From Flavobacterium nackdongense (lineage in GTDB: Bacteria; Bacteroidota; Bacteroidia; Flavobacteriales; Flavobacteriaceae): DNA of 64,000 bases. The position numbers and the translations under genes were made by a program. The notes beneath the pieces are model-generated. The model did no database searches. It saw nothing but the letters and a program-made list of their open reading frames with translations, and was not told the origin of the DNA. Location: assembly GCF_004355225.1 (NCBI RefSeq), contig NZ_CP037933.1:2170001-2234000 (forward strand). The letters are read 5' to 3'. Below are positions 1-64,000 of the stretch, piece after piece; the stretch's first letter is position 1, and each line of letters starts with the position of its first letter.

Positions 1-7
1 GAGCCAT
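1..7 (-). CDS. rpmA: Start of ribosomal protein L27 gene (partial)
   Basis: Only the first two codons and one further base are inside the window: on the minus strand they read ATG GCT C, giving Met-Ala. L27 proteins normally begin Met-Ala-His-Lys-Lys, and rpmA nearly always follows rplU directly, as it would here 24 bases after the L21 stop codon. The identification therefore rests on position and the Met-Ala start only. Confidence 0.5.
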
Positions 8-30
8 GACGTACTAGTTTTATATTGTTA

Positions 31-456
31 TTATTCTTGTGTCTCTTCTTTTTTAGCTTTTGGAGCCTTTTTTACTTTTGGAGCTTCTACTTCTTCAGCA
101 GCTACTTCAACAGTTTCTTTTTTAGCAGCGGCTTTTTTAGGAGCTGATACTGAAATACCTTCGATTACAATTTGGGTAAGATACTGACGGTGACCGTTTC
201 TCTTTTTGTAACCTTTTCTTCTTTTCTTTTTGAAAACGATTACTTTATCTCCTTTTAAGTGTTGTAACACTTTGGCTTCTACTGAAGCTCCTTCTATAGC
301 TGGGGCGCCTATCGTGATTGATCCGTTGTCGTCTAACAAATACACTTTATCGAAAGAAACTTTTGTTCCTTCTTCATTTGCCAAACGGTGAACGTAAACC
401 TTTAGGTCTTTGCTAACTTTGAATTGTTGCCCTGCTATCTCTACGATTGCATACAT
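31..456 (-). CDS. rplU: 50S ribosomal protein L21
   Basis: L21 binds 23S rRNA in the large ribosomal subunit. The first ~100 residues carry the family pattern: an N-terminal YAIVEIAGQQFKV strand, then a basic KKKRRKGYKKRNGHRQ stretch near residues 76-91 that contacts rRNA. Bacterial L21 is usually about 103 residues; this one is 141 because of a tail rich in Lys, Glu and Ala (about residues 105-141). The gene is first in an rplU-rpmA operon reading leftwards, with a clear TAnnTTTG promoter just upstream. The identification is secure; what the tail does is unknown. Confidence 0.97.
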   Translation of the reverse strand: MYAIVEIAGQQFKVSKDLKVYVHRLANEEGTKVSFDKVYLLDDNGSITIGAPAIEGASVEAKVLQHLKGDKVIVFKKKRRKGYKKRNGHRQYLTQIVIEGISVSAPKKAAAKKETVEVAAEEVEAPKVKKAPKAKKEETQE

Positions 457-486
457 AACAAATTGTTTTATAAATTTTTAAGGCTG

Positions 487-516
487 CAAATATACAAAGA
501 AATATTTATTCTGCAA
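487..516 (-). promoter_or_regulatory. Bacteroidota-type promoter of rplU-rpmA
   Basis: On the minus strand a TTG (positions 516-514) is followed after 19 bases by TATATTTG (494-487), matching the Bacteroidota sigma-A pattern TTG-N19-21-TAnnTTTG. It lies about 30 bases upstream of the rplU start codon. Confidence 0.75.
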
Positions 517-725
517 TTAGTTCCTATAAAAAAATAGTTGAATTGGGTAAACTGCTGTTTTTAAGCAGTTTTGCCCACAGCAAACCCTGTATTTTCACTC
601 AACAATTGTTAAATTTTGTATAAAGCAGAAAAAAAATGTCTTCACGCTCAAGAAAAAAGTATTTTTGATGTAACGAAAAACAGCTTTCGATTACCAACTG
701 CAAACAATAAAATTTATTAATCCTT

Positions 726-2051
726 ATGAAAAAATCAATAATGGCGTTAAGTGCTGCACTATTGCTGGGAGGAATTGCCTCGGCACAGAAAGTAGATTTT
801 GAAGAATATACTTTAGATAACGGATTACACGTTATTTTGCACAACGATTCTTCCGCTCCGGCGGTCGTAACTTCGGTAATGTATCATGTAGGTGCAAAAG
901 ACGAAAACCCCGAAAGAACAGGATTCGCACACTTTTTTGAACATTTACTTTTCGAGGGGACTAAAAATATTAAACGCGGCGAATGGATGAAAAAAGTATC
1001 GTCAAATGGAGGCATAAACAACGCCAACACTACAGATGACAGAACGTACTATTACGAAGTATTCCCATCGAACAATCTAGAATTAGGGCTTTGGATGGAA
1101 TCGGAAAGAATGTTGCATCCTGTCATTAATCAGATTGGAGTCGATACTCAAAATGAGGTTATTAAAGAAGAAAAGCGGACGCGTTTTGACAATCAACCTT
1201 ATGGTAACTGGCAAACTGAGGTCAAGAAAAATATGTTTATTAATCATCCGTATCGATGGTCACCTATTGGCTCAATGGAACACCTAGACGCAGCAAAATT
1301 AGAAGAATTTCAAGCCTTTTTCAAAAAATTCTATGTTCCTAAAAATGCTGTTTTAGTCGTTGCAGGTCAAATTGACATTGCTCAAGCCAAAGAATGGATA
1401 AAAAAATATTTTGGTGCTATTCCAAGTGGCGAAGTTGTGAAAAAACAAATTTTTACCGAAGAACCCATAACAAAGACTATAAAAGCTACTTACCAAGACC
1501 CAAATATTCAAATTCCAGCAGTTATAACCGCATACAGAACCCCATCGATGAAAACTAGAGATGCTAGGGTTTTGGATTTAATTTCTTCCTATTTAAGTGG
1601 CGGAAAAAGTTCAAAATTGTACAAGAAAATCGTCGACGAGAAGAAAATGGCATTAGAAATTGCTGCTTTTGGCTTAAGTCAAGAAGACTATGGCACGTAT
1701 ATGATCCTTGGATTACCAATGGCTCCATATACATTGACAGACCTATTAAAAGAAATGGATGAGGAAATTGTTAAAATTCAAACCGATCTGATTTCCGAAA
1801 AAGATTATCAAAAACTACAAAACACTTTTGACAATCAATTTGTAAATGCGAATTCTAACCTTGAAGGAATTGCTGAAAACTTAGCAAAATATTATATGCT
1901 TTACGGAGACATCAATTTGATTAATTCAGAGATTGAATTATACCATTCTATAACCCGAGAAGAAATTCGGGAAGTAGCCAAAAAGTATTTAAATCCAAAT
2001 CAGCGATTGATTTTAGACTACGTTCCTTCAACTGATAAAGCTAAAAACTAA
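726..2051 (+). CDS. Secreted M16 (pitrilysin/insulinase) zinc peptidase, catalytic member
   Basis: A signal peptide covers residues 1-20 (hydrophobic core, cleavage after ASA-Q). The inverted zinc motif HFFEH is at residues 69-73, and the third zinc ligand is probably Glu149 in the VIKEE segment, which is the usual ~76-residue spacing. The M16 core domain occupies about residues 25-210 and the M16_C domain about 215-435, so this is a 441-residue M16B half-enzyme rather than a full pitrilysin. It sits 12 bases before a second M16 gene that lacks the zinc motif, the usual catalytic/non-catalytic pairing. Likely a periplasmic or outer-membrane-associated oligopeptidase; the substrate cannot be inferred. 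Confidence 0.93.
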   Translation: MKKSIMALSAALLLGGIASAQKVDFEEYTLDNGLHVILHNDSSAPAVVTSVMYHVGAKDENPERTGFAHFFEHLLFEGTKNIKRGEWMKKVSSNGGINNANTTDDRTYYYEVFPSNNLELGLWMESERMLHPVINQIGVDTQNEVIKEEKRTRFDNQPYGNWQTEVKKNMFINHPYRWSPIGSMEHLDAAKLEEFQAFFKKFYVPKNAVLVVAGQIDIAQAKEWIKKYFGAIPSGEVVKKQIFTEEPITKTIKATYQDPNIQIPAVITAYRTPSMKTRDARVLDLISSYLSGGKSSKLYKKIVDEKKMALEIAAFGLSQEDYGTYMILGLPMAPYTLTDLLKEMDEEIVKIQTDLISEKDYQKLQNTFDNQFVNANSNLEGIAENLAKYYMLYGDINLINSEIELYHSITREEIREVAKKYLNPNQRLILDYVPSTDKAKN

Positions 2052-2063
2052 GACATCCCTATC

Positions 2064-4112
2064 ATGAAAAATACAAGTATATTATTATTCATTCTGTTCA
2101 TAACCGGAATTATGCAAGCACAAGACCGTCCGCAACCAAAACCTGGAAAAGCGCCAGTGGTAAACATCAAAAAACCACAAACCTTTGTCCTTTCAAACGG
2201 TTTGAAAGTAATGGTTGTCGAAGACCACAAATTGCCTAGAGTAACCTATAATCTTACTTTAGATAATGCCCCATTTGTAGAAGGTAAAATAAAAGGTATC
2301 GACCAAATTACCAGCAGTTTAATCGGAAATGGCTCTAAAAAAACATCCAAAGACGTTTTTAACGAAGAGATAGACTTTTTAGGTGCGAATGTCAACTTTA
2401 GCGCAAGTGGAGCTTATGCAAGTTCTCTTTCTAAATATGCCGATCGAATCCTAGAATTAATGGCAGAAGGCGCCTTAAATCCTAATTTTACACAAGTAGA
2501 ATTTGATAAAGAAAAAGCTAAAATGCTTGAAGCCCTTAAGACTCAAGAAAAGAGTGTTACAGCAATTTCCAATAGAGTTACTAGTGCTTTAGCCTTTGGA
2601 AAAAATCATCCATTTGGTGAATTTGTAACAGCAGAAACAATCAATAACATAACACTTCCTGACGTTGAAGCTAATTATCGCAATTATTTTGTTCCTGAAA
2701 ATGCGTATCTAGTTATCATTGGAGATGTAAAATACAATAAAATAAAACCTTTTGTTGAAAAATTATTTGGTAAATGGGAAAAAAGAAGCACTCCAAAAAC
2801 GACCTATCCTTCGCCAAAAAATGTTGAATTTACTCAAATAAATTTTATAGACATGCCCGCTGCTGTGCAATCTGAAATTGCCCTAGTAAATACTATAAAT
2901 TTAAAAATGAGCGATCCTGATTTCTTTTCATCTGCAATTGCAACGTACATTCTTGGTGGCGGAGGAGAGAGTTATTTATTCCAAAATTTAAGAGAAAAAC
3001 ATGGTTGGACTTATGGCGCCTATGCAGAAATTGGATCTGGAAAATATGATTCGAAAGTGATATCAACAGCAGCTGTTAGAAATATGGTTACTGACAGTTC
3101 AGTAATTGAATTTATTAATGAAATCAAAAAAATTAGAACCGAAAAAGTTACCGAACAAGCGCTAAATGACGTCAAAGCACGATACATTGGTCGTTTTGTA
3201 ATGCAAGTTCAAAAACCTCAAACTATTGCTCGATATGCTTTAAACATTGAAACCGAAGATCTTCCAGCAGACTTTTATGAGAATTACATCAAAAACATAA
3301 ATGCCGTAACTCCCGAGCAGGTGCAGCTTGCCGCCAATAAATATTTCCTAGTCGACAACACTCGAATTGTAATCACAGGTAAAGGCTCAGATGTGATTCC
3401 AGGCCTGGAAAAACTAAAAATTCCAATATTTTATTTTGACAAATACGGAAATCCTATAGAAAAACCCGTTGCTAAAAAAGAAATTCCAGCAGGTCTAACA
3501 GCCAAAACCGTTTTGGATAATTACATCAAAGCTATTGGTGGCGAAAAAGCAGTTGCTTCTGTAAAAACAATTGCAATGGCCGGATCTACAACAATTCCGC
3601 AAGCGCCATCACCGTTGACATTTACCAATAAAATTGATGCAAAAGGCAAAATTAAAGTTGAAATTGCAATGGGACCAATGAGTTTGATGAAACAAGTAGT
3701 GAACGAAAAAGGAGCTTATGTGGAGCAACAAGGACAACGAAAAAACGTTGAAGGAGATGCTTTAGCTGAAATGAAAGCTAGTGCAACACCATTTGAAGAA
3801 TTACAACTTGCCAAGAAAACTGGACTTGCAATTAGCGGCATTGAAACCATCAACGGAAATGATGCTTATGCAATTCCAAACGGAAAAACAACGATGTATT
3901 ATGATACCAAATCAGGACTCAAAGTTGCTGAAGCCAAGACAGTGGAGCAAGGCGCAAATAAAATGACTCAAATGACTACCTACTTAGATTACAGGGAAGT
4001 AAAAGGTGTAAAAGTTCCTTTCAATATCATCCAAAATGTCGGTTTCGAATTGGATATAAAAATGTCCGAAATAAAAATCAATGAAGGAGTATCTGACGCT
4101 GATTTCCAATAG
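2064..4112 (+). CDS. Non-catalytic M16 partner with C-terminal LolA-like domain
   Basis: A signal peptide is present (residues 1-19, ending MQAQ). Two M16-fold halves follow, but where HxxEH should be the protein reads GIDQITSSL, so the zinc site is absent. It keeps a glycine-rich GGGGES segment (about residue 300) and the RxxxxxYxxG-type motif HGWTYGAYAE. The last ~200 residues (from about 485) form an extra beta-rich domain beginning LDNYIKAIGG, reminiscent of LolA/outer-membrane-lipoprotein-sorting-like domains common in this phylum. It probably pairs with the upstream catalytic subunit, 12 bases away in the same operon. The C-terminal assignment is by pattern only. Confidence 0.85.
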   Translation: MKNTSILLFILFITGIMQAQDRPQPKPGKAPVVNIKKPQTFVLSNGLKVMVVEDHKLPRVTYNLTLDNAPFVEGKIKGIDQITSSLIGNGSKKTSKDVFNEEIDFLGANVNFSASGAYASSLSKYADRILELMAEGALNPNFTQVEFDKEKAKMLEALKTQEKSVTAISNRVTSALAFGKNHPFGEFVTAETINNITLPDVEANYRNYFVPENAYLVIIGDVKYNKIKPFVEKLFGKWEKRSTPKTTYPSPKNVEFTQINFIDMPAAVQSEIALVNTINLKMSDPDFFSSAIATYILGGGGESYLFQNLREKHGWTYGAYAEIGSGKYDSKVISTAAVRNMVTDSSVIEFINEIKKIRTEKVTEQALNDVKARYIGRFVMQVQKPQTIARYALNIETEDLPADFYENYIKNINAVTPEQVQLAANKYFLVDNTRIVITGKGSDVIPGLEKLKIPIFYFDKYGNPIEKPVAKKEIPAGLTAKTVLDNYIKAIGGEKAVASVKTIAMAGSTTIPQAPSPLTFTNKIDAKGKIKVEIAMGPMSLMKQVVNEKGAYVEQQGQRKNVEGDALAEMKASATPFEELQLAKKTGLAISGIETINGNDAYAIPNGKTTMYYDTKSGLKVAEAKTVEQGANKMTQMTTYLDYREVKGVKVPFNIIQNVGFELDIKMSEIKINEGVSDADFQ

Positions 4113-4156
4113 AAGTTGGGAGTCGGAAGACAGAAGTTAGAAATTAGTACAGCGAA

Positions 4157-4190
4157 AACCTCTTGATTTCTCAAGAGGTTTTTGTTTTTT
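4157..4190 (+). terminator. Intrinsic terminator after M16 operon
   Basis: Perfect 10-bp arms AACCTCTTGA and TCAAGAGGTT with a 4-base loop, followed by a T-rich tract. Confidence 0.85.
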
Positions 4191-4202
4191 ATAATTGTTT
4201 AA

Positions 4203-4248
4203 AATCTGAAATCTGCATGCATGAAATCTGCCAATCTGCAACCTGAAA
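4203..4248. repeat. Degenerate (A)ATCTGC-type short tandem repeat
   Basis: A run of roughly 7-8-base units of the type AATCTGC/AATCTGA lies between the convergent M16 and EamA genes. The same heptamer family recurs inside the glycosyltransferase gene (12488-12521) and hemW (14614-14637), so it is an interspersed repeat and not chance low complexity. Confidence 0.6.
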
Positions 4249-4249
4249 A

Positions 4250-5116
4250 CTACTTCTTAGCCGACAAATAAACCCCAGCCAAAATAATAAAAGCTCCTAA
4301 AAACTGCACTGGAGTCAGCATTTCCTTATCTAATAATCCCCAAGAAAAAGCAACTATTGGAATTAAATACGTTACCGAAGTGGCAAAAACAGGCGATGAA
4401 ATTTGTATTGTTTTAAAGAAAAGTATATTGGCAATTCCCGTTCCCACAACACCTAAAATCATAATAAACAATACCGAATGCTGAACACTTTCGACCGCTA
4501 TTAGATCGAAAAAACCAGAGAAAAACAAAATCGCTAAAGCAGGAAACAACAAAACCGAAAAATTACCGGTACTAATACTCAGCGGACTCAAATCGGATAA
4601 ATATTTATTGATTAAATTGACATTCGTTGCATAACAAATCGAGGCTATAATAACCAAAATTGCATAATAATAATTTTGCTCCGGATGATGAATAGCTCCG
4701 TTTATAATTAACAAAAATGTTCCTATTAATCCAATAATCACCCCCAAAATCTGAGCCCTTTTAAAACTCAAACCAAAAGCCAACCCGCCTAAAATCATGG
4801 TATTTAAAGGCGTAAGCGAATTCAGAATTGCACTGACAGAACTGTCGATTTGAGTTTGCGCAATTGCAAAAAGAAAAGCCGGAACAAAAGTGCCCAACAT
4901 AGCCGTCAAAGCGATATATTTCCACTGATGTAGCGGAATTTTACATAGACTTTTGAATCCAATTAGCAACAAAAAAATGGCTGCAAAAATAATCCGCAAC
5001 GAACCTAATTGCAAAGGCGTCAACCCCACTAAACCTCTCTTAATCAAGATAAAAGAACTCCCCCAAATTAAGGCAAGCGTTATCAGGTACACCCATTTCA
5101 ACTGTTTCGAATTCAT
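4250..5116 (-). CDS. EamA/DMT-family transporter (inner membrane)
   Basis: 288 residues with about ten hydrophobic helices in two repeats of five (about 5-140 and 150-288), the layout of the drug/metabolite transporter superfamily. The first helix carries the family's WGSSFILIKRGL motif, and the second half ends FLGAFIILAGVYLSAKK. Members export amino acids, nucleosides or small metabolites; nothing here indicates the substrate. Transcribed alone, convergent with the M16 operon and divergent from the HMA lipoprotein gene. Confidence 0.9.
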   Translation of the reverse strand: MNSKQLKWVYLITLALIWGSSFILIKRGLVGLTPLQLGSLRIIFAAIFLLLIGFKSLCKIPLHQWKYIALTAMLGTFVPAFLFAIAQTQIDSSVSAILNSLTPLNTMILGGLAFGLSFKRAQILGVIIGLIGTFLLIINGAIHHPEQNYYYAILVIIASICYATNVNLINKYLSDLSPLSISTGNFSVLLFPALAILFFSGFFDLIAVESVQHSVLFIMILGVVGTGIANILFFKTIQISSPVFATSVTYLIPIVAFSWGLLDKEMLTPVQFLGAFIILAGVYLSAKK

Positions 5117-5224
5117 AAACTAAATTTTGGCTCAAAATTGTAATTATTTTATGAATTACCGGCACTTTTTTTAGTAAATTTGTTTACTAAAATTGAATTT
5201 TTAAATATTTAAACCCCAATAAAA

Positions 5225-5602
5225 ATGAATGTAATCAAATCCATATCAGCAATGCTACTTGCAAGCCTTTTATTTGTGGGTTGTAAAGAAAAATCAACTG
5301 AAGCCGTTTCAGATGCAGCAACTGGAACAGCAGCACCAAAAGTGAAAAAAGAAATTGCCGTCGCAAACTTACAAACAGCAAGTTTCACCATCAAAGGCAT
5401 GACTTGTGCCATAGGATGTGCCAAAACCATTCAGGAAGAATTAAATGGCCTTGAGGGTGTTCAAAATGCTACAGTAGATTTTGATAAAGAATTGGCCACT
5501 GTTTCTTTTGACAAAACAGTACTAAACCCTGAAAAATTAACTAAAGTTGTCGAAGCCGTCGCCGACGGCAAAACATATAAAGTTTCTAATATGAAATTGT
5601 AA
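5225..5602 (+). CDS. HMA-domain lipoprotein (heavy-metal binding)
   Basis: A type II signal peptide ends in the lipobox LLFVGC (Cys20), so the protein should be lipid-anchored in the envelope. A linker of about 30 residues leads into a heavy-metal-associated domain (about 52-122) with the loop GMTCAIGCA. The two cysteines (61 and 65) are three residues apart instead of the usual two. Such proteins bind Cu(I) or similar soft metals. Upstream, TAAATTTG at 5175-5182 is a plausible -7 box; a strong terminator follows. Monocistronic. Confidence 0.88.
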   Translation: MNVIKSISAMLLASLLFVGCKEKSTEAVSDAATGTAAPKVKKEIAVANLQTASFTIKGMTCAIGCAKTIQEELNGLEGVQNATVDFDKELATVSFDKTVLNPEKLTKVVEAVADGKTYKVSNMKL

Positions 5603-5631
5603 AACGAAACCTTAAGTTAGTTTTATAAAGA

Positions 5632-5658
5632 AAGCTTCTCGATGGAGAAGCTTTTTTA
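5632..5658 (+). terminator. Intrinsic terminator after HMA lipoprotein gene
   Basis: Perfect 9-bp arms AAGCTTCTC/GAGAAGCTT with a GATG loop followed by a T-run. Confidence 0.88.
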
Positions 5659-5688
5659 TTTTGATGACTGCAAATTTAAATTTTAGTA

Positions 5689-6351
5689 CTATGAGTTAGT
5701 TGGATGTTTTTTTGCTAAAAAATGTTCGATTAAATAATGACCTAAATAAACCATAGGCGTCATACCGATGGCTATAATCAACTTTACAAAATAACCAGTA
5801 AAGGCAGAAGTTATATAAACGTCGGTGGTCATAATTCCTGTTGCCCAGAAGGCAATACCGAGAACGATAAAACTATCGAACAACTGAGAAATCACTGTAG
5901 AACCGGTACTTCTGAGCCAAATCATTTTATTTCCCGTTTTGTTTTTAAGAAAATGAAAAATAGTAACATCGATAAGTTGTGAAACTAAAAAAGCGGTTAT
6001 ACTCCCCACAATAATCCATTGACTTTGACCAAAAACGGCAAAAAATTGAGCGTCACTCACTGTACTGATTCCGGTAGCAGCTGGAATTCGTATCGCAAAA
6101 TACAGCAGGATAAAACAATACCCAATCAAACTTGCGGTAATTAAGGAAAGTTTACGCACTCCTTTTTCGCCAAAATATTCATTGATTAAGTCGGTTGTTA
6201 CAAAAACTACTGGCCAAGGTAGAATTCCAATACTCATCACCGCCGAACCTACATGAATAAGCTTTCCCCCTATCAATTCCGCAACAACAGCATTGGTAAT
6301 GAATATACCGGCCAGAATAACGTACACAATATCTTTTTTGGACTCGAACAT
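5689..6351 (-). CDS. yhhQ: Queuosine precursor transporter, YhhQ/VUT family
   Basis: About 220 residues with six hydrophobic helices and the family signatures ILAGIFITNAVVAELIGGK and PWPVVFVTTDLINEYFG. The family imports queuosine precursors (preQ0/preQ1) for modifying tRNA position 34. An in-frame Met lies 24 codons further upstream, but I chose the start at 6351: the signature begins straight after it, and a -7 box (TACTTTTG on the minus strand, 6376-6369) lies between the two candidate starts. queD of the same pathway lies far away at 59.3 kb. Confidence 0.88.
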   Translation of the reverse strand: MFESKKDIVYVILAGIFITNAVVAELIGGKLIHVGSAVMSIGILPWPVVFVTTDLINEYFGEKGVRKLSLITASLIGYCFILLYFAIRIPAATGISTVSDAQFFAVFGQSQWIIVGSITAFLVSQLIDVTIFHFLKNKTGNKMIWLRSTGSTVISQLFDSFIVLGIAFWATGIMTTDVYITSAFTGYFVKLIIAIGMTPMVYLGHYLIEHFLAKKHPTNS

Positions 6352-6550
6352 AAAAATTGATTTGAAATCAAAAGTAGTATTTTTTGAAATAGTAAGTTTA
6401 AAAAAATTATTACTACTTATCACTACTAATTCAAATTAACAGTATCAGGCAATACGAGACAATCTCGCCATTTTGCCAAACTTTTTTCTAACCCTATTGC
6501 AGCTTGAAAACAATTAGTTCAGTGACTTCCACCAACATCCAAAAACTGCT

Positions 6551-7612
6551 TTAATTCTTTGTGGGAATAGTATCGATTTGCTGTCCAACAGCATTTTTAA
6601 ACACATTCAAATTCCAAGAATCTCTCCATGTGATTGAGATTTTTCCCTCAAGGAAATCAATAGGTAGCCAAATGTACCTGCCTGTAATAGGTTTATCGGG
6701 TTGCCAAATATCAAACATAGCTATAAAACTATCCTCATTACCTTGGACAGGCAAAATAAATGTTGACTGTGAGCCAAAGTTTTTCTCAACCCCAAGATTA
6801 TCTAAAGGATTATAACCAGCACAAGGATTGCCTTGGTTTGTCCATTCGCCAAGTATGTTTTTAGCCGTATAATATCGTGCTGGGTTGGGTTTCCAACCCG
6901 TTGAACCAGAACCCAACAGATGATAAACTCCGTTTCTTTTTATGACCGCCGGAGCTTCAGTATGGGCTTCAATACCTCTGCAAATGGTGTATTTACTTTC
7001 GGGATAATAGTAGTCACTATCCATCTTGGCAATGACAAAAGCTTTGTCAGGTTTGCGAACTGTTAAGTGATAAAGACTACCATCATCATCTTTAAACATC
7101 GAAAAATCACCTGAACCATTGGGTGAATCAGCGCCATGAAATTTATGATGAAAAATAAATGGTCCCGTCGGTTGATCGGCAACGGCAACTCCTACATTAC
7201 TTGTTACATACCCCAGGCCGGCTAAGTACAGTTTAAAATAGGCTACAAACTGCTTGTTTTTTTTATTGTAAACGACTTTCGGCCTTTCGAGAATACATCC
7301 ATAAGAAAGATCGCTTTTTGAATTTTTATAATCTACGCTTAAAACCAAACCCTCATCTTTCCAGTTGATTAAATCAGCAGATGAATAGCAATGTATGCCG
7401 CCATCGGCAAACTGCGCTTCCGATTTCCCTTCCAGCTTGTGCTCTCCATACCAATAATAGGTGTTATTATGAAAAAGAATACCGCCACCGTGCGCATTTA
7501 TGGGGGTTCCGTTATTGTCTAACCAAACTTGAGCTGGTTTAAAATTGGTTTGCTGCGCTTGCATTACACTAGAAAAATAGATCAGCAACGCCACAATTAA
7601 AATTCGTTTCAT
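6551..7612 (-). CDS. Secreted GH43 glycoside hydrolase, exo-beta-1,3-galactanase-like
   Basis: A signal peptide (1-20) precedes a single five-bladed-propeller GH43 domain over the full 353 residues. The protein has HGGG at residues 41-44 where most GH43 enzymes carry their general-base Asp. Candidate acid residues are Glu109 (LERPKV) and Glu219 (TEAPAV), with a Gln at 282 (GSQST). This Glu/Glu/Gln arrangement without the Asp base resembles the exo-beta-1,3-galactanase branch of GH43, acting on arabinogalactan-type chains; that assignment is an inference from the motifs. It follows a GH29 gene on the same strand after a ~230-base spacer. Confidence 0.85.
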   Translation of the reverse strand: MKRILIVALLIYFSSVMQAQQTNFKPAQVWLDNNGTPINAHGGGILFHNNTYYWYGEHKLEGKSEAQFADGGIHCYSSADLINWKDEGLVLSVDYKNSKSDLSYGCILERPKVVYNKKNKQFVAYFKLYLAGLGYVTSNVGVAVADQPTGPFIFHHKFHGADSPNGSGDFSMFKDDDGSLYHLTVRKPDKAFVIAKMDSDYYYPESKYTICRGIEAHTEAPAVIKRNGVYHLLGSGSTGWKPNPARYYTAKNILGEWTNQGNPCAGYNPLDNLGVEKNFGSQSTFILPVQGNEDSFIAMFDIWQPDKPITGRYIWLPIDFLEGKISITWRDSWNLNVFKNAVGQQIDTIPTKN

Positions 7613-7842
7613 ATTTTTTGGAAGGTATTATTTTTAAAAATAGTATATAAAATCCGTAAATAACAGCACCATTTTAAAACTTAGTTGAACTTGAAATGCT
7701 GTACATACTAATTGTTTTCCAAGCTATTAGGACGTCTAAAGCAATTACGCTTTCTTCAGTTGTTAAGTCTTAATGGTTTAAAATGTTTGAAAATTTCTAT
7801 CTTAATCGCTTGGACCTTACTTACAAGAACTAATGGCACCAT

Positions 7843-9780
7843 TTATTTAAATACGGGCTCAGCCAGCGTAATTTCTAGCAATGTGGCAGCTGAATTTAAG
7901 CTGTAATCCACTCCCGCTATGGTTATGGTTTTGTTTTTATTTTTGGTCCACAGCAATTCTTTTCCGTCGTAAAGGTTAATCACTTTCGTTACTTTTTTAT
8001 TAGCTAGCGACTGGGTTGTAAAAGTTCCCGATTTAAAATCACGGTATCCTTCATAAATGTGACAATAGATTTTATTGCCTTTGAAGGTAAAGCCATACTC
8101 CCCAAATAGTGGTTGCCACGGACCGCCGCGAGTACCATAAATTCCATCACCGACCTTTGACAGCCATTTACCTGTTTGAAAAAGCACCTCTTGCTGATTT
8201 TGTGGTATAACACCTTCTCGGTCTGGTGCAACATTCAACAGTAAATTGATGTTTCTAACCACACAGTTTGATAAAAAAACGGCTACCTCTTCAAAACTGA
8301 AAACTTTTCCATTGGGTCTGTATCCCCAACCCCCTTTTTGAAGACTTAAACATTTTTCGCCATATTGCTCGTATCGAATATCACCAGAAGTGGCGCTACC
8401 TCCTTCTTCAGCATGAACATCACCCACCCAAGAGAAACGTTCATTAACCACCAAATCAGGTTGAAATTTACGCACCAAGCCCATAATACCCAATGGCTTA
8501 TTAGTGCCTTCTTCTTTGGTAATAAACTTTTCATTAATAGGCCACTCATTATTGGGATTTTGATATTTTCCCGGATCCCAAAAGGCGAGTTCCACCTCAC
8601 GATTTACCGTTTGGCTTAACCAACCACCATCCCAAAACATATAATCTATTTTTCCATAATCATTAAAAAGTGTTGTAACCTGCTCATACACTTCCTCTTT
8701 CATATCTTTGGCATCGGCTTTATGCCAAGCAGCTGTCTTATAGCCCCATACATTAGGCTTACAATCTTTTCCAGTTACATCATAATAGCCCGGATAACGC
8801 CAACTCATCGGAGAATAATACAATCCTACGTGTAGTCCCGATGCTCGTACAGCATCGGTGTATTCTTTTACTAAATCACGTCCAAGGTCTTTTTTGCTAG
8901 TCCAGCTCGAAGGATGTTTACTGTCAAAAAGTGCAAAACCATCGTGATGACGAGAAGTCATTGCCATATATTTCATCCCCGCTTTTTTTGCAATATCAGC
9001 CCATTGCGAAGCATCAAATTTAGCGGCAGTAAAGCCTTTTTTTGGATCCCGCGCCCTTCTTTGATAATATTCCTGACCCCAGGCTTCTGTATGTCTTACC
9101 CATTCTGAACCCTCGGGCATGGCAGCGTAAACGCCCCAATGAATAAACATACCGAACTTATCATCGAGAAACCATTTCATTTTTTCATTAGGCAATTGCG
9201 AAACGCCCACATCCTCTTTTAATATTCTTTCCGGAATCTTCACAAACTCTTGAATCTTAGGCGCAGGAGCTTCCCCTAAATAAGTTAATTCGATTTGATC
9301 GGCGAAACCACTTCCATTGCCTGTAGGATGTATAAAAGAAATCAACAGATTGTCCGACGAAAAGGCTGTTTGAAAATCAAGACTTACCTTAGTGTATGCA
9401 GTCAAAGCACTAGAAACAGATAGCGAAGCACCACCATAATCACTGATCTTAAGCTGAATTTCTTCAGCTCCCGAGTCGGTTTTTACAAAAGCGGAAATTC
9501 GATAAAGACTATTGGGTTTTACTTTGACCTCCTGTACTCCAAAAGCTCTTTCAGGACCAACTTGCAAGGCATATTTGCCAGAATAGGCGTCCTTAGATAT
9601 ACTACAAAATTTGGTTCTCCAATGCTTCCAACCCGTCAAATCACCCGTTTCAAAATCTGAATTGGTCAAAGGTTTTAATTCTGAAGCAGCTTTTGAAGCT
9701 GTGGTTTGAGCATCCAAATTTGCGGGAATGGCTAATAGGGTAAAGCAACACAAACACCGATACAGTACATTTTTTCTCAT
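7843..9780 (-). CDS. Secreted GH29 alpha-L-fucosidase with N-terminal carbohydrate-binding-like module
   Basis: A signal peptide (about 1-24) is followed by a beta-sandwich module (about 37-167) resembling CBM4/9/22-type folds and starting NSDFETGDLTGW. The GH29 catalytic barrel (about 195-520) has the family motifs KFGMFIHWGVY (209-218) and TSRHHDGFALFDS (275-287). FWDG contains the probable nucleophile Asp384. A C-terminal beta domain (about 540-645) completes the usual layout. It should release alpha-L-fucose from glycans in the periplasm or at the cell surface. Paired with the GH43 gene, but no SusC/SusD genes lie nearby. Confidence 0.92.
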   Translation of the reverse strand: MRKNVLYRCLCCFTLLAIPANLDAQTTASKAASELKPLTNSDFETGDLTGWKHWRTKFCSISKDAYSGKYALQVGPERAFGVQEVKVKPNSLYRISAFVKTDSGAEEIQLKISDYGGASLSVSSALTAYTKVSLDFQTAFSSDNLLISFIHPTGNGSGFADQIELTYLGEAPAPKIQEFVKIPERILKEDVGVSQLPNEKMKWFLDDKFGMFIHWGVYAAMPEGSEWVRHTEAWGQEYYQRRARDPKKGFTAAKFDASQWADIAKKAGMKYMAMTSRHHDGFALFDSKHPSSWTSKKDLGRDLVKEYTDAVRASGLHVGLYYSPMSWRYPGYYDVTGKDCKPNVWGYKTAAWHKADAKDMKEEVYEQVTTLFNDYGKIDYMFWDGGWLSQTVNREVELAFWDPGKYQNPNNEWPINEKFITKEEGTNKPLGIMGLVRKFQPDLVVNERFSWVGDVHAEEGGSATSGDIRYEQYGEKCLSLQKGGWGYRPNGKVFSFEEVAVFLSNCVVRNINLLLNVAPDREGVIPQNQQEVLFQTGKWLSKVGDGIYGTRGGPWQPLFGEYGFTFKGNKIYCHIYEGYRDFKSGTFTTQSLANKKVTKVINLYDGKELLWTKNKNKTITIAGVDYSLNSAATLLEITLAEPVFK

Positions 9781-10050
9781 CGAACTACCAATAATAAATA
9801 TTTACAACTTAGTAAAAATAGCTATTTTTCAAATGGCAAAATGTGTCTAGTAGGTCAAAAAAGGGCGTTAGCTAAGTCAATTTCTATTTTTAGTAAAATA
9901 ACTGGGCTACATAAGCATTAAATCCGACCCTTTTAGATTTTTTGAAAAGATAATTTATTAGCTTAAAGATTCGCTTTGCACACTCTTGACAGCAGTTTAA
10001 ATTTGCAATCTATATTGTTTACGATTTTTGATTGCATAAAGTTGAAATTT

Positions 10051-10551
10051 TCAAAAAAGGATAGCCTTATGCTCCCAGACAATCCAGATATAAAGTCCCA
10101 AGAACACCATACAAACGACAAATTTCATAAAGCTAGAAGCTAAAAACCCAATAAAAGAACCCGTGGCAGCTTTCAGAGCGCGGCCGTGGTCTTTGTAATC
10201 GTACATCAGTTCACCGATAAAAGCACCTAAAAAAGGTCCAATGATAAAACCAAAAGGAATCGGAGCAAAAATACCTACAACCAATCCAATATTCGTTCCC
10301 CAAATACCATACGAACTACCGCCAAATTTTTTGGTTCCCTTGGCTGGAATCACATAATCCAACACCGAAATTAGGACTGTAATCACAAGGCTAATACCAA
10401 GAATCCAGTAATTTACTTCAATTGCGGTAGTAAAATAAAGCAATACCAATCCCAACCAACTCAAACTTGGACCAGGCAAAACTGGCATAAAACTGCCAAA
10501 AATACCTAAAATCATTAACACAAAACCGATAATTAGCAGCACTAAATCCAT
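10051..10551 (-). CDS. DUF456 family small membrane protein
   Basis: 166 residues with four or five hydrophobic helices and the DUF456 pattern: VLPGPSLSWLGLVLLYF near the N-terminus, then a glycine-rich IGPFLGAFIGELMYDYKDHGRALKA-type segment (about 105-130). The family is widespread in bacteria and without an assigned function. Divergent from the small exported-protein gene at 10609. Confidence 0.85.
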   Translation of the reverse strand: MDLVLLIIGFVLMILGIFGSFMPVLPGPSLSWLGLVLLYFTTAIEVNYWILGISLVITVLISVLDYVIPAKGTKKFGGSSYGIWGTNIGLVVGIFAPIPFGFIIGPFLGAFIGELMYDYKDHGRALKAATGSFIGFLASSFMKFVVCMVFLGLYIWIVWEHKAILF

Positions 10552-10608
10552 AAAATAAAATTATGTAAATTTGTGAATTAAGAACTGAAATTCCATCTCA
10601 AATCCACC

Positions 10609-10980
10609 ATGAAAAAAATTATACTATTCGCATTCCTATTTGCTTTTCTGAACTCGGTTTCGGCGCAAGAAAAGACACAAAATACGGCCGACGACGTTTT
10701 GAAGGACTCCATCTACAAAGCGAATAAAACAAAGGTATTGAATTATACAATGAAAGATTTCGAAAAATTATTTTTCGAATTTAATGAGAAAAAATTCGAT
10801 CCCAATATCCTTTTAACGAAGCAAGAATTTTACACTTATACTGTACAAATCGGTACTTATTCAGATCGATTAGCCAAATTGTATCCCAAAGAGAAAGAGG
10901 TGGCAGCCGCAAGTAAAAAGAAGTGGCTATCCGAAAAATACGAAGATTATTTGCTTTCGAAGCCAACACAAAAGAAATAA
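10609..10980 (+). CDS. Small exported protein of unknown function
   Basis: 123 residues with a clear signal peptide (1-19, ending SVSAQ), then a charged, helix-rich domain containing a Lys/Glu/Phe-rich FEKLFFEFNEKKFD stretch and ending in Lys. I do not recognise the family. TAAATTTG at 10566-10573 fits a -7 box. The stop codon is immediately followed by the next gene, so the two are probably co-transcribed and translationally coupled. Confidence 0.75.
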   Translation: MKKIILFAFLFAFLNSVSAQEKTQNTADDVLKDSIYKANKTKVLNYTMKDFEKLFFEFNEKKFDPNILLTKQEFYTYTVQIGTYSDRLAKLYPKEKEVAAASKKKWLSEKYEDYLLSKPTQKK

Positions 10981-11499
10981 TTGTATTTTTATAAAATATT
11001 ATTCCAATTCAAAAGCAAAACATTGAGGCCATTTTATTTTTTGATACTCTTTTTACTTTTTAATTCCTGTCAGTACTTCGACAAGCAAGTGCCTTCAGAA
11101 AAGGATTTATTACAAAAAGAACTCAAAGCCATCAATTGGAAAGAAGTTGATGAATTTCCGTCGGTAGTTTATTGCGAAAAAATTGAAAACAAAGCCCAAC
11201 GTAAAGAATGTTTTTTTGAAGTGATGACCCAGCTCATTCAAGAAAAATTAGCAGTAGATACCTTGTCGATTCTGTATCCCGAACTCGATACCATCGAAGT
11301 AAAAGTGACCATTTTGCCCAATTCAACCTTAGAGTTTGAACCTCAATTTCCCAAGGATTCCGTAGCCTACGACACCATCAAAATCGATAGTATTCTCAAA
11401 GCGCGTTTAATCAATTTCCCAAAAATAAATCCTGCCATCAAACGCGGAATTCCTGTAAAAACACAATTTATCCTTCCGGTTATTTTAAAGGTGGAGTAA
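10981..11499 (+). CDS. Putative lipoprotein of unknown function
   Basis: The frame opens with TTG directly after the preceding stop codon; no ATG occurs before the hydrophobic segment, so TTG (here or at 11023) is the likely start. A hydrophobic stretch ends in LLFNSCQYF, a type II lipobox with Cys about 30 residues in. The mature part (about 140 residues) is acidic and ends in a beta-rich segment. No family recognised. It is followed by a repeat-filled spacer. Confidence 0.68.
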   Translation: MYFYKILFQFKSKTLRPFYFLILFLLFNSCQYFDKQVPSEKDLLQKELKAINWKEVDEFPSVVYCEKIENKAQRKECFFEVMTQLIQEKLAVDTLSILYPELDTIEVKVTILPNSTLEFEPQFPKDSVAYDTIKIDSILKARLINFPKINPAIKRGIPVKTQFILPVILKVE

Positions 11500-11504
11500 G
11501 AGCT

Positions 11505-11640
11505 TGTCATTTCCGACGAAAGTAGGAATCTGGAGCATCTTCCATCTGTTCACTATATCTTTTGTGGCTCTCGAAGTTTCGGGACGCCACAAAAGGATGC
11601 CGTTTCCATCTGGGCTAGGGCTTTAGGAGTCCTAAAATCG
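11505..11640. repeat. Composite palindromic repeats between convergent genes
   Basis: Three elements lie side by side. A GTCATTTCCGACGAAAG-type repeat (near 11507) is a pattern I associate with flavobacterial intergenic repeats. A long hairpin follows (about 11561-11604) with arms CTTTTGTGGC/GCCACAAAAG and a further paired inner part. Last is a palindrome TTTAGGA-G-TCCTAAA (about 11621-11635). The stop codon of the minus-strand glycosyltransferase lies within this last palindrome. Confidence 0.65.
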
Positions 11641-12753
11641 CCTCCCTTTCCATTCGTATTTTCCAAACGCTGCATACAAAGCCACACTCACGCTAAAAAA
11701 AGGATACAACAAACTGCTTATTACAAAAAATTGCGTTTTGCTTTTTAAGAAACCATTCGTTTTATGTATTAAAACAAAGTCAACTGAAAATTTCGCCAAC
11801 AGCAAAAAACACATTAAAAAAATGTTCCCAATCCCAAACAACAAACAACAAACAACAAACAACAAACCAATATTCCCACCGAAAACGACCAATCCCAAAC
11901 CAATCCCAAACCTGCTTTGATACGAACTTGTTTTCGAAGCCCAACGCACTCTTTGATGAAACAAGGATTTCCAATCGTTCACCGGCTTTGTAATGACAAT
12001 GTTATTTTCAGATTTTAAATACTGAACTTTCGCGGGGCATTTTGCCATAGCTTTTTGCAACAAAAACACATCGTCACCACTAGCAATTTTATCATTTCCC
12101 TCGAAACCATTCAAGTCTTGAAAAAAAGATTTGGTGTAAGCAAAATTAGCACCGTTGCACATAAATCCTTTTCCTATGCCAAAACTCCCAATCGTTGCGC
12201 CCTGCAAACTGGCCAAATCCAATTGCTGAAAATGATGTAAAAAAGAATTTTCATAATCATAAGTCACAGCACCCGCAATCATCGAAACATCGTGACGCTG
12301 AATATAATTGTCCAATGTTGACAACCAGTTTTTGGTAACAACACAATCTGCATCAGTTGTGATTATCCAATCATTTTTAGCCAATTGTATTGCTGTTGAA
12401 ATCGCATCTTTCTTTGGCGAATTCGAAATTCGAATATTCTTTATGACTGAAACCTGAAATGCTTCGCCAGTTCGCTGTGTGTCGGGTCTGCAATCTGCAA
12501 TCTGCAATCTATAATCTGAATCATCATCAACCAGAATTACCTCAAAAAATTCCATCGGATAACTCAATTTTGAAAAACTGTCTAAGAGACTTGGCAGATT
12601 TTCCGCTTCATTCCGAAAAGGAACAATAATCGTGAATTTTGTTTTTGGCTCTAGCCAAAGAGAATCAAAGGAATTGACTTTGGTAAATCCATAGATTAGG
12701 GCAATTATTGACAGACAATATAGCAGCATAATTATGTATAAAACAAGAATCAT
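11632..12753 (-). CDS. Family 2 glycosyltransferase with C-terminal membrane helices
   Basis: An N-terminal membrane helix (1-24) precedes a GT-A domain (about 40-270) with KFTIIVPFRNEAENL, VILVDDDSD (nucleotide-Mg binding), WIITTDADCVV (the DxD motif) and the acceptor-loop motif HQRVRWASK (QxxRW). Two or three further helices close the protein, as in membrane-bound synthases that transfer a sugar to a lipid or polysaccharide. It overlaps the upstream membrane-protein gene by 4 bases. Just after VDDDSD an unusual segment (about residues 79-103, LQIADCRPDTQRTGEAF) is encoded by an interspersed repeat. The stop codon is also inside a palindromic repeat. Confidence 0.9.
   Translation of the reverse strand: MILVLYIIMLLYCLSIIALIYGFTKVNSFDSLWLEPKTKFTIIVPFRNEAENLPSLLDSFSKLSYPMEFFEVILVDDDSDYRLQIADCRPDTQRTGEAFQVSVIKNIRISNSPKKDAISTAIQLAKNDWIITTDADCVVTKNWLSTLDNYIQRHDVSMIAGAVTYDYENSFLHHFQQLDLASLQGATIGSFGIGKGFMCNGANFAYTKSFFQDLNGFEGNDKIASGDDVFLLQKAMAKCPAKVQYLKSENNIVITKPVNDWKSLFHQRVRWASKTSSYQSRFGIGLGLVVFGGNIGLLFVVCCLLFGIGNIFLMCFLLLAKFSVDFVLIHKTNGFLKSKTQFFVISSLLYPFFSVSVALYAAFGKYEWKGRRF
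12460..12521. repeat. Interspersed repeat embedded in the glycosyltransferase reading frame
   Basis: CTGCAAT occurs three times in tandem from 12488 (plus strand), followed by the variants CTATAAT and CTGAAT. It is the reverse complement of the ATTGCAG heptamers in hemW and related to the intergenic run at 4203-4248. An adjoining GC-richer stretch (about 12460-12487) looks like a second repeat unit. The reading frame stays open through both. Confidence 0.7.
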
Positions 12754-13694
12754 TGTGTTATTTTAGTTTTGAAATTCATTACATAATAACTCCCAATAAT
12801 AACTGGCAAAACTACATTCAAAAACCACATCAGCGTGCTTATAAAAACCACAATCCATTCGTTGATTCCTAATATTCCAAAGAAATAAACGGCAACACTT
12901 CCCTTGACAGCAAAGTCCAAAAACTGGAATGTAGGCAAAGAAGAAGCTAGAAAATATACACTCGCAATGGTTGCCATCATTGTCAAATAAGGCAAATCGA
13001 CATCAAAAGCCAAGAACAAAAAATAATATTGATGTGAAAAAACCAAGTATCGGCAAACTGCCAAAAAGATATTTTTCTGATGAATGGTTTTCGGAATTTC
13101 ATTGATTTTATGAATCAGTTTTTCGATGGAATACCCTTTGATATCTATTTTCTTCGAAAAAAATAAAATTCCAAAAAGCAAAAAACAAATTCCAAACAGA
13201 ATTAGAACTGTTTTTGAAGTAATGATATTGTAATTGGCATTGAAATATAACAATCCAAATATACCAAAAACTACAGATAAAATCATTTGGATTCCGTTGC
13301 AAATCAAATTCAAAAATATAATTTTTTTGGTGGATTTTTTATCAAAAAACAATGCTTTTCCAGCATATTCTCCCAGACCGTTTGGAGTAAATAATCCAGC
13401 AGTCAAAGCACCTAGAACTTGCTTAGTGGATTCTAGCAAAGAAATTTTATGAAGATAAGAAACCAAATTCTGCCATTTCAAAATTTCGAAAAAGCGATTC
13501 AAAACACTCAACAACAAGATAAAGCTGATTCCAGCAATCGATTGGTTTTTTTTGAACAAAATGATGAATTTCTCCCAATCCAGTTTGTCGTTATTCGCCA
13601 ATTGGATGTAAATAAAATAAAATGCACCGCCAACAATCAAAAGTTTGATAAGAAGTATGAGGAATTGTTTAGCTTTGTGGGATATTGAAATCAT
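12750..13694 (-). CDS. Lysylphosphatidylglycerol-synthase/flippase-like membrane protein (UPF0104-type)
   Basis: 314 residues with about eight hydrophobic helices and the family pattern: LLSVLNRFFEILKWQNLV, then ALTAGLFTPNGLGEYAGKALFF (about 92-113), the conserved glycine/proline loop of the AglD/YbhN/MprF-TM family. Such proteins are thought to flip lipids or lipid-linked sugars. The ATGA-type overlap with the downstream glycosyltransferase gene suggests the two act together on an envelope glycolipid; this is an inference. Confidence 0.82.
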   Translation of the reverse strand: MISISHKAKQFLILLIKLLIVGGAFYFIYIQLANNDKLDWEKFIILFKKNQSIAGISFILLLSVLNRFFEILKWQNLVSYLHKISLLESTKQVLGALTAGLFTPNGLGEYAGKALFFDKKSTKKIIFLNLICNGIQMILSVVFGIFGLLYFNANYNIITSKTVLILFGICFLLFGILFFSKKIDIKGYSIEKLIHKINEIPKTIHQKNIFLAVCRYLVFSHQYYFLFLAFDVDLPYLTMMATIASVYFLASSLPTFQFLDFAVKGSVAVYFFGILGINEWIVVFISTLMWFLNVVLPVIIGSYYVMNFKTKITQ

Positions 13695-13708
13695 TGTTGC
13701 AAAGTAAC

Positions 13709-13741
13709 AAAACTTTAAACTTTGAACTTTAAACTTTAAAC
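13709..13741. repeat. CTTTAAA/CTTTGAA short tandem repeat before ruvC
   Basis: Four near-identical 7-8-base units of the form ACTTTAAA/ACTTTGAA fill the gap between the divergent membrane-protein gene and ruvC. Confidence 0.6.
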
Positions 13742-13748
13742 AAATCTT

Positions 13749-14345
13749 TTGGCAAACGAACGCATCATATTAGGAATCGACCCTGGAACCACCATTATGG
13801 GTTTTGGAATCATAAAAGTAGTAGGAAAAAATATGCAATTTATTCAACTCAACGAATTGCAATTGTCTAAATATGACAACCATTATCAAAAATTGAAAAT
13901 CATTTTCGAACGCACCATCGAACTAATTGACACACACAATCCTGATGAAATAGCGATTGAAGCACCTTTCTTTGGAAAAAATGTACAATCAATGTTGAAA
14001 CTCGGAAGAGCGCAAGGCGTGGCAATGGCGGCGGGACTTTCGAGAGACATTCCCATCACCGAATACGAACCCAAGAAAATAAAAATGGCCATCACCGGCA
14101 ACGGAAACGCTAGCAAGGAACAAGTTGCAAAAATGCTCCAACAACTTTTAGGCTTAAAAGAATTACCAAAAAATCTAGATTCTACCGATGGATTAGCGGC
14201 CGCAGTTTGTCATTTTTTCAATTCAGGAAAAGTGGTTGGTGCGAAAAGTTATACCGGTTGGGATGCTTTTGTGAAGCAGAATAGCCCCCTAACCCCCAAA
14301 GGGGGAAATAGTTTGTCGATTAATGTTCCTAAAAAGAATCAATAA
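13749..14345 (+). CDS. ruvC: Holliday junction resolvase RuvC
   Basis: RuvC cleaves Holliday junctions together with RuvAB. The four catalytic acids are in place: Asp11 (GIDPGT), Glu71 (IEAPFFG), Asp144 and Asp147 ([12 protein letters not shown]). The start is TTG at 13749, giving [14 protein letters not shown]; no ATG lies close enough to replace it. The enzyme is normally about 170-185 residues. Here it is 198 because the last ~22 residues ([10 protein letters not shown] and onward) are encoded by a GC-rich palindromic repeat that continues into hemW, 2 bases downstream of the stop codon. Confidence 0.95.
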
Positions 14346-14410
14346 GAATGTTATATTCAAAATACATTTCCAGTTTCACCTCCTCCCCTTCGGGGAGGTC
14401 GGGTGGGGCT
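14283..14410. repeat. Palindromic element bridging the ruvC end and hemW start
   Basis: The left arm (14283-14307, AGCCCCCTAACCCCC, AAA, GGGGGAA) and the right arm (14382-14410, CCTCCCC, TTC, GGGGAGG, TCGGGTGGGGCT) are related in inverted orientation and each forms its own hairpin. The whole looks like a small MITE-like element of about 128 bases. It encodes the last residues of RuvC and, in another frame, the first ~20 residues of HemW. Confidence 0.7.
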
Positions 14411-15589
14411 ATCTACATCCACATCCCTTTTTGCAAGCAGGCTTGTCATTATTGCGACTTTCATTTTTCAACTTCAATGAAAAAGAAAGACGAAATGGTT
14501 TTGGCCTTGGCTAAAGAAATTCAAATGAGAAAAAATGGGCTTCTCGACTCCGCTCGAAGTGACAAAGAGGAAATGATAGAAACCATTTATTTCGGTGGCG
14601 GAACACCTTCTACATTGCAGATTGCAGATTGCAGATTTTTGATTGAAGAAGTTTATAAGAACTACAAAGTTTCAGAAAATCCCGAAATCACGCTCGAAGC
14701 CAATCCCGATGATTTGTCTGAAGATTATTTGATTGCACTTTCAAAAATTGGAATCAACCGGCTATCTATCGGAATTCAATCTTTTTTTGAAGACGATTTA
14801 ACGATGATGAATCGCGCCCATAATTCGGCGGAAGCAAGAAAATGTCTTGAAATCGCAACTCAATATTTCGACAACATTTCCCTCGATTTGATTTATGGAA
14901 TTCCAGGAATGAGCAACGAAAAGTGGAAGAAAAACATTGAAACAGCGTTGAGTTATGGCATTCCGCACATTTCGAGTTATGCCTTGACGGTCGAACCCAA
15001 AACCGCTTTGAACAAACTTATCCAAACTGGTAAAATCGGAAAACCAAACGATGATTTAGCGCAAGAACATTTTCAGATTTTGGTCGCAACACTTGAAGCA
15101 AATGGTTTTATCCATTATGAATTGTCGAATTTCGGGAAAGAGAATTATTTTTCGAAGAACAATTCGGCCTATTGGTTGGGAAAAAAATACATCGGGATTG
15201 GTCCTTCGGCGCACAGTTATGATGGCATTTCCAGGAGTTGGAATGTTTCGAATAATGCTATTTATTTGAAATCTTTGGGTGAAAATAAATTACCCAACGA
15301 AATGGAAATTTTATCCAAAACCGACCGTTACAACGAATATATTATGACAGGATTGCGAACCATTTGGGGCGTTTCTTTGGATAGAATTTCGGACGAATTT
15401 GGAAACGAATATTCAGACTATTTGCAAAAGCAATCGCAGAAATTTATAAATGACGGTTTGCTTGAAATCGTCACTTCGAGTGTCCCGATGCAATCGGGAA
15501 GTATCGAGAAGATTCTAAAACCAACCAAAAAAGGAAAATTTTTGACGGATGGAATTGCGAGTGATTTGTTTTTTATTAATCCTATTTAG
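14348..15589 (+). CDS. hemW: HemW-type radical SAM protein (heme chaperone / HemN-like)
   Basis: HemW proteins bind a 4Fe-4S cluster and SAM and are thought to deliver heme; they are often annotated as oxygen-independent coproporphyrinogen oxidase. IYIHIPFCKQACHYCDF gives the cluster cysteines 29, 33 and 36 (Cx3Cx2C) and the aromatic residue after the third Cys. FGGGTPS is the SAM-binding glycine motif, and a HemN_C domain follows residue ~310. At least four segments look foreign and coincide with interspersed repeats: residues ~12-20, ~65-72, ~90-96 and ~375-388. The only in-frame start codon upstream of the conserved part is ATG 14348. The 3' end is repeated at 17826-17891. Confidence 0.93.
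   Translation: MLYSKYISSFTSSPSGRSGGAIYIHIPFCKQACHYCDFHFSTSMKKKDEMVLALAKEIQMRKNGLLDSARSDKEEMIETIYFGGGTPSTLQIADCRFLIEEVYKNYKVSENPEITLEANPDDLSEDYLIALSKIGINRLSIGIQSFFEDDLTMMNRAHNSAEARKCLEIATQYFDNISLDLIYGIPGMSNEKWKKNIETALSYGIPHISSYALTVEPKTALNKLIQTGKIGKPNDDLAQEHFQILVATLEANGFIHYELSNFGKENYFSKNNSAYWLGKKYIGIGPSAHSYDGISRSWNVSNNAIYLKSLGENKLPNEMEILSKTDRYNEYIMTGLRTIWGVSLDRISDEFGNEYSDYLQKQSQKFINDGLLEIVTSSVPMQSGSIEKILKPTKKGKFLTDGIASDLFFINPI
14540..14563. repeat. CTTCTCGA...TCGAAGTGAC repeat inside hemW
   Basis: A 24-base (8-codon) unit, CTTCTCGACTCC followed by GCTCGAAGTGAC, is translated as part of LLDSARSD. Its reverse complement shares both ends (GTCACTTCGAG and TCGAGAAG) with the repeat at 15470-15511 in the same gene. 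Confidence 0.7.
14614..14637. repeat. (ATTGCAG)3 heptamer repeat inside hemW
   Basis: Three perfect tandem ATTGCAG units plus ATT are translated as LQIADCR straight after the conserved GGGTPS motif. The same heptamer, in the other orientation and also in frame, lies in the glycosyltransferase gene 2.1 kb away, where it again encodes LQIADCR. Confidence 0.75.
15470..15511. repeat. GTCACTTCGAG...TCGAGAAG repeat inside hemW
   Basis: A 42-base (14-codon) unit has outer ends GTCACTTCGAG and TATCGAGAAG around an inner palindrome TCCCGATGCAATCGGGA. It is translated as VTSSVPMQSGSIEK near the HemW C-terminus. It is an inverted, longer relative of the 24-base unit at 14540-14563. Confidence 0.72.
15531..15572 (+). 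repeat. Left copy of 42-bp direct repeat (hemW 3' end)
   Basis: This segment encodes GKFLTDGIASDLF at the end of HemW. It matches 17827-17868 at 40 of 42 positions. After the repeat the two copies diverge: here the gene ends FINPI, in the other copy LNLELD. Confidence 0.85.
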
Positions 15590-15729
15590 CAGTATTTTTT
15601 GAGAATATTATTTAAACTTGACTTGAAGGGTAATTTAATTTATCGAGGATAAATTTGTTTTTTTTAGTTGTATTGTAACATTTTGAAATCTATCGTATCA
15701 AAAGGGCAAATAACTAAAAAACAATTATT

Positions 15730-16581
15730 ATGAAATCAATTAAATTATCTTTTGTACTTACGCTTTTTATTGCACTATTTTATTCTGAAAGTTATGCTCA
15801 AAGCAAGCCCTATTCTTTTGATGTAAAAGTTTCTGGAAAAGGAAATCAAGCCATTATTTTTATTCCTGGTTTTGGTTGTTCCTCGGAAGTTTGGAATGAG
15901 ACCAAAATCAATTTTGAAAAAACGCACACTTGTTACACTCTGACAATGGCAGGTTTTGCGGGAACACCTCCACGGGACAATGCCACCTTCAATAACTGGG
16001 AAAAAGATATTGCAGATTTTATCAAACAAAACAAAATAAACAAGCCAATAGTAATTGGACACAGTATGGGCGGTGGGTTGGCAATGGCTATTGCTGCTGA
16101 TTATCCTGAATTACTTTCGAAAATAATTGTTGTTGATGCGTTGCCTTGCTTGTCTGCAGTGTGGAATACTTCTTTTAAGTCAAATGCAAACAACGATTGT
16201 AGTGAAACAGTAAACCGAATGATGGCAGTATCTGAAGATCAATTTTATCAAATGCAAAAAATGATGATGCCTCAATTATTGGCAGATACTTCAAAACAAG
16301 ATTTGGTTTTAAATTGGACAATAAAATCGGATAGAAAAACATTTGCCGAAATGTTTTGTGATTTTTCAAATACTGATTTGAGAGAAAAAATAGCTGGCAT
16401 AATATGTCCAACATTAGTGTTGTTAGAGCCAAGTTTTGCCAATATAAAACCTGCAATGAACGATCAATACAAAAACCTTAAAACGGCTCAATTAGTCTAT
16501 GCCACCAAAGGCTTACACTTTATAATGTACGATGATAAAGATTGGTATGACAATGAACTTAATACTTTTATAACCAAATAA
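15730..16581 (+). CDS. Secreted alpha/beta-fold hydrolase
   Basis: A signal peptide (1-23, ending SYAQ) is followed by an alpha/beta hydrolase domain. IIFIPGFGC (43-50) is the oxyanion-side loop, GHSMGGG places the nucleophile Ser112 in the GxSxG elbow, and LHFIMYDD near the C-terminus supplies the catalytic His. The acid is probably the Asp/Glu in the LVLLEPSF region, which is atypical (Glu in place of Asp). Substrate unknown. It is the first gene of a tight group with a small membrane protein and an ECF sigma factor, bracketed by copies of the hemW 3' end. Confidence 0.85.
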   Translation: MKSIKLSFVLTLFIALFYSESYAQSKPYSFDVKVSGKGNQAIIFIPGFGCSSEVWNETKINFEKTHTCYTLTMAGFAGTPPRDNATFNNWEKDIADFIKQNKINKPIVIGHSMGGGLAMAIAADYPELLSKIIVVDALPCLSAVWNTSFKSNANNDCSETVNRMMAVSEDQFYQMQKMMMPQLLADTSKQDLVLNWTIKSDRKTFAEMFCDFSNTDLREKIAGIICPTLVLLEPSFANIKPAMNDQYKNLKTAQLVYATKGLHFIMYDDKDWYDNELNTFITK

Positions 16582-16602
16582 TTAATTAAAAAAAACATTA
16601 AA

Positions 16603-16764
16603 ATGAAAAAACCATTTACAATTTCGATACTTGCGATGTCAGCAGGAATTGGCACCGCAATGGGTGTAGCATTAAAAGACACTGCAGTTGGATTTGCTAT
16701 TGGCATAGCTATATTTGTAATGATGATTATTGCAAAAAAAACTAAAAAATCAAAAGACCTATAA
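16603..16764 (+). CDS. Small glycine-zipper-like membrane protein (53 aa)
   Basis: A 53-codon frame starts ATG AAA AAA and stops one base before the ECF sigma start codon. The product has two hydrophobic segments (about 6-24 and 28-43) with Gly/Ala spaced as in glycine zippers (SAGIGTAMGVAL, AVGFAIGIAI) and a Lys-rich C-terminus. Placement between the hydrolase (21-base gap) and the sigma gene (adjacent) makes it very likely real. It may sit in the membrane as part of the signalling unit; no family name can be given with certainty. Confidence 0.75.
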   Translation: MKKPFTISILAMSAGIGTAMGVALKDTAVGFAIGIAIFVMMIIAKKTKKSKDL

Positions 16765-17235
16765 ATGGATTTTGAAGAAATATACAAAACCTATTGGCAA
16801 AGAATATTCCGTTTGTGTATGGGATACGTAAACGATCATGATTGGGCAAAAGATATTGCGCAGGAAACGTTTATAACCGTTTGGCAAAAATTACCAGATT
16901 TCAGAAACGAATCTTCAATAGGAACTTGGATTTTCCGGATAGCATCCAATCATTGTTTGCGACAAATTGAAAAACAAAATAGGATGGCTAAGTCTGATTT
17001 GCCGCTAGAATTAGAAGAAGTACCATCAATTAATAATGAACCAAAATATAATTTTTTGTATCAATGCATTGCTGAATTACCTGAGATTGACCGTTTAATC
17101 ATTTCATTAGAATTGGAAGATATTAAACAAGCGGAAATAGCTTCTATTGTTGGTATTTCTGAATCAAACGTTAGAGTAAAGATTCACCGTATTAAAGAAA
17201 AATTGACTAAAAAATTTGAAAACTATGAACACTAA
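16765..17235 (+). CDS. ECF RNA polymerase sigma factor (RpoE-like)
   Basis: 156 residues with the two ECF regions. Sigma2 covers about 5-75 (YVNDHDWAKDIAQETFITVWQKL, then the SSIGTWIFRIASNHC promoter-melting segment). Sigma4 covers about 100-153 (LPEIDRLIISLELEDIKQAEIASIVGIS, then the helix-turn-helix ESNVRVKIHRIKEKL). Region 3 is absent, as expected. The start codon directly follows the small membrane gene's stop, and the 3' end overlaps the next gene by 20 bases, so the four genes form one operon in which the last product is a candidate regulator of this sigma factor. Confidence 0.92.
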   Translation: MDFEEIYKTYWQRIFRLCMGYVNDHDWAKDIAQETFITVWQKLPDFRNESSIGTWIFRIASNHCLRQIEKQNRMAKSDLPLELEEVPSINNEPKYNFLYQCIAELPEIDRLIISLELEDIKQAEIASIVGISESNVRVKIHRIKEKLTKKFENYEH

Positions 17236-17818
17236 TATTGATTTTAAAGAGTTATGGAACAAACAAAAAATGGATATTCCAGACCCCAAAGAACTATTTG
17301 AAAAAACAAAAGAATTCAAAAAGAAGAGTTTTCGAAAACTGCTTTTGGCAAATATTACTTTATTATTTACAACTGCTTTTTTATTGTTTATTTGGTATTA
17401 TTATAAACCAGAATTCATCACAAGTAAGATTGGTATTGTATGCATAATACTTGCAATGTTTTTATATCTATTTGTTTATAATAAAATGGCAACTTTCTTG
17501 AAAAGTAATAATTATGAAATGGATACGTCACAACATTTACAACAATTACTAAAATTAAAAGAGAAAGAACGTTTTTTACAAACAACAATTTTGAATGCAT
17601 ATTTTATTTTGTTGAGTATTGGGATTTGTTTGTATATGTATGAATATACTTGTCGTATGACAATGCTTTGGGCAACAGTTACCTATGGCGTTACTTTGGC
17701 GTGGATTGCATTAAATTGGTTTGTTTTTAGACCCAAAACAATTAAAAAGCAACAAAAATCATTAAATGAATTAATTGAAAAATTTGAAAAAATAAACAAT
17801 CAGTTAATTCAAAAATGA
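17216..17818 (+). CDS. Four-helix membrane protein, candidate anti-sigma partner
   Basis: 200 residues: an N-terminal soluble stretch of about 40 residues (DFKELWNKQKMDIPDPKELF), four hydrophobic helices (about 42-63, 70-88, 124-144, 146-166) and a C-terminal charged coil ending in KINNQLIQK. It overlaps the ECF sigma gene by 20 bases, the arrangement typical of sigma/anti-sigma pairs, but no zinc-binding anti-sigma motif (HxxxCxxC) is present. The role as anti-sigma factor is therefore inferred from position. Its stop codon lies 7 bases before the second hemW 3'-end copy. Confidence 0.75.
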   Translation: MKTMNTNIDFKELWNKQKMDIPDPKELFEKTKEFKKKSFRKLLLANITLLFTTAFLLFIWYYYKPEFITSKIGIVCIILAMFLYLFVYNKMATFLKSNNYEMDTSQHLQQLLKLKEKERFLQTTILNAYFILLSIGICLYMYEYTCRMTMLWATVTYGVTLAWIALNWFVFRPKTIKKQQKSLNELIEKFEKINNQLIQK

Positions 17819-17825
17819 TAATAAA

Positions 17826-17891
17826 CAAGGAAAATTTTTAACGGATGGAATTGCGCGTGATTTGTTTTACTTAAATTTGGAATTGGATTAA
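17826..17891 (+). pseudogene. Duplicated 3' fragment of hemW
   Basis: 22 codons without a start of their own read QGKFLTDGIARDLFYLNLELD and stop. They align with the last residues of HemW (GKFLTDGIASDLFFINPI); the 42-bp core at 17827-17868 differs from the hemW copy at two positions. The LNLE-type ending looks to me more like a usual HemW C-terminus than FINPI does, so this may be the original end of the gene, displaced by the 2.2-kb insertion. Confidence 0.8.
17827..17868 (+). repeat. Right copy of the 42-bp hemW 3'-end direct repeat
   Basis: This copy matches 15531-15572 at 40 of 42 positions. Together the two copies flank the hydrolase / small membrane protein / ECF sigma / membrane protein cassette. 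Confidence 0.85.
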
Positions 17892-17892
17892 C

Positions 17893-17964
17893 CACTAAGA
17901 ACACAAAGTAGGCACTAAGTTCGCTAAGCTTTGTGTCCTTAGTGCCTACTTTGTGTCCTTAGTG
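17893..17964. repeat. CACTAAG...CTTAGTG inverted repeat
   Basis: 26-base arms (17893-17918 and 17939-17964) match with one mismatch around a 20-base loop. The arms are built from CACTAAG and ACAAAG units. It begins 2 bases after the hemW fragment. It could also act as a terminator, but no T-run follows. Confidence 0.78.
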
Positions 17965-17980
17965 TTTAAAATAATTAAGT

Positions 17981-18382
17981 ATGATTACAATCTCAACCGA
18001 TAAAACAAAACTAAATATTCCCTTCATTCAAAACTTTTTGAAGGACATTTATTGGGCAGCTGGAAGAACTATTGACGAAGTGCAAACCACTATTGACAGT
18101 TCAGTTTGTTTTGGTATTTATTTAAATGATGTCCAAATTGGGTTTGCCAGAGTGGTCACAGATTATGTGGTTTTTGCTTATTTGATGGATGTTTTTATAG
18201 CTGAGGAACAGCGAGGAAAAGGATATTCTTCTATATTAATTGATGCAATGATGAAAGAACCGGTTTTAAAAGAGGTTAAAATTTGGCGATTGGCAACATC
18301 TGATGCCCACTATTTATATGAGAAATTCGGTTTTAAGGCATTGGCACATCCAGAAAAAATGATGGAAAAAATAACGATATGA
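17981..18382 (+). CDS. GNAT-family N-acetyltransferase
   Basis: 133 residues with the GNAT core: strand-rich centre GFARVVTDYVVFAYLMDVFIAEE leading to the acetyl-CoA-binding loop QRGKGYSS (motif A, R/QxxGxG/A, about residues 80-87) and the C-terminal YEKFGFKAL. The acceptor substrate is unknown. The 3' end overlaps the following YjbR-family gene by 4 bases (ATGA), so they are co-translated. Confidence 0.9.
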   Translation: MITISTDKTKLNIPFIQNFLKDIYWAAGRTIDEVQTTIDSSVCFGIYLNDVQIGFARVVTDYVVFAYLMDVFIAEEQRGKGYSSILIDAMMKEPVLKEVKIWRLATSDAHYLYEKFGFKALAHPEKMMEKITI

Positions 18383-18747
18383 ACCTAGAAACCTACTACG
18401 AATATTGCCTTTCAAAAAAAGGAGCTACCGAACATTTTCCGTTCGATCACGATACTTTAGTTTTTAAAGTGGGTGGAAAAATGTTTGCGCTTTCTTCTTT
18501 ATTGCAATGGGAAAAAGGCGAGCCTTCCGCAAATTTGAAGTGTAATCCCGATTATGCACAAGAATTACGCGGCCAATACGGCGACGTTCAGCCGGCATTT
18601 CATATGAGCAAAACACATTGGAATACGGTTGTCATAAACAACGAATTACCCGATAAATTTATCAAGGAATTGATAGATGATTCTTATGATTTGATTTTTA
18701 ATAGTTTAACCAAAAAAACACAAGCAGAAATTCTTGAAATGGATTAA
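18379..18747 (+). CDS. MmcQ/YjbR family DNA-binding-fold protein
   Basis: 122 residues matching the YjbR/CyaY-fold family: an N-terminal CLSKKGATEHFPFDHDTLVFKVGGKMFAL and the late WNTVVINNELPDKFIKELIDDSYDLI. The fold resembles a double-wing DNA-binding domain, but a biochemical role is not established for the family. Co-transcribed with the GNAT gene. Confidence 0.88.
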   Translation: MNLETYYEYCLSKKGATEHFPFDHDTLVFKVGGKMFALSSLLQWEKGEPSANLKCNPDYAQELRGQYGDVQPAFHMSKTHWNTVVINNELPDKFIKELIDDSYDLIFNSLTKKTQAEILEMD

Positions 18748-18848
18748 TTCAAAACTTCGTGTATTTTTTGAAAAAAATTGTATTGAGAAGTAGAAAATTA
18801 GGCATTACTTTTGCTAAAAATTTCTGAACACAATTCAAATAAAATAAT

Positions 18849-19535
18849 ATGATTGATAATCTTAAAAAATTCTTAAACGAAGAGCAAGACCCAAAAGCCA
18901 TCGAAAAAATCACTTCCAAACTGAATGATTTATTGATGAAAAACGAAGAAATAGGATACATCGCCGTGCAAAAAAAACCGGCTATTACCGTTTTCCCTGA
19001 CAGTATCGTGGTCACCAATAAAAGAATCATCATTTGTCAGCCAAAAAATATGGGGCTTTCGATGAATTTTACTGATTTTACTTGGGACGAAATTGAAGGA
19101 ACTTTTATGAAAGAAAACATTTTAGGTTCCGAATTTTCATTTTCGACGAAAACACAAATCCAAGTTTCTATCGATTATATCCCTAAAATTCAAGCTAGAA
19201 AGATTTCTACTTTCGCCAAAGAGCAATTGGATTTGTTGAAAAACCCTGTCGTTGCCGAAGAGGTTAAAACGGAAATTCCCGTATTTATACCAGAAGAAAT
19301 CGAAGAAGTAGAAGCGGAAGAAGTGGTGAGTTTTGCTGAATTGATGCCCGCGGTTTCAAACTATACAGAACCGATTGCTGAAAACACAGCTACTGTCACA
19401 GAAAAGTTGTCAAGTGAATTATCGCAAGACGAACTTTTTGCCAAGCTTCAAAACTATAAAAAACTCCTCGATAACGGATTGATTTTACAAGGCGAATATG
19501 ACGCTTTTAAAAAGCAAATTTTGAGTTATATGTAA
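18849..19535 (+). CDS. PH-domain protein with C-terminal SHOCT-like helix
   Basis: 228 residues. The N-terminal part (about 25-130) has the bacterial PH-like pattern: EIGYIAVQKKPAITVFPDSIVVTNKRIII followed by a strand-rich region. A Glu/Val-rich linker (about 140-185) leads to a short C-terminal helix pair, LFAKLQNYKKLLDNGLILQGEYDAFKKQIL, typical of SHOCT modules that mediate oligomerisation. No signal peptide, so cytoplasmic. A terminator follows. Confidence 0.75.
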   Translation: MIDNLKKFLNEEQDPKAIEKITSKLNDLLMKNEEIGYIAVQKKPAITVFPDSIVVTNKRIIICQPKNMGLSMNFTDFTWDEIEGTFMKENILGSEFSFSTKTQIQVSIDYIPKIQARKISTFAKEQLDLLKNPVVAEEVKTEIPVFIPEEIEEVEAEEVVSFAELMPAVSNYTEPIAENTATVTEKLSSELSQDELFAKLQNYKKLLDNGLILQGEYDAFKKQILSYM

Positions 19536-19560
19536 TTCAAACCCTATTTTCGACCAGAAG

Positions 19561-19594
19561 TCCTGATAAATTCTCATTTATCGGGATTTTTTTT
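19561..19594 (+). terminator. Intrinsic terminator after PH/SHOCT gene
   Basis: Arms TCCTGATAAA/TTTATCGGGA (one G-T pair) with a 6-base loop, followed by eight T. Confidence 0.85.
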
Positions 19595-19742
19595 GATATT
19601 TTGTTTGGTTGTGTAACATAAGTTACACTTGTAATTGTTTACTTGAATTACATTTAACCTATTAAATCAATGGGTTTTATTCTACTATAATTAAACCCAT
19701 TCCTTTAGTAAGAATTCAAAATAGTAATCAAAACCTTTAACC

Positions 19743-21086
19743 ATGAAAAAAATTATTTTACAATTTGGATTAGTACTCTTTTCGACCTTTGCTTTTTCGC
19801 AAGCGGGTCATATTATGCAGGGCGTCGGCGCTTTCAATATGTCGATGGGAGGCGCATCAACGGCGCAACCACTAGATATTTCTGGAGCATTGCAATGGAA
19901 TCCAGCCTCTATTTCGGCATTCAACGACAAAATTATTAAGTTTGACATCGGACTATTTTATTCTTCACCCGAATTAAGTTCAAGTTTGCCTGCAGGAGCA
20001 ATGGGACCTGGTTCTCCTGCTGTAAGCGGAACTACAAAAGATGATAGAGGAGTTTCTCCCATGCCCGCTTTAGCAATGGTTTGGGGGAAAGAAGGAAGCA
20101 AACATAGCTTTGGATTTTCTGCTTTTGGAATTAGTGGATTTGGTGTCACCTTTCCTGAAGAAACCAATAACCCATTGAGCTCAAGCTTTGACTCAACAAA
20201 AAATTCTAATCCTGTAAATTATCCGCAACAAGCGAGTGGTTTTGGCAGAGTAGAATCGGATTATATGTTGTTGCAAATAGGTTTAACTTGGGCCTATGAA
20301 ATAACCGATAAATTATCCGTTGGTATCGAACCTACCTTCAATTATGGAACCTTAGAATTGATGCCTAACCCAACAGCAAATCCATCAATGGCAGGTTATC
20401 CATCGACTAATAAAGCATCAACTACTGGTTTTGGAGCACAATTTGGTTTGTTTTATGATACCAAAACTGGATTCAAAGCGGGCGTTTCCTATAAAACAAC
20501 TCAAAATATGAGCGATTTTGAATTCGAAAACACCTATTTAGACAATACAACAGGCAGCAATAAATTCGATATGGATTATCCTGCTATTTTATCTTTCGGA
20601 CTTGGGTATTCAAAAAGTGATTTTGATTTAGCCATGGATTATAGAATTGTAGATTATAAAAACACCAATGGCTTTTCGGAAACAGGTTGGACAGAAACAG
20701 CTTCAGTGAAAGGTTTCGGTTGGGATAATGTATCTATCTTTTCGGCAGGTATTCAATATAAAGGAATCGAAAAATTACCTTTGAGATTAGGCTATACTTA
20801 CAGCTCAAATCCTATAAATTATGATGTAGCCTTTTTCAACATTCCAGCAACAGCCATAATTGCCAACGCATTCCAATTTGGATTTAGTTATAATGCCAGC
20901 AAAAATATTTCATTAGACGCAATGTATCACCACGGTGTGAGCGATGGAAAAACTTACGGACAAATCCTTAATCCAATGGCTATTTCTCCGTCTAATCCAA
21001 ATGGCGCTATTCCTGCCTCTTATGTAGCTTATGATATGACAACCGATTTAATAATGGTCGGAATTTCATATAAATTTTCTAAATAA
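19743..21086 (+). CDS. OmpP1/FadL/TodX-family outer-membrane porin
   Basis: A signal peptide (1-20) precedes a 14-strand-type beta barrel of the FadL family. The N-terminal plug region starts GHIMQGVGAFNMSMGGASTAQPLDISGALQWNPASI, which includes the NPA motif of the hatch. Alternating-strand sequence continues to the terminal aromatic GISYKFSK. FadL-like proteins carry long-chain fatty acids or aromatic hydrophobics across the outer membrane; the particular ligand is unknown. Single gene with its own terminator. Confidence 0.9.
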   Translation: MKKIILQFGLVLFSTFAFSQAGHIMQGVGAFNMSMGGASTAQPLDISGALQWNPASISAFNDKIIKFDIGLFYSSPELSSSLPAGAMGPGSPAVSGTTKDDRGVSPMPALAMVWGKEGSKHSFGFSAFGISGFGVTFPEETNNPLSSSFDSTKNSNPVNYPQQASGFGRVESDYMLLQIGLTWAYEITDKLSVGIEPTFNYGTLELMPNPTANPSMAGYPSTNKASTTGFGAQFGLFYDTKTGFKAGVSYKTTQNMSDFEFENTYLDNTTGSNKFDMDYPAILSFGLGYSKSDFDLAMDYRIVDYKNTNGFSETGWTETASVKGFGWDNVSIFSAGIQYKGIEKLPLRLGYTYSSNPINYDVAFFNIPATAIIANAFQFGFSYNASKNISLDAMYHHGVSDGKTYGQILNPMAISPSNPNGAIPASYVAYDMTTDLIMVGISYKFSK

Positions 21087-21116
21087 CGAGGAATTCTTTT
21101 AGTTCAATTGATAGTA

Positions 21117-21148
21117 AAAAGCGGTTTCTATGGCAGAGCCGCTTTTTA
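21117..21148 (+). terminator. Intrinsic terminator after FadL-like gene
   Basis: Arms AAAAGCGG/CCGCTTTT with a 14-base loop and a short T-run. The convergent DUF4407 gene ends just beyond, so it may serve both strands. Confidence 0.75.
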
Positions 21149-21160
21149 TTTTGGATTAAA

Positions 21161-22261
21161 TTACATCGTTTGTTTCTGTTTTTCCACAAAATTATGCGCT
21201 TGAAGTTCTAATAATTCAGTTGCTTTTTGACGTTGCAAATCGTAGAGTTTTTTGTCCTGCGCAATGTCTTCATACACTTTATCATGCATCGATGCGCTAG
21301 TTTTTACCAACAAATCGCGCTGGTATTTGTCTTGCGCTAAAGTTGCTTTGAGTGCTGTTTCTAAATCTTCCAACTTATAATCGTATTCGCTTTTTGCCGC
21401 CAACAATTTGGCGATGATTGGCGAAGTTTCGATAGCCAAAAACAACAACATTATAAACAAAGACGGAATCAATGGCAGTTTATTCAACGCGTTGATTCGC
21501 GCCATTAAACCATCAAAACCTTCGATTATAGGTTGGGTTTCTGAAACTTTTTTGTCTAAATCAGCTTGAAGCGTAAGAGCTTTTTTATCGTTGACAGCAA
21601 TTTTAGCCAAGTTGTTTTTTCGGATAGAATCCAGTTCGGCGGAAGCCAAATTATGTTTGGCTATTTTCTCTTTAAAAACGGGTCCTTTGCCTAATTTCAT
21701 TGTACCTTTCGTTCCTTCGGCCTCAGAAATATAGGTTTCGTATAAAGTATTTACTTCTTTTTCTTTTAAAGCAATTTCTGCTTTCAACCTGTCAGTTTCT
21801 GCTTTGTTTTTATCTACATCCGATTTGAAATAATTGGCGACTTCTTTTTTGTTATTCAAAGCCATAGCATTTTTTTCTTTCAATAAAACAGTATTGATTT
21901 CCTTTTCGAAAATTTTTATTTCTAAGGGTTTCGAAATCACGATAGCAATGATTATTGCCAAAACAATTCGCGGACTGGCTTGCAAAAATTCGCTTTTGAA
22001 ACGATCTCTTTTTCGAATAGTAGAAACAATAAATCGGTCTAAATTGAAAATCAACAATCCCCAAACAATACCAAATCCCATCGCAATAAACGGATTGTCG
22101 AAAACCGTGAACAGCGCATAAGAGCTGGCAATGAAAGCCATAACGGCAGTGAAGAAAACAGTGGCGCCAATACCTACATATTTGGTTTTTTCGCCTGCAG
22201 AGCAACCTTCGAGGAGATTTTTATCGGCTCCGGAACAGAGGATGAAAAATTGTTGTAGCAT
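21161..22261 (-). CDS. DUF4407 membrane/coiled-coil protein
   Basis: 366 residues beginning FFILCSGADKNLLEGCSAGEKTKYVGIGATV, the DUF4407 N-terminal signature. Three helices lie in the first ~115 residues and one at about 255-275. A long Lys/Glu-rich coiled coil (about 125-245) sits between them, and the C-terminal tail is charged. The family is common in Bacteroidota and of unknown function; the coiled coil would project on one side of the inner membrane. Confidence 0.88.
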   Translation of the reverse strand: MLQQFFILCSGADKNLLEGCSAGEKTKYVGIGATVFFTAVMAFIASSYALFTVFDNPFIAMGFGIVWGLLIFNLDRFIVSTIRKRDRFKSEFLQASPRIVLAIIIAIVISKPLEIKIFEKEINTVLLKEKNAMALNNKKEVANYFKSDVDKNKAETDRLKAEIALKEKEVNTLYETYISEAEGTKGTMKLGKGPVFKEKIAKHNLASAELDSIRKNNLAKIAVNDKKALTLQADLDKKVSETQPIIEGFDGLMARINALNKLPLIPSLFIMLLFLAIETSPIIAKLLAAKSEYDYKLEDLETALKATLAQDKYQRDLLVKTSASMHDKVYEDIAQDKKLYDLQRQKATELLELQAHNFVEKQKQTM

Positions 22262-22389
22262 TTTGATTTTGATTTAGTGTGCCACTTTACGGGCACAGGA
22301 GTGATTGATTTTGATTGATTGTAATTAGTAGCCTAATAACGGAGAAAGTTACATTTTGTTGTTGGCAGTATCTTTATGTAAAAAAGCAA

Positions 22390-22411
22390 AGAGCCACGTT
22401 CTGGCGTGACT
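22390..22411 (-). terminator. Intrinsic terminator after DUF423 gene
   Basis: On the minus strand GAGTCACG/CGTGGCTC (one G-T pair) encloses a 6-base loop and is followed by a T-rich tract, about 65 bases after the DUF423 stop. Confidence 0.7.
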
Positions 22412-22473
22412 CGTTCTTTTAAAAAGACTAATGAAATTGAGAAATTTCTAGGTTTCAACCCTTGAAAATAGTA

Positions 22474-22857
22474 TTATTTTTTCTTTAAAATAGTAACTAA
22501 TAAAACGCCCCAAGACAAGATTAGTAACAAGCCGCCGATAGGAGTTACGAATCCAATGACTTTAAAATCAAAAGGAATAAAATGTCCGTTTGTAGCCAAT
22601 AAATAGATTGAACCCGAAAAGAAAATCACGCCAATAACCACTAAATTATAAATTGTTTTCTTTGCTTTTTCTGCAAGGCTTGATAGCCCAATAAACAAGA
22701 GAAACAAGGCGTGGTACATTTGGTATTTAACTCCGGTTTCAAATGTAGCTAGTTCATCAATAGACAAAACTTTTTTTAAGGCGTGGGCGCCAAATGCTCC
22801 TAAGATGATCGCCAACATTCCAAAAATTGCAGCTGTAGAAATTATTTTTTTGTCCAT
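22474..22857 (-). CDS. DUF423 (YgdD-like) small membrane protein
   Basis: 127 residues, four hydrophobic helices, and the family pattern GAFGAHALKKVLSIDELATFETGVKYQMYHALFL (about 20-55). Function unknown. I place the start at Met 22857 and not 22899: the hydrophobic first helix follows at once, and a -7 box (TACTTTTG on the minus strand, 22885-22878) sits between the two candidates. Confidence 0.88.
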   Translation of the reverse strand: MDKKIISTAAIFGMLAIILGAFGAHALKKVLSIDELATFETGVKYQMYHALFLLFIGLSSLAEKAKKTIYNLVVIGVIFFSGSIYLLATNGHFIPFDFKVIGFVTPIGGLLLILSWGVLLVTILKKK

Positions 22858-22971
22858 TTTTTTTAGATTTTGTCTTGCAAAAGTATCGTATTCTGCCATA
22901 ACTAAAAAAATAAATGCGATACTTTAATTGCAATACTATTTGGTTTCTTTTAGTTTTTAGTCAACTATCAT

Positions 22972-23002
22972 TTGTTATAAATACAACAATTATGTATGTT
23001 TG
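22972..23002 (+). promoter_or_regulatory. Bacteroidota-type promoter of the saccharopine-dehydrogenase-like gene
   Basis: TTG (22972-22974), 20 bases, TATGTTTG (22995-23002). The -7 box overlaps the earliest in-frame ATG (22996) of the downstream frame, which argues for translation starting at 23020. Confidence 0.75.
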
Positions 23003-23019
23003 TGTTAAATATATGCAAA

Positions 23020-24375
23020 ATGAGAACAATTCTAATTATCGGCGCTGGAAGATCAGCCTCTTCCTTGATTCAATATCTTTTAAACAAATCAGATGAAGAG
23101 AATTTGCAGCTCCTTATTGGAGATTTATCATTAGAAACTGCACAGAATAAAACGAATAATCATCCCAATGCAACTGCCATTTCATTAGATATTTTTGACC
23201 AAATTCAAAGAAAAGAAGCCATTCAAAAAGCAGATATCGTCATTTCGATGTTGCCGGCACATCTACATATTGAAGTGGCCCGAGATTGTATCGCCTATAA
23301 AAAACATATGGTTACTGCTTCTTACGTAAGCGATGCAATGCAGGAATTAGATGTTTTGGCACAAGAAAACAATTTAATTTTTATGAATGAAATTGGTCTC
23401 GATCCCGGGATTGATCATATGAGCGCGATGAAAGTGATTGATGAAATCAAGGCTAAAGGAGGAAAAATGCTTTTGTTTGAATCCTTCTGTGGTGGACTAG
23501 TTGCCCCAGAATCGGATACGAATTTGTGGAATTACAAATTCACTTGGGCCCCACGAAATGTAGTTCTTGCCGGACAAGGCGGCGCTGCAAAATTTCTTCA
23601 GGAAGGAACTTACAAATACATTCCCTATTGCAATTTGTTCCGCAGAACCGAATTCCTTGAGGTTGAAGGTTATGGTAAATTTGAAGCCTATTCGAACCGT
23701 GATTCCTTGAAATATTTGGATGTTTATGGATTGAATGACGTATTGACTTTGTTCAGAGGAACCATTCGCAGAGTGGGTTTTTCCAAAGCCTGGAATATGT
23801 TTGTGCAACTCGGAATGACCGATGATAGTTATGTAATGGAAGGTTCCGAAACTATGAGTTATCGGCAATTCGTGAATTCATTCTTGCCCTATCACCCGAC
23901 TGATTCTGTCGAAATCAAGATGCGTTTGATTCTGAAAATTGATCAAGACGATATTATGTGGGACAAATTGCTAGAATTGGATTTATTCAATCCCGACAAA
24001 TTAGTAGGTTTAAAAGATGCCACTCCAGCTCAAATTCTCGAAAAAATCTTGAGCGATAGTTGGACATTGCAACCCAACGACAAAGATATGATTGTGATGT
24101 ATCATAAATTTGGCTACGAGCTGAACGGCAAAAAACTTCAAATTGATTCCAAAATGGTTTGCCTTGGCGAAGACCAAACCTATACTGCAATGGCAAAAAC
24201 TGTCGGCTTACCCGTTGCAATGGCAACCTTGTTAATCCTAAACGGAAAGATAAAAACTCCCGGAGTGCAATTGCCGATTCGAGAAGAAGTGTATTTGCCT
24301 ATTTTGAAAGAATTAGAAGAATATGGGGTTGTATTCAAGGAGGAAACGGTTCCTTATTTAGGATATAATGCTTGA
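23020..24375 (+). CDS. Saccharopine dehydrogenase-family oxidoreductase
   Basis: 451 residues starting MRTILIIGAGRSASSLIQYLL, a Rossmann NAD(P)-binding loop. The catalytic/substrate domain follows, with the family's NEIGLDPGIDHMSAMKVIDEI (about 128-148) and FESFCGGLVAPESDTNLWNYKFTW. This is the lysine-degrading (LYS9-type, glutamate-forming) branch of the family, interconverting saccharopine and alpha-aminoadipate semialdehyde; direction and substrate are inferred. Single gene with a clear promoter and terminator. Confidence 0.88.
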   Translation: MRTILIIGAGRSASSLIQYLLNKSDEENLQLLIGDLSLETAQNKTNNHPNATAISLDIFDQIQRKEAIQKADIVISMLPAHLHIEVARDCIAYKKHMVTASYVSDAMQELDVLAQENNLIFMNEIGLDPGIDHMSAMKVIDEIKAKGGKMLLFESFCGGLVAPESDTNLWNYKFTWAPRNVVLAGQGGAAKFLQEGTYKYIPYCNLFRRTEFLEVEGYGKFEAYSNRDSLKYLDVYGLNDVLTLFRGTIRRVGFSKAWNMFVQLGMTDDSYVMEGSETMSYRQFVNSFLPYHPTDSVEIKMRLILKIDQDDIMWDKLLELDLFNPDKLVGLKDATPAQILEKILSDSWTLQPNDKDMIVMYHKFGYELNGKKLQIDSKMVCLGEDQTYTAMAKTVGLPVAMATLLILNGKIKTPGVQLPIREEVYLPILKELEEYGVVFKEETVPYLGYNA

Positions 24376-24398
24376 AAAATATTTTGGACTAAACAAAA

Positions 24399-24433
24399 AA
24401 TCCGTTCACTCAGTTAAGAATGAACGGATTTTG
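24399..24433 (+). terminator. Intrinsic terminator after saccharopine-dehydrogenase-like gene
   Basis: 10-bp arms AATCCGTTCA/TGAACGGATT with a 12-base loop, then TTTT. Confidence 0.8.
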
Positions 24434-24471
24434 AATTTTTCTTAGTGACTTCGGGCCTTTGCGGCAAAAAC

Positions 24472-25860
24472 CTACTTACTCATTTCCACAAAATATTTAA
24501 AAAACAACGGAATCGTCTCAATTCCTTTGAGGTAATTAAATATTCCGAAATGTTCATTTGGCGAGTGAATGGCATCGCTGTCTAGTCCAAATCCCATCAA
24601 GATGGTTTTGCTTTTTAGTTCTTTTTCGAACAAGGCGACGATTGGAATACTTCCTCCGGAACGTACTGGAATGGCTGGAACTCCAAAGGTTTCGGTGTAG
24701 GCTTTATTGGCGGCTTTGTAACCAATGCTGTCCGTTGGTGTTACATAACCTTGTCCGCCGTGATGCGGTTTTACTTTTACTTTCACTCCTGCTGGAGCAA
24801 TGCTAATGAAATGTTTGGTAAACAATTCGGTGATTTCTTCCCAATCTTGATTCGGAACCAATCGCATCGAAATCTTGGCGAAAGCCTGACTCGCAATAAC
24901 AGTTTTAGCACCTTCTCCAGTATATCCGCCCCAAATTCCGTTTACGTCAAGTGTTGGTCGGATAGAATTTCTTTCATTGGTTACATAGCCTTTTTCACCA
25001 TAGATATCATTCAAGTCTAATGCTTTTTTGTAGTTTTCTAAATTGAAAGGTGCTTTGGCCATTTCGGCTCTTTCTTCCAATGATAATTCTTCGACTTTGT
25101 CATAAAAACCAGGAATGGTTACGTGATTATTTTCGTCGTGAAGCGAAGCAATCATCTTTGCCAAAACGTTAATGGGATTAGCAACAGCACCACCATACAA
25201 TCCAGAATGTAAATCGCGATTGGGTCCCGTTACTTCAACTTCTACATAACTCAAACCACGCAAACCTGTGGTAATTGAAGGTTGTTGGTTCGAAATCATT
25301 CCGGTATCAGAAATTAATATGACGTCATTTTTGAGTTTTTCATGATTGCGCTCTACAAACCAACCCAAACTTTTAGAGCCTATTTCTTCTTCGCCTTCAA
25401 TCATAAATTTCACGTTGCAAGGCAATGTATTGGATTGAATCATATATTCGAATGCTTTCACGTGTATAAACATTTGACCTTTGTCATCGCAAGAACCACG
25501 AGCAAAAATGGCGCCATCAGGATGAATTTCGGTTTTTTTGATCACAGGTTCGAATGCTGGAGAAGTCCATAATTCGATAGGGTCGGCGGGTTGTACATCA
25601 TAATGTCCGTAAACCAAAACGGTCGGCAAGTCCTTATTTATTGTCTTTTCGCCATACACAATTGGATTTCCAGGCGTTTCGCATAGTTCTACAAAATCGC
25701 AACCGGCTTGCTCTAAACTAGCTTTTACAGCATTGGCAGTAGTGATAATATCTTGATGGTAAGCTGGATCGGCGCTAACAGAAGGGATTTTTAATAATTC
25801 GATTAATTCGTCGATGAAACGATTTTTGTGTTCATCAACGTATGATTTTATGGTTTCCAT
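24472..25860 (-). CDS. M20-family dipeptidase
   Basis: 462 residues with the M20 metal-site motifs: YGHYDVQ (His86, Asp88), ARGSCDDKGQ (bridging Asp near 125) and EGEEEIGS (general base Glu157, ligand Glu158). The dimerisation domain lies between about 195 and 345, and a C-terminal His is in DAIHSPNEHF. This is the cytoplasmic cytosolic-dipeptidase/carnosinase-like branch, hydrolysing dipeptides. A -7 box (TACTTTTG, minus strand, 25890-25883) lies 23 bases upstream. Confidence 0.93.
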   Translation of the reverse strand: METIKSYVDEHKNRFIDELIELLKIPSVSADPAYHQDIITTANAVKASLEQAGCDFVELCETPGNPIVYGEKTINKDLPTVLVYGHYDVQPADPIELWTSPAFEPVIKKTEIHPDGAIFARGSCDDKGQMFIHVKAFEYMIQSNTLPCNVKFMIEGEEEIGSKSLGWFVERNHEKLKNDVILISDTGMISNQQPSITTGLRGLSYVEVEVTGPNRDLHSGLYGGAVANPINVLAKMIASLHDENNHVTIPGFYDKVEELSLEERAEMAKAPFNLENYKKALDLNDIYGEKGYVTNERNSIRPTLDVNGIWGGYTGEGAKTVIASQAFAKISMRLVPNQDWEEITELFTKHFISIAPAGVKVKVKPHHGGQGYVTPTDSIGYKAANKAYTETFGVPAIPVRSGGSIPIVALFEKELKSKTILMGFGLDSDAIHSPNEHFGIFNYLKGIETIPLFFKYFVEMSK

Positions 25861-25925
25861 AATTTGATAATTTTTAGAGTTTCAAAAGTACAAAAAAGAC
25901 CTTGAATATTTTTTAATAAATTACT

Positions 25926-25954
25926 TTGAAAGTTAGAACTTATGCTTATATTTG
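25926..25954 (+). promoter_or_regulatory. Promoter of tRNA-Leu
   Basis: TTG (25926-25928), 18 bases, TATATTTG (25947-25954), ending 13 bases before the tRNA 5' end. Confidence 0.75.
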
Positions 25955-25967
25955 CACTCACATTTTC

Positions 25968-26049
25968 GCGGATATGGTGAAATTGGTAGACATGCCAGAC
26001 TTAGGATCTGGTGCCGCAAGGCGTGTAGGTTCGAGTCCTATTATCCGCA
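25968..26049 (+). tRNA. tRNA-Leu (anticodon UAG)
   Basis: The acceptor stem pairs GCGGATA with TATCCGC. The anticodon stem CCAGA/TCTGG holds the loop CTTAGGA, giving anticodon UAG. The long variable arm (GGTGCCGCAAGGCGT region) is the class II form expected for Leu, and the T-arm GTAGGTTCGAGTCCTAT is normal. CCA is not encoded. Confidence 0.96.
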
Positions 26050-26055
26050 CTTTTA

Positions 26056-26096
26056 AAATGCAATTATCTTAATATTAGATAGTTGCATTTTTTAGT
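26056..26096 (+). terminator. Terminator of tRNA-Leu
   Basis: 14-bp arms AAATGCAATTATCT/AGATAGTTGCATTT (one G-T pair) are followed by a short T-rich stretch; the hairpin begins 6 bases after the tRNA. Confidence 0.8.
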
Positions 26097-26104
26097 TTAT
26101 AGAG

Positions 26105-26124
26105 TTGCCCGACTATTGCCCGAC
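26105..26124. repeat. Tandem TTGCCCGAC direct repeats next to tRNA-Leu
   Basis: Two identical 9-mers TTGCCCGAC start 11 bases apart (26105 and 26116), about one helical turn. Direct repeats of this kind just inside a tRNA 3' end resemble arm-type binding sites of tyrosine integrases, but no integrase gene is present. Confidence 0.5.
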
Positions 26125-26162
26125 AATTCTAAAAACAATAAAAAAATTATATATTTGTAATA

Positions 26163-26236
26163 GGTTTACGATGCCTATTTTAAACCAACGTTTGAACAAC
26201 GTAAAACGGTAGCCTGAACAACTACCGTTTTTTATT
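26163..26236 (+). ncRNA. Candidate small RNA downstream of tRNA-Leu
   Basis: TATATTTG at 26150-26157 is a good -7 box, although no TTG lies at the ideal distance. About 6 bases on, a ~74-base non-coding segment begins. It can form hairpins GGTTT/AAACC and ACGTT-TGAAC-AACGT, and ends in a strong terminator hairpin (AAACGGTAG 26204-26212, CTACCGTTT 26222-26230) with a T-run. A promoter-like box, compact folding and a terminator without an ORF suggest a small RNA. No family recognised. Confidence 0.45.
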
Positions 26237-26873
26237 TCAATTTATTTTTATTTTAGCGTTGTGATTAATATATAAATATTAAACAGAAAGAATTCCCCAA
26301 CTGCTATTGAATTCTTATTCCTTTTTTTGTTTTGTAATATTATGGCTTTAGGTCGAAAAATAAATACGACACAGAAATCGTTAAATTCTTCAAATTAAAA
26401 AAGGGCTGCTATAGGCTTATGTTGTCTGTAAACATTGTAATCTAAAAATTGCTTTTTTTTGCGACATATAAACTAGTTTTATAAAAAACCCTAAAACTTT
26501 TCAAAAAATAAATTCATTAAAGAGACCCCCTCCCCCTATAAAATAAACTTTCTCGGTTAATTTTTTGCTCTGTATTCGGGGGTATTACCTTGTGTCTAAA
26601 CATTTCTCACTGTTTTAGGATTGTTAACACTTCCGCACCATTATGGTTATAATTAAAGCCAAAAATTTCAAAAGACTAAAAATGTAATATTGGTCATAAA
26701 TACCTGTATTTTGGTTATTACCTTAATTGATAAACTTTGCACTTTTGCATCATACAATATTGAATATATATCATTACAATAAATAATAAAATTTGTTGTT
26801 AAATAATTGCTAAGTAGGTCTAGTTTGGTATAAGTACGAGATTTAGTCTAAATCATTAATTAAAAAATGAAAA
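26237..26873. other. Long AT-rich spacer, no gene seen
   Basis: About 640 bases between the candidate small RNA and the tandem paralogue genes. I see only short frames, no convincing Shine-Dalgarno or promoter pairing, and isolated C-rich or G-rich tracts (for example near 26521-26537 and 26575-26585). The unusually long non-coding stretch next to a tRNA fits a decayed integration region. Confidence 0.5.
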
Positions 26874-27329
26874 ATGAAAAAATTAGTAATGATTGCTTTA
26901 TTAGCAATAGGATTAAGTGTAAATGCTCAAGAAACAATTTATGCCGAAGCAAATGAAAATGGTGTTTGTACAAATTTAAAAACAGGCGAAGTCATAAACT
27001 CGGAATTAACTTCAAAATTTATAATTGATTTTAAACTAGGTGTTGTCACCCTTACCATCGAAAATGGTCAAGTAATGTATAATATTACTGAAAAATATGA
27101 TTATAAATGGTATGATGTTAATGGAAAATTAATCAATGATAAAATAGTAATGTGTTCTAACGAACTTCAAAAAATAAAAATTTGCTATTCTGATGATGTT
27201 AATGACCAAGGAATTATTGGATATACCGAAATGCCCGAACAAGAATTTGCTTATTATGTTTATAAAATAAAACCCACTAAAACTAAAAATTATGCTACAG
27301 TCAAAAAAATGAAAAAAAATCAAAAATGA
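26874..27329 (+). CDS. Exported protein of unknown function, tandem paralogue 1
   Basis: 151 residues: a signal peptide (1-18, ending VNAQ), then a beta-rich, Asn/Lys/Ile-rich domain with ETIYAEANENGVCTNLKTGEVINS and one other cysteine region (IVMCSNELQKIKICY). It resembles the next gene's product along its length (pattern NGxxxNxxTGExIS..., ...CSNxxQKIxxxxxxY...), so the two are tandem duplicates that have diverged strongly. The last 4 bases overlap the next gene. AT content is higher than in the surrounding core genes. Function unknown. Confidence 0.75.
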   Translation: MKKLVMIALLAIGLSVNAQETIYAEANENGVCTNLKTGEVINSELTSKFIIDFKLGVVTLTIENGQVMYNITEKYDYKWYDVNGKLINDKIVMCSNELQKIKICYSDDVNDQGIIGYTEMPEQEFAYYVYKIKPTKTKNYATVKKMKKNQK

Positions 27330-27757
27330 AAAAAGTACTTTTTTTTGCAATAGCACTATTTAGTTTAAATAGCAATGCTCAAGACCTCATTATTGGTGAA
27401 AATATCAATAATGGAACAATTGCAAATATCCTAACGGGTGAGGAAATATCCAATAATAATTGTATTTGTGTTGAAATTAATTCCAAAACTTCAACTATCG
27501 AAATTACTACTTTTGATGTAGTGAAAAAGTATCATATCGATAGAGCCGAATTTAATGGCGATGGATATAATAATTATTTTTGCTCAAATAACCAAGGCCA
27601 AAAAATAGAAGTTAGTACAAGCTTGTATGCAATAAGTGTATTATATGACCAATATTTATTAGCCTTTGCGGAATACCCATTCTATATTCAAATGGAAAAT
27701 AATGAGAAATTTGTCAATAGTCCATACTATATTAATGAAATGGGTATTTCAAAATAA
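27326..27757 (+). CDS. Exported protein of unknown function, tandem paralogue 2
   Basis: 143 residues: a signal peptide (1-18, ending NSNAQ) and a single domain that aligns by eye with the upstream protein: INNGTIANILTGEEISNNN against ENGVCTNLKTGEVINSEL, and YFCSNNQGQKIEV against VMCSNELQKIKI. It starts inside the stop region of the upstream gene (ATGA overlap). No known family recognised. Probably a pair of secreted or periplasmic proteins belonging to the accessory stretch after tRNA-Leu. Confidence 0.75.
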   Translation: MKKVLFFAIALFSLNSNAQDLIIGENINNGTIANILTGEEISNNNCICVEINSKTSTIEITTFDVVKKYHIDRAEFNGDGYNNYFCSNNQGQKIEVSTSLYAISVLYDQYLLAFAEYPFYIQMENNEKFVNSPYYINEMGISK

Positions 27758-28073
27758 ACACAATAAAATAACCATTAAACCTAAATTCATTTTTACTTTT
27801 TTTGAGTATTACTAGTATTACTCAATTATATTCATAGAAAATGATTAAACCACTTTGTGTTTGAAGTTTCTACAAAATATAGAATTAATACCTAAAATAG
27901 TCTCTAATCTTCCTAAGAATTTGCTGCGTATAGTCTTTCAGTTTTGTTAAAGTTTTTTTAGTTAATAAAAAATTTACATTATATTGATATATAGTGTATT
28001 GAATAAAGTATTTTAACATATTTTTATATCGAAAATAATTTAGAATTTAATAATTCTCATACCAATTTTTGTA
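27758..28073. other. AT-rich spacer with one imperfect palindrome
   Basis: No gene seen. The imperfect palindrome TTGAGTATTAC/TAGTATTACTCAA (27802-27825) could act as a weak terminator or operator. The rest is AT-rich without a clear promoter pair. Confidence 0.4.
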
Positions 28074-28838
28074 ATGAAAAAAAAATCACTTATGTTAACA
28101 TTAATACTGGCATTCCTAGGCTTTGTTTTGATGGGACTTTCCATCTATTTTTTCTTCAATGGAAGTTTTGATGCCAATGAAAAAGTAGATCTTGCCGAAA
28201 AGGAACTTGAAAAGGCAAATAAAAAAATTGAACGTTTAAATCAAGAATTAAGTGAGAAAACTAGGAAGATTTTTGAATCTGAAAAAAATATCAAAAATTT
28301 TACTTCAGAACCCTTTGGGCATCCCAAAGCACATAATATCCCTGTTTTAGAAATTACGAGTGTTGATCTTGGCGAAGGCGTGACAGTAGAAGGAAACAAA
28401 AAAAAGGTTCATCGATTAATGTACAGCCATCAAATTAGGTTTATAATTATGAATATTGGCAAAAACGCACTGAAGGATGTAATTTTTTCTATCAAAGATG
28501 TTTATAACGAACCAAAAGAAAAAGGAAAAACGAAGAAAACCAAGGGAGAGCTTGATTTCATGAACCGCCCAATTGACAACGAAGATATTGGCTCTTATGA
28601 CAACATTGAGATTCATACTTTGAATCTTAAATCGAAAAAACTGATTTACTCAAGCAACCTTCCAAGTAGTTTTGGATTTGGCAATTATTGTTATGATGTC
28701 ATTGTGGAATGGGCCGATGGTTCATATCAGATGCAAGTTGAAATTGAAGAAATAGATGGCAAGTTGAAATTTAAATATGAATTTTACAATGTGAATGGAG
28801 AGCCTATTGACTTGAAAAAGTTAACCACCGTAAATTGA
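28074..28838 (+). CDS. Membrane-anchored coiled-coil protein of unknown function
   Basis: 254 residues: a short basic N-terminus, one membrane helix (about 6-28), a coiled coil rich in Glu/Lys (about 35-80, KVDLAEKELEKANKKIERLNQ), then a beta-rich domain of about 170 residues resembling an immunoglobulin-like or FxLYD-type extracellular module (HQIRFIIMNIGKNALKDVIFSIKDV). The likely topology is a single-pass inner-membrane anchor with the rest outside the cytoplasm. I do not recognise the family. Confidence 0.72.
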   Translation: MKKKSLMLTLILAFLGFVLMGLSIYFFFNGSFDANEKVDLAEKELEKANKKIERLNQELSEKTRKIFESEKNIKNFTSEPFGHPKAHNIPVLEITSVDLGEGVTVEGNKKKVHRLMYSHQIRFIIMNIGKNALKDVIFSIKDVYNEPKEKGKTKKTKGELDFMNRPIDNEDIGSYDNIEIHTLNLKSKKLIYSSNLPSSFGFGNYCYDVIVEWADGSYQMQVEIEEIDGKLKFKYEFYNVNGEPIDLKKLTTVN

Positions 28839-28864
28839 AATGACAAGAAAACTCCATAAATCAA

Positions 28865-28893
28865 AAAAGCTCCCCACAAAGTGGACAGCTTTT
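28865..28893. terminator. Bidirectional terminator-like hairpin
   Basis: AAAAGCT and AGCTTTT close a stem whose inner part (CCCCAC/GTGGAC) pairs with one mismatch around AAA. A- and T-runs on both flanks would allow termination from either strand. Confidence 0.65.
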
Positions 28894-28916
28894 CATTGGT
28901 CTAACTACTAAACCGT

Positions 28917-28939
28917 GCTACGAGTTACAAAGTCGTAGC
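28917..28939. repeat. GCTACGA/TCGTAGC hairpin
   Basis: Perfect 7-bp arms with a 9-base loop and no T-run; probably a small interspersed palindrome. Confidence 0.4.
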
Positions 28940-28976
28940 GAAAACAACACAACTATTTTAGATGCTTTTATGGGGC

Positions 28977-29004
28977 AAAAAAGCGATTCATCTCTGAATC
29001 GCTT
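28977..29004 (-). terminator. Terminator of tRNA-Asp
   Basis: 10-bp perfect arms AAGCGATTCA/TGAATCGCTT with a 4-base loop; on the minus strand a T-run follows. Located 13 bases after the tRNA 3' end. Confidence 0.85.
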
Positions 29005-29017
29005 CTCCCCAATTTAG

Positions 29018-29091
29018 CGGTCTGGACGGGACTCGAACCCGCGACCCCATGCGTGACAGGCATGTATTCTAACCAACTGAACTACCAAACC
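29018..29091 (-). tRNA. tRNA-Asp (anticodon GUC)
   Basis: The acceptor GGTTTGG pairs with CCAGACC (one G-T). The anticodon stem CATGC/GCATG holds CTGTCAC, giving anticodon GUC. The T-arm GCGGGTTCGAGTCCCGT is perfect, and the D-arm is AGTTCAGTTGGTTAGAAT. Length 74; CCA is not encoded. Confidence 0.96.
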
Positions 29092-29177
29092 TCTGCTTTA
29101 TTGCGGTTGCAAATATACTATAGATTTTTGTTTCTACAAGTGTTTATTCAAAAAACATTTGATATTTTTTTGCCGTT

Positions 29178-30116
29178 TTATCCAAAGTTTTGTTTTTCAA
29201 CCAAATATGTGGTCAATATTTTATCAAAACTATCGGCAACACCTACCGGAACGTACTTAATTTTGTTCTGGGAACAGGTCAAAGCCAATTTTTTGAAGTA
29301 ATTATGGACTCCTTTTTCATATTCTTCCTTCACATTATCGGCAAAAATGTTTACCTCATCTCCTGTTTCAAGGTCAATAAACTTTCTTGGCGCGTTATCA
29401 AAATCGAAATTCAACTCGGTTTTATTGTCGATGACGTGAAATAAAACTACTTTGTGTTTGTTGTGTTTCAAATGTTGCAAGGCAGTAAATAAGGCTTCTT
29501 CATTGCCTCCTGAAGCTTCGGGATGAAACATATCGGTAAAAAGAATAATCATCGAGCGCCGATGAATTTTTTCGGCTATTTGATGCAAAAAGGTAATGGT
29601 ATCTGTTCTTTTTTGAACTTTGGGTCGCTCTAGTAAATTTTCAAGCGCATTCAATATCATTCGATGATGGCGATCGCTACCCTTTTCTGGCGAATAATAT
29701 TCATAGGAATCTGAAAACACACTTAAACCAATAGCATCGCGCTGTTTCTTTAGAATATTCATCAAAACTGCCGAAGCCAAAACCGAAAAACCTATCTTAT
29801 TTTGGTAAAATAGTTCTTTGTTGTCCAATTTTGGATAATGCATCGACGAGGAATTATCGATAATAATATGACACCGCAAATTAGTATCTTCCTCAAATTT
29901 TTTGGTGTAGAGTCTATCGGTTTTAGCAAACAATTTCCAGTCGATATGTTTGGTACTTTCGCCCACATTATACACTTTATGCTCTGCAAATTCAGCCGAA
30001 AAACCATGAAAAGGACTTTTGTGCATCCCCGAAATAAAGCCTTCCACAATTTGATTCGCCAACATTTCAAGATGCTGGAAACTGGAAATTTTTTCTATTT
30101 GGGATTCGATCTTCAT
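29178..30116 (-). CDS. DUF58 domain protein (vWA-like)
   Basis: 312 residues with the DUF58 signature HKSPFHGFSAEFAEHKVYNVGESTKHIDWKLFAKTDRLYTKKFEEDTNLRCHIIIDNSSSM. This includes a MIDAS-like DxSxS motif (DNSSS, about residue 92), so the second half is probably a von Willebrand A fold. DUF58 genes usually accompany MoxR AAA ATPases and batA/batB, which are not in this window. The role in the family is envelope- or stress-related and not defined. Monocistronic here. Confidence 0.88.
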   Translation of the reverse strand: MKIESQIEKISSFQHLEMLANQIVEGFISGMHKSPFHGFSAEFAEHKVYNVGESTKHIDWKLFAKTDRLYTKKFEEDTNLRCHIIIDNSSSMHYPKLDNKELFYQNKIGFSVLASAVLMNILKKQRDAIGLSVFSDSYEYYSPEKGSDRHHRMILNALENLLERPKVQKRTDTITFLHQIAEKIHRRSMIILFTDMFHPEASGGNEEALFTALQHLKHNKHKVVLFHVIDNKTELNFDFDNAPRKFIDLETGDEVNIFADNVKEEYEKGVHNYFKKLALTCSQNKIKYVPVGVADSFDKILTTYLVEKQNFG

Positions 30117-30169
30117 ATACCAAATGTATTAAAAGATTGAATGATTAAAAAATTTAAGACTATAAAAAA

Positions 30170-30191
30170 AGGCTTGACTTTCGTCAAACCT
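30170..30191 (-). terminator. Terminator of trxA
   Basis: On the minus strand AGGTTTGAC-GAAA-GTCAAGCCT (one G-T) is followed by a T-run, 26 bases after the trxA stop. Confidence 0.85.
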
Positions 30192-30216
30192 ATCTTTAAG
30201 AATAATGATCTTTAGT

Positions 30217-30534
30217 TTACAACAAAGCGTCTAAACTGTCTGCATATGTTTGTTTAGGAGCAACTCCAACTTGTTTTCCTACTACTTCTCCATTATGAAA
30301 AACCAACACAGTTGGAATGTTTCTCACGCCATATTTGGCAGCGAATTCTTGATTTGCATCAACATCTACTTTACCTACGACTACTTTACCTTCATATTCT
30401 TCGCCAAGTTGATCAATGATTGGGCCAACCATTCTACAAGGTCCACACCAAGCTGCCCAAAAATCTACCATAACTGGTTTGTCTGATTTCAACACTACTT
30501 CTTCAAAAGTAGCATCTGTAATTGCTAATGCCAT
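30217..30534 (-). CDS. trxA: Thioredoxin
   Basis: A 105-residue classical thioredoxin: MALAITDATFEEVV, active site WCGPC (about residues 30-34), the cis-proline loop RNIPT and C-terminal GVAPKQTYADSL. It reduces cytoplasmic protein disulfides. A longer frame opens at 30585, but the -7 box TATCTTTG (minus strand, 30576-30569) overlaps that extension, so the start at 30534 is preferred. Followed by a strong terminator. Confidence 0.95.
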   Translation of the reverse strand: MALAITDATFEEVVLKSDKPVMVDFWAAWCGPCRMVGPIIDQLGEEYEGKVVVGKVDVDANQEFAAKYGVRNIPTVLVFHNGEVVGKQVGVAPKQTYADSLDALL

Positions 30535-30670
30535 ATTTTTATTTTTTAAAATTTGATTTTCTGTACTGCAAAGATACGGAAACATTTGAGTTGGCTACCC
30601 AAACTTGCATTGCATTTGCCTATTTATAAATTGGTTTAATTTATCCATTTAGTTGTCTAAAAAATCGAAA

Positions 30671-30711
30671 ACCAGCCCGCGCGCGCTGTTCAAATGTGAA
30701 GCGTGGCTGGT
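30671..30711. repeat. ACCAGCC/GGCTGGT hairpin with GC-rich inner part
   Basis: 7-bp arms around a CGCGCGCGC-containing interior that can pair further with GCGT. On the minus strand it is followed by T-rich sequence, so it may be a late terminator for the AlbA-like gene. Confidence 0.45.
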
Positions 30712-30808
30712 CTTATTGGTGCAGAAATAATTAAAATAATACAACTTTTGTTAATTTTTTATTGCCTTTTATTCCTATATTATAGCATTTTTTCTATAAT
30801 TTGCAGCA

Positions 30809-30884
30809 GCAATTTTAACGTTGTACAATCTGCACTTGCAGAGGTTGCCAGTAGTGGCACGGGGCGTTAAAGATTGCTTTTTTT
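30809..30884 (+). ncRNA. Candidate structured RNA (three-stem) ending in a T-run
   Basis: A closing stem pairs GCAATTTTAACG (30809-30820) with CGTTAAAGATTGC (30865-30877), 12 pairs with one bulged base. Inside are two tight hairpins: TCTGC-ACTT-GCAGA (30829-30842) and TGCCA-GTAG-TGGCA (30846-30859). Seven T follow immediately. The four-base loops and closing stem are what a structured RNA with a built-in terminator looks like. There is no ORF. A cassette-recombination site is an alternative reading. The TATAATTTG just upstream is only near a -7 box. Confidence 0.5.
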
Positions 30885-30970
30885 GTTTATAAATCCATCT
30901 ATTCTGAATTTATTGATTTTTAACTCAAACTTTTTTTGGAATAATAGTTTCATTTTTTGTCGAATAATTC

Positions 30971-32422
30971 TTAAGCCCAAAAAGGAATGTATCTTTTATA
31001 CTTTCTTGAATTGCTTGACGGATCATCATCTTTAATCAATCCTTCATTTAAAGTCTCTTTAATTATTCGTGAGGCAATAGCTGAATTCTGTTCTTCTATT
31101 TGAAAACGCTCTCTTAAGCTTTGGTTTGTCATTATGTCATTCGAAACATATCGCAAACAAGCATGTTGGTAACAAGCTCTTACTTTATCTTTCTTGTCTA
31201 AATTATTAAGGTCTTTATAGCTAAACATCGTAACTCTTGTCCGCTTTTCAGAAATAATAAAATCAACAGCTGGCAATTGGTACATTTCATTATAAAAAAT
31301 CACTTTATCAATCCCACTTCCTTTTTCTTCACACATACCAAATCTTCGCAATACATCAGCTAATCTTTCATTTCTTGATATATATTCATCAATAAATCGT
31401 TGTGGTGTTATTAATGGAAGTCCTGGATTTGAAATTTCAATTCTATCGGAAAATATCTCTATCATTGGAAACCCTTTTTCACTAAAGTCTTGATGAATAA
31501 TAGCATTTGCCACAAGTTCCCTTATTGCGATTTCAGGATACATTCTAGATTCACTTCGTAAAGCTCTACCTATTTCCTCATTTGCTGGAAGTTGACCGTT
31601 AATCCAATCGATTAACCCTTCAAAACCTACTGCATACCCTCGTTTTCCTATTTGTTCTCTAACCGTATCAATCTTGTTGCTTCCTTTGTAAACAATAACG
31701 CGAACGGCTTTTCTGCCTACTTCTTCAAATTCGTCTAGATTTTTAGCTAATAAAATTGCTCCTAATTTTGTTATGTCATACAGCTCTTTGTTCCTTTTTA
31801 TAAATTTCTCAGAAACAAATTTTTCAATAACTGCTTCTTGATTGTTAGGATAAGGCAGTTTTAATAAATCAAAATAAGTTGGTGTGTTAAGCAAATTAAT
31901 AACTTCGCTGGAAGTTAGCTTTTGCTTTATTAGTATTTCTTCTAAAGGTTTAACAGGCTCTTTTCTCCATATTTTAGCTTCTTTTTCTGGAAACTCATTT
32001 AGGTTTCTTGTATAACTTGATATCCTTATATAGGACTTATGAAGAAAACTTATAGGTCTATTTACCGAACTTGGAATAATTAGTAATGAGATATTTATAT
32101 CCTTTGTGTATTCAAAATAGTGGGTTCTAAAATCAATTTTAGGTTCTAGCCTATTTATTAACCAACTTTCAATATCTTCTTTGCCTTTTTTAGCTGTTTT
32201 AATATTAAAAGTTGTTCCTATTATTTTATGTGTTTTATCTTCTATTCCATACACAAGATAACCAAATGGTTGATTATGCAAACAAGCTCCGTTAGCTAAT
32301 GCAGCTATTCGTTCTCCTATTTCTTCTGCTGAATGATAGTTATATTTAAATTCAACCCATTCACTCTCTCTAGGTTGTTTTACCAAATCATTTACTATAT
32401 TTATTAACTTTTCTTCCTCCAT
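30971..32422 (-). CDS. AlbA_2/Schlafen-type ATP-binding regulator (COG2865-like)
   Basis: 483 residues. The N-terminal AlbA_2 domain (about 10-130) has RESEWVEFKYNYHSAEEIGERIAALANG and FGYLVYGIEDKTHKIIGT. The middle carries a GHKL-ATPase-like part (about 250-400) with the conserved RELVANAIIHQDFSEKG and PGLPLITPQRFIDEYISRNERLADVLRRFGMCEEKGSGID. A C-terminal winged helix (about 420-483) completes it. Proteins of this type are predicted transcriptional regulators or defence-associated proteins. I start at ATG 32422 instead of the TTG two codons earlier. Four phased TCAAATAA boxes lie right upstream. Confidence 0.85.
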   Translation of the reverse strand: MEEEKLINIVNDLVKQPRESEWVEFKYNYHSAEEIGERIAALANGACLHNQPFGYLVYGIEDKTHKIIGTTFNIKTAKKGKEDIESWLINRLEPKIDFRTHYFEYTKDINISLLIIPSSVNRPISFLHKSYIRISSYTRNLNEFPEKEAKIWRKEPVKPLEEILIKQKLTSSEVINLLNTPTYFDLLKLPYPNNQEAVIEKFVSEKFIKRNKELYDITKLGAILLAKNLDEFEEVGRKAVRVIVYKGSNKIDTVREQIGKRGYAVGFEGLIDWINGQLPANEEIGRALRSESRMYPEIAIRELVANAIIHQDFSEKGFPMIEIFSDRIEISNPGLPLITPQRFIDEYISRNERLADVLRRFGMCEEKGSGIDKVIFYNEMYQLPAVDFIISEKRTRVTMFSYKDLNNLDKKDKVRACYQHACLRYVSNDIMTNQSLRERFQIEEQNSAIASRIIKETLNEGLIKDDDPSSNSRKYKRYIPFWA

Positions 32423-32424
32423 AA

Positions 32425-32509
32425 TCAAATAACCGTCAAATAAACTTTCCTTTATTTATAAGGGGTTCGTGTAAATATATTGCTTCTTTATCAAATAACC
32501 ATCAAATAA
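32425..32509. promoter_or_regulatory. Four helically phased TCAAATAA boxes (candidate operator)
   Basis: TCAAATAA occurs at 32425, 32436, 32491 and 32502. The spacings 11, 55 and 11 are all multiples of 11 bases, so the boxes face the same side of the helix. The two 20-base pairs (32424-32443 and 32490-32509) differ at one position. The array begins 3 bases upstream of the AlbA-like start codon, consistent with autoregulation by that protein or control by another factor. Confidence 0.5.
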
Positions 32510-32583
32510 GATTTGTAAGTCTTCAAACTAATTTGAACTTTTGCTAAGAGAGTATTTCTTTTAATAATTCAAAAGTAAGTATT

Positions 32584-35500
32584 TTAATTCAACTTAAAAT
32601 TAAGTTGCAACTTCTCTAATTCGAATAAAAGTTCATTCGAAATCTTTACTTTCAATTTGCGGCTGGGCATCGAAATCCGAGTAATCACTTTGGTTTCCTC
32701 TGCTGCCGATTCAACCGAAGCAGTAGGCTCGCCCATATCCATTTCCTCTTCTTCAGAAAAATCGTCTGCAAAAATTACGGCCTCATCCGGAATTTCATCT
32801 TCGAACAAGTCTGTGTTTGTGCTTTCTTCTAATTTTGGAACATTGACCAACATTTCGCCCGGTTTCCTTGCGGATTCGAGCTCTATAACATCAAATGTGA
32901 CTGCATTATTCCCCTTATTGGCCTGAAAAACGGCACTCATTTTAGCTATCAATTCTGGATTCAAGTCTTTGACATCCAAAAAAACACTGACTCTTTTGGC
33001 AAAATTTTCGAACACATCCTGCAGCATTTTAAATTCAGAAAACTGAATCTTAGGCTCCCCTTTTTTTCCAGTTTCTTTATCTGGCCAACCTTCTTTAATT
33101 AATACTTTTATATAGGTAAAACTATTGGGAATTAAATAATGACGGTATTTCATATACTCTTCTCCAAAAATTTTGAACTCGTAACTTTCGTCGTACCCTT
33201 CGAGATTAAAAATAGCCCAGCCCTTGCCATTCTTGGCAATTCGGTGTTGAACATTACTAATTATTCCGCCAAAAGTTAAATTCTTGTTCACAAATTGGTT
33301 CAAATCTTTGAGCGACTCCAGCCTAGAATTGCAAAAATATTTCATCTCATATTTGAAATCATCCAAGGGATGTCCTGAAATATAAATCCCGACCACTTCT
33401 TTTTCTTTGGCGAGTTTTTCCATGGTACTCCAATCTTCACATGGAGGCACAACAGGTTCGGCAATTTGCACATCGCTGCTTTCGCCAAACAAACTCACCT
33501 GCGATGAATTTTCGTTTTCCTGAAACTTCGCTCCATAGCGAATGGCCTTTTCATAAAACGTAATTCCATCGCCGTCATCGTGGAAGTATTGTGCTCGAGT
33601 CACCCCGGTAAAGGAATCAAAACCACCAGCCAAAGCTAGATTTTCTAATGCTTTTTTATTCGCCGCACGCAAATCGATACGTTTGGTCAAATCAAAAATC
33701 GATTTGTATTTTGTGGTTTTTCTGTTCTCGACAATGGTCGCCACGGCTCCAGAACCCACTCCTTTTACCGCTCCCATCCCGAAACGAACGGCATAATCGT
33801 CATTTACTGTGAATTTATAATAGGATTCGTTTACATCAGGCCCCAAAACCTTCAATCCCATTCGCTTACATTCCTCCATAAAAAAGGAGACTTGCTTGAT
33901 ATCACTCATATTATTCGACAAAACTGCTGCCATATATTCGGCTGGATAATTCGCTTTCAAATAAGCCGTTTGGTAGGCAATCCAAGCATAACAAGTAGAA
34001 TGCGATTTGTTGAACGCATATTCCGCAAAGGCTTTCCAGTCGTTCCAAATTTTTTCTAATTTGTCTTTGGCGTGTCCTTTTGCCATCGCTTGCGAGATGA
34101 ATTTGGGTTCCATTTTCGCCAACACATCAATCATCTTTTTCCCCATTGCTTTACGCAAAACGTCAGCATCACCTTTGGAGAAATCTGCCAATTTTTGGGA
34201 CAAAAGCATTACCTGTTCTTGGTAAACGGTGATTCCATAGGTATCTTTTAATAATTCTTCGCAATCGTCCAAGTCATATTCTATAGGCTCTTCGCCATTT
34301 TTCCGTTTAATAAAACTCGGAATATACGCAATTGGTCCCGGGCGATACAGCGCATTCATCGCAATCAAATCAGGAAAAACCGTAGGCTTCAATTCCTTCA
34401 TATATTTTTGCATTCCTGGGCTTTCATATTGGAAAATCCCCACCGTTTCACCCCGTTGAAAAAGCTCGTAGGTTTTGGCATCATCAATCGGAAATTCGTC
34501 TGGATTCAGATCAATATTGCTTCTGTATTTGACCAGTTTTACAGTGTCTTTAATCAATGTTAGGGTTTTCAGACCCAAGAAGTCCATCTTCAACAAACCC
34601 GCACTTTCTACCACCGAGTTATCAAATTGTGTGACAAATAAATCCGAATCTTTGGCGGTTGCCACTGGCACAAAATCGGTTATATCACTAGGCGTAATAA
34701 TCACCCCACAAGCGTGAATTCCAGTATTTCTAAGGTTTCCCTCTAAAACTTTGGCTTGCTGAATGGTTTCTCCACCTAAATCGTCTTCATTGGCCAGACC
34801 AATTAATTCCTTTATTTTTTCAAATTCCTCAGGCCGAACTGTCTTCTTGATTAACTCTTCTTTTTCGTTCAAAAAACGAGCTAAATTCCATTTGGACGGC
34901 ATCATCCCCGGAATTAATTTGGCTATTTTATCTGCTTCGAATAAAGGCAAATCCAACACACGAGCCGTATCGCGAATTGCCGATTTGGTGGCCATTTTAC
35001 CGTAAGTGATAATCTGCGCTACTTGTTTTTGACCGTATTTTCGAATCACATAATCCATTACGCTGCTACGTCCTTCGTCATCAAAATCGATATCAATATC
35101 GGGAAGTGAAACCCTGTCCGGATTCAAGAATCTTTCGAAAAGCAGATTGTACATCAACGGGTCGATATTGGTGATTTTCAAACAATAGGCCACCACCGAA
35201 CCTGCGGCAGAACCCCGACCAGGACCTACAGAAACCCCCATTTTTCGAGCCTCGGCGATAAAGTCTTGCACAATCAAGAAATAACCCGGATAACCTGAGT
35301 TGGCAATAGTCATCAATTCGAAATCCAATCGTTCCTGAATTTCTGGAGTAATTTCCTTGTACCTTAGCTTTGCACCTTCAAAAGTAAGGTGTTTCAAATA
35401 GGCATTTTCGCCTCGAACTCCACCATCGATGGCATCTTCGGGAACATTAAATTCTGCTGGAATCTCAAACTTTGGAAGCAAAACTTCACGAGCCAAGTTG

Positions 35501-37164
35501 TAAATTTCAATTTTTTCGACAATTTCGGAAATATTCAAAATCGCTTCCGGCAAATCATTGAAAAGTTGCTTCATTTCCTCGCCTGACTTGAAATAATATT
35601 CCTGATTGGGCAAGCCAAAACGATAGCCTCGTCCACGACCTATTGGCGTAGATTGTTTTTCGCCTTCTTTTACACACAATAAAATATCGTGCGCATTGGC
35701 ATTATCTTTCTCTATATAAAAAGTATTATTGGTTGCCACAATTTTGACCCCGTGCTTTCTTGCCAATGAAATTAAGGCTTCATTTACACGATTTTCGTCT
35801 TCCTGATTGTGACGCATTACTTCAATATAAAAATCGTCGCCAAATTCTTGTTTCCACCACAGCAAGGCTTCTTCGGCTTGGTTTTCGCCCAAATTCAAAA
35901 TCTTACTAGGAATTTCACCATAGAGATTTCCCGACAGAACAATGATGTCTTCTTTGTATTGTTGAATGACTTTTCGGTCTATTCTGGGCACATAGTAAAA
36001 ACCTTCGGTGTGCGCAATGGAGGACATTTTAGCCAAATTATGATAGCCTTTTTTATTCTTTGCCAAGAGCACAATTTGATAGCCATTATCTTTGACGGAC
36101 TTATTTTTATGGTCTTCGCAAACAAAAAATTCACAACCCACAATAGGCTTCATTGGAACTTCGGTTGGTTCTTCGCCTTTTTCTACGGCTTCCTTATTTT
36201 TAGTTTCGGCCGCTTTATTATGATATAAAATATCACGAACAAAGTGAAAAGCCCCCATCAAATTGGCGTGATCGGTCATTGCCACTGCAGGCATTTTCTG
36301 TTGTGAAGCCGCTTTGACTAAGGCAGCAACACTAATGGTCGATTGCAAAACCGAAAACTGAGTATGGTTGTGTAAATGCACAAAATCAGTGTCGATTAAA
36401 CTTTGTCTGTTATCCGAAAGTTCCTGTTTCGAAATGGTTGCCGTTTGCTTACCCCCTAATTGCTGACGAATTTTATCGGATGCTTCCTTTAGATTAATGT
36501 GCTGCAATCCGATAAGTTGAATTTCTCTGGGATTTTTTAATTGAAAATCCTCGAAATATTCCTGTTCAACTTCTAGTTCCTGCTTGGTAAAAACTTCGGT
36601 ACGAATCAATTCGAAAAAGCAACGCGTGGTTGCCTCGACATCGGCAGTAGCATTGTGTGCTTCTGCAAAAGGTTTGTTGAAAAGATATTGGTGTAATTCT
36701 GTTAATGTTGGTAGTTTGAATTTTCCACCACGACCTCCTGGCAATTTCAATAAGGAGGCGGTCACCTCGGTACAAGTGTCCAGAATTGGCATCGAACTCA
36801 TTGGACTTTCGACACCCAATCTATAAAATTCGCAACCCATAATATTGACATCAAAACCTAGATTTTGACCCACAATAAATTTGGCTTTCGATAAAGCAAT
36901 ATTGAATTTTTCTAAAACTTCGGCTAATGGAACACCTTCGGCTTGCGCCAATTCAGTCGAAATACCGTGAATTCTTTCGGCATCATAAGGAATATTAAAT
37001 CCCTCAGGCTTGACCAAAAAGTCCTGATGTTCGATGACTCTACCCATATCATCGTGTAACTGCCAAGCAATTTGAATACATCTTGGCCAGTTGTCTGTAT
37101 CAGAAATAGGTGCGGTGTATTTTTTAGGTAAACCTGTAGTTTCGGTATCGAATATTAAGTACAT
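32584..37164 (-). CDS. dnaE: DNA polymerase III alpha subunit with N-terminal proofreading exonuclease
   Basis: The replicative polymerase, 1526 residues from ATG 37164, compared with about 1160 for the E. coli subunit. The extra N-terminus is a DnaQ-like exonuclease (about 1-190): Exo I FDTETTG, Exo II GQNLGFD, Exo III HNATADVEATTRC. A PHP domain follows from HLHNHTQFS (about 260). The polymerase palm has GPGRGSAAGS and PDIDIDFDDEGR, whose Asp residues bind Mg. Helix-hairpin-helix and OB-fold (LTFGGIISNVQHR) domains close it. The exonuclease fusion is known in Bacteroidota DnaE. The longer frame to 37203 only translates a repeat and is rejected. Confidence 0.95.
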   Translation of the reverse strand: MYLIFDTETTGLPKKYTAPISDTDNWPRCIQIAWQLHDDMGRVIEHQDFLVKPEGFNIPYDAERIHGISTELAQAEGVPLAEVLEKFNIALSKAKFIVGQNLGFDVNIMGCEFYRLGVESPMSSMPILDTCTEVTASLLKLPGGRGGKFKLPTLTELHQYLFNKPFAEAHNATADVEATTRCFFELIRTEVFTKQELEVEQEYFEDFQLKNPREIQLIGLQHINLKEASDKIRQQLGGKQTATISKQELSDNRQSLIDTDFVHLHNHTQFSVLQSTISVAALVKAASQQKMPAVAMTDHANLMGAFHFVRDILYHNKAAETKNKEAVEKGEEPTEVPMKPIVGCEFFVCEDHKNKSVKDNGYQIVLLAKNKKGYHNLAKMSSIAHTEGFYYVPRIDRKVIQQYKEDIIVLSGNLYGEIPSKILNLGENQAEEALLWWKQEFGDDFYIEVMRHNQEDENRVNEALISLARKHGVKIVATNNTFYIEKDNANAHDILLCVKEGEKQSTPIGRGRGYRFGLPNQEYYFKSGEEMKQLFNDLPEAILNISEIVEKIEIYNLAREVLLPKFEIPAEFNVPEDAIDGGVRGENAYLKHLTFEGAKLRYKEITPEIQERLDFELMTIANSGYPGYFLIVQDFIAEARKMGVSVGPGRGSAAGSVVAYCLKITNIDPLMYNLLFERFLNPDRVSLPDIDIDFDDEGRSSVMDYVIRKYGQKQVAQIITYGKMATKSAIRDTARVLDLPLFEADKIAKLIPGMMPSKWNLARFLNEKEELIKKTVRPEEFEKIKELIGLANEDDLGGETIQQAKVLEGNLRNTGIHACGVIITPSDITDFVPVATAKDSDLFVTQFDNSVVESAGLLKMDFLGLKTLTLIKDTVKLVKYRSNIDLNPDEFPIDDAKTYELFQRGETVGIFQYESPGMQKYMKELKPTVFPDLIAMNALYRPGPIAYIPSFIKRKNGEEPIEYDLDDCEELLKDTYGITVYQEQVMLLSQKLADFSKGDADVLRKAMGKKMIDVLAKMEPKFISQAMAKGHAKDKLEKIWNDWKAFAEYAFNKSHSTCYAWIAYQTAYLKANYPAEYMAAVLSNNMSDIKQVSFFMEECKRMGLKVLGPDVNESYYKFTVNDDYAVRFGMGAVKGVGSGAVATIVENRKTTKYKSIFDLTKRIDLRAANKKALENLALAGGFDSFTGVTRAQYFHDDGDGITFYEKAIRYGAKFQENENSSQVSLFGESSDVQIAEPVVPPCEDWSTMEKLAKEKEVVGIYISGHPLDDFKYEMKYFCNSRLESLKDLNQFVNKNLTFGGIISNVQHRIAKNGKGWAIFNLEGYDESYEFKIFGEEYMKYRHYLIPNSFTYIKVLIKEGWPDKETGKKGEPKIQFSEFKMLQDVFENFAKRVSVFLDVKDLNPELIAKMSAVFQANKGNNAVTFDVIELESARKPGEMLVNVPKLEESTNTDLFEDEIPDEAVIFADDFSEEEEMDMGEPTASVESAAEETKVITRISMPSRKLKVKISNELLFELEKLQLNFKLN

Positions 37165-37165
37165 A

Positions 37166-37201
37166 AGCCTCACCCCAGCCCTCACCAAAGGAGAGGGAGC
37201 C
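37166..37201. repeat. GC-rich hairpin repeat abutting the dnaE start
   Basis: AGCCTCACCCCAGCCCTC, ACCAAAGG, AGAGGGAGCC: an imperfect hairpin of the same general type as the element at the ruvC/hemW junction. It ends 1 base from the dnaE start codon, so it forms part of the mRNA leader. Confidence 0.6.
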
Positions 37202-37203
37202 AA

Positions 37204-37752
37204 AACTTGAAAAGTTTTTGACTGGTTTTTTTAACTGGTTATAAACGTTTTAAAATTAATAGTGAATTCAAATAATGAAATTCAAATTTAGATTTTTTTA
37301 GACGAAAACCTTTTGGAAGTTATTAACAAAAGACAAAACCTAAAAATGATATAATTCATTAAAATCTAGTACTTGGATGTCGTAGTATTTTATCAAAAAA
37401 AACGATTCTTTCTCTACTAAAAAAAGCGATTTTAGGAGTCATTTTTTCAAATAAAAACCTAGAAAAGCAACTTTATCAAACAATTGAATAAAACCAATCA
37501 CAGCCTAATGATTGTAGATTATGAATCATATTTTACTTGTCAATAAATATTTTTCAACAAAAACAGCTATTTTAAATATAATTTTGATAAAATCGCAAAC
37601 CTAAAAATCAGTAGAATTCGAACCTACCGTAAAGACTGGACTAAAAATTAAAGTCGAAATAAAAGTAGCCCAGTGCAACCCAATCTAAAAAATAGACACT
37701 GGATGCTGTCGTAAAACCATTTTGGGCATCGTATATAAATAAATTATACACA
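37204..37752. other. Non-coding spacer between dnaE and leuC
   Basis: About 550 bases between divergent genes. It contains AT-rich sequence with runs of A, one short frame (37521-37604) rich in Ile/Leu/Val codons, and a CCAGTG/CACTGG pairing near 37673-37704. No terminator-like T-run follows, so I do not call an attenuator. Confidence 0.4.
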
Positions 37753-37782
37753 TTGACCACTACTATTCTTTTATTAAATTTG
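37753..37782 (+). promoter_or_regulatory. Bacteroidota-type promoter of the leu operon
   Basis: TTG (37753-37755), 19 bases, TAAATTTG (37775-37782), about 48 bases before the leuC ATG. Confidence 0.75.
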
Positions 37783-37829
37783 CTCCCATTGTTTTAAAAA
37801 ACCAGAAACACATTTAAAAAATAGTTAAA

Positions 37830-39224
37830 ATGAGTACTACATTATTCGACAAAGTATGGGATTCGCACGTGGTGCGTCAAATTGAAGATGGACCGGACGT
37901 GTTCTTTATCGACCGTCATTTCATTCACGAAGTTACGAGTCCTGTTGCTTTTTTAGGCTTGAAAGAAAGAGGAATTTCGGTTTTATACCCAGAACGCACT
38001 TTTGCAACAGCCGATCACAACACACCAACTATAAACCAACACTTGCCGGTTGAAGACGCTTTGTCTGCCAATCAGTTGAAGGCTTTGGAAGAAAACTCTG
38101 CAGAATATGGCATTAGCCACTGGGGTTTAGGAAATCAAAAAAATGGAATTGTGCACGTGGTAGGTCCTGAAAACGGAATTACTTTGCCGGGTGCCACCAT
38201 TGTTTGTGGCGATTCACACACTTCTACTCACGGCGCTTTCGGAGCAATTGCATTCGGAATTGGAACTTCTGAGGTAGAAATGGTGCTTTCTACGCAATGT
38301 ATTATGCAGCCAAAACCTAAAAAAATGCGCATCAACGTAAACGGTGAACTTCAATTGGGAGTGACTCCGAAAGACGTGGCGCTTTATATCATTTCGAAAT
38401 TATCAACTTCTGGTGCTACAGGATATTTTGTAGAGTATGCTGGAGGTGTTTTCGAAAATATGACAATGGAAGGTCGTATGACGGTTTGTAATTTGACTAT
38501 CGAAATGGGTGCTCGCGGCGGAATGATCGCCCCTGACCAAACCACTTTCGATTATTTGGAAGGTCGTTTATATGCGCCAAAAGGAGAAGCTTGGGACAAA
38601 GCAGTTGCCTATTGGAAAACATTGAAAACCGATGCCGATGCTACTTTCGACGAAGAAATTACTTTCTCCGCTGCAGATATTGAGCCAATGATTACTTACG
38701 GAACCAATCCTGGTATGGGATTAGGCATTTCTAAAAGTATTCCGGGAGCAAAAGATGTTGCCGAAGGCGAAGAAACTTATGTAAAATCTTTGGCTTATAT
38801 GGGTTACAATCAAGGTGAAGCGATGATTGGAAAACCAATTGATTACGTATTCTTGGGAAGTTGTACCAACGGCCGAATTGAAGATTTTAGAGCTTTTGCC
38901 TCGATTGTAAAAGGAAGACAAAAAGCGGCAAACGTAACCGCTTGGTTGGTTCCAGGTTCACACGTGGTCGAAGCACAAATCAAAGAAGAAGGAATTCTCG
39001 ATATTTTAAACCAAGCCGGTTTTGTATTGCGTCAGCCGGGATGTTCGGCTTGTTTAGCGATGAATGATGATAAAGTTCCTGCCGGAAAATATGCGGTAAG
39101 TACCTCCAACAGAAACTTTGAAGGTCGTCAAGGTCCAGGTGCAAGAACTTTATTGGCAAGTCCGTATATGGCTGCTGCCGCTGCTGTTACAGGCGTTTTG
39201 ACCGATCCAAGAGAGCTTATTTAA
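37830..39224 (+). CDS. leuC: 3-isopropylmalate dehydratase large subunit
   Basis: LeuC with LeuD isomerises 2-isopropylmalate to 3-isopropylmalate in leucine synthesis. The aconitase-fold motifs are present: [14 protein letters not shown] near the N-terminus, [25 protein letters not shown] (about 131-155), SCTNGR (about 345) and [13 protein letters not shown]. The 4Fe-4S ligands are the Cys of CTNGR plus Cys405 and Cys408. Length (464) is normal. First gene of leuC-leuD-ABM-leuA-leuB, with a promoter directly upstream. Confidence 0.97.
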
Positions 39225-39240
39225 AAGATTTCAGAATGTA

Positions 39241-39378
39241 GATTAACGATTTTTGATTTCAGATTTCACCCAATTTACATATTTATAAACATAATTTTAC
39301 AAAATACATTTTACAAATTTTTTAGCGATTAAAGATTTATTTTCAATAAGGAAAATCAAAAATCAAAAATCGTTAATC
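39241..39378. repeat. Inverted repeat in the leuC-leuD gap
   Basis: A perfect 19-base inverted repeat (GATTAACGATTTTTGATTT at 39241-39259; its complement at 39360-39378). The right arm lies in an (A)ATCAAAA tandem tract that continues to about 39394. It fills most of the 170-base gap without an obvious terminator T-run. Confidence 0.7.
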
Positions 39379-39394
39379 AAAAATCACAAATCAA

Positions 39395-39991
39395 ATGGCT
39401 TACGATAAATTTAATATACTTACAAGTACCGCAGTTCCACTTTCTATAGAAAATGTAGATACGGATCAAATTATTCCTGCTCGTTTTTTGAAAGCGACAG
39501 AACGTGTTGGTTTTGGCGACAACCTTTTCCGTGACTGGAGATACAATAATGACGGTTCTCCAAAAACTGATTTCGTTTTAAATAACCCAACTTATAGCGG
39601 AAAAATCCTTGTTGGCGGAAAGAACTTTGGTTCTGGTTCTTCGAGAGAACACGCGGCTTGGGCGGTTTACGATTACGGATTTAGAGCGGTAGTTTCTAGC
39701 TTTTTTGCTGATATTTTCAGAAATAACTGTTTGAATATTGGCGTTTTGCCAGTTCAGGTAAGCGTTGAATTTGCAGACAAAATCTTCAAAGCAATTGAAG
39801 CTGATCCAACAACAGAATTAGAAATCAACCTTCCTGAACAAACTATTACTCTTAAAAGTACTGGCGAAAAAGAATCTTTTGACATCAACGGTTACAAAAA
39901 GAACAATATGCTCAACGGTTTTGATGATATCGATTATTTGCAAAATATCAAAAAAGAGATTGTGGAATTTGCAGACCAATTGCCTTATTAA
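39395..39991 (+). CDS. leuD: 3-isopropylmalate dehydratase small subunit
   Basis: 198 residues, the normal length for LeuD. It begins with the swivel-domain pattern TAVPLSIENVDTDQIIPARFLK and has the substrate-loop motif GKNFGSGSSREHAAWAVYDYGFRAV (about 75-100). It completes the LeuCD heterodimer and lies 170 bases after leuC on the same strand, the gap being a palindromic repeat. Confidence 0.97.
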   Translation: MAYDKFNILTSTAVPLSIENVDTDQIIPARFLKATERVGFGDNLFRDWRYNNDGSPKTDFVLNNPTYSGKILVGGKNFGSGSSREHAAWAVYDYGFRAVVSSFFADIFRNNCLNIGVLPVQVSVEFADKIFKAIEADPTTELEINLPEQTITLKSTGEKESFDINGYKKNNMLNGFDDIDYLQNIKKEIVEFADQLPY

Positions 39992-40009
39992 TTGAAATTG
40001 TAAAAATTT

Positions 40010-40072
40010 AACCATTAAAAGATTAAAGTTCATTTAGACAAAAACTTAATTTTCTTAATCTCTTAATGGTTT
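40010..40072. repeat. AACCATTAA...TTAATGGTTT inverted repeat
   Basis: Arms 40010-40026 and 40055-40072 pair with a few mismatches (AACCATTAAAAGATTAA against TTAATCTCTTAATGGTTT). It is the same family as the element at 45569-45632. Confidence 0.65.
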
Positions 40073-40099
40073 ACAAAAACATAAGGAATACATTAAATT

Positions 40100-40402
40100 A
40101 TGATTCTAGAAGTAGCGACCCTTTTGGTAAAAAAAGGAGAGGAAAAACAATTTGAAAAAGATTTTGAGATTGCCAGTCAATTTATAAGTTCAATTCAAGG
40201 ATATTATGGACATAGTTTACGAAAGTGCATCGAACAAGAAAACAAATACATTTTACTAGTTGATTGGGAAAAACTAGAAGACCACACAATTGGTTTTAGA
40301 CAATCCGGCCACTATTTAGAATGGAAAAAATTACTCCATCATTATTACGATCCGTTTCCGATAGTGGAACATTTTGAAATGATTTTAGAGAATAAAAAAT
40401 AA
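40100..40402 (+). CDS. ABM (antibiotic biosynthesis monooxygenase)-fold protein
   Basis: 100 residues with the dimeric ferredoxin-like ABM fold: MILEVATLLVKKGEEKQFEKDFEIASQ, the central SLRKCIEQENKYILLVDWEKLEDH and the late YDPFPIVEHFEMI. Despite the name, many members are small metabolite-handling or stress-related proteins. Its place inside the leucine operon, between leuD and leuA, suggests co-expression but gives no direct functional link. Confidence 0.85.
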   Translation: MILEVATLLVKKGEEKQFEKDFEIASQFISSIQGYYGHSLRKCIEQENKYILLVDWEKLEDHTIGFRQSGHYLEWKKLLHHYYDPFPIVEHFEMILENKK

Positions 40403-40443
40403 CAAATAAGTTTTCATTACCGATTGCTTAGCATCACATTACA

Positions 40444-41979
40444 ATGGAAAGAAGAACAATTGAAATAATGGACACGACGCTTCGTGACGGGGAACAAACC
40501 TCGGGAGTATCGTTTTCAGCAGCAGAGAAATTAACCATAGCGCAACTTTTGCTGGAAGAATTAAATGTGGACAGAATCGAAATTGCCTCGGCTCGAGTAA
40601 GCGAAGGCGAATTTCAAGGCGTAAAAGGCATTATGTCTTGGGCTGAATCTAAAGGATATGCCCATCGCGTTGAAGTTTTAACCTTTGTCGATGGCGGACT
40701 TTCGATAGATTGGATGAAAAAATCAGGAGCAAAAGTTCAAAACTTATTGACCAAAGGTTCCTTAAACCATTTGACTTATCAATTAAAGAAAACGCCGGAA
40801 CAACATTTTGCCGAAATTGCTCAAACCATAGCATCAGCCAAAGAAAACAACATTGAAACCAATGTTTATTTAGAGGATTGGAGTAACGGAATGCGCGATT
40901 CTCCTGACTATGTTTTTCAATATTTGGATTTTTTAACACAGCAACCGGTCAAAAGAATCTTGTTGCCTGATACCTTAGGCGTACTTATTCCATCAGAAGT
41001 TTTTGCTTTTATTTCAAAAATCATCCCGAAATACCCAAATATTCATTTTGATTTCCACGCTCATAACGACTACGATGTTAGTGTTGCCAATTCGATTGAA
41101 GCCGTAAAAGCAGGTATTCACGGACTGCACGTAACGGTAAACGGAATGGGAGAACGAGCTGGAAATGCGCCTCTTGAAAGCACCGTTGCCGTGATCAATG
41201 ATTTTATGCCCGAGGTAAAAATCAGGGTAAAAGAATCGTCTTTGTACTCGGTGAGTAAATTGGTTGAGACTTTTACGGGTTACAGAATCCCTGCCAACAA
41301 ACCTATTGTAGGCGACAATGTTTTTACTCAAACTGCCGGTATTCACGCCGATGGCGACAATAAAAACAATCTGTATTTCAATGATTTGCTTCCAGAGCGT
41401 TTTGGTAGAAAAAGAAAATATGCTTTGGGAAAAACTTCAGGCAAAGCCAATATCGAAAAAAATCTTCAGGAATTAGGATTACAACTCAATCAAGAAGATT
41501 TGAAATTGGTTACCCAACGTATCATTGAATTAGGCGACAAAAAAGAAACAGTTACCAAAGAAGATTTGCCTTACATCATCTCCGATGTTTTAGACAGTCA
41601 AACCTACGAAGATAAAATCGTTATTGAGTCTTATGTGTTAGTTCACTCCAAAGGAATGCGACCTTCAACCACACTATGTTTGAAAATTGACGGCGAAATT
41701 ATTGAAGAAAATGCCCAAGGGGACGGACAATTTGATGCTTTTATGAATGCTTTGACCAAAATATATAAAAGTAAAAAGATGACTTTGCCTAAACTAATCG
41801 ATTATGCCGTTCGAATTCCACCCGGAAGCAGTTCGGATGCGCTTTGCGAAACGATTATCACTTGGACCAATGGCATAAAAGAATTCAAGACCCGAGGATT
41901 GGATTCCGACCAAACTGTAGCTGCCATTAAAGCAACCCAAAAAATGTTGAACATAGATGGAGTAAATTCAAAAAATTAA
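40444..41979 (+). CDS. leuA: 2-isopropylmalate synthase / LeuA2-type (possibly citramalate synthase)
   Basis: 511 residues. A DRE-TIM metallolyase barrel begins IMDTTLRDGEQTSGVSFSAAEK and contains the metal-binding FHAHNDYDVSVANS and TVNGMGERAGNAPLE. The C-terminal LeuA dimer/regulatory domain is at about 375-505, ending in SSSDALCETIITW. Between leuD and leuB, the expected reaction is acetyl-CoA + 2-oxoisovalerate to 2-isopropylmalate; this LeuA2/CimA branch can also make citramalate, and sequence alone does not decide. The stop codon is followed by 21 more in-frame sense codons before a second TAA, so the C-terminus may be recently shortened. Confidence 0.88.
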   Translation: MERRTIEIMDTTLRDGEQTSGVSFSAAEKLTIAQLLLEELNVDRIEIASARVSEGEFQGVKGIMSWAESKGYAHRVEVLTFVDGGLSIDWMKKSGAKVQNLLTKGSLNHLTYQLKKTPEQHFAEIAQTIASAKENNIETNVYLEDWSNGMRDSPDYVFQYLDFLTQQPVKRILLPDTLGVLIPSEVFAFISKIIPKYPNIHFDFHAHNDYDVSVANSIEAVKAGIHGLHVTVNGMGERAGNAPLESTVAVINDFMPEVKIRVKESSLYSVSKLVETFTGYRIPANKPIVGDNVFTQTAGIHADGDNKNNLYFNDLLPERFGRKRKYALGKTSGKANIEKNLQELGLQLNQEDLKLVTQRIIELGDKKETVTKEDLPYIISDVLDSQTYEDKIVIESYVLVHSKGMRPSTTLCLKIDGEIIEENAQGDGQFDAFMNALTKIYKSKKMTLPKLIDYAVRIPPGSSSDALCETIITWTNGIKEFKTRGLDSDQTVAAIKATQKMLNIDGVNSKN

Positions 41980-42045
41980 ATTCCACTCGAGAACAAAGTG
42001 CCAATTGACGAAGTAATTTCCGAACTGTTTTGGAATAAAAAATAA
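41980..42045 (+). other. In-frame coding-like extension beyond the leuA stop
   Basis: Reading on in the leuA frame past TAA 41977-41979 gives 21 codons (IPLENKVPIDEVISELFWNKK) and a second TAA at 42043-42045. The composition is protein-like, with an amphipathic helix DEVISELFW, unlike the AT-rich spacer that follows. It looks like the original C-terminus cut off by a premature stop, or a read-through extension. Confidence 0.5.
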
Positions 42046-42068
42046 ATAATAATTATACTATCAAAATA

Positions 42069-43130
42069 ATGAAATTAAACATTGCCCTTTTAGCCGGAGA
42101 CGGAATCGGACCAGAAGTTGTAAATGAAGCTGTAAAAGTTTCAGATGCTATTGCTAAAAAATTCAACCACGAGATCAGTTGGACACCTGCATTGACAGGA
42201 GCTTGTGCCATAGATGCCGTTGGAGTTCCTTATCCTGACGAAACGCACGACATCTGTATGAAAGCTGATGCCGTTTTGTTTGGCGCTATCGGACATCCAA
42301 AATACGACAACGATCCAAGTGCTCCTGTTAGACCAGAGCAAGGTTTGTTGTTGATGCGCAAAAAATTAGGTTTGTTTGCCAATGTGCGTCCCACCTTTAC
42401 GTTCCCGTCTTTGATTGACAATTCTCCATTAAAAAGAGAACGAATCGAAGGAACAGATTTGGTTTTCTTAAGAGAATTAACCGGAGGGATTTATTTTGGT
42501 GAAAAAGGAAGAAAAGACGGTGGAGAAACAGCTTTCGACAACTGTGTTTACACCAGAGCCGAAGTACAACGTTTAGCAAAAAAAGGTTTCGAATTAGCTA
42601 TGACACGTTCTAAAAAATTGTGTTGTGTAGATAAAGCCAACGTTTTAGAAACCTCACGTTTGTGGAGAGAAACCGTGCAAGCGATGGAAAAAGATTATCC
42701 AGAAGTGACCGTTTCTTATGAATTTGTTGATGCTGTTGCTATGCGATTGGTGCAATGGCCAAACTCTTATGACGTATTAATTACTGAAAATTTATTTGGA
42801 GATATTTTGACTGACGAAGCCTCCGTTATTTCAGGTTCTATGGGATTGATGCCATCAGCTTCTGTGGGAGAACACACTTCATTGTACGAACCCATTCACG
42901 GATCGTATCCACAGGCGACAGGATTGAATATTGCTAATCCATTGGCGACTGTTTTATCAGCAGCGATGATGTTTGAAGACGCTTTCGGATTGAAAGCCGA
43001 AGCCGAAGCCATTAGAGCGGTTGTCAACAAATCATTAGAACAAGGAGTTGTCACCGAAGATTTAGTAGCTAACGGCGCCAAATCCTATTCGACTAGTGAA
43101 GTTGGCGATTGGTTGGTGGCCAATTTATAA
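42069..43130 (+). CDS. leuB: 3-isopropylmalate dehydrogenase
   Basis: 353 residues, the normal length. It has the isocitrate/isopropylmalate dehydrogenase features: LLAGDGIGPEVV at the N-terminus, ANVRP (substrate loop), LTGGIYFG, the metal-binding Asp segment EFVDAVAMRLVQWPNSYDVLITENLFGDILTDEAS and GSYPQATGLNIANP (NAD-binding side). It oxidises and decarboxylates 3-isopropylmalate with NAD. Last gene of the leu cluster, followed by two hairpins. Confidence 0.97.
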   Translation: MKLNIALLAGDGIGPEVVNEAVKVSDAIAKKFNHEISWTPALTGACAIDAVGVPYPDETHDICMKADAVLFGAIGHPKYDNDPSAPVRPEQGLLLMRKKLGLFANVRPTFTFPSLIDNSPLKRERIEGTDLVFLRELTGGIYFGEKGRKDGGETAFDNCVYTRAEVQRLAKKGFELAMTRSKKLCCVDKANVLETSRLWRETVQAMEKDYPEVTVSYEFVDAVAMRLVQWPNSYDVLITENLFGDILTDEASVISGSMGLMPSASVGEHTSLYEPIHGSYPQATGLNIANPLATVLSAAMMFEDAFGLKAEAEAIRAVVNKSLEQGVVTEDLVANGAKSYSTSEVGDWLVANL

Positions 43131-43145
43131 ATAGAATTTATCTGT

Positions 43146-43170
43146 AGAGACGTTGCATCGCAACGTCTCT
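43146..43170. repeat. AGAGACGTTGC/GCAACGTCTCT palindrome
   Basis: 11-base perfect arms with a 3-base loop. No T-run follows, and the unit resembles interspersed palindromes found in many bacterial genomes. Confidence 0.7.
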
Positions 43171-43190
43171 ATCATCATAAAACAAAACAA

Positions 43191-43224
43191 AAAAGGTGTC
43201 AATTTTCATTGACACCTTTTTTTT
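43191..43224. terminator. Bidirectional terminator between leuB and the RRM gene
   Basis: 12-bp perfect arms AAAAGGTGTCAA/TTGACACCTTTT with a 6-base loop; A-run before and T-run after allow use from either side. Confidence 0.88.
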
Positions 43225-43241
43225 ATGATTGAAAAAAAATA

Positions 43242-43583
43242 TTAATATCTTCCTCCTCTATCGCCACCACCGCGATTGTTTCCATAACCTCCGCGTGAAT
43301 CTCCACCACGGTTGTTATTATAACTTCTTCTTTCGCCTTCTGGTTTTGGCTCAGACTTATTCACAACAATAGTACGACCTTGTACAGTCGCTCCATTCAA
43401 CTCATCGATAGCTTTTTGAGCTTCTTCGTCGCTTGGCATTTCAACAAAACCGAATCCTTTACTTCTTCCAGTAAATTTATCAGTAATAATTTTTACAGTA
43501 TCAACTGCACCGTAAGCCTCGAAAGACTCTCTTAAATCTGCTTCCTCAATACTGAACGGAAGGCTTCCAACAAAAATATTCAT
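43242..43583 (-). CDS. RRM RNA-binding protein with Gly/Arg-rich tail
   Basis: 113 residues. One RNA-recognition motif (1-80) has both RNP signatures: NIFVGSLPF (RNP2) and KGFGFVEM (RNP1). A C-terminal tail of RGG/YNNNRGG repeats (about 88-113) completes it. Proteins of this type are cold- or growth-regulated RNA chaperones in Bacteroidota and cyanobacteria. TACATTTG (minus strand, 43615-43608) is a plausible -7 box about 25 bases upstream of the start codon. Confidence 0.93.
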   Translation of the reverse strand: MNIFVGSLPFSIEEADLRESFEAYGAVDTVKIITDKFTGRSKGFGFVEMPSDEEAQKAIDELNGATVQGRTIVVNKSEPKPEGERRSYNNNRGGDSRGGYGNNRGGGDRGGRY

Positions 43584-43674
43584 AAGTACTTATTTAGTAT
43601 ATTGTGGCAAATGTAGTCTTATTTTTTACTAATCTACTATACATTAGCTTATTTATGCTTTTTTTATTTAAAAA

Positions 43675-44181
43675 TCAAGGAATTGCGGGGGCTGTTATCA
43701 GAGTTGCATCCGAGCCAATTAGCGGTATTTTATAAAAATGACCGTACTGAAAATTCAAAAAAGGTCCAGCGAGTGGATTGTTATCAACATTCTCCGCATT
43801 AAATTTAAAAGTCCCCGAAACTGTTTTATTTACAGCATCAAATTCTTCAATTTCGACTTCGCCTTCGCCAATTCCCGCTCCAGTCGAAAAAGTAACTGTT
43901 CCACTAGCATCTTTCAAAACGTAAGAAGCTGTATTAAGAGAGCCAGTTCCCAAAAAATAGGTTCCAACGTTTGCAGAAGTCGTTTTCAAGGTGACCACTT
44001 CATTTCTGGTATAGGCCTCAATCTTTAAGGCACCGCCAACACCAATAGAAGCTTTAGTATCAACAGCTCTCCAAAAAACATTGTCTTTCTGTCCTTCAAA
44101 AGCAGGATTATTGAACTTTACTTCGTCAGTACAAGAAACAGAAGCAAGGATTAGAAATAAATATAGAAACTGTTTTTTCAT
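43675..44181 (-). CDS. DUF6252 family lipoprotein
   Basis: 168 residues with a type II signal peptide ending LILASVSC (Cys17), then the DUF6252-like KDNVFWRAVDTKASIGVGGALKIEAYTRNE and a beta-sandwich continuing to the C-terminus. Envelope lipoprotein of unknown function, common in Flavobacteriia. The -7 box TACTTTTG (minus strand, 44265-44258) is about 75 bases upstream. Confidence 0.8.
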   Translation of the reverse strand: MKKQFLYLFLILASVSCTDEVKFNNPAFEGQKDNVFWRAVDTKASIGVGGALKIEAYTRNEVVTLKTTSANVGTYFLGTGSLNTASYVLKDASGTVTFSTGAGIGEGEVEIEEFDAVNKTVSGTFKFNAENVDNNPLAGPFLNFQYGHFYKIPLIGSDATLITAPAIP

Positions 44182-44378
44182 TTGAAGATACTATTTTTTT
44201 TATTTGAAAATGGAATTCGCTAAGCGCAATTCATAATTTTTGCACCATTTATCAAAACAAAAGTATAGTATTTTAAATTATAAATCGAAAGTGAACAGAA
44301 AATTTAGCTGAAAAATCGACATAATACATTACTATTCATTAAAATACAAATTGAATTAGTATTTATTGATAAAAAGTG

Positions 44379-44386
44379 TATCTTTG
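44379..44386 (+). promoter_or_regulatory. -7 box of the rpsP operon
   Basis: TATCTTTG matches TAnnTTTG 50 bases before the rpsP ATG. The nearest upstream TTG (44351-44353) is 25 bases away, longer than ideal, so only the -7 element is called. Confidence 0.55.
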
Positions 44387-44435
44387 CACCCTTAATTAAT
44401 CGAGGTCGAGTACCTCAAAATTTAATCATTAGATT

Positions 44436-45017
44436 ATGTCAGTAAAAATTAGATTACAAAGACACGGTAAAAAACAAAAACCGTTTTACTGGGTTGTAGC
44501 AGCAGATGCTCGCTCAAAAAGAGATGGTAAATACCTAGAAAAAATTGGTACTTACAATCCAAACACAAACCCTGCAACTATCGAATTGAACTTGGATAGC
44601 GCAGTAAAATGGTTGCACAATGGTGCTCAACCAACTGATACCGCAAAAGCAATTCTTTCGTACAAAGGAGCTTTATTGAAACACCACCTTGATGGAGGTA
44701 TTCGTAAAGGAGCTTTGACTCAAGAACAAGCTGATGCAAAATTAGCGGCTTGGTTAGAAGCAAAAGCTGGAAAAGTGGATGCTAAAAAAGACGGTTTAAC
44801 TAAAGCGCAAGCTGATGCTAAAGCCAAAGCTTTCAAAGCAGAACAAGAAGTAAACGCAAAACGTTTAGCTGCTGCTGCACAAGCAGAAGCAGATGCTATT
44901 GCTGCTGCAACTCCTGCTGTTGAAGAAGAAGTTGCTGAAGTTGAAGCTGCTACTGAAGAAGTAACAGAAGAAGCTCCTGCTGCTGAAGAAGCAACTGAAG
45001 AAACACCAGAAGCATAA
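44436..45017 (+). CDS. rpsP: 30S ribosomal protein S16 with long C-terminal extension
   Basis: The first ~80 residues are a standard S16: KIRLQRHGKKQKPFYWVVAADARSKRDGKYLEKIGTYNP and VKWLHNGAQPTDTAKAILS. S16 is usually 80-100 residues; here a further ~100 follow, first an Ala/Lys-rich helical stretch (about 100-155), then an acidic tail of Ala/Glu/Val/Thr to the end. Such tails occur in Bacteroidota S16 but their role is unknown. First gene of rpsP-rimM, with trmN6 nearby. Confidence 0.96.
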   Translation: MSVKIRLQRHGKKQKPFYWVVAADARSKRDGKYLEKIGTYNPNTNPATIELNLDSAVKWLHNGAQPTDTAKAILSYKGALLKHHLDGGIRKGALTQEQADAKLAAWLEAKAGKVDAKKDGLTKAQADAKAKAFKAEQEVNAKRLAAAAQAEADAIAAATPAVEEEVAEVEAATEEVTEEAPAAEEATEETPEA

Positions 45018-45032
45018 TTTTAGTAGGCGAAA

Positions 45033-45557
45033 ATGCGTAAAGAAGATTGTTTCTATTTAGGCAAAATCGCCAAAAAATTTAGTTTCAAAGGGGAAGTCCT
45101 AGCCTATTTAGACACAGACGAACCGGAGTTATACGAAAACTTGGAATCAGTGTTTGTTGAATGCAACAAACACTTGGTTCCTTTTTTTATTGAAACTAGC
45201 TCGCTACACAAAAACGATTTTCTCCGAATTCGTTTCGAAGATGTAAACACCGAAGAAGAAGCCGATGCTCTTCTTGGAAATGATTTATATCTTCCCCTTA
45301 AAATGTTGCCCAAACTTACCGGCAACAAATTCTATTTCCACGAAGTAATTGGTTTTGAAGTCGAAGACAAGCGTTTGGGATTTGTTGGTGAAATTCAATC
45401 CATCAACGACACTACGGCTCAACCGCTATTTGAAGTTTTAAAAGACGGAAAAGAAATCCTGATTCCGATGATTGACCATTTCTTGGTAAAAATTGACCGA
45501 GAAAACAAAAAAGTCATTATGGATTTACCGGAAGGATTAATCGAGATGTATATTTAA
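45033..45557 (+). CDS. rimM: Ribosome maturation factor RimM
   Basis: RimM assists assembly of the 30S head and binds S19. 174 residues in two parts: the RimM barrel (about 5-85; LGKIAKKFSFKGEVLAYLDTDEPE) and the C-terminal PRC-like barrel (about 95-174; YFHEVIGFEVEDKRLGFVGEIQSI, ending LIPMIDHFLVKIDRENKKVIMDLPEGLIE). It starts 15 bases after rpsP in the common rpsP-rimM order. Confidence 0.95.
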   Translation: MRKEDCFYLGKIAKKFSFKGEVLAYLDTDEPELYENLESVFVECNKHLVPFFIETSSLHKNDFLRIRFEDVNTEEEADALLGNDLYLPLKMLPKLTGNKFYFHEVIGFEVEDKRLGFVGEIQSINDTTAQPLFEVLKDGKEILIPMIDHFLVKIDRENKKVIMDLPEGLIEMYI

Positions 45558-45568
45558 TATTTTTTTTG

Positions 45569-45632
45569 AACCATTAAGAAAATCAAGGTTCATTAAGTTT
45601 TTTTCTTAATTCCCTTAATTTTCTTAATGGTT
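45569..45632. repeat. AACCATTAAG...CTTAATGGTT inverted repeat
   Basis: 15-base perfect arms (45569-45583 and 45618-45632) around a CTTAATT-rich centre. It is the same family as the element at 40010-40072, again between two genes of one strand. Confidence 0.7.
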
Positions 45633-45658
45633 TAATTTTTGAAAAATCTGAAATCTTT

Positions 45659-46372
45659 ATGTCCAAATTCCAATTCAAACAATTCTCTCTTGAACAAGAC
45701 CGAACAGCAATGAAAATTGGCACCGATGGCGTTCTTCTTGGTGCTTGGACTCCTCTTGAAAACAATCCTTTCAGCATTTTAGACATTGGAACAGGAACTG
45801 GAATCATTGCTTTGATGTTGGCGCAAAGAAGTTCGGCAGAACAAATCGATGCTTTAGAAATTGACGAAGAAGCCTACGAAGAAGCAACCGATAATTTTGA
45901 AAATTCCCCTTGGAATGACCGTTTGTTTTGTTTTCACGCTGGCTTGGACGAATTTGTCGAAGAACCCGAAGACGAGTACGATTTAATCGTTTCCAATCCT
46001 CCTTTTTATAGCGAAGATTACAAATCCAGTAACGACCAACGCGATTTGGCGCGTTTTCAAGATGCAATGCCTTTCGAAGATTTGATTGAAGCTGCCGCTT
46101 TATTACTTTCTGAAAACGGGATTTTCTCCGTTATTATTCCTTTCAAAGAAGAGTCCACTTTCTTGACTTTAGCCAAAGGACAGGAATTGTTTCCCATAAA
46201 AATTACTCGCGTAAAAGGAACGCCCACTTCCGAAATCAAACGCAGTCTTTTGGCTTTTGGCCGAAATGAAATTACCAACTTCCCTATTGATGAATTAATC
46301 ATCGAAACTTCTCGACACATTTACACTCCAGAATACATCGCCTTGACAAAGGATTTTTATTTGAAGATGTAA
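45659..46372 (+). CDS. trmN6: tRNA1(Val) adenine-37 N6-methyltransferase
   Basis: 237 residues, a Rossmann SAM-dependent methyltransferase of the YfiC/TrmN6 type: MKIGTDGVLLGAW near the N-terminus, SAM motif I LDIGTGTGIIALMLAQR (about 41-57), motif DALEIDEEAY and the catalytic NPPF (SNPPFYSEDY, about 111-120) typical of N6-adenine enzymes. It methylates A37 of tRNA-Val. It follows rimM after a palindromic repeat. Confidence 0.9.
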   Translation: MSKFQFKQFSLEQDRTAMKIGTDGVLLGAWTPLENNPFSILDIGTGTGIIALMLAQRSSAEQIDALEIDEEAYEEATDNFENSPWNDRLFCFHAGLDEFVEEPEDEYDLIVSNPPFYSEDYKSSNDQRDLARFQDAMPFEDLIEAAALLLSENGIFSVIIPFKEESTFLTLAKGQELFPIKITRVKGTPTSEIKRSLLAFGRNEITNFPIDELIIETSRHIYTPEYIALTKDFYLKM

Positions 46373-46479
46373 TGCTACCCTTTGAATAATTTCTCGACAA
46401 TTTTAATTTATTTAATAGATAATTTCTTAAATTTGGTTTGAATAGCAACAAGCTTTAGAAAAGCCATTACCTAAGAACT

Positions 46480-47259
46480 ATGAAAAAAATTCTAATCCTT
46501 TTTTTAATTCTAATAACTTCTTATTCTTATAGCCAAGACACTTTTAGCTTTCAGAGTAAAGTCCATCCAGAGAAAACTTATTCATTGCAAATGGATATTT
46601 CTTCAATTAACGAAACAACCGTAAACAACAAAACAACCAAAAGTCAAAGTATATCAAGGATTACAAGAGTTACTAGTACTAAAAAAGCAAATAAAAGCGG
46701 TCTGTTTCCTGCAACAATGAAGTTTGGAGAAGTAATTGTTTCTGGAGATGGAAAAGAAGGATTAAGTCCATTATCTAAAACAATAATTATTGGTTTACTT
46801 TCTGAGGATAATAAATTTAATATTGATACTATAATTAATCCAAACCTGAACGAGCCAACAAAAAATGCAGTAAAATCTGCTTTTAAAGATTTAAAGCCAG
46901 ATATTGATTTTCCAAAAAATCCGCTTAAAATTGGAGATAGTTTTGAACATAAAATACCAATGAATATCCCAGTCAATGGAGAACAAGTTAAAGTATTAAT
47001 AACCAAAGTGTTCACATTGAAAAGTGTTATAAATAATTACGCTGAATTTACAGTAAACGAAATTATTTCTTTGAATATGGAAAGTCTGAATATAACAGCA
47101 AGTGGAGAGGGAAATGGAGTTGTAGAATTCAATATATCCGAAAATCAAATAGTCAAAGACAAATCTCATTTTACAATCAGTATAACCATAAAAAAAGACA
47201 ATATTTATGTGAAAGGATTTGTAACATCAGATTCTGAAAAGATTACAAGAATACAATAA
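46480..47259 (+). CDS. Exported protein of unknown function
   Basis: 259 residues with a signal peptide (1-19, ending SYSYSQ), then a beta-rich Thr/Ser/Asn-rich domain without cysteines. The central KNPLKIGDSFEHKIPMNIPVNGEQVKVLITKVFTL is its most distinctive part. I do not recognise a family, although the KxGDxF pattern is seen in periplasmic beta-propeller- or lipocalin-like proteins of this phylum. It precedes the LamB-like porin by ~65 bases. Confidence 0.7.
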   Translation: MKKILILFLILITSYSYSQDTFSFQSKVHPEKTYSLQMDISSINETTVNNKTTKSQSISRITRVTSTKKANKSGLFPATMKFGEVIVSGDGKEGLSPLSKTIIIGLLSEDNKFNIDTIINPNLNEPTKNAVKSAFKDLKPDIDFPKNPLKIGDSFEHKIPMNIPVNGEQVKVLITKVFTLKSVINNYAEFTVNEIISLNMESLNITASGEGNGVVEFNISENQIVKDKSHFTISITIKKDNIYVKGFVTSDSEKITRIQ

Positions 47260-47323
47260 AGCTAGTCGCTCAATGCACGCTTCAAATAAAAACATAATAA
47301 CCCTAACCAACTTACCAAAAACT

Positions 47324-48727
47324 ATGAAACCAAAACTCCTCCTCTTTTTGACCTTATTTTTCTCACTGGGATTATTTGCCCAATCACCTGTTATTTCTAA
47401 CAAATTATTTTCTATTGGTAGTTATGGTAGAGCGGGAATAGGTTATGGTTTAGGAACAGAAGCCGCTTTCCCACAATCGCTCAACCTCAACGGAATGGGG
47501 TCTATTGGCGGTCGATTCGAAGAAAATGATTACTTAGAATTGGCAACAGGATTACACTTTAATCCTAAAATTGCTGGGAAAGAATCTACCAAAATCAGTG
47601 TGCAAGCACGTTTTGCTTTTTACACCACGCAAGGACAACTCATAGGCAATGTGTCCAACAAATCGTTTGGTGGCATCACGACCGCTTTACCCGAATTGTT
47701 TGCCGAAGCCAAAAATATCAACGGTAGTGAATGGAGTGTTTGGGCCGGTGCGAGATTGTTCCGCGGCGATGACATTCACATTATCGACCATTTTTACTTT
47801 GATGATCATTCCGGACAAGGCGTGGGGATACAGCATAAAAACACTAAGTTCTCGGTTATTTTTACGGGTTCTATTGATACAACTTCGACATTGCCACCCA
47901 ACTTCTATCTGAATATCGTCAACGGAACGCCAACATTAGGATTGCGAAACAGATACATTTCGATTTTAGAACACGAAATTCAAGTCAAACAAGGATATGT
48001 GAAATTGATGGGTGAATTCCAACGCCTTCCATCAGGAATAGCCAAAGATGCCACTTCAGAATACAGTTATCCCGCAGATTATGGATTTGTTTTGGGAGCC
48101 AAATACAACAAAAGCATTTCGACCAAACTTCCGGGCTCTTTTAATGCGATCAGCCTGCGTTATGGTTCGGGAATTGCCAATGGTGGCGATGGAGGTAGCA
48201 GCCGAACTTACACCACTTATGGCGCACCAAACCTGGAAACCAACAGCTTTAGGAAAGCCAATTCTTTTGCATTTACGGAAACATTTTTGTTGAATTTAAG
48301 TAAAAAATATTCTCTGAATGCCTATGCCATTTACACCAAAAGCAGAGGCGCGAGCGACAGCCTCAACAAAGCACCCGATTATTTAGGGAAACAAATGTTA
48401 TTCAACAGAAAACAAGACATTTCCTTTGGAGCGAGGGGAACGTATTATGTCACTGATTGGTTTCATGTATTGCACGAACTCGATTTTGCTTGGCGCAAAG
48501 ATGGTACTCAGGATTTTGCTCAAATGACCAAATTTACTATCGCCCCAACCTTGGTTCCAACTGCCAACCGAGATGTTTGGGAACGACCTCATTTTAGATT
48601 CGTTTATAGTATTGCTCATTATAATCAATTCGCAGCGGACAATCTTTATTCTCCTTATTTGGCACAAAGTGGCAGCAAAAACTGGGGACAATACATCGGC
48701 GTTAAAATGGAATATTGGATTTGGTAA
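47324..48727 (+). CDS. LamB/maltoporin-like carbohydrate porin
   Basis: 467 residues from MKPKLLLFLTLFF; an in-frame ATG 17 codons earlier is rejected because the signal peptide (to LFAQ) begins here. The mature start, LFSIGSYGRAGIGYG, mirrors the LamB opening HGYARSGIGW. SVWAGARLFRGDDIHIIDHFYFDDHSGQGVGI corresponds to the LamB [21 protein letters not shown] segment. The chain continues as barrel strands to the terminal aromatic MEYWIW. It probably forms an outer-membrane sugar channel; the substrate is not shown by context. Confidence 0.8.
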   Translation: MKPKLLLFLTLFFSLGLFAQSPVISNKLFSIGSYGRAGIGYGLGTEAAFPQSLNLNGMGSIGGRFEENDYLELATGLHFNPKIAGKESTKISVQARFAFYTTQGQLIGNVSNKSFGGITTALPELFAEAKNINGSEWSVWAGARLFRGDDIHIIDHFYFDDHSGQGVGIQHKNTKFSVIFTGSIDTTSTLPPNFYLNIVNGTPTLGLRNRYISILEHEIQVKQGYVKLMGEFQRLPSGIAKDATSEYSYPADYGFVLGAKYNKSISTKLPGSFNAISLRYGSGIANGGDGGSSRTYTTYGAPNLETNSFRKANSFAFTETFLLNLSKKYSLNAYAIYTKSRGASDSLNKAPDYLGKQMLFNRKQDISFGARGTYYVTDWFHVLHELDFAWRKDGTQDFAQMTKFTIAPTLVPTANRDVWERPHFRFVYSIAHYNQFAADNLYSPYLAQSGSKNWGQYIGVKMEYWIW

Positions 48728-48816
48728 AAGGCTATTGTGCCTTTTAAATATTTTTTAAGAACCGTTTCATCTTGGTCTTCAAAATCAGAAAGATTTAGAT
48801 ATATAACTTTTTGCTA

Positions 48817-48847
48817 TTGTTTTGTTATATTTCTTTCTGTAGATTTG
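48817..48847 (+). promoter_or_regulatory. Promoter of the acyl-CoA dehydrogenase gene
   Basis: TTG (48817-48819), 20 bases, TAGATTTG (48840-48847), ending 19 bases before the ATG. Confidence 0.72.
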
Positions 48848-48866
48848 TGAAATAAACATTTGAATT

Positions 48867-50045
48867 ATGCGACCAGACTTATTTCAAGCACCCGATTATT
48901 ACCATCTTGATGATTTACTGACCGATGAACACAAATTAGTCCGTGATTCGGCTCGCGAATGGGTAAAACGGGAGGTTTCTCCCATTATAGAAGACTACGC
49001 TCAAAGAGCTGAATTTCCAAAACAAATCATCAAAGGTTTGGCCGATATTGGTGCTTTTGGCCCTTATATTCCCGAGGAATATGGTGGTGCCGGTTTAGAT
49101 CATATTTCGTATGGTTTGATTATGCAGGAAATCGAAAGAGGCGATTCGGGCGTTCGTTCTACCGCTTCGGTTCAATCCTCTTTGGTAATGTATCCCATTT
49201 GGAAATACGGAAATGAAGAACAACGAATGAAATATTTACCCAAATTGGCTTCTGGTGAATTTATGGGTTGCTTTGGCTTGACTGAACCCAATTACGGTTC
49301 CGATCCGGGAAGTATGATTACCAATTTCAAAGATATGGGCGACCACTATCTTTTGAATGGTGCCAAAATGTGGATTTCGAATGCACCTTTTGCAGATATT
49401 GCCATAGTTTGGGCCAAAAATGAAGAAGGAAGAATTCACGGATTGATTGTAGAACGCGGAATGGCAGGATTTACAACTCCAGAAACACATAATAAATGGT
49501 CGCTTCGTGCTTCGGCAACCGGCGAATTGATTTTTGATAATGTAAAAGTACCCAAAGAAAATTTATTGCCCAATAAATCAGGATTGGGAGCACCGTTGGG
49601 ATGTTTGGATTCCGCTCGTTTTGGCATTGCTTGGGGAGCGATTGGCGCAGCAATGGATTGTTATGACACCGCTTTGCGTTATGCCAAAGAAAGAATTCAG
49701 TTTGACAAACCCATAGCCGGAACCCAATTACAACAGAAGAAATTAGCCGAAATGATTACCGAAATCACCAAAGCACAATTACTGACTTGGCGATTAGGTG
49801 TATTGAGAAACGAAGGCAAAGCGACAACTGCACAAATCTCGATGGCGAAAAGAAATAATGTAGATATGGCAATTCATATCGCCCGAGAAGCCAGACAAAT
49901 GCTGGGCGGAATGGGAATCACGGGCGAATATTCGATTATGCGCCATATGATGAATTTAGAATCGGTAATTACATACGAAGGAACGCATGACATCCATTTA
50001 TTGATTACCGGACTAGACATTACAGGCATTCCAGCATTCAAATAG
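48867..50045 (+). CDS. Glutaryl-CoA dehydrogenase-like acyl-CoA dehydrogenase
   Basis: 392 residues in the three-domain acyl-CoA dehydrogenase fold. The N-terminal helical part has GPYIPEEYGGAGLDHISYGL, the FAD loop reads FGLTEPNYGSDPGSM (about 134-148), and the C-terminal helices hold the catalytic base Glu371 in the ITYEGTHDIH context. The overall pattern is the glutaryl-CoA dehydrogenase branch, which dehydrogenates and decarboxylates glutaryl-CoA in lysine/tryptophan breakdown. Together with the saccharopine-dehydrogenase-like gene at 23 kb it would fit lysine degradation, an inference across 25 kb. Confidence 0.92.
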   Translation: MRPDLFQAPDYYHLDDLLTDEHKLVRDSAREWVKREVSPIIEDYAQRAEFPKQIIKGLADIGAFGPYIPEEYGGAGLDHISYGLIMQEIERGDSGVRSTASVQSSLVMYPIWKYGNEEQRMKYLPKLASGEFMGCFGLTEPNYGSDPGSMITNFKDMGDHYLLNGAKMWISNAPFADIAIVWAKNEEGRIHGLIVERGMAGFTTPETHNKWSLRASATGELIFDNVKVPKENLLPNKSGLGAPLGCLDSARFGIAWGAIGAAMDCYDTALRYAKERIQFDKPIAGTQLQQKKLAEMITEITKAQLLTWRLGVLRNEGKATTAQISMAKRNNVDMAIHIAREARQMLGGMGITGEYSIMRHMMNLESVITYEGTHDIHLLITGLDITGIPAFK

Positions 50046-50085
50046 TGGTAAACAACTATTAAACTATTCATAAATTATAGTACAG

Positions 50086-50114
50086 AAGCTTCTTGGTAAC
50101 GAGAAGCTTTTTAA
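50086..50114 (+). terminator. Terminator after the acyl-CoA dehydrogenase gene
   Basis: AAGCTTCT/AGAAGCTT arms with an 8-base loop followed by a T-run. Confidence 0.82.
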
Positions 50115-50182
50115 TTTTACAATTACCTAAGTGTTTCTAGCAGAGATTCATAAACGAAATCGATTATAAAATGGTAGTTGTA

Positions 50183-50926
50183 ATGAAAAATAGCATTGTT
50201 AAGATAGCCGCTTTATGGTTTGTCCTCGCTTTCGCCAATTGTACCAGTGACGATCCGATCACACCAGCAAAACCCATCACTGCACCACCGGTTGCAGTAG
50301 ATACAAATCTACCGCGAGAGTTGAATTATTTGGCACTGGGCGACAGCTATACAATAGGCCAAAGTGTTTGTGAAACGTGCAGATTTCCCGAACAATTACG
50401 AAAAAAACTAGGCGATCAGAATCCAAAAAACACCTACGCGCTAAAAATTATAGCAACGACGGGATGGACTACAACCAATTTAATTTCGGCGATAAACAGT
50501 CAAAATCTTCCTTCGAATTATGATTTAGTTACTTTGCTTATTGGAGTTAATAACCAATATCAAAACCGACCCTTTACGATATATGAAAATGAATTTCCTG
50601 AATTAGTAACAAAAGCGATTTCCCTAGCAAGAGGAGACAAATCGAATGTAATTGTAGTTTCGATTCCGGATTATGCGTATACCCCTTTTGGAAAGTCACT
50701 TACGAACCCATCCAAGGTTTCTACTGAAATTGACAATTATAATGCTTTTGCACAAAAATATTGCACCGAGAGAAACATCGAGTTCATCACTATTACAGAC
50801 ATTACTAGGCAGGGTTTAATAAATCCGTTGTTGGTCGCTTCGGACGGTTTACATCCCTCGGAATTGGCCTATTCTAATTTTGTAACGCGACTATTTCCAA
50901 AAGCTAATTTGGTAATTCACAATTGA
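50183..50926 (+). CDS. SGNH/GDSL-type esterase lipoprotein
   Basis: 247 residues from MKNSIVKIAALW, with a lipobox ending FANC (Cys19 from this start); an ATG four codons earlier is also possible. The SGNH blocks are visible: block I NYLALGDSYTIGQS (nucleophile Ser in GDSY), block III LIGVNNQY (the Asn of GxN) and block V SDGLHPSELAY (catalytic Asp and His). It should hydrolyse an ester or de-acetylate a glycan at the cell envelope; the substrate is unknown. Confidence 0.88.
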   Translation: MKNSIVKIAALWFVLAFANCTSDDPITPAKPITAPPVAVDTNLPRELNYLALGDSYTIGQSVCETCRFPEQLRKKLGDQNPKNTYALKIIATTGWTTTNLISAINSQNLPSNYDLVTLLIGVNNQYQNRPFTIYENEFPELVTKAISLARGDKSNVIVVSIPDYAYTPFGKSLTNPSKVSTEIDNYNAFAQKYCTERNIEFITITDITRQGLINPLLVASDGLHPSELAYSNFVTRLFPKANLVIHN

Positions 50927-50948
50927 AGTTGCACTACAAAACAAATCT

Positions 50949-51275
50949 CTAAAACAAGGGTGCTATTTCTATTTCGAGTCCTTCCAAAGCGGGAGTTACA
51001 GGAATTTGACAACTCAACCTACTATTGGTTTTGGCATTGGGTAATCTCGAAAGGGTGGCTAGTTCCGCTTCTTTCTTTTCAGGTAAATCTACGTTATTAG
51101 TGGCATAGCATTGACAAGTATGGCACATGGCATTTCCTCCACACAAACCGATGGTTCCGTTAGGTTCCAGTTCATAAGCGCGCACAATATGCATCAAATT
51201 TAATGACATATCCGTCGGGGCTTTTACTTCGTGTAGTTCACCTTTTCGGTTTTTTATTTTAATTGTAATATCCAT
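50949..51275 (-). CDS. 2Fe-2S ferredoxin (adrenodoxin-like)
   Basis: 108 residues with the adrenodoxin-type cluster motif: Cys45, Cys51 and Cys54 in LCGGNAMCHTC, with Cys89 in SRLSCQIPV as the fourth ligand. An additional Cys56 directly follows the motif. A soluble electron carrier. It is the last of three minus-strand genes with an NfuA-like scaffold and an Mrp-type ATPase, the pattern of an iron-sulfur assembly group, although a terminator-like hairpin separates it from the NfuA-like gene. Confidence 0.93.
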   Translation of the reverse strand: MDITIKIKNRKGELHEVKAPTDMSLNLMHIVRAYELEPNGTIGLCGGNAMCHTCQCYATNNVDLPEKKEAELATLSRLPNAKTNSRLSCQIPVTPALEGLEIEIAPLF

Positions 51276-51330
51276 TTCTTAACAAGGCGTTCTAGGTTCG
51301 GAACTCGAACTATTCGTTTTTACAAAAAAT

Positions 51331-51371
51331 AAAACGACCAAGCTCGTGCAAGCACCAAGCGTGGTCGTTTT
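51331..51371 (-). terminator. Terminator-like hairpin between NfuA-like and ferredoxin genes
   Basis: 10-bp perfect arms AAAACGACCA/TGGTCGTTTT with a partly paired interior (GCT/AGC), followed by T/A-rich sequence on both strands. It may reduce ferredoxin transcription from the upstream promoter. Confidence 0.8.
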
Positions 51372-51382
51372 AAAAATTTTAT

Positions 51383-51655
51383 TTATGCCACATTGACAAC
51401 AGTTTCGATTTGTGGTGCATACTTCTTGATTGTAGTTTCCACACCGGCTTTTAGTGTCATTTGATTCACACTGCAATGCGTACATGCCCCTTGCAATCGA
51501 ACAGTGACGTGTTTACCGGCTTCGATAGATACAAGCTGAATATCACCTCCATCCGAATTCAAAAAAGGTCGAATTTCATCGAGTGCAGTTAATACATTAG
51601 CAGTTAATTCTTCTGTATTCATTTGATTTTCATTATTTACGACCTCATTTTTCAT
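51383..51655 (-). CDS. NifU C-terminal-domain protein (NfuA-type Fe-S scaffold)
   Basis: 90 residues consisting of one Nfu domain: ALDEIRPFLNSDGGDIQLVSIE, then the CxxC motif GACTHCSVNQMTLKAGVE (about residues 56-59). The two cysteines of a dimer hold a 4Fe-4S cluster for transfer to target proteins. It follows the Mrp-type gene by 9 bases, supporting joint action in cluster assembly or delivery. Confidence 0.93.
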   Translation of the reverse strand: MKNEVVNNENQMNTEELTANVLTALDEIRPFLNSDGGDIQLVSIEAGKHVTVRLQGACTHCSVNQMTLKAGVETTIKKYAPQIETVVNVA

Positions 51656-51664
51656 GTATACTAA

Positions 51665-52789
51665 CTATTTTTTAGAAGAACATCCCGCCATAGTGGTAAT
51701 TTTGACCACCTCGGTAACGGGTAAATTGGCGTTTCTACTCACCACTTCTTGCACCACATTTCTGGTAATTTCGTTGAAAACATCTTCAATAATTGAATCC
51801 GATTGTAGTGCTGCTGGACGTCCGTAATCTCCGGCTTCTCTCACCGATTGCACTAATGGAACTTCTCCTAAAAAGGATACTTGTAAATCGTCGGCAAGAT
51901 TTTTTGCTCCCTCTTTCCCGAAGATATAATATTTATTTTCAGGCAATTCAGCAGGTGTAAAATAAGCCATATTTTCAATAATTCCTAAAACGGGCACATT
52001 GATAGCTTCCGAAAGGAACATCGAAACTCCTTTTCGGGCATCGGCAAGTGCTACGGCTTGTGGTGTACTGACCACCACTACACCTGTGATAGGCAAAGCT
52101 TGAACAATCGACAAATGAATATCGCCTGTTCCCGGAGGTAAATCGATTAGTAAAAAGTCTAAATCGCCCCAATCTGCATCAAAAATCATTTGGTTCAACG
52201 CCTTTGAAGCCATTGGCCCACGCCAAATAATGGCTTGACTTGGAGGCGTAAAAAATCCGATAGAAAGAATTTTGACCCCGTAATTTTCAATAGGTTTCAT
52301 TTTTGATTTTCCATCAATTTCTACAGATAAAGGTTTTGCACTTTCCACATCAAACATTATGGGCATTGATGGCCCGTAAATATCGGCATCGAGAATTCCA
52401 ACCGAAAAACCCATTTTAGAAAGAGATACCGCTAAGTTGGCTGTCACAGTAGATTTTCCAACCCCACCTTTTCCGGAAGCAACAGCAATAATATTTTTGA
52501 TTCCAGGAATAGATTTGTCTGGAGCTATCGTTTTTTCGGGTGCTTCTATTTTGACATTGATGGTGATTTTGGCCTCAGGAGAAACCTTTTCTAAAATCGT
52601 CTTTTTAATGTCGTCTTCGGCACGTTTTCTAATGTGCATAGCAGGTACGTGCAATACCAAATCTATAATAACTTCATCGGCAAAGGTCACCACGTTGGCA
52701 ATAGCACCGCTTTCGACCATGTTTTTTCCTTCTCCAGCAACAGTAATAGTTTCTAAAGCTTGAAGAATATCTTTTTTATCTAACTTCAT
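51665..52789 (-). CDS. apbC: Mrp/ApbC/NBP35-family Fe-S carrier P-loop ATPase
   Basis: 374 residues. An N-terminal MIP18/DUF59-type domain (1-85) is followed by the ParA-like ATPase: Walker A GKGGVGKS (107-113), switch DADIYGPSMP and LIDLPPGTGDIHLS. The segment after ENMAYF, where E. coli Mrp has a CxxC pair, reads TPAELPENKYYIFGKEG with no cysteines. This seems usual for Bacteroidota members and suggests the cluster is bound differently. The -7 box TATCTTTG (minus strand, 52880-52873) lies about 85 bases upstream. Confidence 0.93.
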   Translation of the reverse strand: MKLDKKDILQALETITVAGEGKNMVESGAIANVVTFADEVIIDLVLHVPAMHIRKRAEDDIKKTILEKVSPEAKITINVKIEAPEKTIAPDKSIPGIKNIIAVASGKGGVGKSTVTANLAVSLSKMGFSVGILDADIYGPSMPIMFDVESAKPLSVEIDGKSKMKPIENYGVKILSIGFFTPPSQAIIWRGPMASKALNQMIFDADWGDLDFLLIDLPPGTGDIHLSIVQALPITGVVVVSTPQAVALADARKGVSMFLSEAINVPVLGIIENMAYFTPAELPENKYYIFGKEGAKNLADDLQVSFLGEVPLVQSVREAGDYGRPAALQSDSIIEDVFNEITRNVVQEVVSRNANLPVTEVVKITTMAGCSSKK

Positions 52790-52967
52790 TTCTTTTTTAT
52801 CGTTTACAATTGAACAGATTCTATTGAAATAATATTTTTATTTAAACTGATTCTATTATAATTTTACGAGTGCAAAGATACCAAGAAAAGTTGTTAAAAT
52901 AAATGTTTTAATAAGGATTTATTGTAGCGTTGATTGCTAGATTTATTGGTTTTATTTCAAAAAAATA

Positions 52968-53309
52968 TTAAATCTGGATTTCAGGTATCCAAAAATGCTT
53001 CTCGAAATCTATAATTTGATTCTCTACCACGATAATTCCTTCACTTTCCAATAATTGTTGCATTAGGTTTGTCCCTTCGAAATGGTGTTTTCCGGTAAGT
53101 AATCCTTTTCTATTCACCACGCGATGTGCTGGAACATCCTCGAGATTGTGGGCTGCATTCATTGCCCAACCCACCATTCTGGCCGATCGAGCGGTTCCTA
53201 ATGCTTTTGCAATAGCGCCATAGCTTGTCACTTTTCCGTATGGAATTTGCCGTGCAATCGCATACACTTTTTCAAAAAAATTGTCGTTTGATTTTTCCAA
53301 TTTTACCAA
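52968..53309 (-). CDS. Alkyltransferase-like protein (ATL), Cys replaced by Ala
   Basis: 113 residues of the MGMT/Ada C-terminal fold: IPYGKVTSYGAIAKALG (helix-turn-helix), ARMVGWAMN (Arg finger) and the active-site loop VPAHRVVN. The acceptor Cys of PCHRV is Ala61, so the protein cannot take up alkyl groups. ATL proteins without the Cys recognise O6-alkylguanine and flag it for nucleotide excision repair. It overlaps the LysE gene upstream by 7 bases. Confidence 0.9.
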   Translation of the reverse strand: MVKLEKSNDNFFEKVYAIARQIPYGKVTSYGAIAKALGTARSARMVGWAMNAAHNLEDVPAHRVVNRKGLLTGKHHFEGTNLMQQLLESEGIIVVENQIIDFEKHFWIPEIQI

Positions 53310-53935
53310 TAATATTCTAAAATATTGAACAAAGTAATGATTGAAATCAAGCCCGTAATACTGCCAATTATGGTATTCATGTTTTTCATAATGAAATCCC
53401 TTTTACTTTCAATTTTGTTAAAAAACGAAATGTAAAAATAAAAAACCAAAAACGAACCTATTACAACTCCGTTGACAAAGATTAAGATGGAAGTCGTGTC
53501 AAATGAAAATAAATGATACGAAGCCAAGGAAATACTAACAAAAACATAGTACGGTATGGGGAAAAAGTTGAGCGCAGAGAGCAACATCCCAAGAAAAAAT
53601 CGTTTTGTTACGCTTTTGGCACCGAGTTTTTTGGTTTTATCCTTGGGTTTTTTGGCCAACCAAAAAAAATAAACCGTCAAAGTTGAAAATATGCCCAGAC
53701 CAACTTCGCGTAATAATGCAACCAAATCGGGTCTTCGATGAATAATTTTTGCAAATATAATAGAGAAAAAAACCTGGATAGCAATGATGAAGACCGCTCC
53801 AAACACAAACCACAATGCATTCTTTTTACCTTCTTTATGATTCACTTTGGCCGCAGTCATATTAATCAAACCCGGCGGAATAATCCCGACAACAGCACTA
53901 AGAAAACCGAAAAAAAATGGCGTTATGTAATTCAT
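53303..53935 (-). CDS. LysE-family exporter
   Basis: 210 residues with six hydrophobic helices. The first has the family pattern FFFGFLSAVVGIIPPGLINMTAAKVNHKEGKKNALWFVFGA, including the GxxPPG loop. LysE/RhtB proteins export basic or neutral amino acids; the substrate here is unknown. It lies between trmB (27-base gap) and the ATL gene (7-base overlap), so it is probably co-transcribed with both. Confidence 0.87.
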   Translation of the reverse strand: MNYITPFFFGFLSAVVGIIPPGLINMTAAKVNHKEGKKNALWFVFGAVFIIAIQVFFSIIFAKIIHRRPDLVALLREVGLGIFSTLTVYFFWLAKKPKDKTKKLGAKSVTKRFFLGMLLSALNFFPIPYYVFVSISLASYHLFSFDTTSILIFVNGVVIGSFLVFYFYISFFNKIESKRDFIMKNMNTIIGSITGLISIITLFNILEYYW

Positions 53936-53962
53936 CTATAATGTCACAGCTGTAAAAAATGG

Positions 53963-54640
53963 CTAATCCTTTATCTTAAATCGAATGTAGGTTATGGCTT
54001 TGTTTATTTCCAAATATTGTTTTTCATAAAAAGTCTGAAAAGCAGTAACTTCCTCTGGACTTCCTTCGTTTACATACACATTATGATTGGCATACAATAC
54101 TTCGTGACCTTCGCCGTGAAGTAATCCTAAAGTGTATCCGTGCATAAATTCGCTATCGGTTTTCAGGTTGACAACGCCGTCTTTTTTGAGGATTTTTTTA
54201 TACAATTGCAAAAATTCCGAATTGGTCATTCGGTGTTTGGTGCGTTTGTATTTGATTTGCGGATCAGGGAAAGTTATCCAAATTTCGTCTACTTCATTTT
54301 CAGCAAAAATATGATTGATTAATTCGATTTGGGTACGAATGAAAGCCACATTATGCAAGCCTGTTTCGACAGCAGTTTTGGCACCGCGCCAAAAACGAGC
54401 ACCTTTGATGTCGATACCAACGAAGTTTTTAGCAGGGTATTTCTCAGCCAAACCAACGGAATATTCTCCTTTGCCACAGCCCAATTCGATAACTATTGGA
54501 TTCTCATTTTTGAAAAAATCGGCATTCCATTTGCCTCTGAGCGGAAATAAATCGCCTACGACTTCCTCTCTACTTGGTTGAAAAACATTGTTGAACGTTT
54601 CGTTTTCCTTGAATCTTTTTAACTTATTTTTACTTCCCAC
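53963..54640 (-). CDS. trmB: tRNA (guanine46-N7)-methyltransferase
   Basis: 225 residues with the TrmB features: ELGCGKGEYSVGLAEKYPAKNFVGIDIKGARFWRG (SAM-binding motif I and the conserved GIDIK), DEIWITFPDPQIKYKRTKHRMT (the catalytic/tRNA-binding FPDP motif) and the terminal YEKQYLEINKAITYIRFK. It forms m7G46 in the tRNA variable loop. First gene of the trmB-lysE-ATL group. Confidence 0.95.
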   Translation of the reverse strand: MGSKNKLKRFKENETFNNVFQPSREEVVGDLFPLRGKWNADFFKNENPIVIELGCGKGEYSVGLAEKYPAKNFVGIDIKGARFWRGAKTAVETGLHNVAFIRTQIELINHIFAENEVDEIWITFPDPQIKYKRTKHRMTNSEFLQLYKKILKKDGVVNLKTDSEFMHGYTLGLLHGEGHEVLYANHNVYVNEGSPEEVTAFQTFYEKQYLEINKAITYIRFKIKD

Positions 54641-54738
54641 GCTACTATTGAATATTTAAATACCGAATTATTTGATCTAATAATTAAGTTGGCAAAATTA
54701 GGGAATTTATTAGCTGAAATTGCGCTGTTGTATAAATA

Positions 54739-57243
54739 CTATTTTGTCTTAGTAGTTTTCGGTTGTTCTTCTTTAGATTTATCGTCTGACGGCTTGCCTA
54801 ATTTTATTTTAGTTTGTCCATCTTTTCCGTCAACCACAAGCAAATTAACAACAATGCCTTTGTATCGTACTGCATCCCTTCCCTTTTGATCGGCTATTTT
54901 GTAATCGTCTTTTGGATTTCGCAAAGGTATTTTCACCGCTAGATTTGTACCTGAATTCGCTAACGAATAGGTTCCTTTAGCATCAATATTCAAAACATTA
55001 GAAGTGACTTTTAAGTCTTTTAGGTCTACCAAGTTTCCTTTTATACTGGCTGAAGCTGCTAAATCACTAAAGGTAATATTTTTAACATCTCTATTGGGAA
55101 AGGCAATTTTTCCTATTTTTTGGATCGGTTCAAAATTGGATAAGGCTCCATCTTTAATTCTAAACACCAGGTTTCCGTTTATTGTGTTTGGCAGTAACTC
55201 TCGATCTTGATTTAGAACTCCAATGAGTGAGGCCTTGAATGAAAGATTCCCTTTGATATCATTGGGCGTAAACGATTTTACTCCAAAATTATTGAACGAG
55301 GCTAAAAATCGAGACACATTTCCGTCTGTTAATTGTATATTGGTTTTAAAAAGTACCGTTTTCCCCTGCGGAATTACTTGCGCATCAAAATTTAATGTAC
55401 TGCCTGTAGAACCTTGAATTGAAACATTATTGACAAACAAACCTTTTTTTGCTAAAACAATTTTAACCTTAAAATCATCGGCAATCATTTTTTTGTATGT
55501 CAACTTATCTACTTGAATCTCTAGTGTGGCCTGCGCTTTTCGGAGTACCTCTCGAAGATCATAAGATGGTTTTTTACTTTTGGATACTGCTGGCTGCTTC
55601 CCTTGATGATTATAGGTCAAAATACCAACAATTTGTTTAAGATCTAAATATGGGCTATAAATTTTCCAATTTAAATTCAATTTTTCCGGATCATCATAAT
55701 ACAAATTGAGGAAATTATCCACCCTGCCCTCCATAAAAACAGTGTTGACCTTGTTCTGAAATTTGATTTTCTTAATCAATAAAGCCTCTTCAGTAAAATA
55801 GAGTTCGATATCGGTATTTTGAAAATGCATGTTTTTAGTTTTTACTGAAAGTGTTCCCTTTTTTACAATGATTGCCCCTGTAAACTTAGGTTTGTGCAAT
55901 TTTACATCTACGATATCCACTTTAAAATCAAAATTCACTTTGACTTTTCCGCCAGTAAAGGTGATGAAATCTTCATCTATGAAACTGCCTAATTTGGGCA
56001 GCTCAAAATTGGTATTCAATTTACCCGTCGCCACAGGTTTTTCTAAATTATTGATGATCGCCGATGGAATACTAACCGGAATTTCTTTATAAATCCCTTT
56101 GAAATCAGTGACGATTACGGCAGAATTCGCGTCATTACAACCCAAGCCATTTTTATAATTATTAGTAAATTTTCCGTGGAAACTGCATTCTTTTACCACG
56201 CCTTGCAGTGTTGTCAATTCGTCATCCTTGATCTCTGCATTGACCACAATTTCCGGATCGCCTTTTACGCTCATATCGCCTTTGATCACACACGAAGCCT
56301 GCAGTGGATCATTTAGTGCAAACTTATTTAGTTTTGAACTGATATTATTGGCCAACAATTTGGAAGCATTCCCCCATTTAATTTGGGTTCTGATATCAAT
56401 GTCAAAAAGAGAATTTCCTTTTCCAACATTGAAATTAGCTTTTATTTTAAAATCATCCTCACCAATTTTAAAGCCTTGAGTAACGATACTAATTTTATTT
56501 AGTTCTTGAGAAAAATTAACGATTAAGTCACCGCTAATCTCTTGGTCTTTGACAAAACTTCCTTTCAGAGAATTGAACGCCAAACTCTTGGCAAAAGTAT
56601 TTAGCCGAACATCGGTTTTCCATCCTTGTTCGGTGTAGAGAATTTTGCATTTTAGGGATTTTACATCAAAATGGAACAATTTATTCCCCTTTTGGTTTTC
56701 GGAAATAAAGTTGACATTTTTCAGGTAAACCTCATTGATTGTCGTGGTGTTATTCGACTTTTTAGTTTTTGATTTTTTAGGTTTAAAAATATTGGAATTG
56801 CTGACTCCGTTTTTGTCTACAAACAAATCAATTTTGGCGTCGATGATGACTATTTTACGAATGTTGACTTCTTTTTTTAACAACTTTAAAACATTCAAAC
56901 GCACTTCAATTTCTCCTGCTTTCAGGACTGGCCTTTTATGAATGGCAATCAAACTGTCTTTCAGTTCGACCTCTTTTAAAACAACCGTAAAATTAGGAAA
57001 TCCGATTAAAAACTTGTACCCAATATCCCCGATTTTGGCTTCGCCATTGATGTTTTCGTTGATTTGAGTGTTGATTTTCCCAACGATCTCCGTTTTATTC
57101 ATCTCGAAATAAATTCGCAAACCGATGGCGCTGATGACAATCAAAGCAAACAACCCAAGAACGAAATACAGAAGAATTTTGAATACTTTTTTAAATCCTT
57201 TAGAAGAAAACAAACGCTTTACTTTGTCGAATAATTTTTTCAT
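54739..57243 (-). CDS. AsmA-family envelope protein
   Basis: 834 residues with one N-terminal membrane helix (about 18-45) and a very long beta-rich chain of the AsmA/bridge-like type: repeated short strands with DIDAKGTYSLANSG-like pieces near the C-terminus and a Lys/Thr-rich tail. AsmA-like proteins span the periplasm and are thought to move phospholipids to the outer membrane or to influence outer-membrane assembly. Single gene; no partner nearby. Confidence 0.85.
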   Translation of the reverse strand: MKKLFDKVKRLFSSKGFKKVFKILLYFVLGLFALIVISAIGLRIYFEMNKTEIVGKINTQINENINGEAKIGDIGYKFLIGFPNFTVVLKEVELKDSLIAIHKRPVLKAGEIEVRLNVLKLLKKEVNIRKIVIIDAKIDLFVDKNGVSNSNIFKPKKSKTKKSNNTTTINEVYLKNVNFISENQKGNKLFHFDVKSLKCKILYTEQGWKTDVRLNTFAKSLAFNSLKGSFVKDQEISGDLIVNFSQELNKISIVTQGFKIGEDDFKIKANFNVGKGNSLFDIDIRTQIKWGNASKLLANNISSKLNKFALNDPLQASCVIKGDMSVKGDPEIVVNAEIKDDELTTLQGVVKECSFHGKFTNNYKNGLGCNDANSAVIVTDFKGIYKEIPVSIPSAIINNLEKPVATGKLNTNFELPKLGSFIDEDFITFTGGKVKVNFDFKVDIVDVKLHKPKFTGAIIVKKGTLSVKTKNMHFQNTDIELYFTEEALLIKKIKFQNKVNTVFMEGRVDNFLNLYYDDPEKLNLNWKIYSPYLDLKQIVGILTYNHQGKQPAVSKSKKPSYDLREVLRKAQATLEIQVDKLTYKKMIADDFKVKIVLAKKGLFVNNVSIQGSTGSTLNFDAQVIPQGKTVLFKTNIQLTDGNVSRFLASFNNFGVKSFTPNDIKGNLSFKASLIGVLNQDRELLPNTINGNLVFRIKDGALSNFEPIQKIGKIAFPNRDVKNITFSDLAASASIKGNLVDLKDLKVTSNVLNIDAKGTYSLANSGTNLAVKIPLRNPKDDYKIADQKGRDAVRYKGIVVNLLVVDGKDGQTKIKLGKPSDDKSKEEQPKTTKTK

Positions 57244-57371
57244 TATACTTCATTTTATCAAGCCTAAAGATAGTATTTTATTTACTAATACATGGTTTTC
57301 TGGGTAACAAACTTCGCTTCCATTAAAACAAAAGAAATAATAGTCCTTACGCTGCCGAATAGAAATAAAAA

Positions 57372-57404
57372 AACAGTCTAAAAAGTAAGACTTTCTAGAC
57401 TGTT
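57372..57404 (-). terminator. Terminator after the hibernation factor gene
   Basis: 9-bp perfect arms AACAGTCTA/TAGACTGTT; on the minus strand a T-run follows. Confidence 0.85.
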
Positions 57405-57439
57405 CCTGTCGAATTAACAAAAAACACTTCTATTGCTAT

Positions 57440-57754
57440 TTAGCGTACTTGTTGTTTGTCGAATGCGGTGCTCAAGACTTTTTTAATTTTCTCTGAGGCT
57501 AGAAAAAAGGCCTTTTCGATTGAATCACCGAAAGCGGTTACTGCTATAGGTTGCAACTTTACGGGTCGAGCCTCAATCATACAACGTTTGTCTTTAACTC
57601 CGCCTTTATCACTATTTTCGTCACCAAGATGCACTTCAATTCGAGTCACTTTATCATCAAAACGCGCCAAATCTTTTTCTAATTCGGAACTAAAAAATTT
57701 TTCCAATCTTTCGTGACCTTCAATATTCTTGTCTGTATTAAATTGAATTTTCAT
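57440..57754 (-). CDS. hpf: Ribosome hibernation promoting factor (HPF/RaiA) short form
   Basis: 104 residues from MKIQFNTDKNIEGHERL. The S30AE/HPF fold is visible in ARFDDKVTRIEVHLGDENSD and RPVKLQPIAVTAFGDSIEKAFFLASEKIKKVL. HPF binds the 30S decoding area of resting ribosomes. A -7 box (TATTTTTG on the minus strand, 57786-57779) overlaps the longer possible start at 57781, so the later Met is chosen. The short form lacks the C-terminal dimerisation domain. Confidence 0.88.
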   Translation of the reverse strand: MKIQFNTDKNIEGHERLEKFFSSELEKDLARFDDKVTRIEVHLGDENSDKGGVKDKRCMIEARPVKLQPIAVTAFGDSIEKAFFLASEKIKKVLSTAFDKQQVR

Positions 57755-58056
57755 AAGTAAATTATTTATTGATTGTTTCAAAAATAGTAAGATACTTTTA
57801 CAAAAACGGTGGTGTTAATAAAACTTTATGAAATGAGCATAAGCAATAATTAGTCACAATTAAAAATCATCGAATACCAAAATAAAGTAGTAATCGATGA
57901 GATAATCAGCAATGATGATCTGCGAACTAAACAGGACGGATAAAAAACAATAAATGTCAAAATATGAAAAGAAAAAGAACCAATATTCAGATGCATGTCA
58001 GGATAATTAACATAAGTAGTTCGATAATAGGATTATCACCAAAAAACTAAATTAAA

Positions 58057-58093
58057 AAACCCTTCCAATTCTCATAGAAAAGGAAGGGTTTTT
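58057..58093. terminator. Terminator of tRNA-Ala (usable on both strands)
   Basis: Arms AACCCTTCC/GGAAGGGTT with a ~15-base loop and A-/T-runs outside; it lies 19 bases after the tRNA 3' end on the minus strand. Confidence 0.8.
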
Positions 58094-58111
58094 AAAATTC
58101 TAATTAAACTG

Positions 58112-58185
58112 TGGAGAAGATGGGACTCGAACCCACGACTTCTTGCCTGCCAGGCAAGCACTCTAACCAGCTGAGCTACATCCCC
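58112..58185 (-). tRNA. tRNA-Ala (anticodon GGC)
   Basis: The acceptor GGGGATG pairs with CTTCTCC (one G-T and one mismatch). The anticodon stem CTTGC/GCAAG holds CTGGCAG, giving anticodon GGC. The D-arm is AGCTCAGCTGGTTAGAGT and the T-arm GTGGGTTCGAGTCCCAT. Length 74; CCA is not encoded. The mismatch at position 6-67 of the acceptor stem is slightly unusual. Confidence 0.93.
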
Positions 58186-58290
58186 AAAATTGTTGCGCAA
58201 ATATAACACATAATTACAGCACAATCCAAATTTCAAAAAAAAATAACTTGCTTTACTTAATATTTTTAACTTTACATCAAAATCAATCCA

Positions 58291-59055
58291 ATGCAATCTC
58301 AAAACCCAAACGGTTCTATTATAACTACAATCGAAAATACTATCGCAACCTTGGAATTCGGTCATCCTGCGAGCAATTCTTTTCCGACTGAATTGCTGAA
58401 TCGATTGACTAATGAACTCCATTCTTTGAGCAATAATTCTACTGTTTCCGTAATTATTTTAAAAAGTAGCGGTTCAGGAGCCTTTTGCGCGGGCGCTTCA
58501 TTCGATGAGCTTTTGGCTGTATCCAATGCAGAAGAAGCCACCCAATTTTTTTCGGGTTTTGCCAATGTATTGAATGCCATGCGCAACTGTTCGAAAATAA
58601 TTATAGGTCGAATTCAGGGAAAAGCGGTTGGCGGAGGCGTTGGTATTATTGCCGCCTGCGATTATGCTATGGCGACCCAAGAAAGTGCTATAAAATTATC
58701 GGAATTAGCTATAGGGATTGGACCCTTTGTGATAGAACCCGCTGTTAGTCGAAAAATTGGAAAAACTGCTATGACTGAAATGACTTTGGAAACCGAATGG
58801 AAAACAGCCGCTTGGGCAAACGATAAAGGGTTATTTGCCAAAGTTTTTGAAACCACAACCGAATTAGATACTGAAATCGAGGCTTTCGCCAATAAATTAG
58901 CAAAATACAATCCTGAAGCATTGATCGAAATGAAGAAAGTGTTTTGGGAGGGAACCGAAAATTGGAATACTTTATTATACGAAAGGGCAGAAATTTCGGG
59001 AAAACTAGTGCTTTCTGATTTTTCTAGAAATGCTTTGAATCAATTTAAAAAATAA
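58291..59055 (+). CDS. Enoyl-CoA hydratase/isomerase family protein
   Basis: 254 residues of the crotonase fold: ATLEFGHPASNSFPTELLNRL, the oxyanion-hole segment GAFCAGASFDELL (about 67-79) and IIGRIQGKAVGGGVGIIAACDYAMATQESAIKLSELAIGIGPF (about 104-146) with the second backbone NH. A hydratase would need Glu at the equivalents of residues 144/164 in rat enzyme; here the sequence has LAIGIGPF, so an isomerase or other crotonase activity is possible. Co-directional with the small gene at 59059. Confidence 0.88.
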   Translation: MQSQNPNGSIITTIENTIATLEFGHPASNSFPTELLNRLTNELHSLSNNSTVSVIILKSSGSGAFCAGASFDELLAVSNAEEATQFFSGFANVLNAMRNCSKIIIGRIQGKAVGGGVGIIAACDYAMATQESAIKLSELAIGIGPFVIEPAVSRKIGKTAMTEMTLETEWKTAAWANDKGLFAKVFETTTELDTEIEAFANKLAKYNPEALIEMKKVFWEGTENWNTLLYERAEISGKLVLSDFSRNALNQFKK

Positions 59056-59058
59056 ATA

Positions 59059-59235
59059 ATGAAGGCCCTGATTTTACTTTTGCAACAACCGACTATCGAA
59101 GAAAAAATAAAAAATTCACCCGACGACGCCTATCAACTTGGCGTACTTATCGGCTCATTTCTTCCTCTGGTGGTGTTAGCCGGTCTCGCCTACTGGATGT
59201 ATTATCGGGCAAAAAAATCGGATAGAAAGGAGTAG
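59059..59235 (+). CDS. Small membrane protein, 58 aa
   Basis: A 58-codon frame starts 3 bases after the enoyl-CoA hydratase gene and ends 32 bases before queD, on the same strand. The product begins MKALILLLQQPTIEEKI, has one membrane helix (about 28-49, LGVLIGSFLPLVVLAGLAYW) and a basic tail RAKKSDRKE. The position, the codon composition and the positive-inside tail support a real gene. Function unknown. Confidence 0.72.
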   Translation: MKALILLLQQPTIEEKIKNSPDDAYQLGVLIGSFLPLVVLAGLAYWMYYRAKKSDRKE

Positions 59236-59267
59236 ATTCACTAAATTTGCACACAAATAAAAATAAA

Positions 59268-59720
59268 ATGAGCAAAATCAGGATTACTAAGCAGTTTGGT
59301 TTCGAAACCGGTCACGCCCTTTACGGTTATGATGGTAAGTGCAAAAACGTACACGGACACAGTTACAAATTATCAGTTACGGTTATAGGCGAACCCATCA
59401 ACGATATGTCGAACGTAAAAAATGGAATGGTGATTGATTTTACTGATTTGAAAAAAATTGTAAAAGAGGAAATCGTAGATCAATTTGATCACGCTACCGT
59501 TTTCAATCAAAACACCCCACATATCGAATTGGCCAATGAACTAAAATCTCGCGGACATCACGTAATTCTGGTCGATTATCAGCCTACAAGCGAAAATATG
59601 GTAGTCGATTTTTCGAAAAGGATTATTAGTAGATTGCCTGAAAATATCAATCTTTTTTCTTTGAAATTACAAGAAACAGAATCATCCTTTGCCGAATGGT
59701 TCGCCAGTGATAATCATTAA
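59268..59720 (+). CDS. queD: 6-carboxytetrahydropterin synthase
   Basis: 150 residues from MSKIRITKQFGFETGHALYG; an earlier in-frame Met is only 7 codons upstream. The zinc site is formed by His residues in FETGHAL and CKNVHGHSYKL (GHSY). The catalytic Cys is in DGKCKN, and the later EFxxTSENM-like part is VDYQPTSENMVVDF. QueD converts dihydroneopterin triphosphate to 6-carboxytetrahydropterin on the way to preQ0/queuosine. A preQ-type transporter (5.7 kb) is also in the window. Confidence 0.93.
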   Translation: MSKIRITKQFGFETGHALYGYDGKCKNVHGHSYKLSVTVIGEPINDMSNVKNGMVIDFTDLKKIVKEEIVDQFDHATVFNQNTPHIELANELKSRGHHVILVDYQPTSENMVVDFSKRIISRLPENINLFSLKLQETESSFAEWFASDNH

Positions 59721-59722
59721 GA

Positions 59723-59757
59723 AATTCCAAATTTTTTAAATTCCAAATTCCAAAATA
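59723..59757. repeat. AATTCCAAA tandem tract
   Basis: Three AATTCCAAA-like units fill the queD-lpxH gap. It is another of the short tandem families seen between genes in this window. Confidence 0.5.
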
Positions 59758-59790
59758 TTAATTCAAATTTCGAAAAGCTACATTTCTTAA

Positions 59791-60543
59791 ATGACACCCA
59801 ACAAAAAAATATATTTTGCCTCCGACCAGCATTTTGGTGCGCCCACTGCTGAATTGAGTTTCCCGAGAGAACAAAAATTTGTGGCTTGGCTCGACGAAGT
59901 CAAAAAAGATGCAGAAGCGATTTTCCTGTTGGGCGATTTATTCGATTTCTGGTTCGAATACAAAACAGTGGTTCCCAAAGGTTTTGTTCGAGTTTTAGGC
60001 AAATTGGCCGAAATTCGTGACAGCGGAATTCCTATTTATTTCTTTGTGGGCAACCACGATTTGTGGATGAATGATTATTTTCAGAAAGAATTGAACATTC
60101 CTATTTATCGAGACAATCAGGAATATACTTTCAACGGAAAAACCTTCCTAATTGGTCACGGCGACGGAAAAGGCCCTGGCGACAAAGGCTACAAACGAAT
60201 GAAAAAAGTCTTTACGAATCCACTCTCGAAATGGTTATTCCGTTGGTTGCATCCCGATATTGGTGTGCGACTAGGTCATTATCTATCGGTAAAAAATAAA
60301 CTCATTTCAGGCGATGAAGATGTGAAATTTTTGGGCGAAGAAAATGAATGGCTCATTTTGTATGCCAAAAGAAAACTGGAAACCAAACAGTACCATTACC
60401 TTGTTTTTGGGCACCGTCATTTGCCAATGAAAATTGCTGTTGGCGAAAACTCCGAATATGTGAATCTAGGCGATTGGATTGGTTATTTTACCTACGGTGT
60501 TTTTGATGGAGAAACTTTTGAATTGAAGAAGTTTGCTTTATAA
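59791..60543 (+). CDS. lpxH: UDP-2,3-diacylglucosamine diphosphatase
   Basis: 250 residues of the calcineurin-like metallophosphoesterase fold. Metal-site motifs are in order: ASDQHFGAP (DxH), LLGDLFDFWF (GDxxD), VGNHDLWM (GNHD), IGHGDGKGPGDKGYKRMKK (GHGD) and FGHRHLPM (GHxH). The GDKGYK insertion is the LpxH/LpxH2-type lid. It cleaves UDP-2,3-diacylglucosamine to lipid X in lipid A synthesis at the inner membrane. Co-directional with queD, 70 bases apart. Confidence 0.93.
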   Translation: MTPNKKIYFASDQHFGAPTAELSFPREQKFVAWLDEVKKDAEAIFLLGDLFDFWFEYKTVVPKGFVRVLGKLAEIRDSGIPIYFFVGNHDLWMNDYFQKELNIPIYRDNQEYTFNGKTFLIGHGDGKGPGDKGYKRMKKVFTNPLSKWLFRWLHPDIGVRLGHYLSVKNKLISGDEDVKFLGEENEWLILYAKRKLETKQYHYLVFGHRHLPMKIAVGENSEYVNLGDWIGYFTYGVFDGETFELKKFAL

Positions 60544-60589
60544 TATCATTTAATTGTTGCAATGCCGAATTTTAATTAACGCTTATTTC

Positions 60590-61435
60590 ATGAAATTCAT
60601 AATAATAACATTACTAGTTGTTAACGTAGCGTTCACACAGCAGCGAAAATTACCTGATTGCAACACAATAATATTGTGTATTGACTCCGAAACTTACAAC
60701 AACATATTTACCAATAGTTTTATAAAAGATACCTTATTTATTTGCAAAGAAATAAGTACTACCACAAACAAAGAATCTTATAAAGGAAAATATTTCATCG
60801 GAAAATCGGCCACCTTAGAATTATTTCAGCCTAATGAAAACGGCAAATTCGGAGATAAATTCGGAGATATTGGCATTGAATTTAAAACTAAAAAAATTGG
60901 CGAGCAACTTGAACTAATCAAAAAAGCTAGAAAGCAAGGTATCGCATTAATCACCGATCAAATAAAATTAGAAGATTCAATTCCTTGGTATTCTTCAATT
61001 AAGTTGCATGACAATAAAACTAACCTAGAATTAAGCACTATCGAATATCGAAGCGAATATTTAGAATACTTGGGGTTCGATAAGTACGAAATTACACATA
61101 CTATGACTTATGAGAGTTTTAATAAAAAACTTTCGAAAGGACGAACTTATCCACGAGAATTTTCAAAATTTGAATCTATAAACATTAAAATTAACACAAA
61201 AGACCTCAAGTTGCTGGAAGAGTTTTGTTTGTTAAACAACATGAGAAAAAAAAGAAACGCATTCGGGAGCAAAGATTTCACCATTTACTACACCATAGAT
61301 GAAACGATGGATACTGTTGAAATTGTCAATTTAAAACTCCGACTCATTAATACCTATAAAAACAGAGAAATTAACATCTCAAAAAAAGTCGTTTTAAAAA
61401 TTAATAAAAAATCAGGCACATTTTTTTTCAATTAA
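60590..61435 (+). CDS. Exported DUF5829-like protein
   Basis: 281 residues from MKFIIITLLVVNVAFTQ, a signal peptide; an earlier in-frame opening is rejected because it precedes this Met by a hydrophilic stretch. The mature part begins NTIILCIDSETYNNI and has GKYFIGKSATLELFQPNENGKFGDKFGDIGIEF, a pattern I associate with DUF5829, a VOC/glyoxalase-like fold of unknown function. The assignment is tentative. Confidence 0.62.
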   Translation: MKFIIITLLVVNVAFTQQRKLPDCNTIILCIDSETYNNIFTNSFIKDTLFICKEISTTTNKESYKGKYFIGKSATLELFQPNENGKFGDKFGDIGIEFKTKKIGEQLELIKKARKQGIALITDQIKLEDSIPWYSSIKLHDNKTNLELSTIEYRSEYLEYLGFDKYEITHTMTYESFNKKLSKGRTYPREFSKFESINIKINTKDLKLLEEFCLLNNMRKKRNAFGSKDFTIYYTIDETMDTVEIVNLKLRLINTYKNREINISKKVVLKINKKSGTFFFN

Positions 61436-61443
61436 AAGACCAT

Positions 61444-61470
61444 ACTCACTTTTGGTGAGCCATTTTTTTT
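61444..61470 (+). terminator. Short terminator after the DUF5829-like gene
   Basis: CTCAC-TTTTG-GTGAG hairpin followed by nine T. Confidence 0.65.
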
Positions 61471-61530
61471 TGAGACGCATAAATGGCAGTCTGCCAACTA
61501 AAAAAATAGATGCTGAATTAGATTAATAAC

Positions 61531-61735
61531 TAACCCGTTGGGTGAAATTATTAAATTTTTAGAAATAGTAAAATTGAAACGCATAGAATCATAGAAAAAA
61601 GAGTTGGATAGCCCAGTTCTTGGGTTCACATAGCTATGATTTACTAAAATCAAGCGAAGCGTCTTAATAAAATTAATAAAAAACTATGATTCTATGTGTT
61701 TAAAAAAATTAAATTGAATTACACCCAACGGGTTA
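61531..61735. repeat. Nested ~205-bp palindromic repeat element
   Basis: Outer perfect arms TAACCCGTTGGGTG (61531-61544) and CACCCAACGGGTTA (61722-61735) enclose inner arms AAACGCATAGAATCATAG (61577-61594) and CTATGATTCTATGTGTTT (61684-61701, one mismatch), plus a small CCCAG/TTGGG hairpin in the middle. There is no ORF. The nested symmetrical layout is that of a mobile palindromic repeat (MITE-like). It fills most of the 353-base gap before the AraC gene. Confidence 0.8.
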
Positions 61736-61788
61736 ATAACTACATTTTTATATAAATATTTCATTCACAACTTAGTAGAGCCAATAAA

Positions 61789-62685
61789 ATGAACGAAGAT
61801 TACATCAAAAGAATAAATGCCATATTACTTTATATTGATGAAAATCTGGACTCGGAATTATCCTTAGAAACCATTGCTAAAATTGGATTTTATTCTCCAT
61901 TTCATTTGCATCGCATTTTTAAAGCGATAACTAATGAAACGCTAAATGCCTACATTACTCGCAAAAGAATTGAAAAAACAGCATCGACACTTTTGCATCA
62001 AAAAACCGTAAGTATTACCGAACTTTCTCTTCAATACGGATTTAACAGCAACTCTTCTTTTACACGAACATTCAAAAAATTTTACGGACTCAGTCCTTCT
62101 GAATTTAAAAAATCAAAGCCAAAACTTAGCAAGATTAGTCAAGTTGAAAGCAAGAATGGACAAGAAAATGGATTATTTGAAGAATACATTTGCAACAGTA
62201 TTAACCTCATCAATTGGATTAAAATGAATGCAAAAGTTGAAATCAAAGAAATGCCAAAATTGGATTTGGCTTATATCACGCACATTGGACACATTGGCCT
62301 AGAAAATGCGTACGCCAAACTCGTTCAGTGGGCAATCCCAAAAGGTCTTTTGAAGGAAGATTCGAAAATGGCAACCATTTATTACGACAGTTACAAAATC
62401 ACCGAACCCGATAAAGTGCGGAGGAGTGCTTGCCTTATTTTAGACGAAAAAACCGAAATTGAGGGCGAAATTGGCTTGACCACTATCGAAAAAGGGAAGT
62501 GTATAGTAGGTCATTTTGAAATTGGACTCGATGAATTTGAAAAATCTTGGACGGGTCTTTTTATTTGGATGAACGAAAATGGATATAAAAAAGCAGACCG
62601 AAATCCATTTGAAATTTACCACAACAACTTCAATGAGCATCCTGAAAAAATCGCTATTGTTGATTTTTATATTCCAATTGAATAA
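61789..62685 (+). CDS. AraC-family regulator with GyrI-like effector domain
   Basis: 298 residues. Two AraC helix-turn-helix motifs cover about 8-105: LSLETIAKIGFYSPFHLHRIFKAIT and VSITELSLQYGFNSNSSFTRTFKKFYGLSPSEF. A linker (about 105-140) leads to a GyrI-like effector-binding domain (about 146-298), starting VEIKEMPKLDLAYITHIG and ending EIYHNNFNEHPEKIAIVDFYIPIE. This is the Rob/SoxS-like architecture seen in regulators of multidrug or small-molecule responses. The effector is unknown. Confidence 0.92.
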   Translation: MNEDYIKRINAILLYIDENLDSELSLETIAKIGFYSPFHLHRIFKAITNETLNAYITRKRIEKTASTLLHQKTVSITELSLQYGFNSNSSFTRTFKKFYGLSPSEFKKSKPKLSKISQVESKNGQENGLFEEYICNSINLINWIKMNAKVEIKEMPKLDLAYITHIGHIGLENAYAKLVQWAIPKGLLKEDSKMATIYYDSYKITEPDKVRRSACLILDEKTEIEGEIGLTTIEKGKCIVGHFEIGLDEFEKSWTGLFIWMNENGYKKADRNPFEIYHNNFNEHPEKIAIVDFYIPIE

Positions 62686-62701
62686 TAAATTACTTGTCTG
62701 T

Positions 62702-63148
62702 TTAATTTCTTTTCAAAAACAAAAGCGACACCCAATAAATTCCAATAGCAACTGGAACTGCGGTTAGTAGCCAACCGCCCAAACCACAAAGTAATTCAAA
62801 GGAAAGCTGACTCAGAGTTTGAAAAAAACTACTTTGAAAAGAACTGATAATTTCTTCGATTGTATGATGATTGCGAGGAACAGAAAAAATAAATTCGCCA
62901 ACTCTTATAAAAGGAATTATCAAAAAAATCTGAACTGGCCACATCAAATAACTGAGCGAAATCATTAGGGGTAAATTCAATTTTCGCTTCAGACCAACTG
63001 TAGTAATCATAAAAGTACTGACGCCAAGAATCGGAATAATCGAAAGCAATCCCGAAACAATAATGCTCTGACTCAATTCCTTTGGAGTTAAACCTTGCTT
63101 TAAAAGTGCGGTAGTTTTGTCTTTTACTTTATTTAATCTAGCTTTCAA
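62702..63148 (-). CDS. DUF2062 membrane protein
   Basis: 148 residues with the DUF2062 pattern: TPKELSQSIIVSGLLSIIPILGVSTFMITTVGLKRKLNLPLMISLSYLMWPVQIFLIIPFIRVGEFIF, with about three helices. The family is widespread and uncharacterised. TAGATTTG (minus strand, 63191-63184) is a plausible -7 box. Convergent with the AraC gene. Confidence 0.85.
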   Translation of the reverse strand: MKARLNKVKDKTTALLKQGLTPKELSQSIIVSGLLSIIPILGVSTFMITTVGLKRKLNLPLMISLSYLMWPVQIFLIIPFIRVGEFIFSVPRNHHTIEEIISSFQSSFFQTLSQLSFELLCGLGGWLLTAVPVAIGIYWVSLLFLKRN

Positions 63149-63257
63149 TTATTTATGGTTTTCATGTTCCTTCAATTTTTTTGCAAATCTAAATTAGTTT
63201 TTTTATTTATCACGTTTTTGATGAAGTGGCTTTTGAAGTGAAGAAATACTAGCTACT

Positions 63258-63935
63258 TTATAAATTTAATCGTTTGAAAAATAATTCTCTATAACTCCCA
63301 CTTATAGGGATTTCATGTTTCTCTACATAAACGTGATTGTTTTCAATTCTATCAATAGTGTTTACATTAACAATATACGATTGATGTATTCTCACAAATT
63401 CCGATGTGGGTAACTTTTCAATGAGTTCAATAAAAGTCATTCTTGGACAGTATGTTTTTTCTTTCAGGACAATATCCAAGTAATTACCAGAACCTTTGAT
63501 ATATAAAATTTCGTCGAATTTGATTTTAATATTTTTAAAGCCATCTTTTATAAAAAAGAAAGGATTTTTATTTTTTTGAAACGAAATGCGCTCTTCTACT
63601 TTTTGTACCGCTATTTGAAATCGGTCAAACTCAAATGGTTTTAGTAAATAATCTATCGCACCATAAGAATAACTTTCGAGAGCAAAATCAGCATATGCTG
63701 TTGTGAAAATCACATTTGGTTTTAATCGTAACGCTCCCAACATTTCCAATCCAGACATATTAGGCATATTGATATCTAAAAAAATCAAATCAACAGGATT
63801 TTGCTTTAAAAACGCTATCGCTTCTTTTGGCTGGTAAAAGTGAGCAATCAGATCTAAATTTTCCATTTTAGAGGTATGGAATTTTATAACCTCAATCGCT
63901 TTGGGTTCATCGTCTATTGCAATGGCTATTATCAT
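63258..63935 (-). CDS. LytTR-family response regulator
   Basis: 225 residues. The receiver domain (1-120) has acidic Asp8/Asp9, phospho-acceptor Asp54 (IFLDINMPNMSG) and Lys in LLKPF (about 99-103). The LytTR DNA-binding domain (about 130-225) includes FFIKDGFKNIKIKFDEILYIKGSGNYLDIVL. This is the AgrA/LytR-type regulator that binds direct repeats. Its start overlaps by one base the stop of the upstream frame, which looks like its cognate sensor kinase. Confidence 0.92.
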   Translation of the reverse strand: MIIAIAIDDEPKAIEVIKFHTSKMENLDLIAHFYQPKEAIAFLKQNPVDLIFLDINMPNMSGLEMLGALRLKPNVIFTTAYADFALESYSYGAIDYLLKPFEFDRFQIAVQKVEERISFQKNKNPFFFIKDGFKNIKIKFDEILYIKGSGNYLDIVLKEKTYCPRMTFIELIEKLPTSEFVRIHQSYIVNVNTIDRIENNHVYVEKHEIPISGSYRELFFKRLNL

Positions 63936-64000
63936 TATATTGAAGTATTTATAACTATTTTAATAGAAAAGTTACCATTTTCTTTTACTATTTCAAAAGT
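63935..64000 (-). CDS. C-terminal end of an upstream gene, probably the sensor histidine kinase
   Basis: 21 in-frame codons end in TAA that shares its last base with the LytTR regulator start (TAATG). The residues TFEIVKENGNFSIKIVINTSI fit the terminal strands of an ATPase domain of a LytS-like kinase, and this gene order is usual for such pairs. The rest lies beyond the window, so the identity is inferred from context. Confidence 0.5.
   Translation of the reverse strand, partial: TFEIVKENGNFSIKIVINTSI

Follow-up and report, generated by a model that had tools for sequence, protein, structure and literature searches.

Two copies of the hemW 3′ end bracket an ECF-sigma operon in Flavobacterium nackdongense: possible import by recombination within hemW

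Genomic islands and IMEs located at the 3′ ends of genes are flanked by direct repeats, and the end that they carry restores the target gene. In the Bacteroidota, ECF sigma factors are encoded in operons together with a membrane partner. A displacement process resembling homology-facilitated illegitimate recombination (HFIR) has been proposed in PMC5361080 for Vibrio T6SS effector-immunity modules, where it would move the 3′ end of the target gene downstream.

The locus described here lies in a stretch of 64,000 nucleotides of the F. nackdongense chromosome (the window), and its features are listed in Table 1. It resembles the Vibrio case in having a homologous anchor on one side, a putatively non-homologous joint on the other and the target gene's original 3′ end shifted to a place behind the new module; it differs in affecting a housekeeping gene, which remains functional, in carrying a regulatory operon as cargo and in belonging to Flavobacterium. 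As with an island or IME, direct repeats surround the insert and an imported end makes the target gene whole again, but there is no integrase, the cargo is an ordinary operon found mostly at one chromosomal site, and the repeats vary between sites in length and kind. The operon agrees with Bacteroidota ECF operons in that the sigma gene overlaps the membrane-protein gene and an ECF-type promoter motif of its own is present, whereas its membrane protein shares no more than 56% identity with those found across the genus, family and phylum samples.

Table 1. Features of the hemW locus (positions in the window)
Feature	Position	Strand	Remarks
hemW, radical SAM heme chaperone	14348..15589	+	NCBIfam TIGR00539 HemW 282 bits, cut-off 205; intact, replaced end ...DLFFINPI
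Tail 1, hemW 3′ end now in use	15527..15589	+	matches tail 2 up to GATTTGTTTT, then other terminus and TAG stop
ECF-type promoter motif TGTAACATTTT-N9-CGTA	15674..15697	+	upstream of hydrolase; same motif type in other operons
Alpha/beta hydrolase	15730..16581	+	Pfam PF00561, E 2.1e-18; signal-like N-terminal segment (by eye)
53-aa membrane-type protein	16603..16764	+	ORF; no family above curated cut-off
ECF sigma factor	16765..17235	+	PF04542, PF08281; TIGR02937 above cut-off
Membrane protein, candidate anti-sigma factor	17225..17818	+	overlaps sigma gene; role inferred from position
Right joint, 10 bases	17819..17828	+	membrane-protein stop to GGAAAAT of tail 2
Tail 2, native hemW 3′ end, now displaced	17829..17891	+	reads GKFLTDGIARDLFYLNLELD-stop; unbroken with spacer and GNAT in insert-free relatives
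Palindromic repeat between hemW end and GNAT	17881..17976	.	48-nt arms, 81%; common to empty sites
GNAT acetyltransferase	17981..18382	+	native right neighbour
YjbR-family gene	18379..18747	+	native right neighbour

The original prediction rested on a 42-base repeat with two mismatches, and positions 15531-15572 and 17827-17868 do differ at 2 of 42 bases; the repeat extends to 43 identical bases of 46 (15527-15572 against 17823-17868). The best further match to this 46-mer in the rest of the 64 kb is 27/46, and the three other direct-repeat families in the window (at least 30 nt, within 12 kb) are all 72–79% alike. Across the whole genome, the 69-base tail 2 matches twice above noise (E 7e-30 and 1.5e-13), the next match having an E value of 0.47. 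The direct repeats flanking the insert derive from the target gene, as had been proposed, and the downstream copy has its own stop codon. The hemW reading frame runs intact into the differing terminus of tail 1, as expected of an end joined through homology, the position of the crossover not being pinpointed.

Behind tail 2 come the palindromic CACTAAG-type repeat and then the GNAT gene, and in relatives that lack the insert the hemW end, the spacer and the GNAT gene form one run, the arrangement that had been foreseen for an empty site. From the hemW tail to the GNAT start, identity to the window is 128/148 in F. franklandianum (L096), 134/153 in L119, 134/156 in L104 and 119/140 in L094. Because the insert-free relatives show this order, tail 2 is the displaced native end of hemW, and these four sites uphold the proposal of a replacement end and a displaced remnant. 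The recipient end is retained at the right joint, which falls within 10 bases of the membrane-protein stop, and continues unbroken into the native spacer and GNAT gene. For the flanking genes the nearest relatives stand at 84–90%, and they lack the operon; no donor of high nucleotide identity was found.

Between the tails, the four genes described in the original prediction are present as open reading frames at agreeing coordinates. Judged from sequence, they make up an ECF-sigma operon that is intact and has a conserved promoter motif to itself; it is complete to the last codon and ends 10 bases ahead of tail 2. The sigma factor has the region 2 and region 4 domains of ECF sigma factors. Of 78 other operons, 64 carry TGTAAC-N13..15-CGTA ahead of the hydrolase gene and 14 lack it, and the looser pattern GTAAC-N13..19-CGTA is found a single time in the 64 kb, at the promoter site. 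The operon's own sigma factor presumably reads this TGTAAC/CGTA promoter, giving autoregulation, and the membrane protein may be its anti-sigma factor, to which its position and membrane segments point. None of the four insert ORFs matches a Pfam recombinase family, in agreement with the earlier remark that no recombinase was visible. Among the plasmids searched there was no match to the membrane protein or the insert DNA, and phage records gave just four weak hydrolase matches (24–25%). Database relatives of the hydrolase are 81–98% identical, and the closest relatives of the membrane protein are likewise database proteins (81–87%); the membrane-protein gene adjoins the sigma and hydrolase genes in the 29 best-scoring other loci. 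At E≤1e-66, 344 family genomes yielded no closer operon copy except in the genome itself, and 394 phylum genomes yielded copies in G946 (56%) and G182 (53%).

Of the 398 Flavobacterium genomes sampled, 76 have strong hydrolase matches, and a leuS-like gene adjoins 64 of the 79 operon copies read. Repeats abut 13 of the 78 other operons: 11 of the 64 at leuS, where they are short and mostly terminator-like palindromes, plus L224 (genome G238) and L225 (genome G030) among the 14 elsewhere. With the window included, 3 of 15 copies outside the leuS site have an abutting direct repeat, of 46 nt in the window, 119 nt (77%) in L225 and 304/320 nt (81%) in L224; the remaining 12 have none. In all three the right-hand repeat begins 5–15 bases past the membrane-protein stop. 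Control gene blocks have an abutting repeat in 0 of 69 cases (Fisher p 0.005; 0.027 when the window is left out). A genome-wide look found the L225 repeat two times in its own genome, and that of L224 in two near-full copies and seven partial ones; at L225, moreover, a decayed coding remnant of the 3′ end of the right-hand gene (43 residues, 70%) lies further out, 2.4 kb to the left. Three further candidates were set aside: the L228 repeat flanks a tandem paralogous operon instead, the L230 repeats do not abut the operon, and L212 has paralogous neighbour genes and no bracket. The suggested search for the same gene set found other loci; outside leuS, two of them have abutting repeats and most do not. 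The integrating element originally envisaged gains some support, as a moving unit, from these two bracketed copies, but in its classical form it is not supported: no recombinase was found in the insert, the plasmids searched gave no match, and most copies lie beside a leuS-like gene.

Other cargo is found at the same hemW breakpoint in one of 157 loci: in Flavobacterium sp. KMS a dehydrogenase insert is followed by a second hemW tail that starts at the same GGAAAAT base as tail 2. The FFINPI-type hemW ending has one parallel, P0175 (FFINPA), among 119 homologues listed of 8000 matched. Its longest contig has a size of 5073, as has that of the hydrolase relative P0246 (81%), and hemW P0124 and the membrane-protein relative P0005 share a size of 4568. 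Two metagenome lineages therefore probably have the operon beside hemW, on the basis of equal contig sizes; such equal-size pairs number 2/17 in the close operon clade vs 1/219 in remoter operons (Fisher p 0.014). Along the protein P0175 ranks between 16th and 101st in similarity to the window hemW, but over the final 33 residues it comes 2nd among the 119; this segment contains the motif by which P0175 was chosen. The termini of P0175 and P0124 differ, and in the hemW tree the carrier rows are spread over three places. Co-travel of a hemW terminus with the operon in another lineage is supported indirectly.

The reading that we favour, at roughly even odds (about 0.5), is an import of 2.3 kb, with recombination inside hemW on one side and, on the other, an illegitimate joint that falls in the recipient's hemW end; the HFIR-like displacement proposed for Vibrio is a precedent. 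One incoming piece would have comprised the 3′ end of a foreign Flavobacterium hemW and the intact, self-regulated ECF-sigma operon. Its left crossover would have occurred inside hemW by homologous recombination, and hemW would therefore have taken the donor's last codons; the right joint would have formed illegitimately some 63 bases short of where the recipient gene ends, leaving the native end as a remnant between the operon and the GNAT gene. This order of events, and DNA uptake as the route, we infer; the presence of ComEC and DprA genes in the genome is consistent with uptake. Against import, HFIR is rare in experiments, according to PMC5361080, and F. johnsoniae showed no natural competence in the laboratory (PMC7965970). 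The abutting repeats of L224 and L225 are not what a one-off event at hemW would lead one to expect, chance joints would not favour a second tail at the same base in KMS, and a circular molecule entering by a single crossover would yield the same anatomy.

The L224, L225 and KMS repeats lend a tentative plausibility to another scenario, in which the operon is a recurrent insertion unit that lacks its own recombinase and duplicates the target around itself at each entry, at gene ends or intergenic sites; it might enter as a circle with target homology by a single crossover, with the help of a recombinase supplied in trans, or at a staggered break. It keeps some likelihood because the operon has direct repeats on both sides in G030 and G238, and neither repeat occurs in full anywhere else in its genome. 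The excess of abutting repeats over control blocks, the position of the right-hand repeat shortly past the membrane-protein stop, the duplicated gene end at L225 and the KMS tail all fit such a unit; the four ORFs without a recombinase, the 12 unbracketed copies and the lack of a common end sequence past the stop among the three bracketed ones do not. In addition, the distance from the left repeat to the hydrolase gene varies (143, 158 and 329), as do the target repeats in length and kind, and only in the window are they plainly coding. A bolder version appears improbable to us: a recombinase-free Flavobacterium mobile unit entering at or behind gene 3′ ends, with its right end just past the membrane-protein stop, duplicating 46–320 target bases at each entry and favouring hemW, the breakpoint also of the KMS insert. 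Direct duplication at every entry would then explain how an invaded gene keeps working. Rather remote is an old insertion that one part of Flavobacterium kept by vertical descent and that disappeared elsewhere through tail–tail recombination, restoring an intact hemW. The 46-bp repeat could permit precise loss, and operon divergence among carriers (81% and 83%) parallels that of hemW (82% and 81%), but the carrier hemW rows require three changes on the hemW tree, the nearest relatives by flanking genes lack the operon, and the P0175 and P0124 termini are unlike. Chance repetition or an assembly artefact is vanishingly improbable given the gap between the repeat and its next best match, the continuation of tail 2 into sequence present in relatives and an assembly consisting of one 4.2 Mb contig, and is refuted because empty sites exist in relatives.

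Whether by import or otherwise, the locus is an unusually legible scar: a full regulatory operon has been added behind a conserved housekeeping gene, with the gene unbroken and no recombinase of its own. Similar brackets around this operon in two more genomes, and different cargo at that hemW base in a third, make the choice between one-off import and a moving unit testable. The locus also suggests a way of searching: wherever an insert is followed by a short repeat of the 3′ end of the gene before it, this would flag imports that integrase-based island finders overlook.

Further candidates for second hemW tails were less convincing. The score-46 match at L270 is a tandem copy of a palindrome that is found in the hemW ends of loci with GIY-YIG genes, and L238 (34), L233 (34) and L098 (31) proved on inspection to be just 20–33 bases; tail-like scores above the shuffle maximum of 28 were also seen in L237 (33), L201 (33), L146 (30) and L144 (29). 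Degraded tails in L130 and L209 are borderline (29 vs a 95th percentile of 28, and 33 vs 32), and those in L132, L137 and L194 fall below shuffled scores. A cyclase gene lies directly behind hemW in 57 of 118 distinct loci. The window shows none at that place, and it is probably missing from the genome as a whole, as judged with a 60-residue query piece; replacement of this gene by the insert was dropped, the flank-close relatives L095, L096 and L176 also being without it there. Literature listings on gene-end duplication and on GIY-YIG palindromes brought up nothing specific. Finally, the hemW termini ILN/MLN are tied to GIY-YIG genes at 12 of 12 loci, where the bases show a palindromic repeat written into the hemW end, a separate process.

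The 3′ end of hemW occurs twice around the operon: bases 15527-15572 match 17823-17868 at 43 of 46 positions, with two mismatches in the 42 bases of the original observation. The runner-up match to the 46-mer within the window reaches 27/46, and a search of the whole host genome, a single contig of 4.22 Mb, returned no third match to the 69-base second tail above noise. The hemW end now in use (tail 1) gives the terminus ...DLFFINPI, and the downstream copy (tail 2) translates as GKFLTDGIARDLFYLNLELD followed by a stop. Among named genomes, the closest hemW loci come from Flavobacterium. Insert-free relatives have the hemW end, the same palindromic spacer and then the GNAT gene (see table), which is the empty site that had been anticipated, and in L110 and L176 there is next to no spacer after hemW. 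The structure in the window is a real, well-preserved gene-end scar, and tail 2 is the native hemW end.

Intervals and repeats at hemW and operon loci (identities of intervals are to the window)
Locus	Feature	Coordinates	Extent or identity	Remark
L096 (F. franklandianum)	hemW end-spacer-GNAT		128/148	insert-free
L119	hemW end-spacer-GNAT		134/153	insert-free
L104	hemW end-spacer-GNAT		134/156	insert-free
L094 (F. cellulosilyticum)	hemW end-spacer-GNAT		119/140	insert-free
L095	hemW end-spacer-GNAT		114/136	
L120	hemW end-spacer-GNAT		115/136	
L224 (genome G238)	direct repeat	4523-4826 and 6902-7221	304/320 bases, 81%	directly around operon copy
L225 (genome G030)	abutting direct repeat		119 bases, 77%	
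L225 (genome G030)	195-base repeat	2441-2631 and 7227-7419	195 bases	operon orientation; includes coding 3′ end of right-hand gene

The hydrolase, 53-aa protein, ECF sigma factor and membrane protein of the insert are all intact ORFs. A motif, TGTAACATTTT-N9-CGTA, occupies 56 to 33 bases upstream of the hydrolase start, and its weaker form has a single occurrence in the 64 kb, at this same place; of 78 other operons, 64 carry TGTAAC-N13..15-CGTA, placed 49-82 bases upstream of the aligned start, and 14 do not. The layout appears to be that of an autoregulated ECF sigma operon, with the membrane protein as a candidate anti-sigma factor. In the genus, the hydrolase is matched at E≤1e-92 in 76 of 398 genomes (the window's own included; counted from the matches listed), and the membrane protein at E≤0.001 in 102 of 398, where some of the matches are weak. 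In the 29 other loci with the highest scores, the hydrolase, sigma and membrane-protein genes are next to one another, and hydrolase and membrane protein occur together in 78 of 79 other operon stretches fetched (one wrong-contig stretch left out), L294 being without the membrane protein. The window's genome has a second operon at 1308846-1310888, 50-61% identical. Counting the window, 64 of 79 operons adjoin a large ORF picked out by text motifs, which we take to be leuS, and 15 lie elsewhere; none was found within 5 kb behind hemW at 157 other distinct hemW loci, some of which are ended early by contig ends.

The most likely and simplest account, to which we assign a probability of about one half, is a one-sided import. 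A single homologous crossover within hemW would be combined with an illegitimate joint inside the recipient's own hemW end, and the product would be a working hemW with a donor terminus, then the operon, then the recipient's old hemW end. Such homology-facilitated illegitimate recombination has reportedly been seen in E. coli conjugation as well. The same kind of event is proposed for Vibrio T6SS modules in PMC5361080. The window's genome contains ComEC and DprA genes, but for F. johnsoniae PMC7965970 states that natural competence was not seen.

Several features of the database relatives, the closest of which are 81-87% (membrane protein) and 81-98% (hydrolase) identical, suggest, by indirect linkage, that a hemW end and the operon travel together from one lineage to another. 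Only P0175 among 119 hemW homologues listed shares the FFINP terminus with the window, and its longest contig has the same size as that of the hydrolase relative P0246; hemW P0124 is matched in this way to the membrane-protein relative P0005. Likely operon partners also pair by equal contig sizes (P0004/P0243; P0014/P0250, both Ignavibacteriaceae). Contig-size matches to hemW number 2/17 in the close operon clade versus 1/219 in remoter operons (p 0.014), and operon carriers occupy three places on the hemW tree. Along the protein, the similarity of P0175 to the window's hemW is unremarkable (ranks 16 to 101 of 119); over the last 33 residues it ranks second of 119, but this segment contains the motif on which its selection was based.

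The main rival, that the operon is a recurrent insertion unit duplicating its target, strikes us as rather unlikely, given that the recombinase is missing and the copies have no end sequence in common; it gained ground when all copies were checked for brackets. A repeat was called abutting if its right copy lay within 60 bases past the membrane-protein stop and its left copy ended no more than 500 bases upstream of the hydrolase, at E≤1e-3. Such direct repeats surround 13 of 78 other operons; among 69 control gene blocks taken from hemW loci there were none. Eleven belong to the 64 leuS-side copies. In nine of these the repeat contains a TTCCAA palindrome, part of a terminator-like repeat, and a palindrome resembling it occurs in the remaining two, L311 and L315. 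Outside the leuS site, the window aside, they occur in 2 of 14 copies, L224 and L225 (versus 0/69 controls, p 0.027), or in 3 of 15 with the window (versus 0/69, p 0.005). These two bracketed copies favour an insertion unit, as does the constant right end of operon copies, the right repeat copy starting 5-15 bases past the membrane-protein stop in the window, L224 and L225; the other 12 of 15 copies outside the leuS site, without abutting repeats, count against it.

Genome-wide, the L224 repeat is present in two nearly complete and seven partial copies, three of the partial ones on the same contig 4-7 kb upstream, whereas a search of the genome with the L225 repeat gave exactly two matches. 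At L225 the last 43 residues of the right-hand gene recur in decayed form (70% identical) 2.4 kb to the left of the operon, with three other genes in between; the 195-base repeat encloses these genes and the operon, its left copy being a decayed remnant with a stop. Among 79 loci tested, coding gene ends flank the operon on both sides in the window, L225 and L212 (controls 0/69). L212 was rejected as a bracketed operon, its ends being a paralogous gene pair.

A second cargo is found at hemW in Flavobacterium sp. KMS, where a dehydrogenase gene behind hemW is followed by a second hemW tail just before the cyclase gene. This tail, 57 bases long with 47/57 alike, lies 1135-1191 after the hemW stop and scores 64, where 40 shuffles reached 28 at most; it is decaying, yet in frame. 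The duplication is independent of that in the window, and the two second tails start at the same hemW GGAAAAT, within a few bases. The repeat in KMS is longer, since parts of the spacer that leads to the cyclase start occur on either side. KMS is the one strong second-tail case in 157 other hemW loci, and around the same dehydrogenase behind hemW no clear second tail was found in L130, L132, L137, L194 or L209.

Across 118 distinct loci, the first gene within 165 bases past hemW is GNAT in 13, YjbR in 8 and the cyclase gene in 57. The hemW-to-GNAT/YjbR interval in Flavobacterium is variable in gene content, and the usual markers are absent or more than 300 bases after hemW in 57 of 157 loci, contig ends included. 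In L092 (JAGOFG010000155.1, 2347 onward), hemW and the next cyclase gene appear to form a single 687-aa open frame, possibly a fusion or an assembly error. By eye, palindromic repeat-like segments are read in frame inside the window's hemW (14376-14412 and 15478-15501), and several database homologues have similar in-frame segments. At the hemW 3′ ends of L111, L123, L124, L170, L164, L208, L193, L190, L148, L166, L183, L150 and L152, a GIY-YIG nuclease gene is framed by palindromes, of the ATCCTGAACTAG|TTTCAGGAT type on the left and the GATGCTGAAA...TTCAGCAT type on the right. Gene and palindromes together resemble a REP-like element that brings a nuclease of its own, and the last hemW codons and stop (ILN/MLN) at these loci come from the left palindrome.
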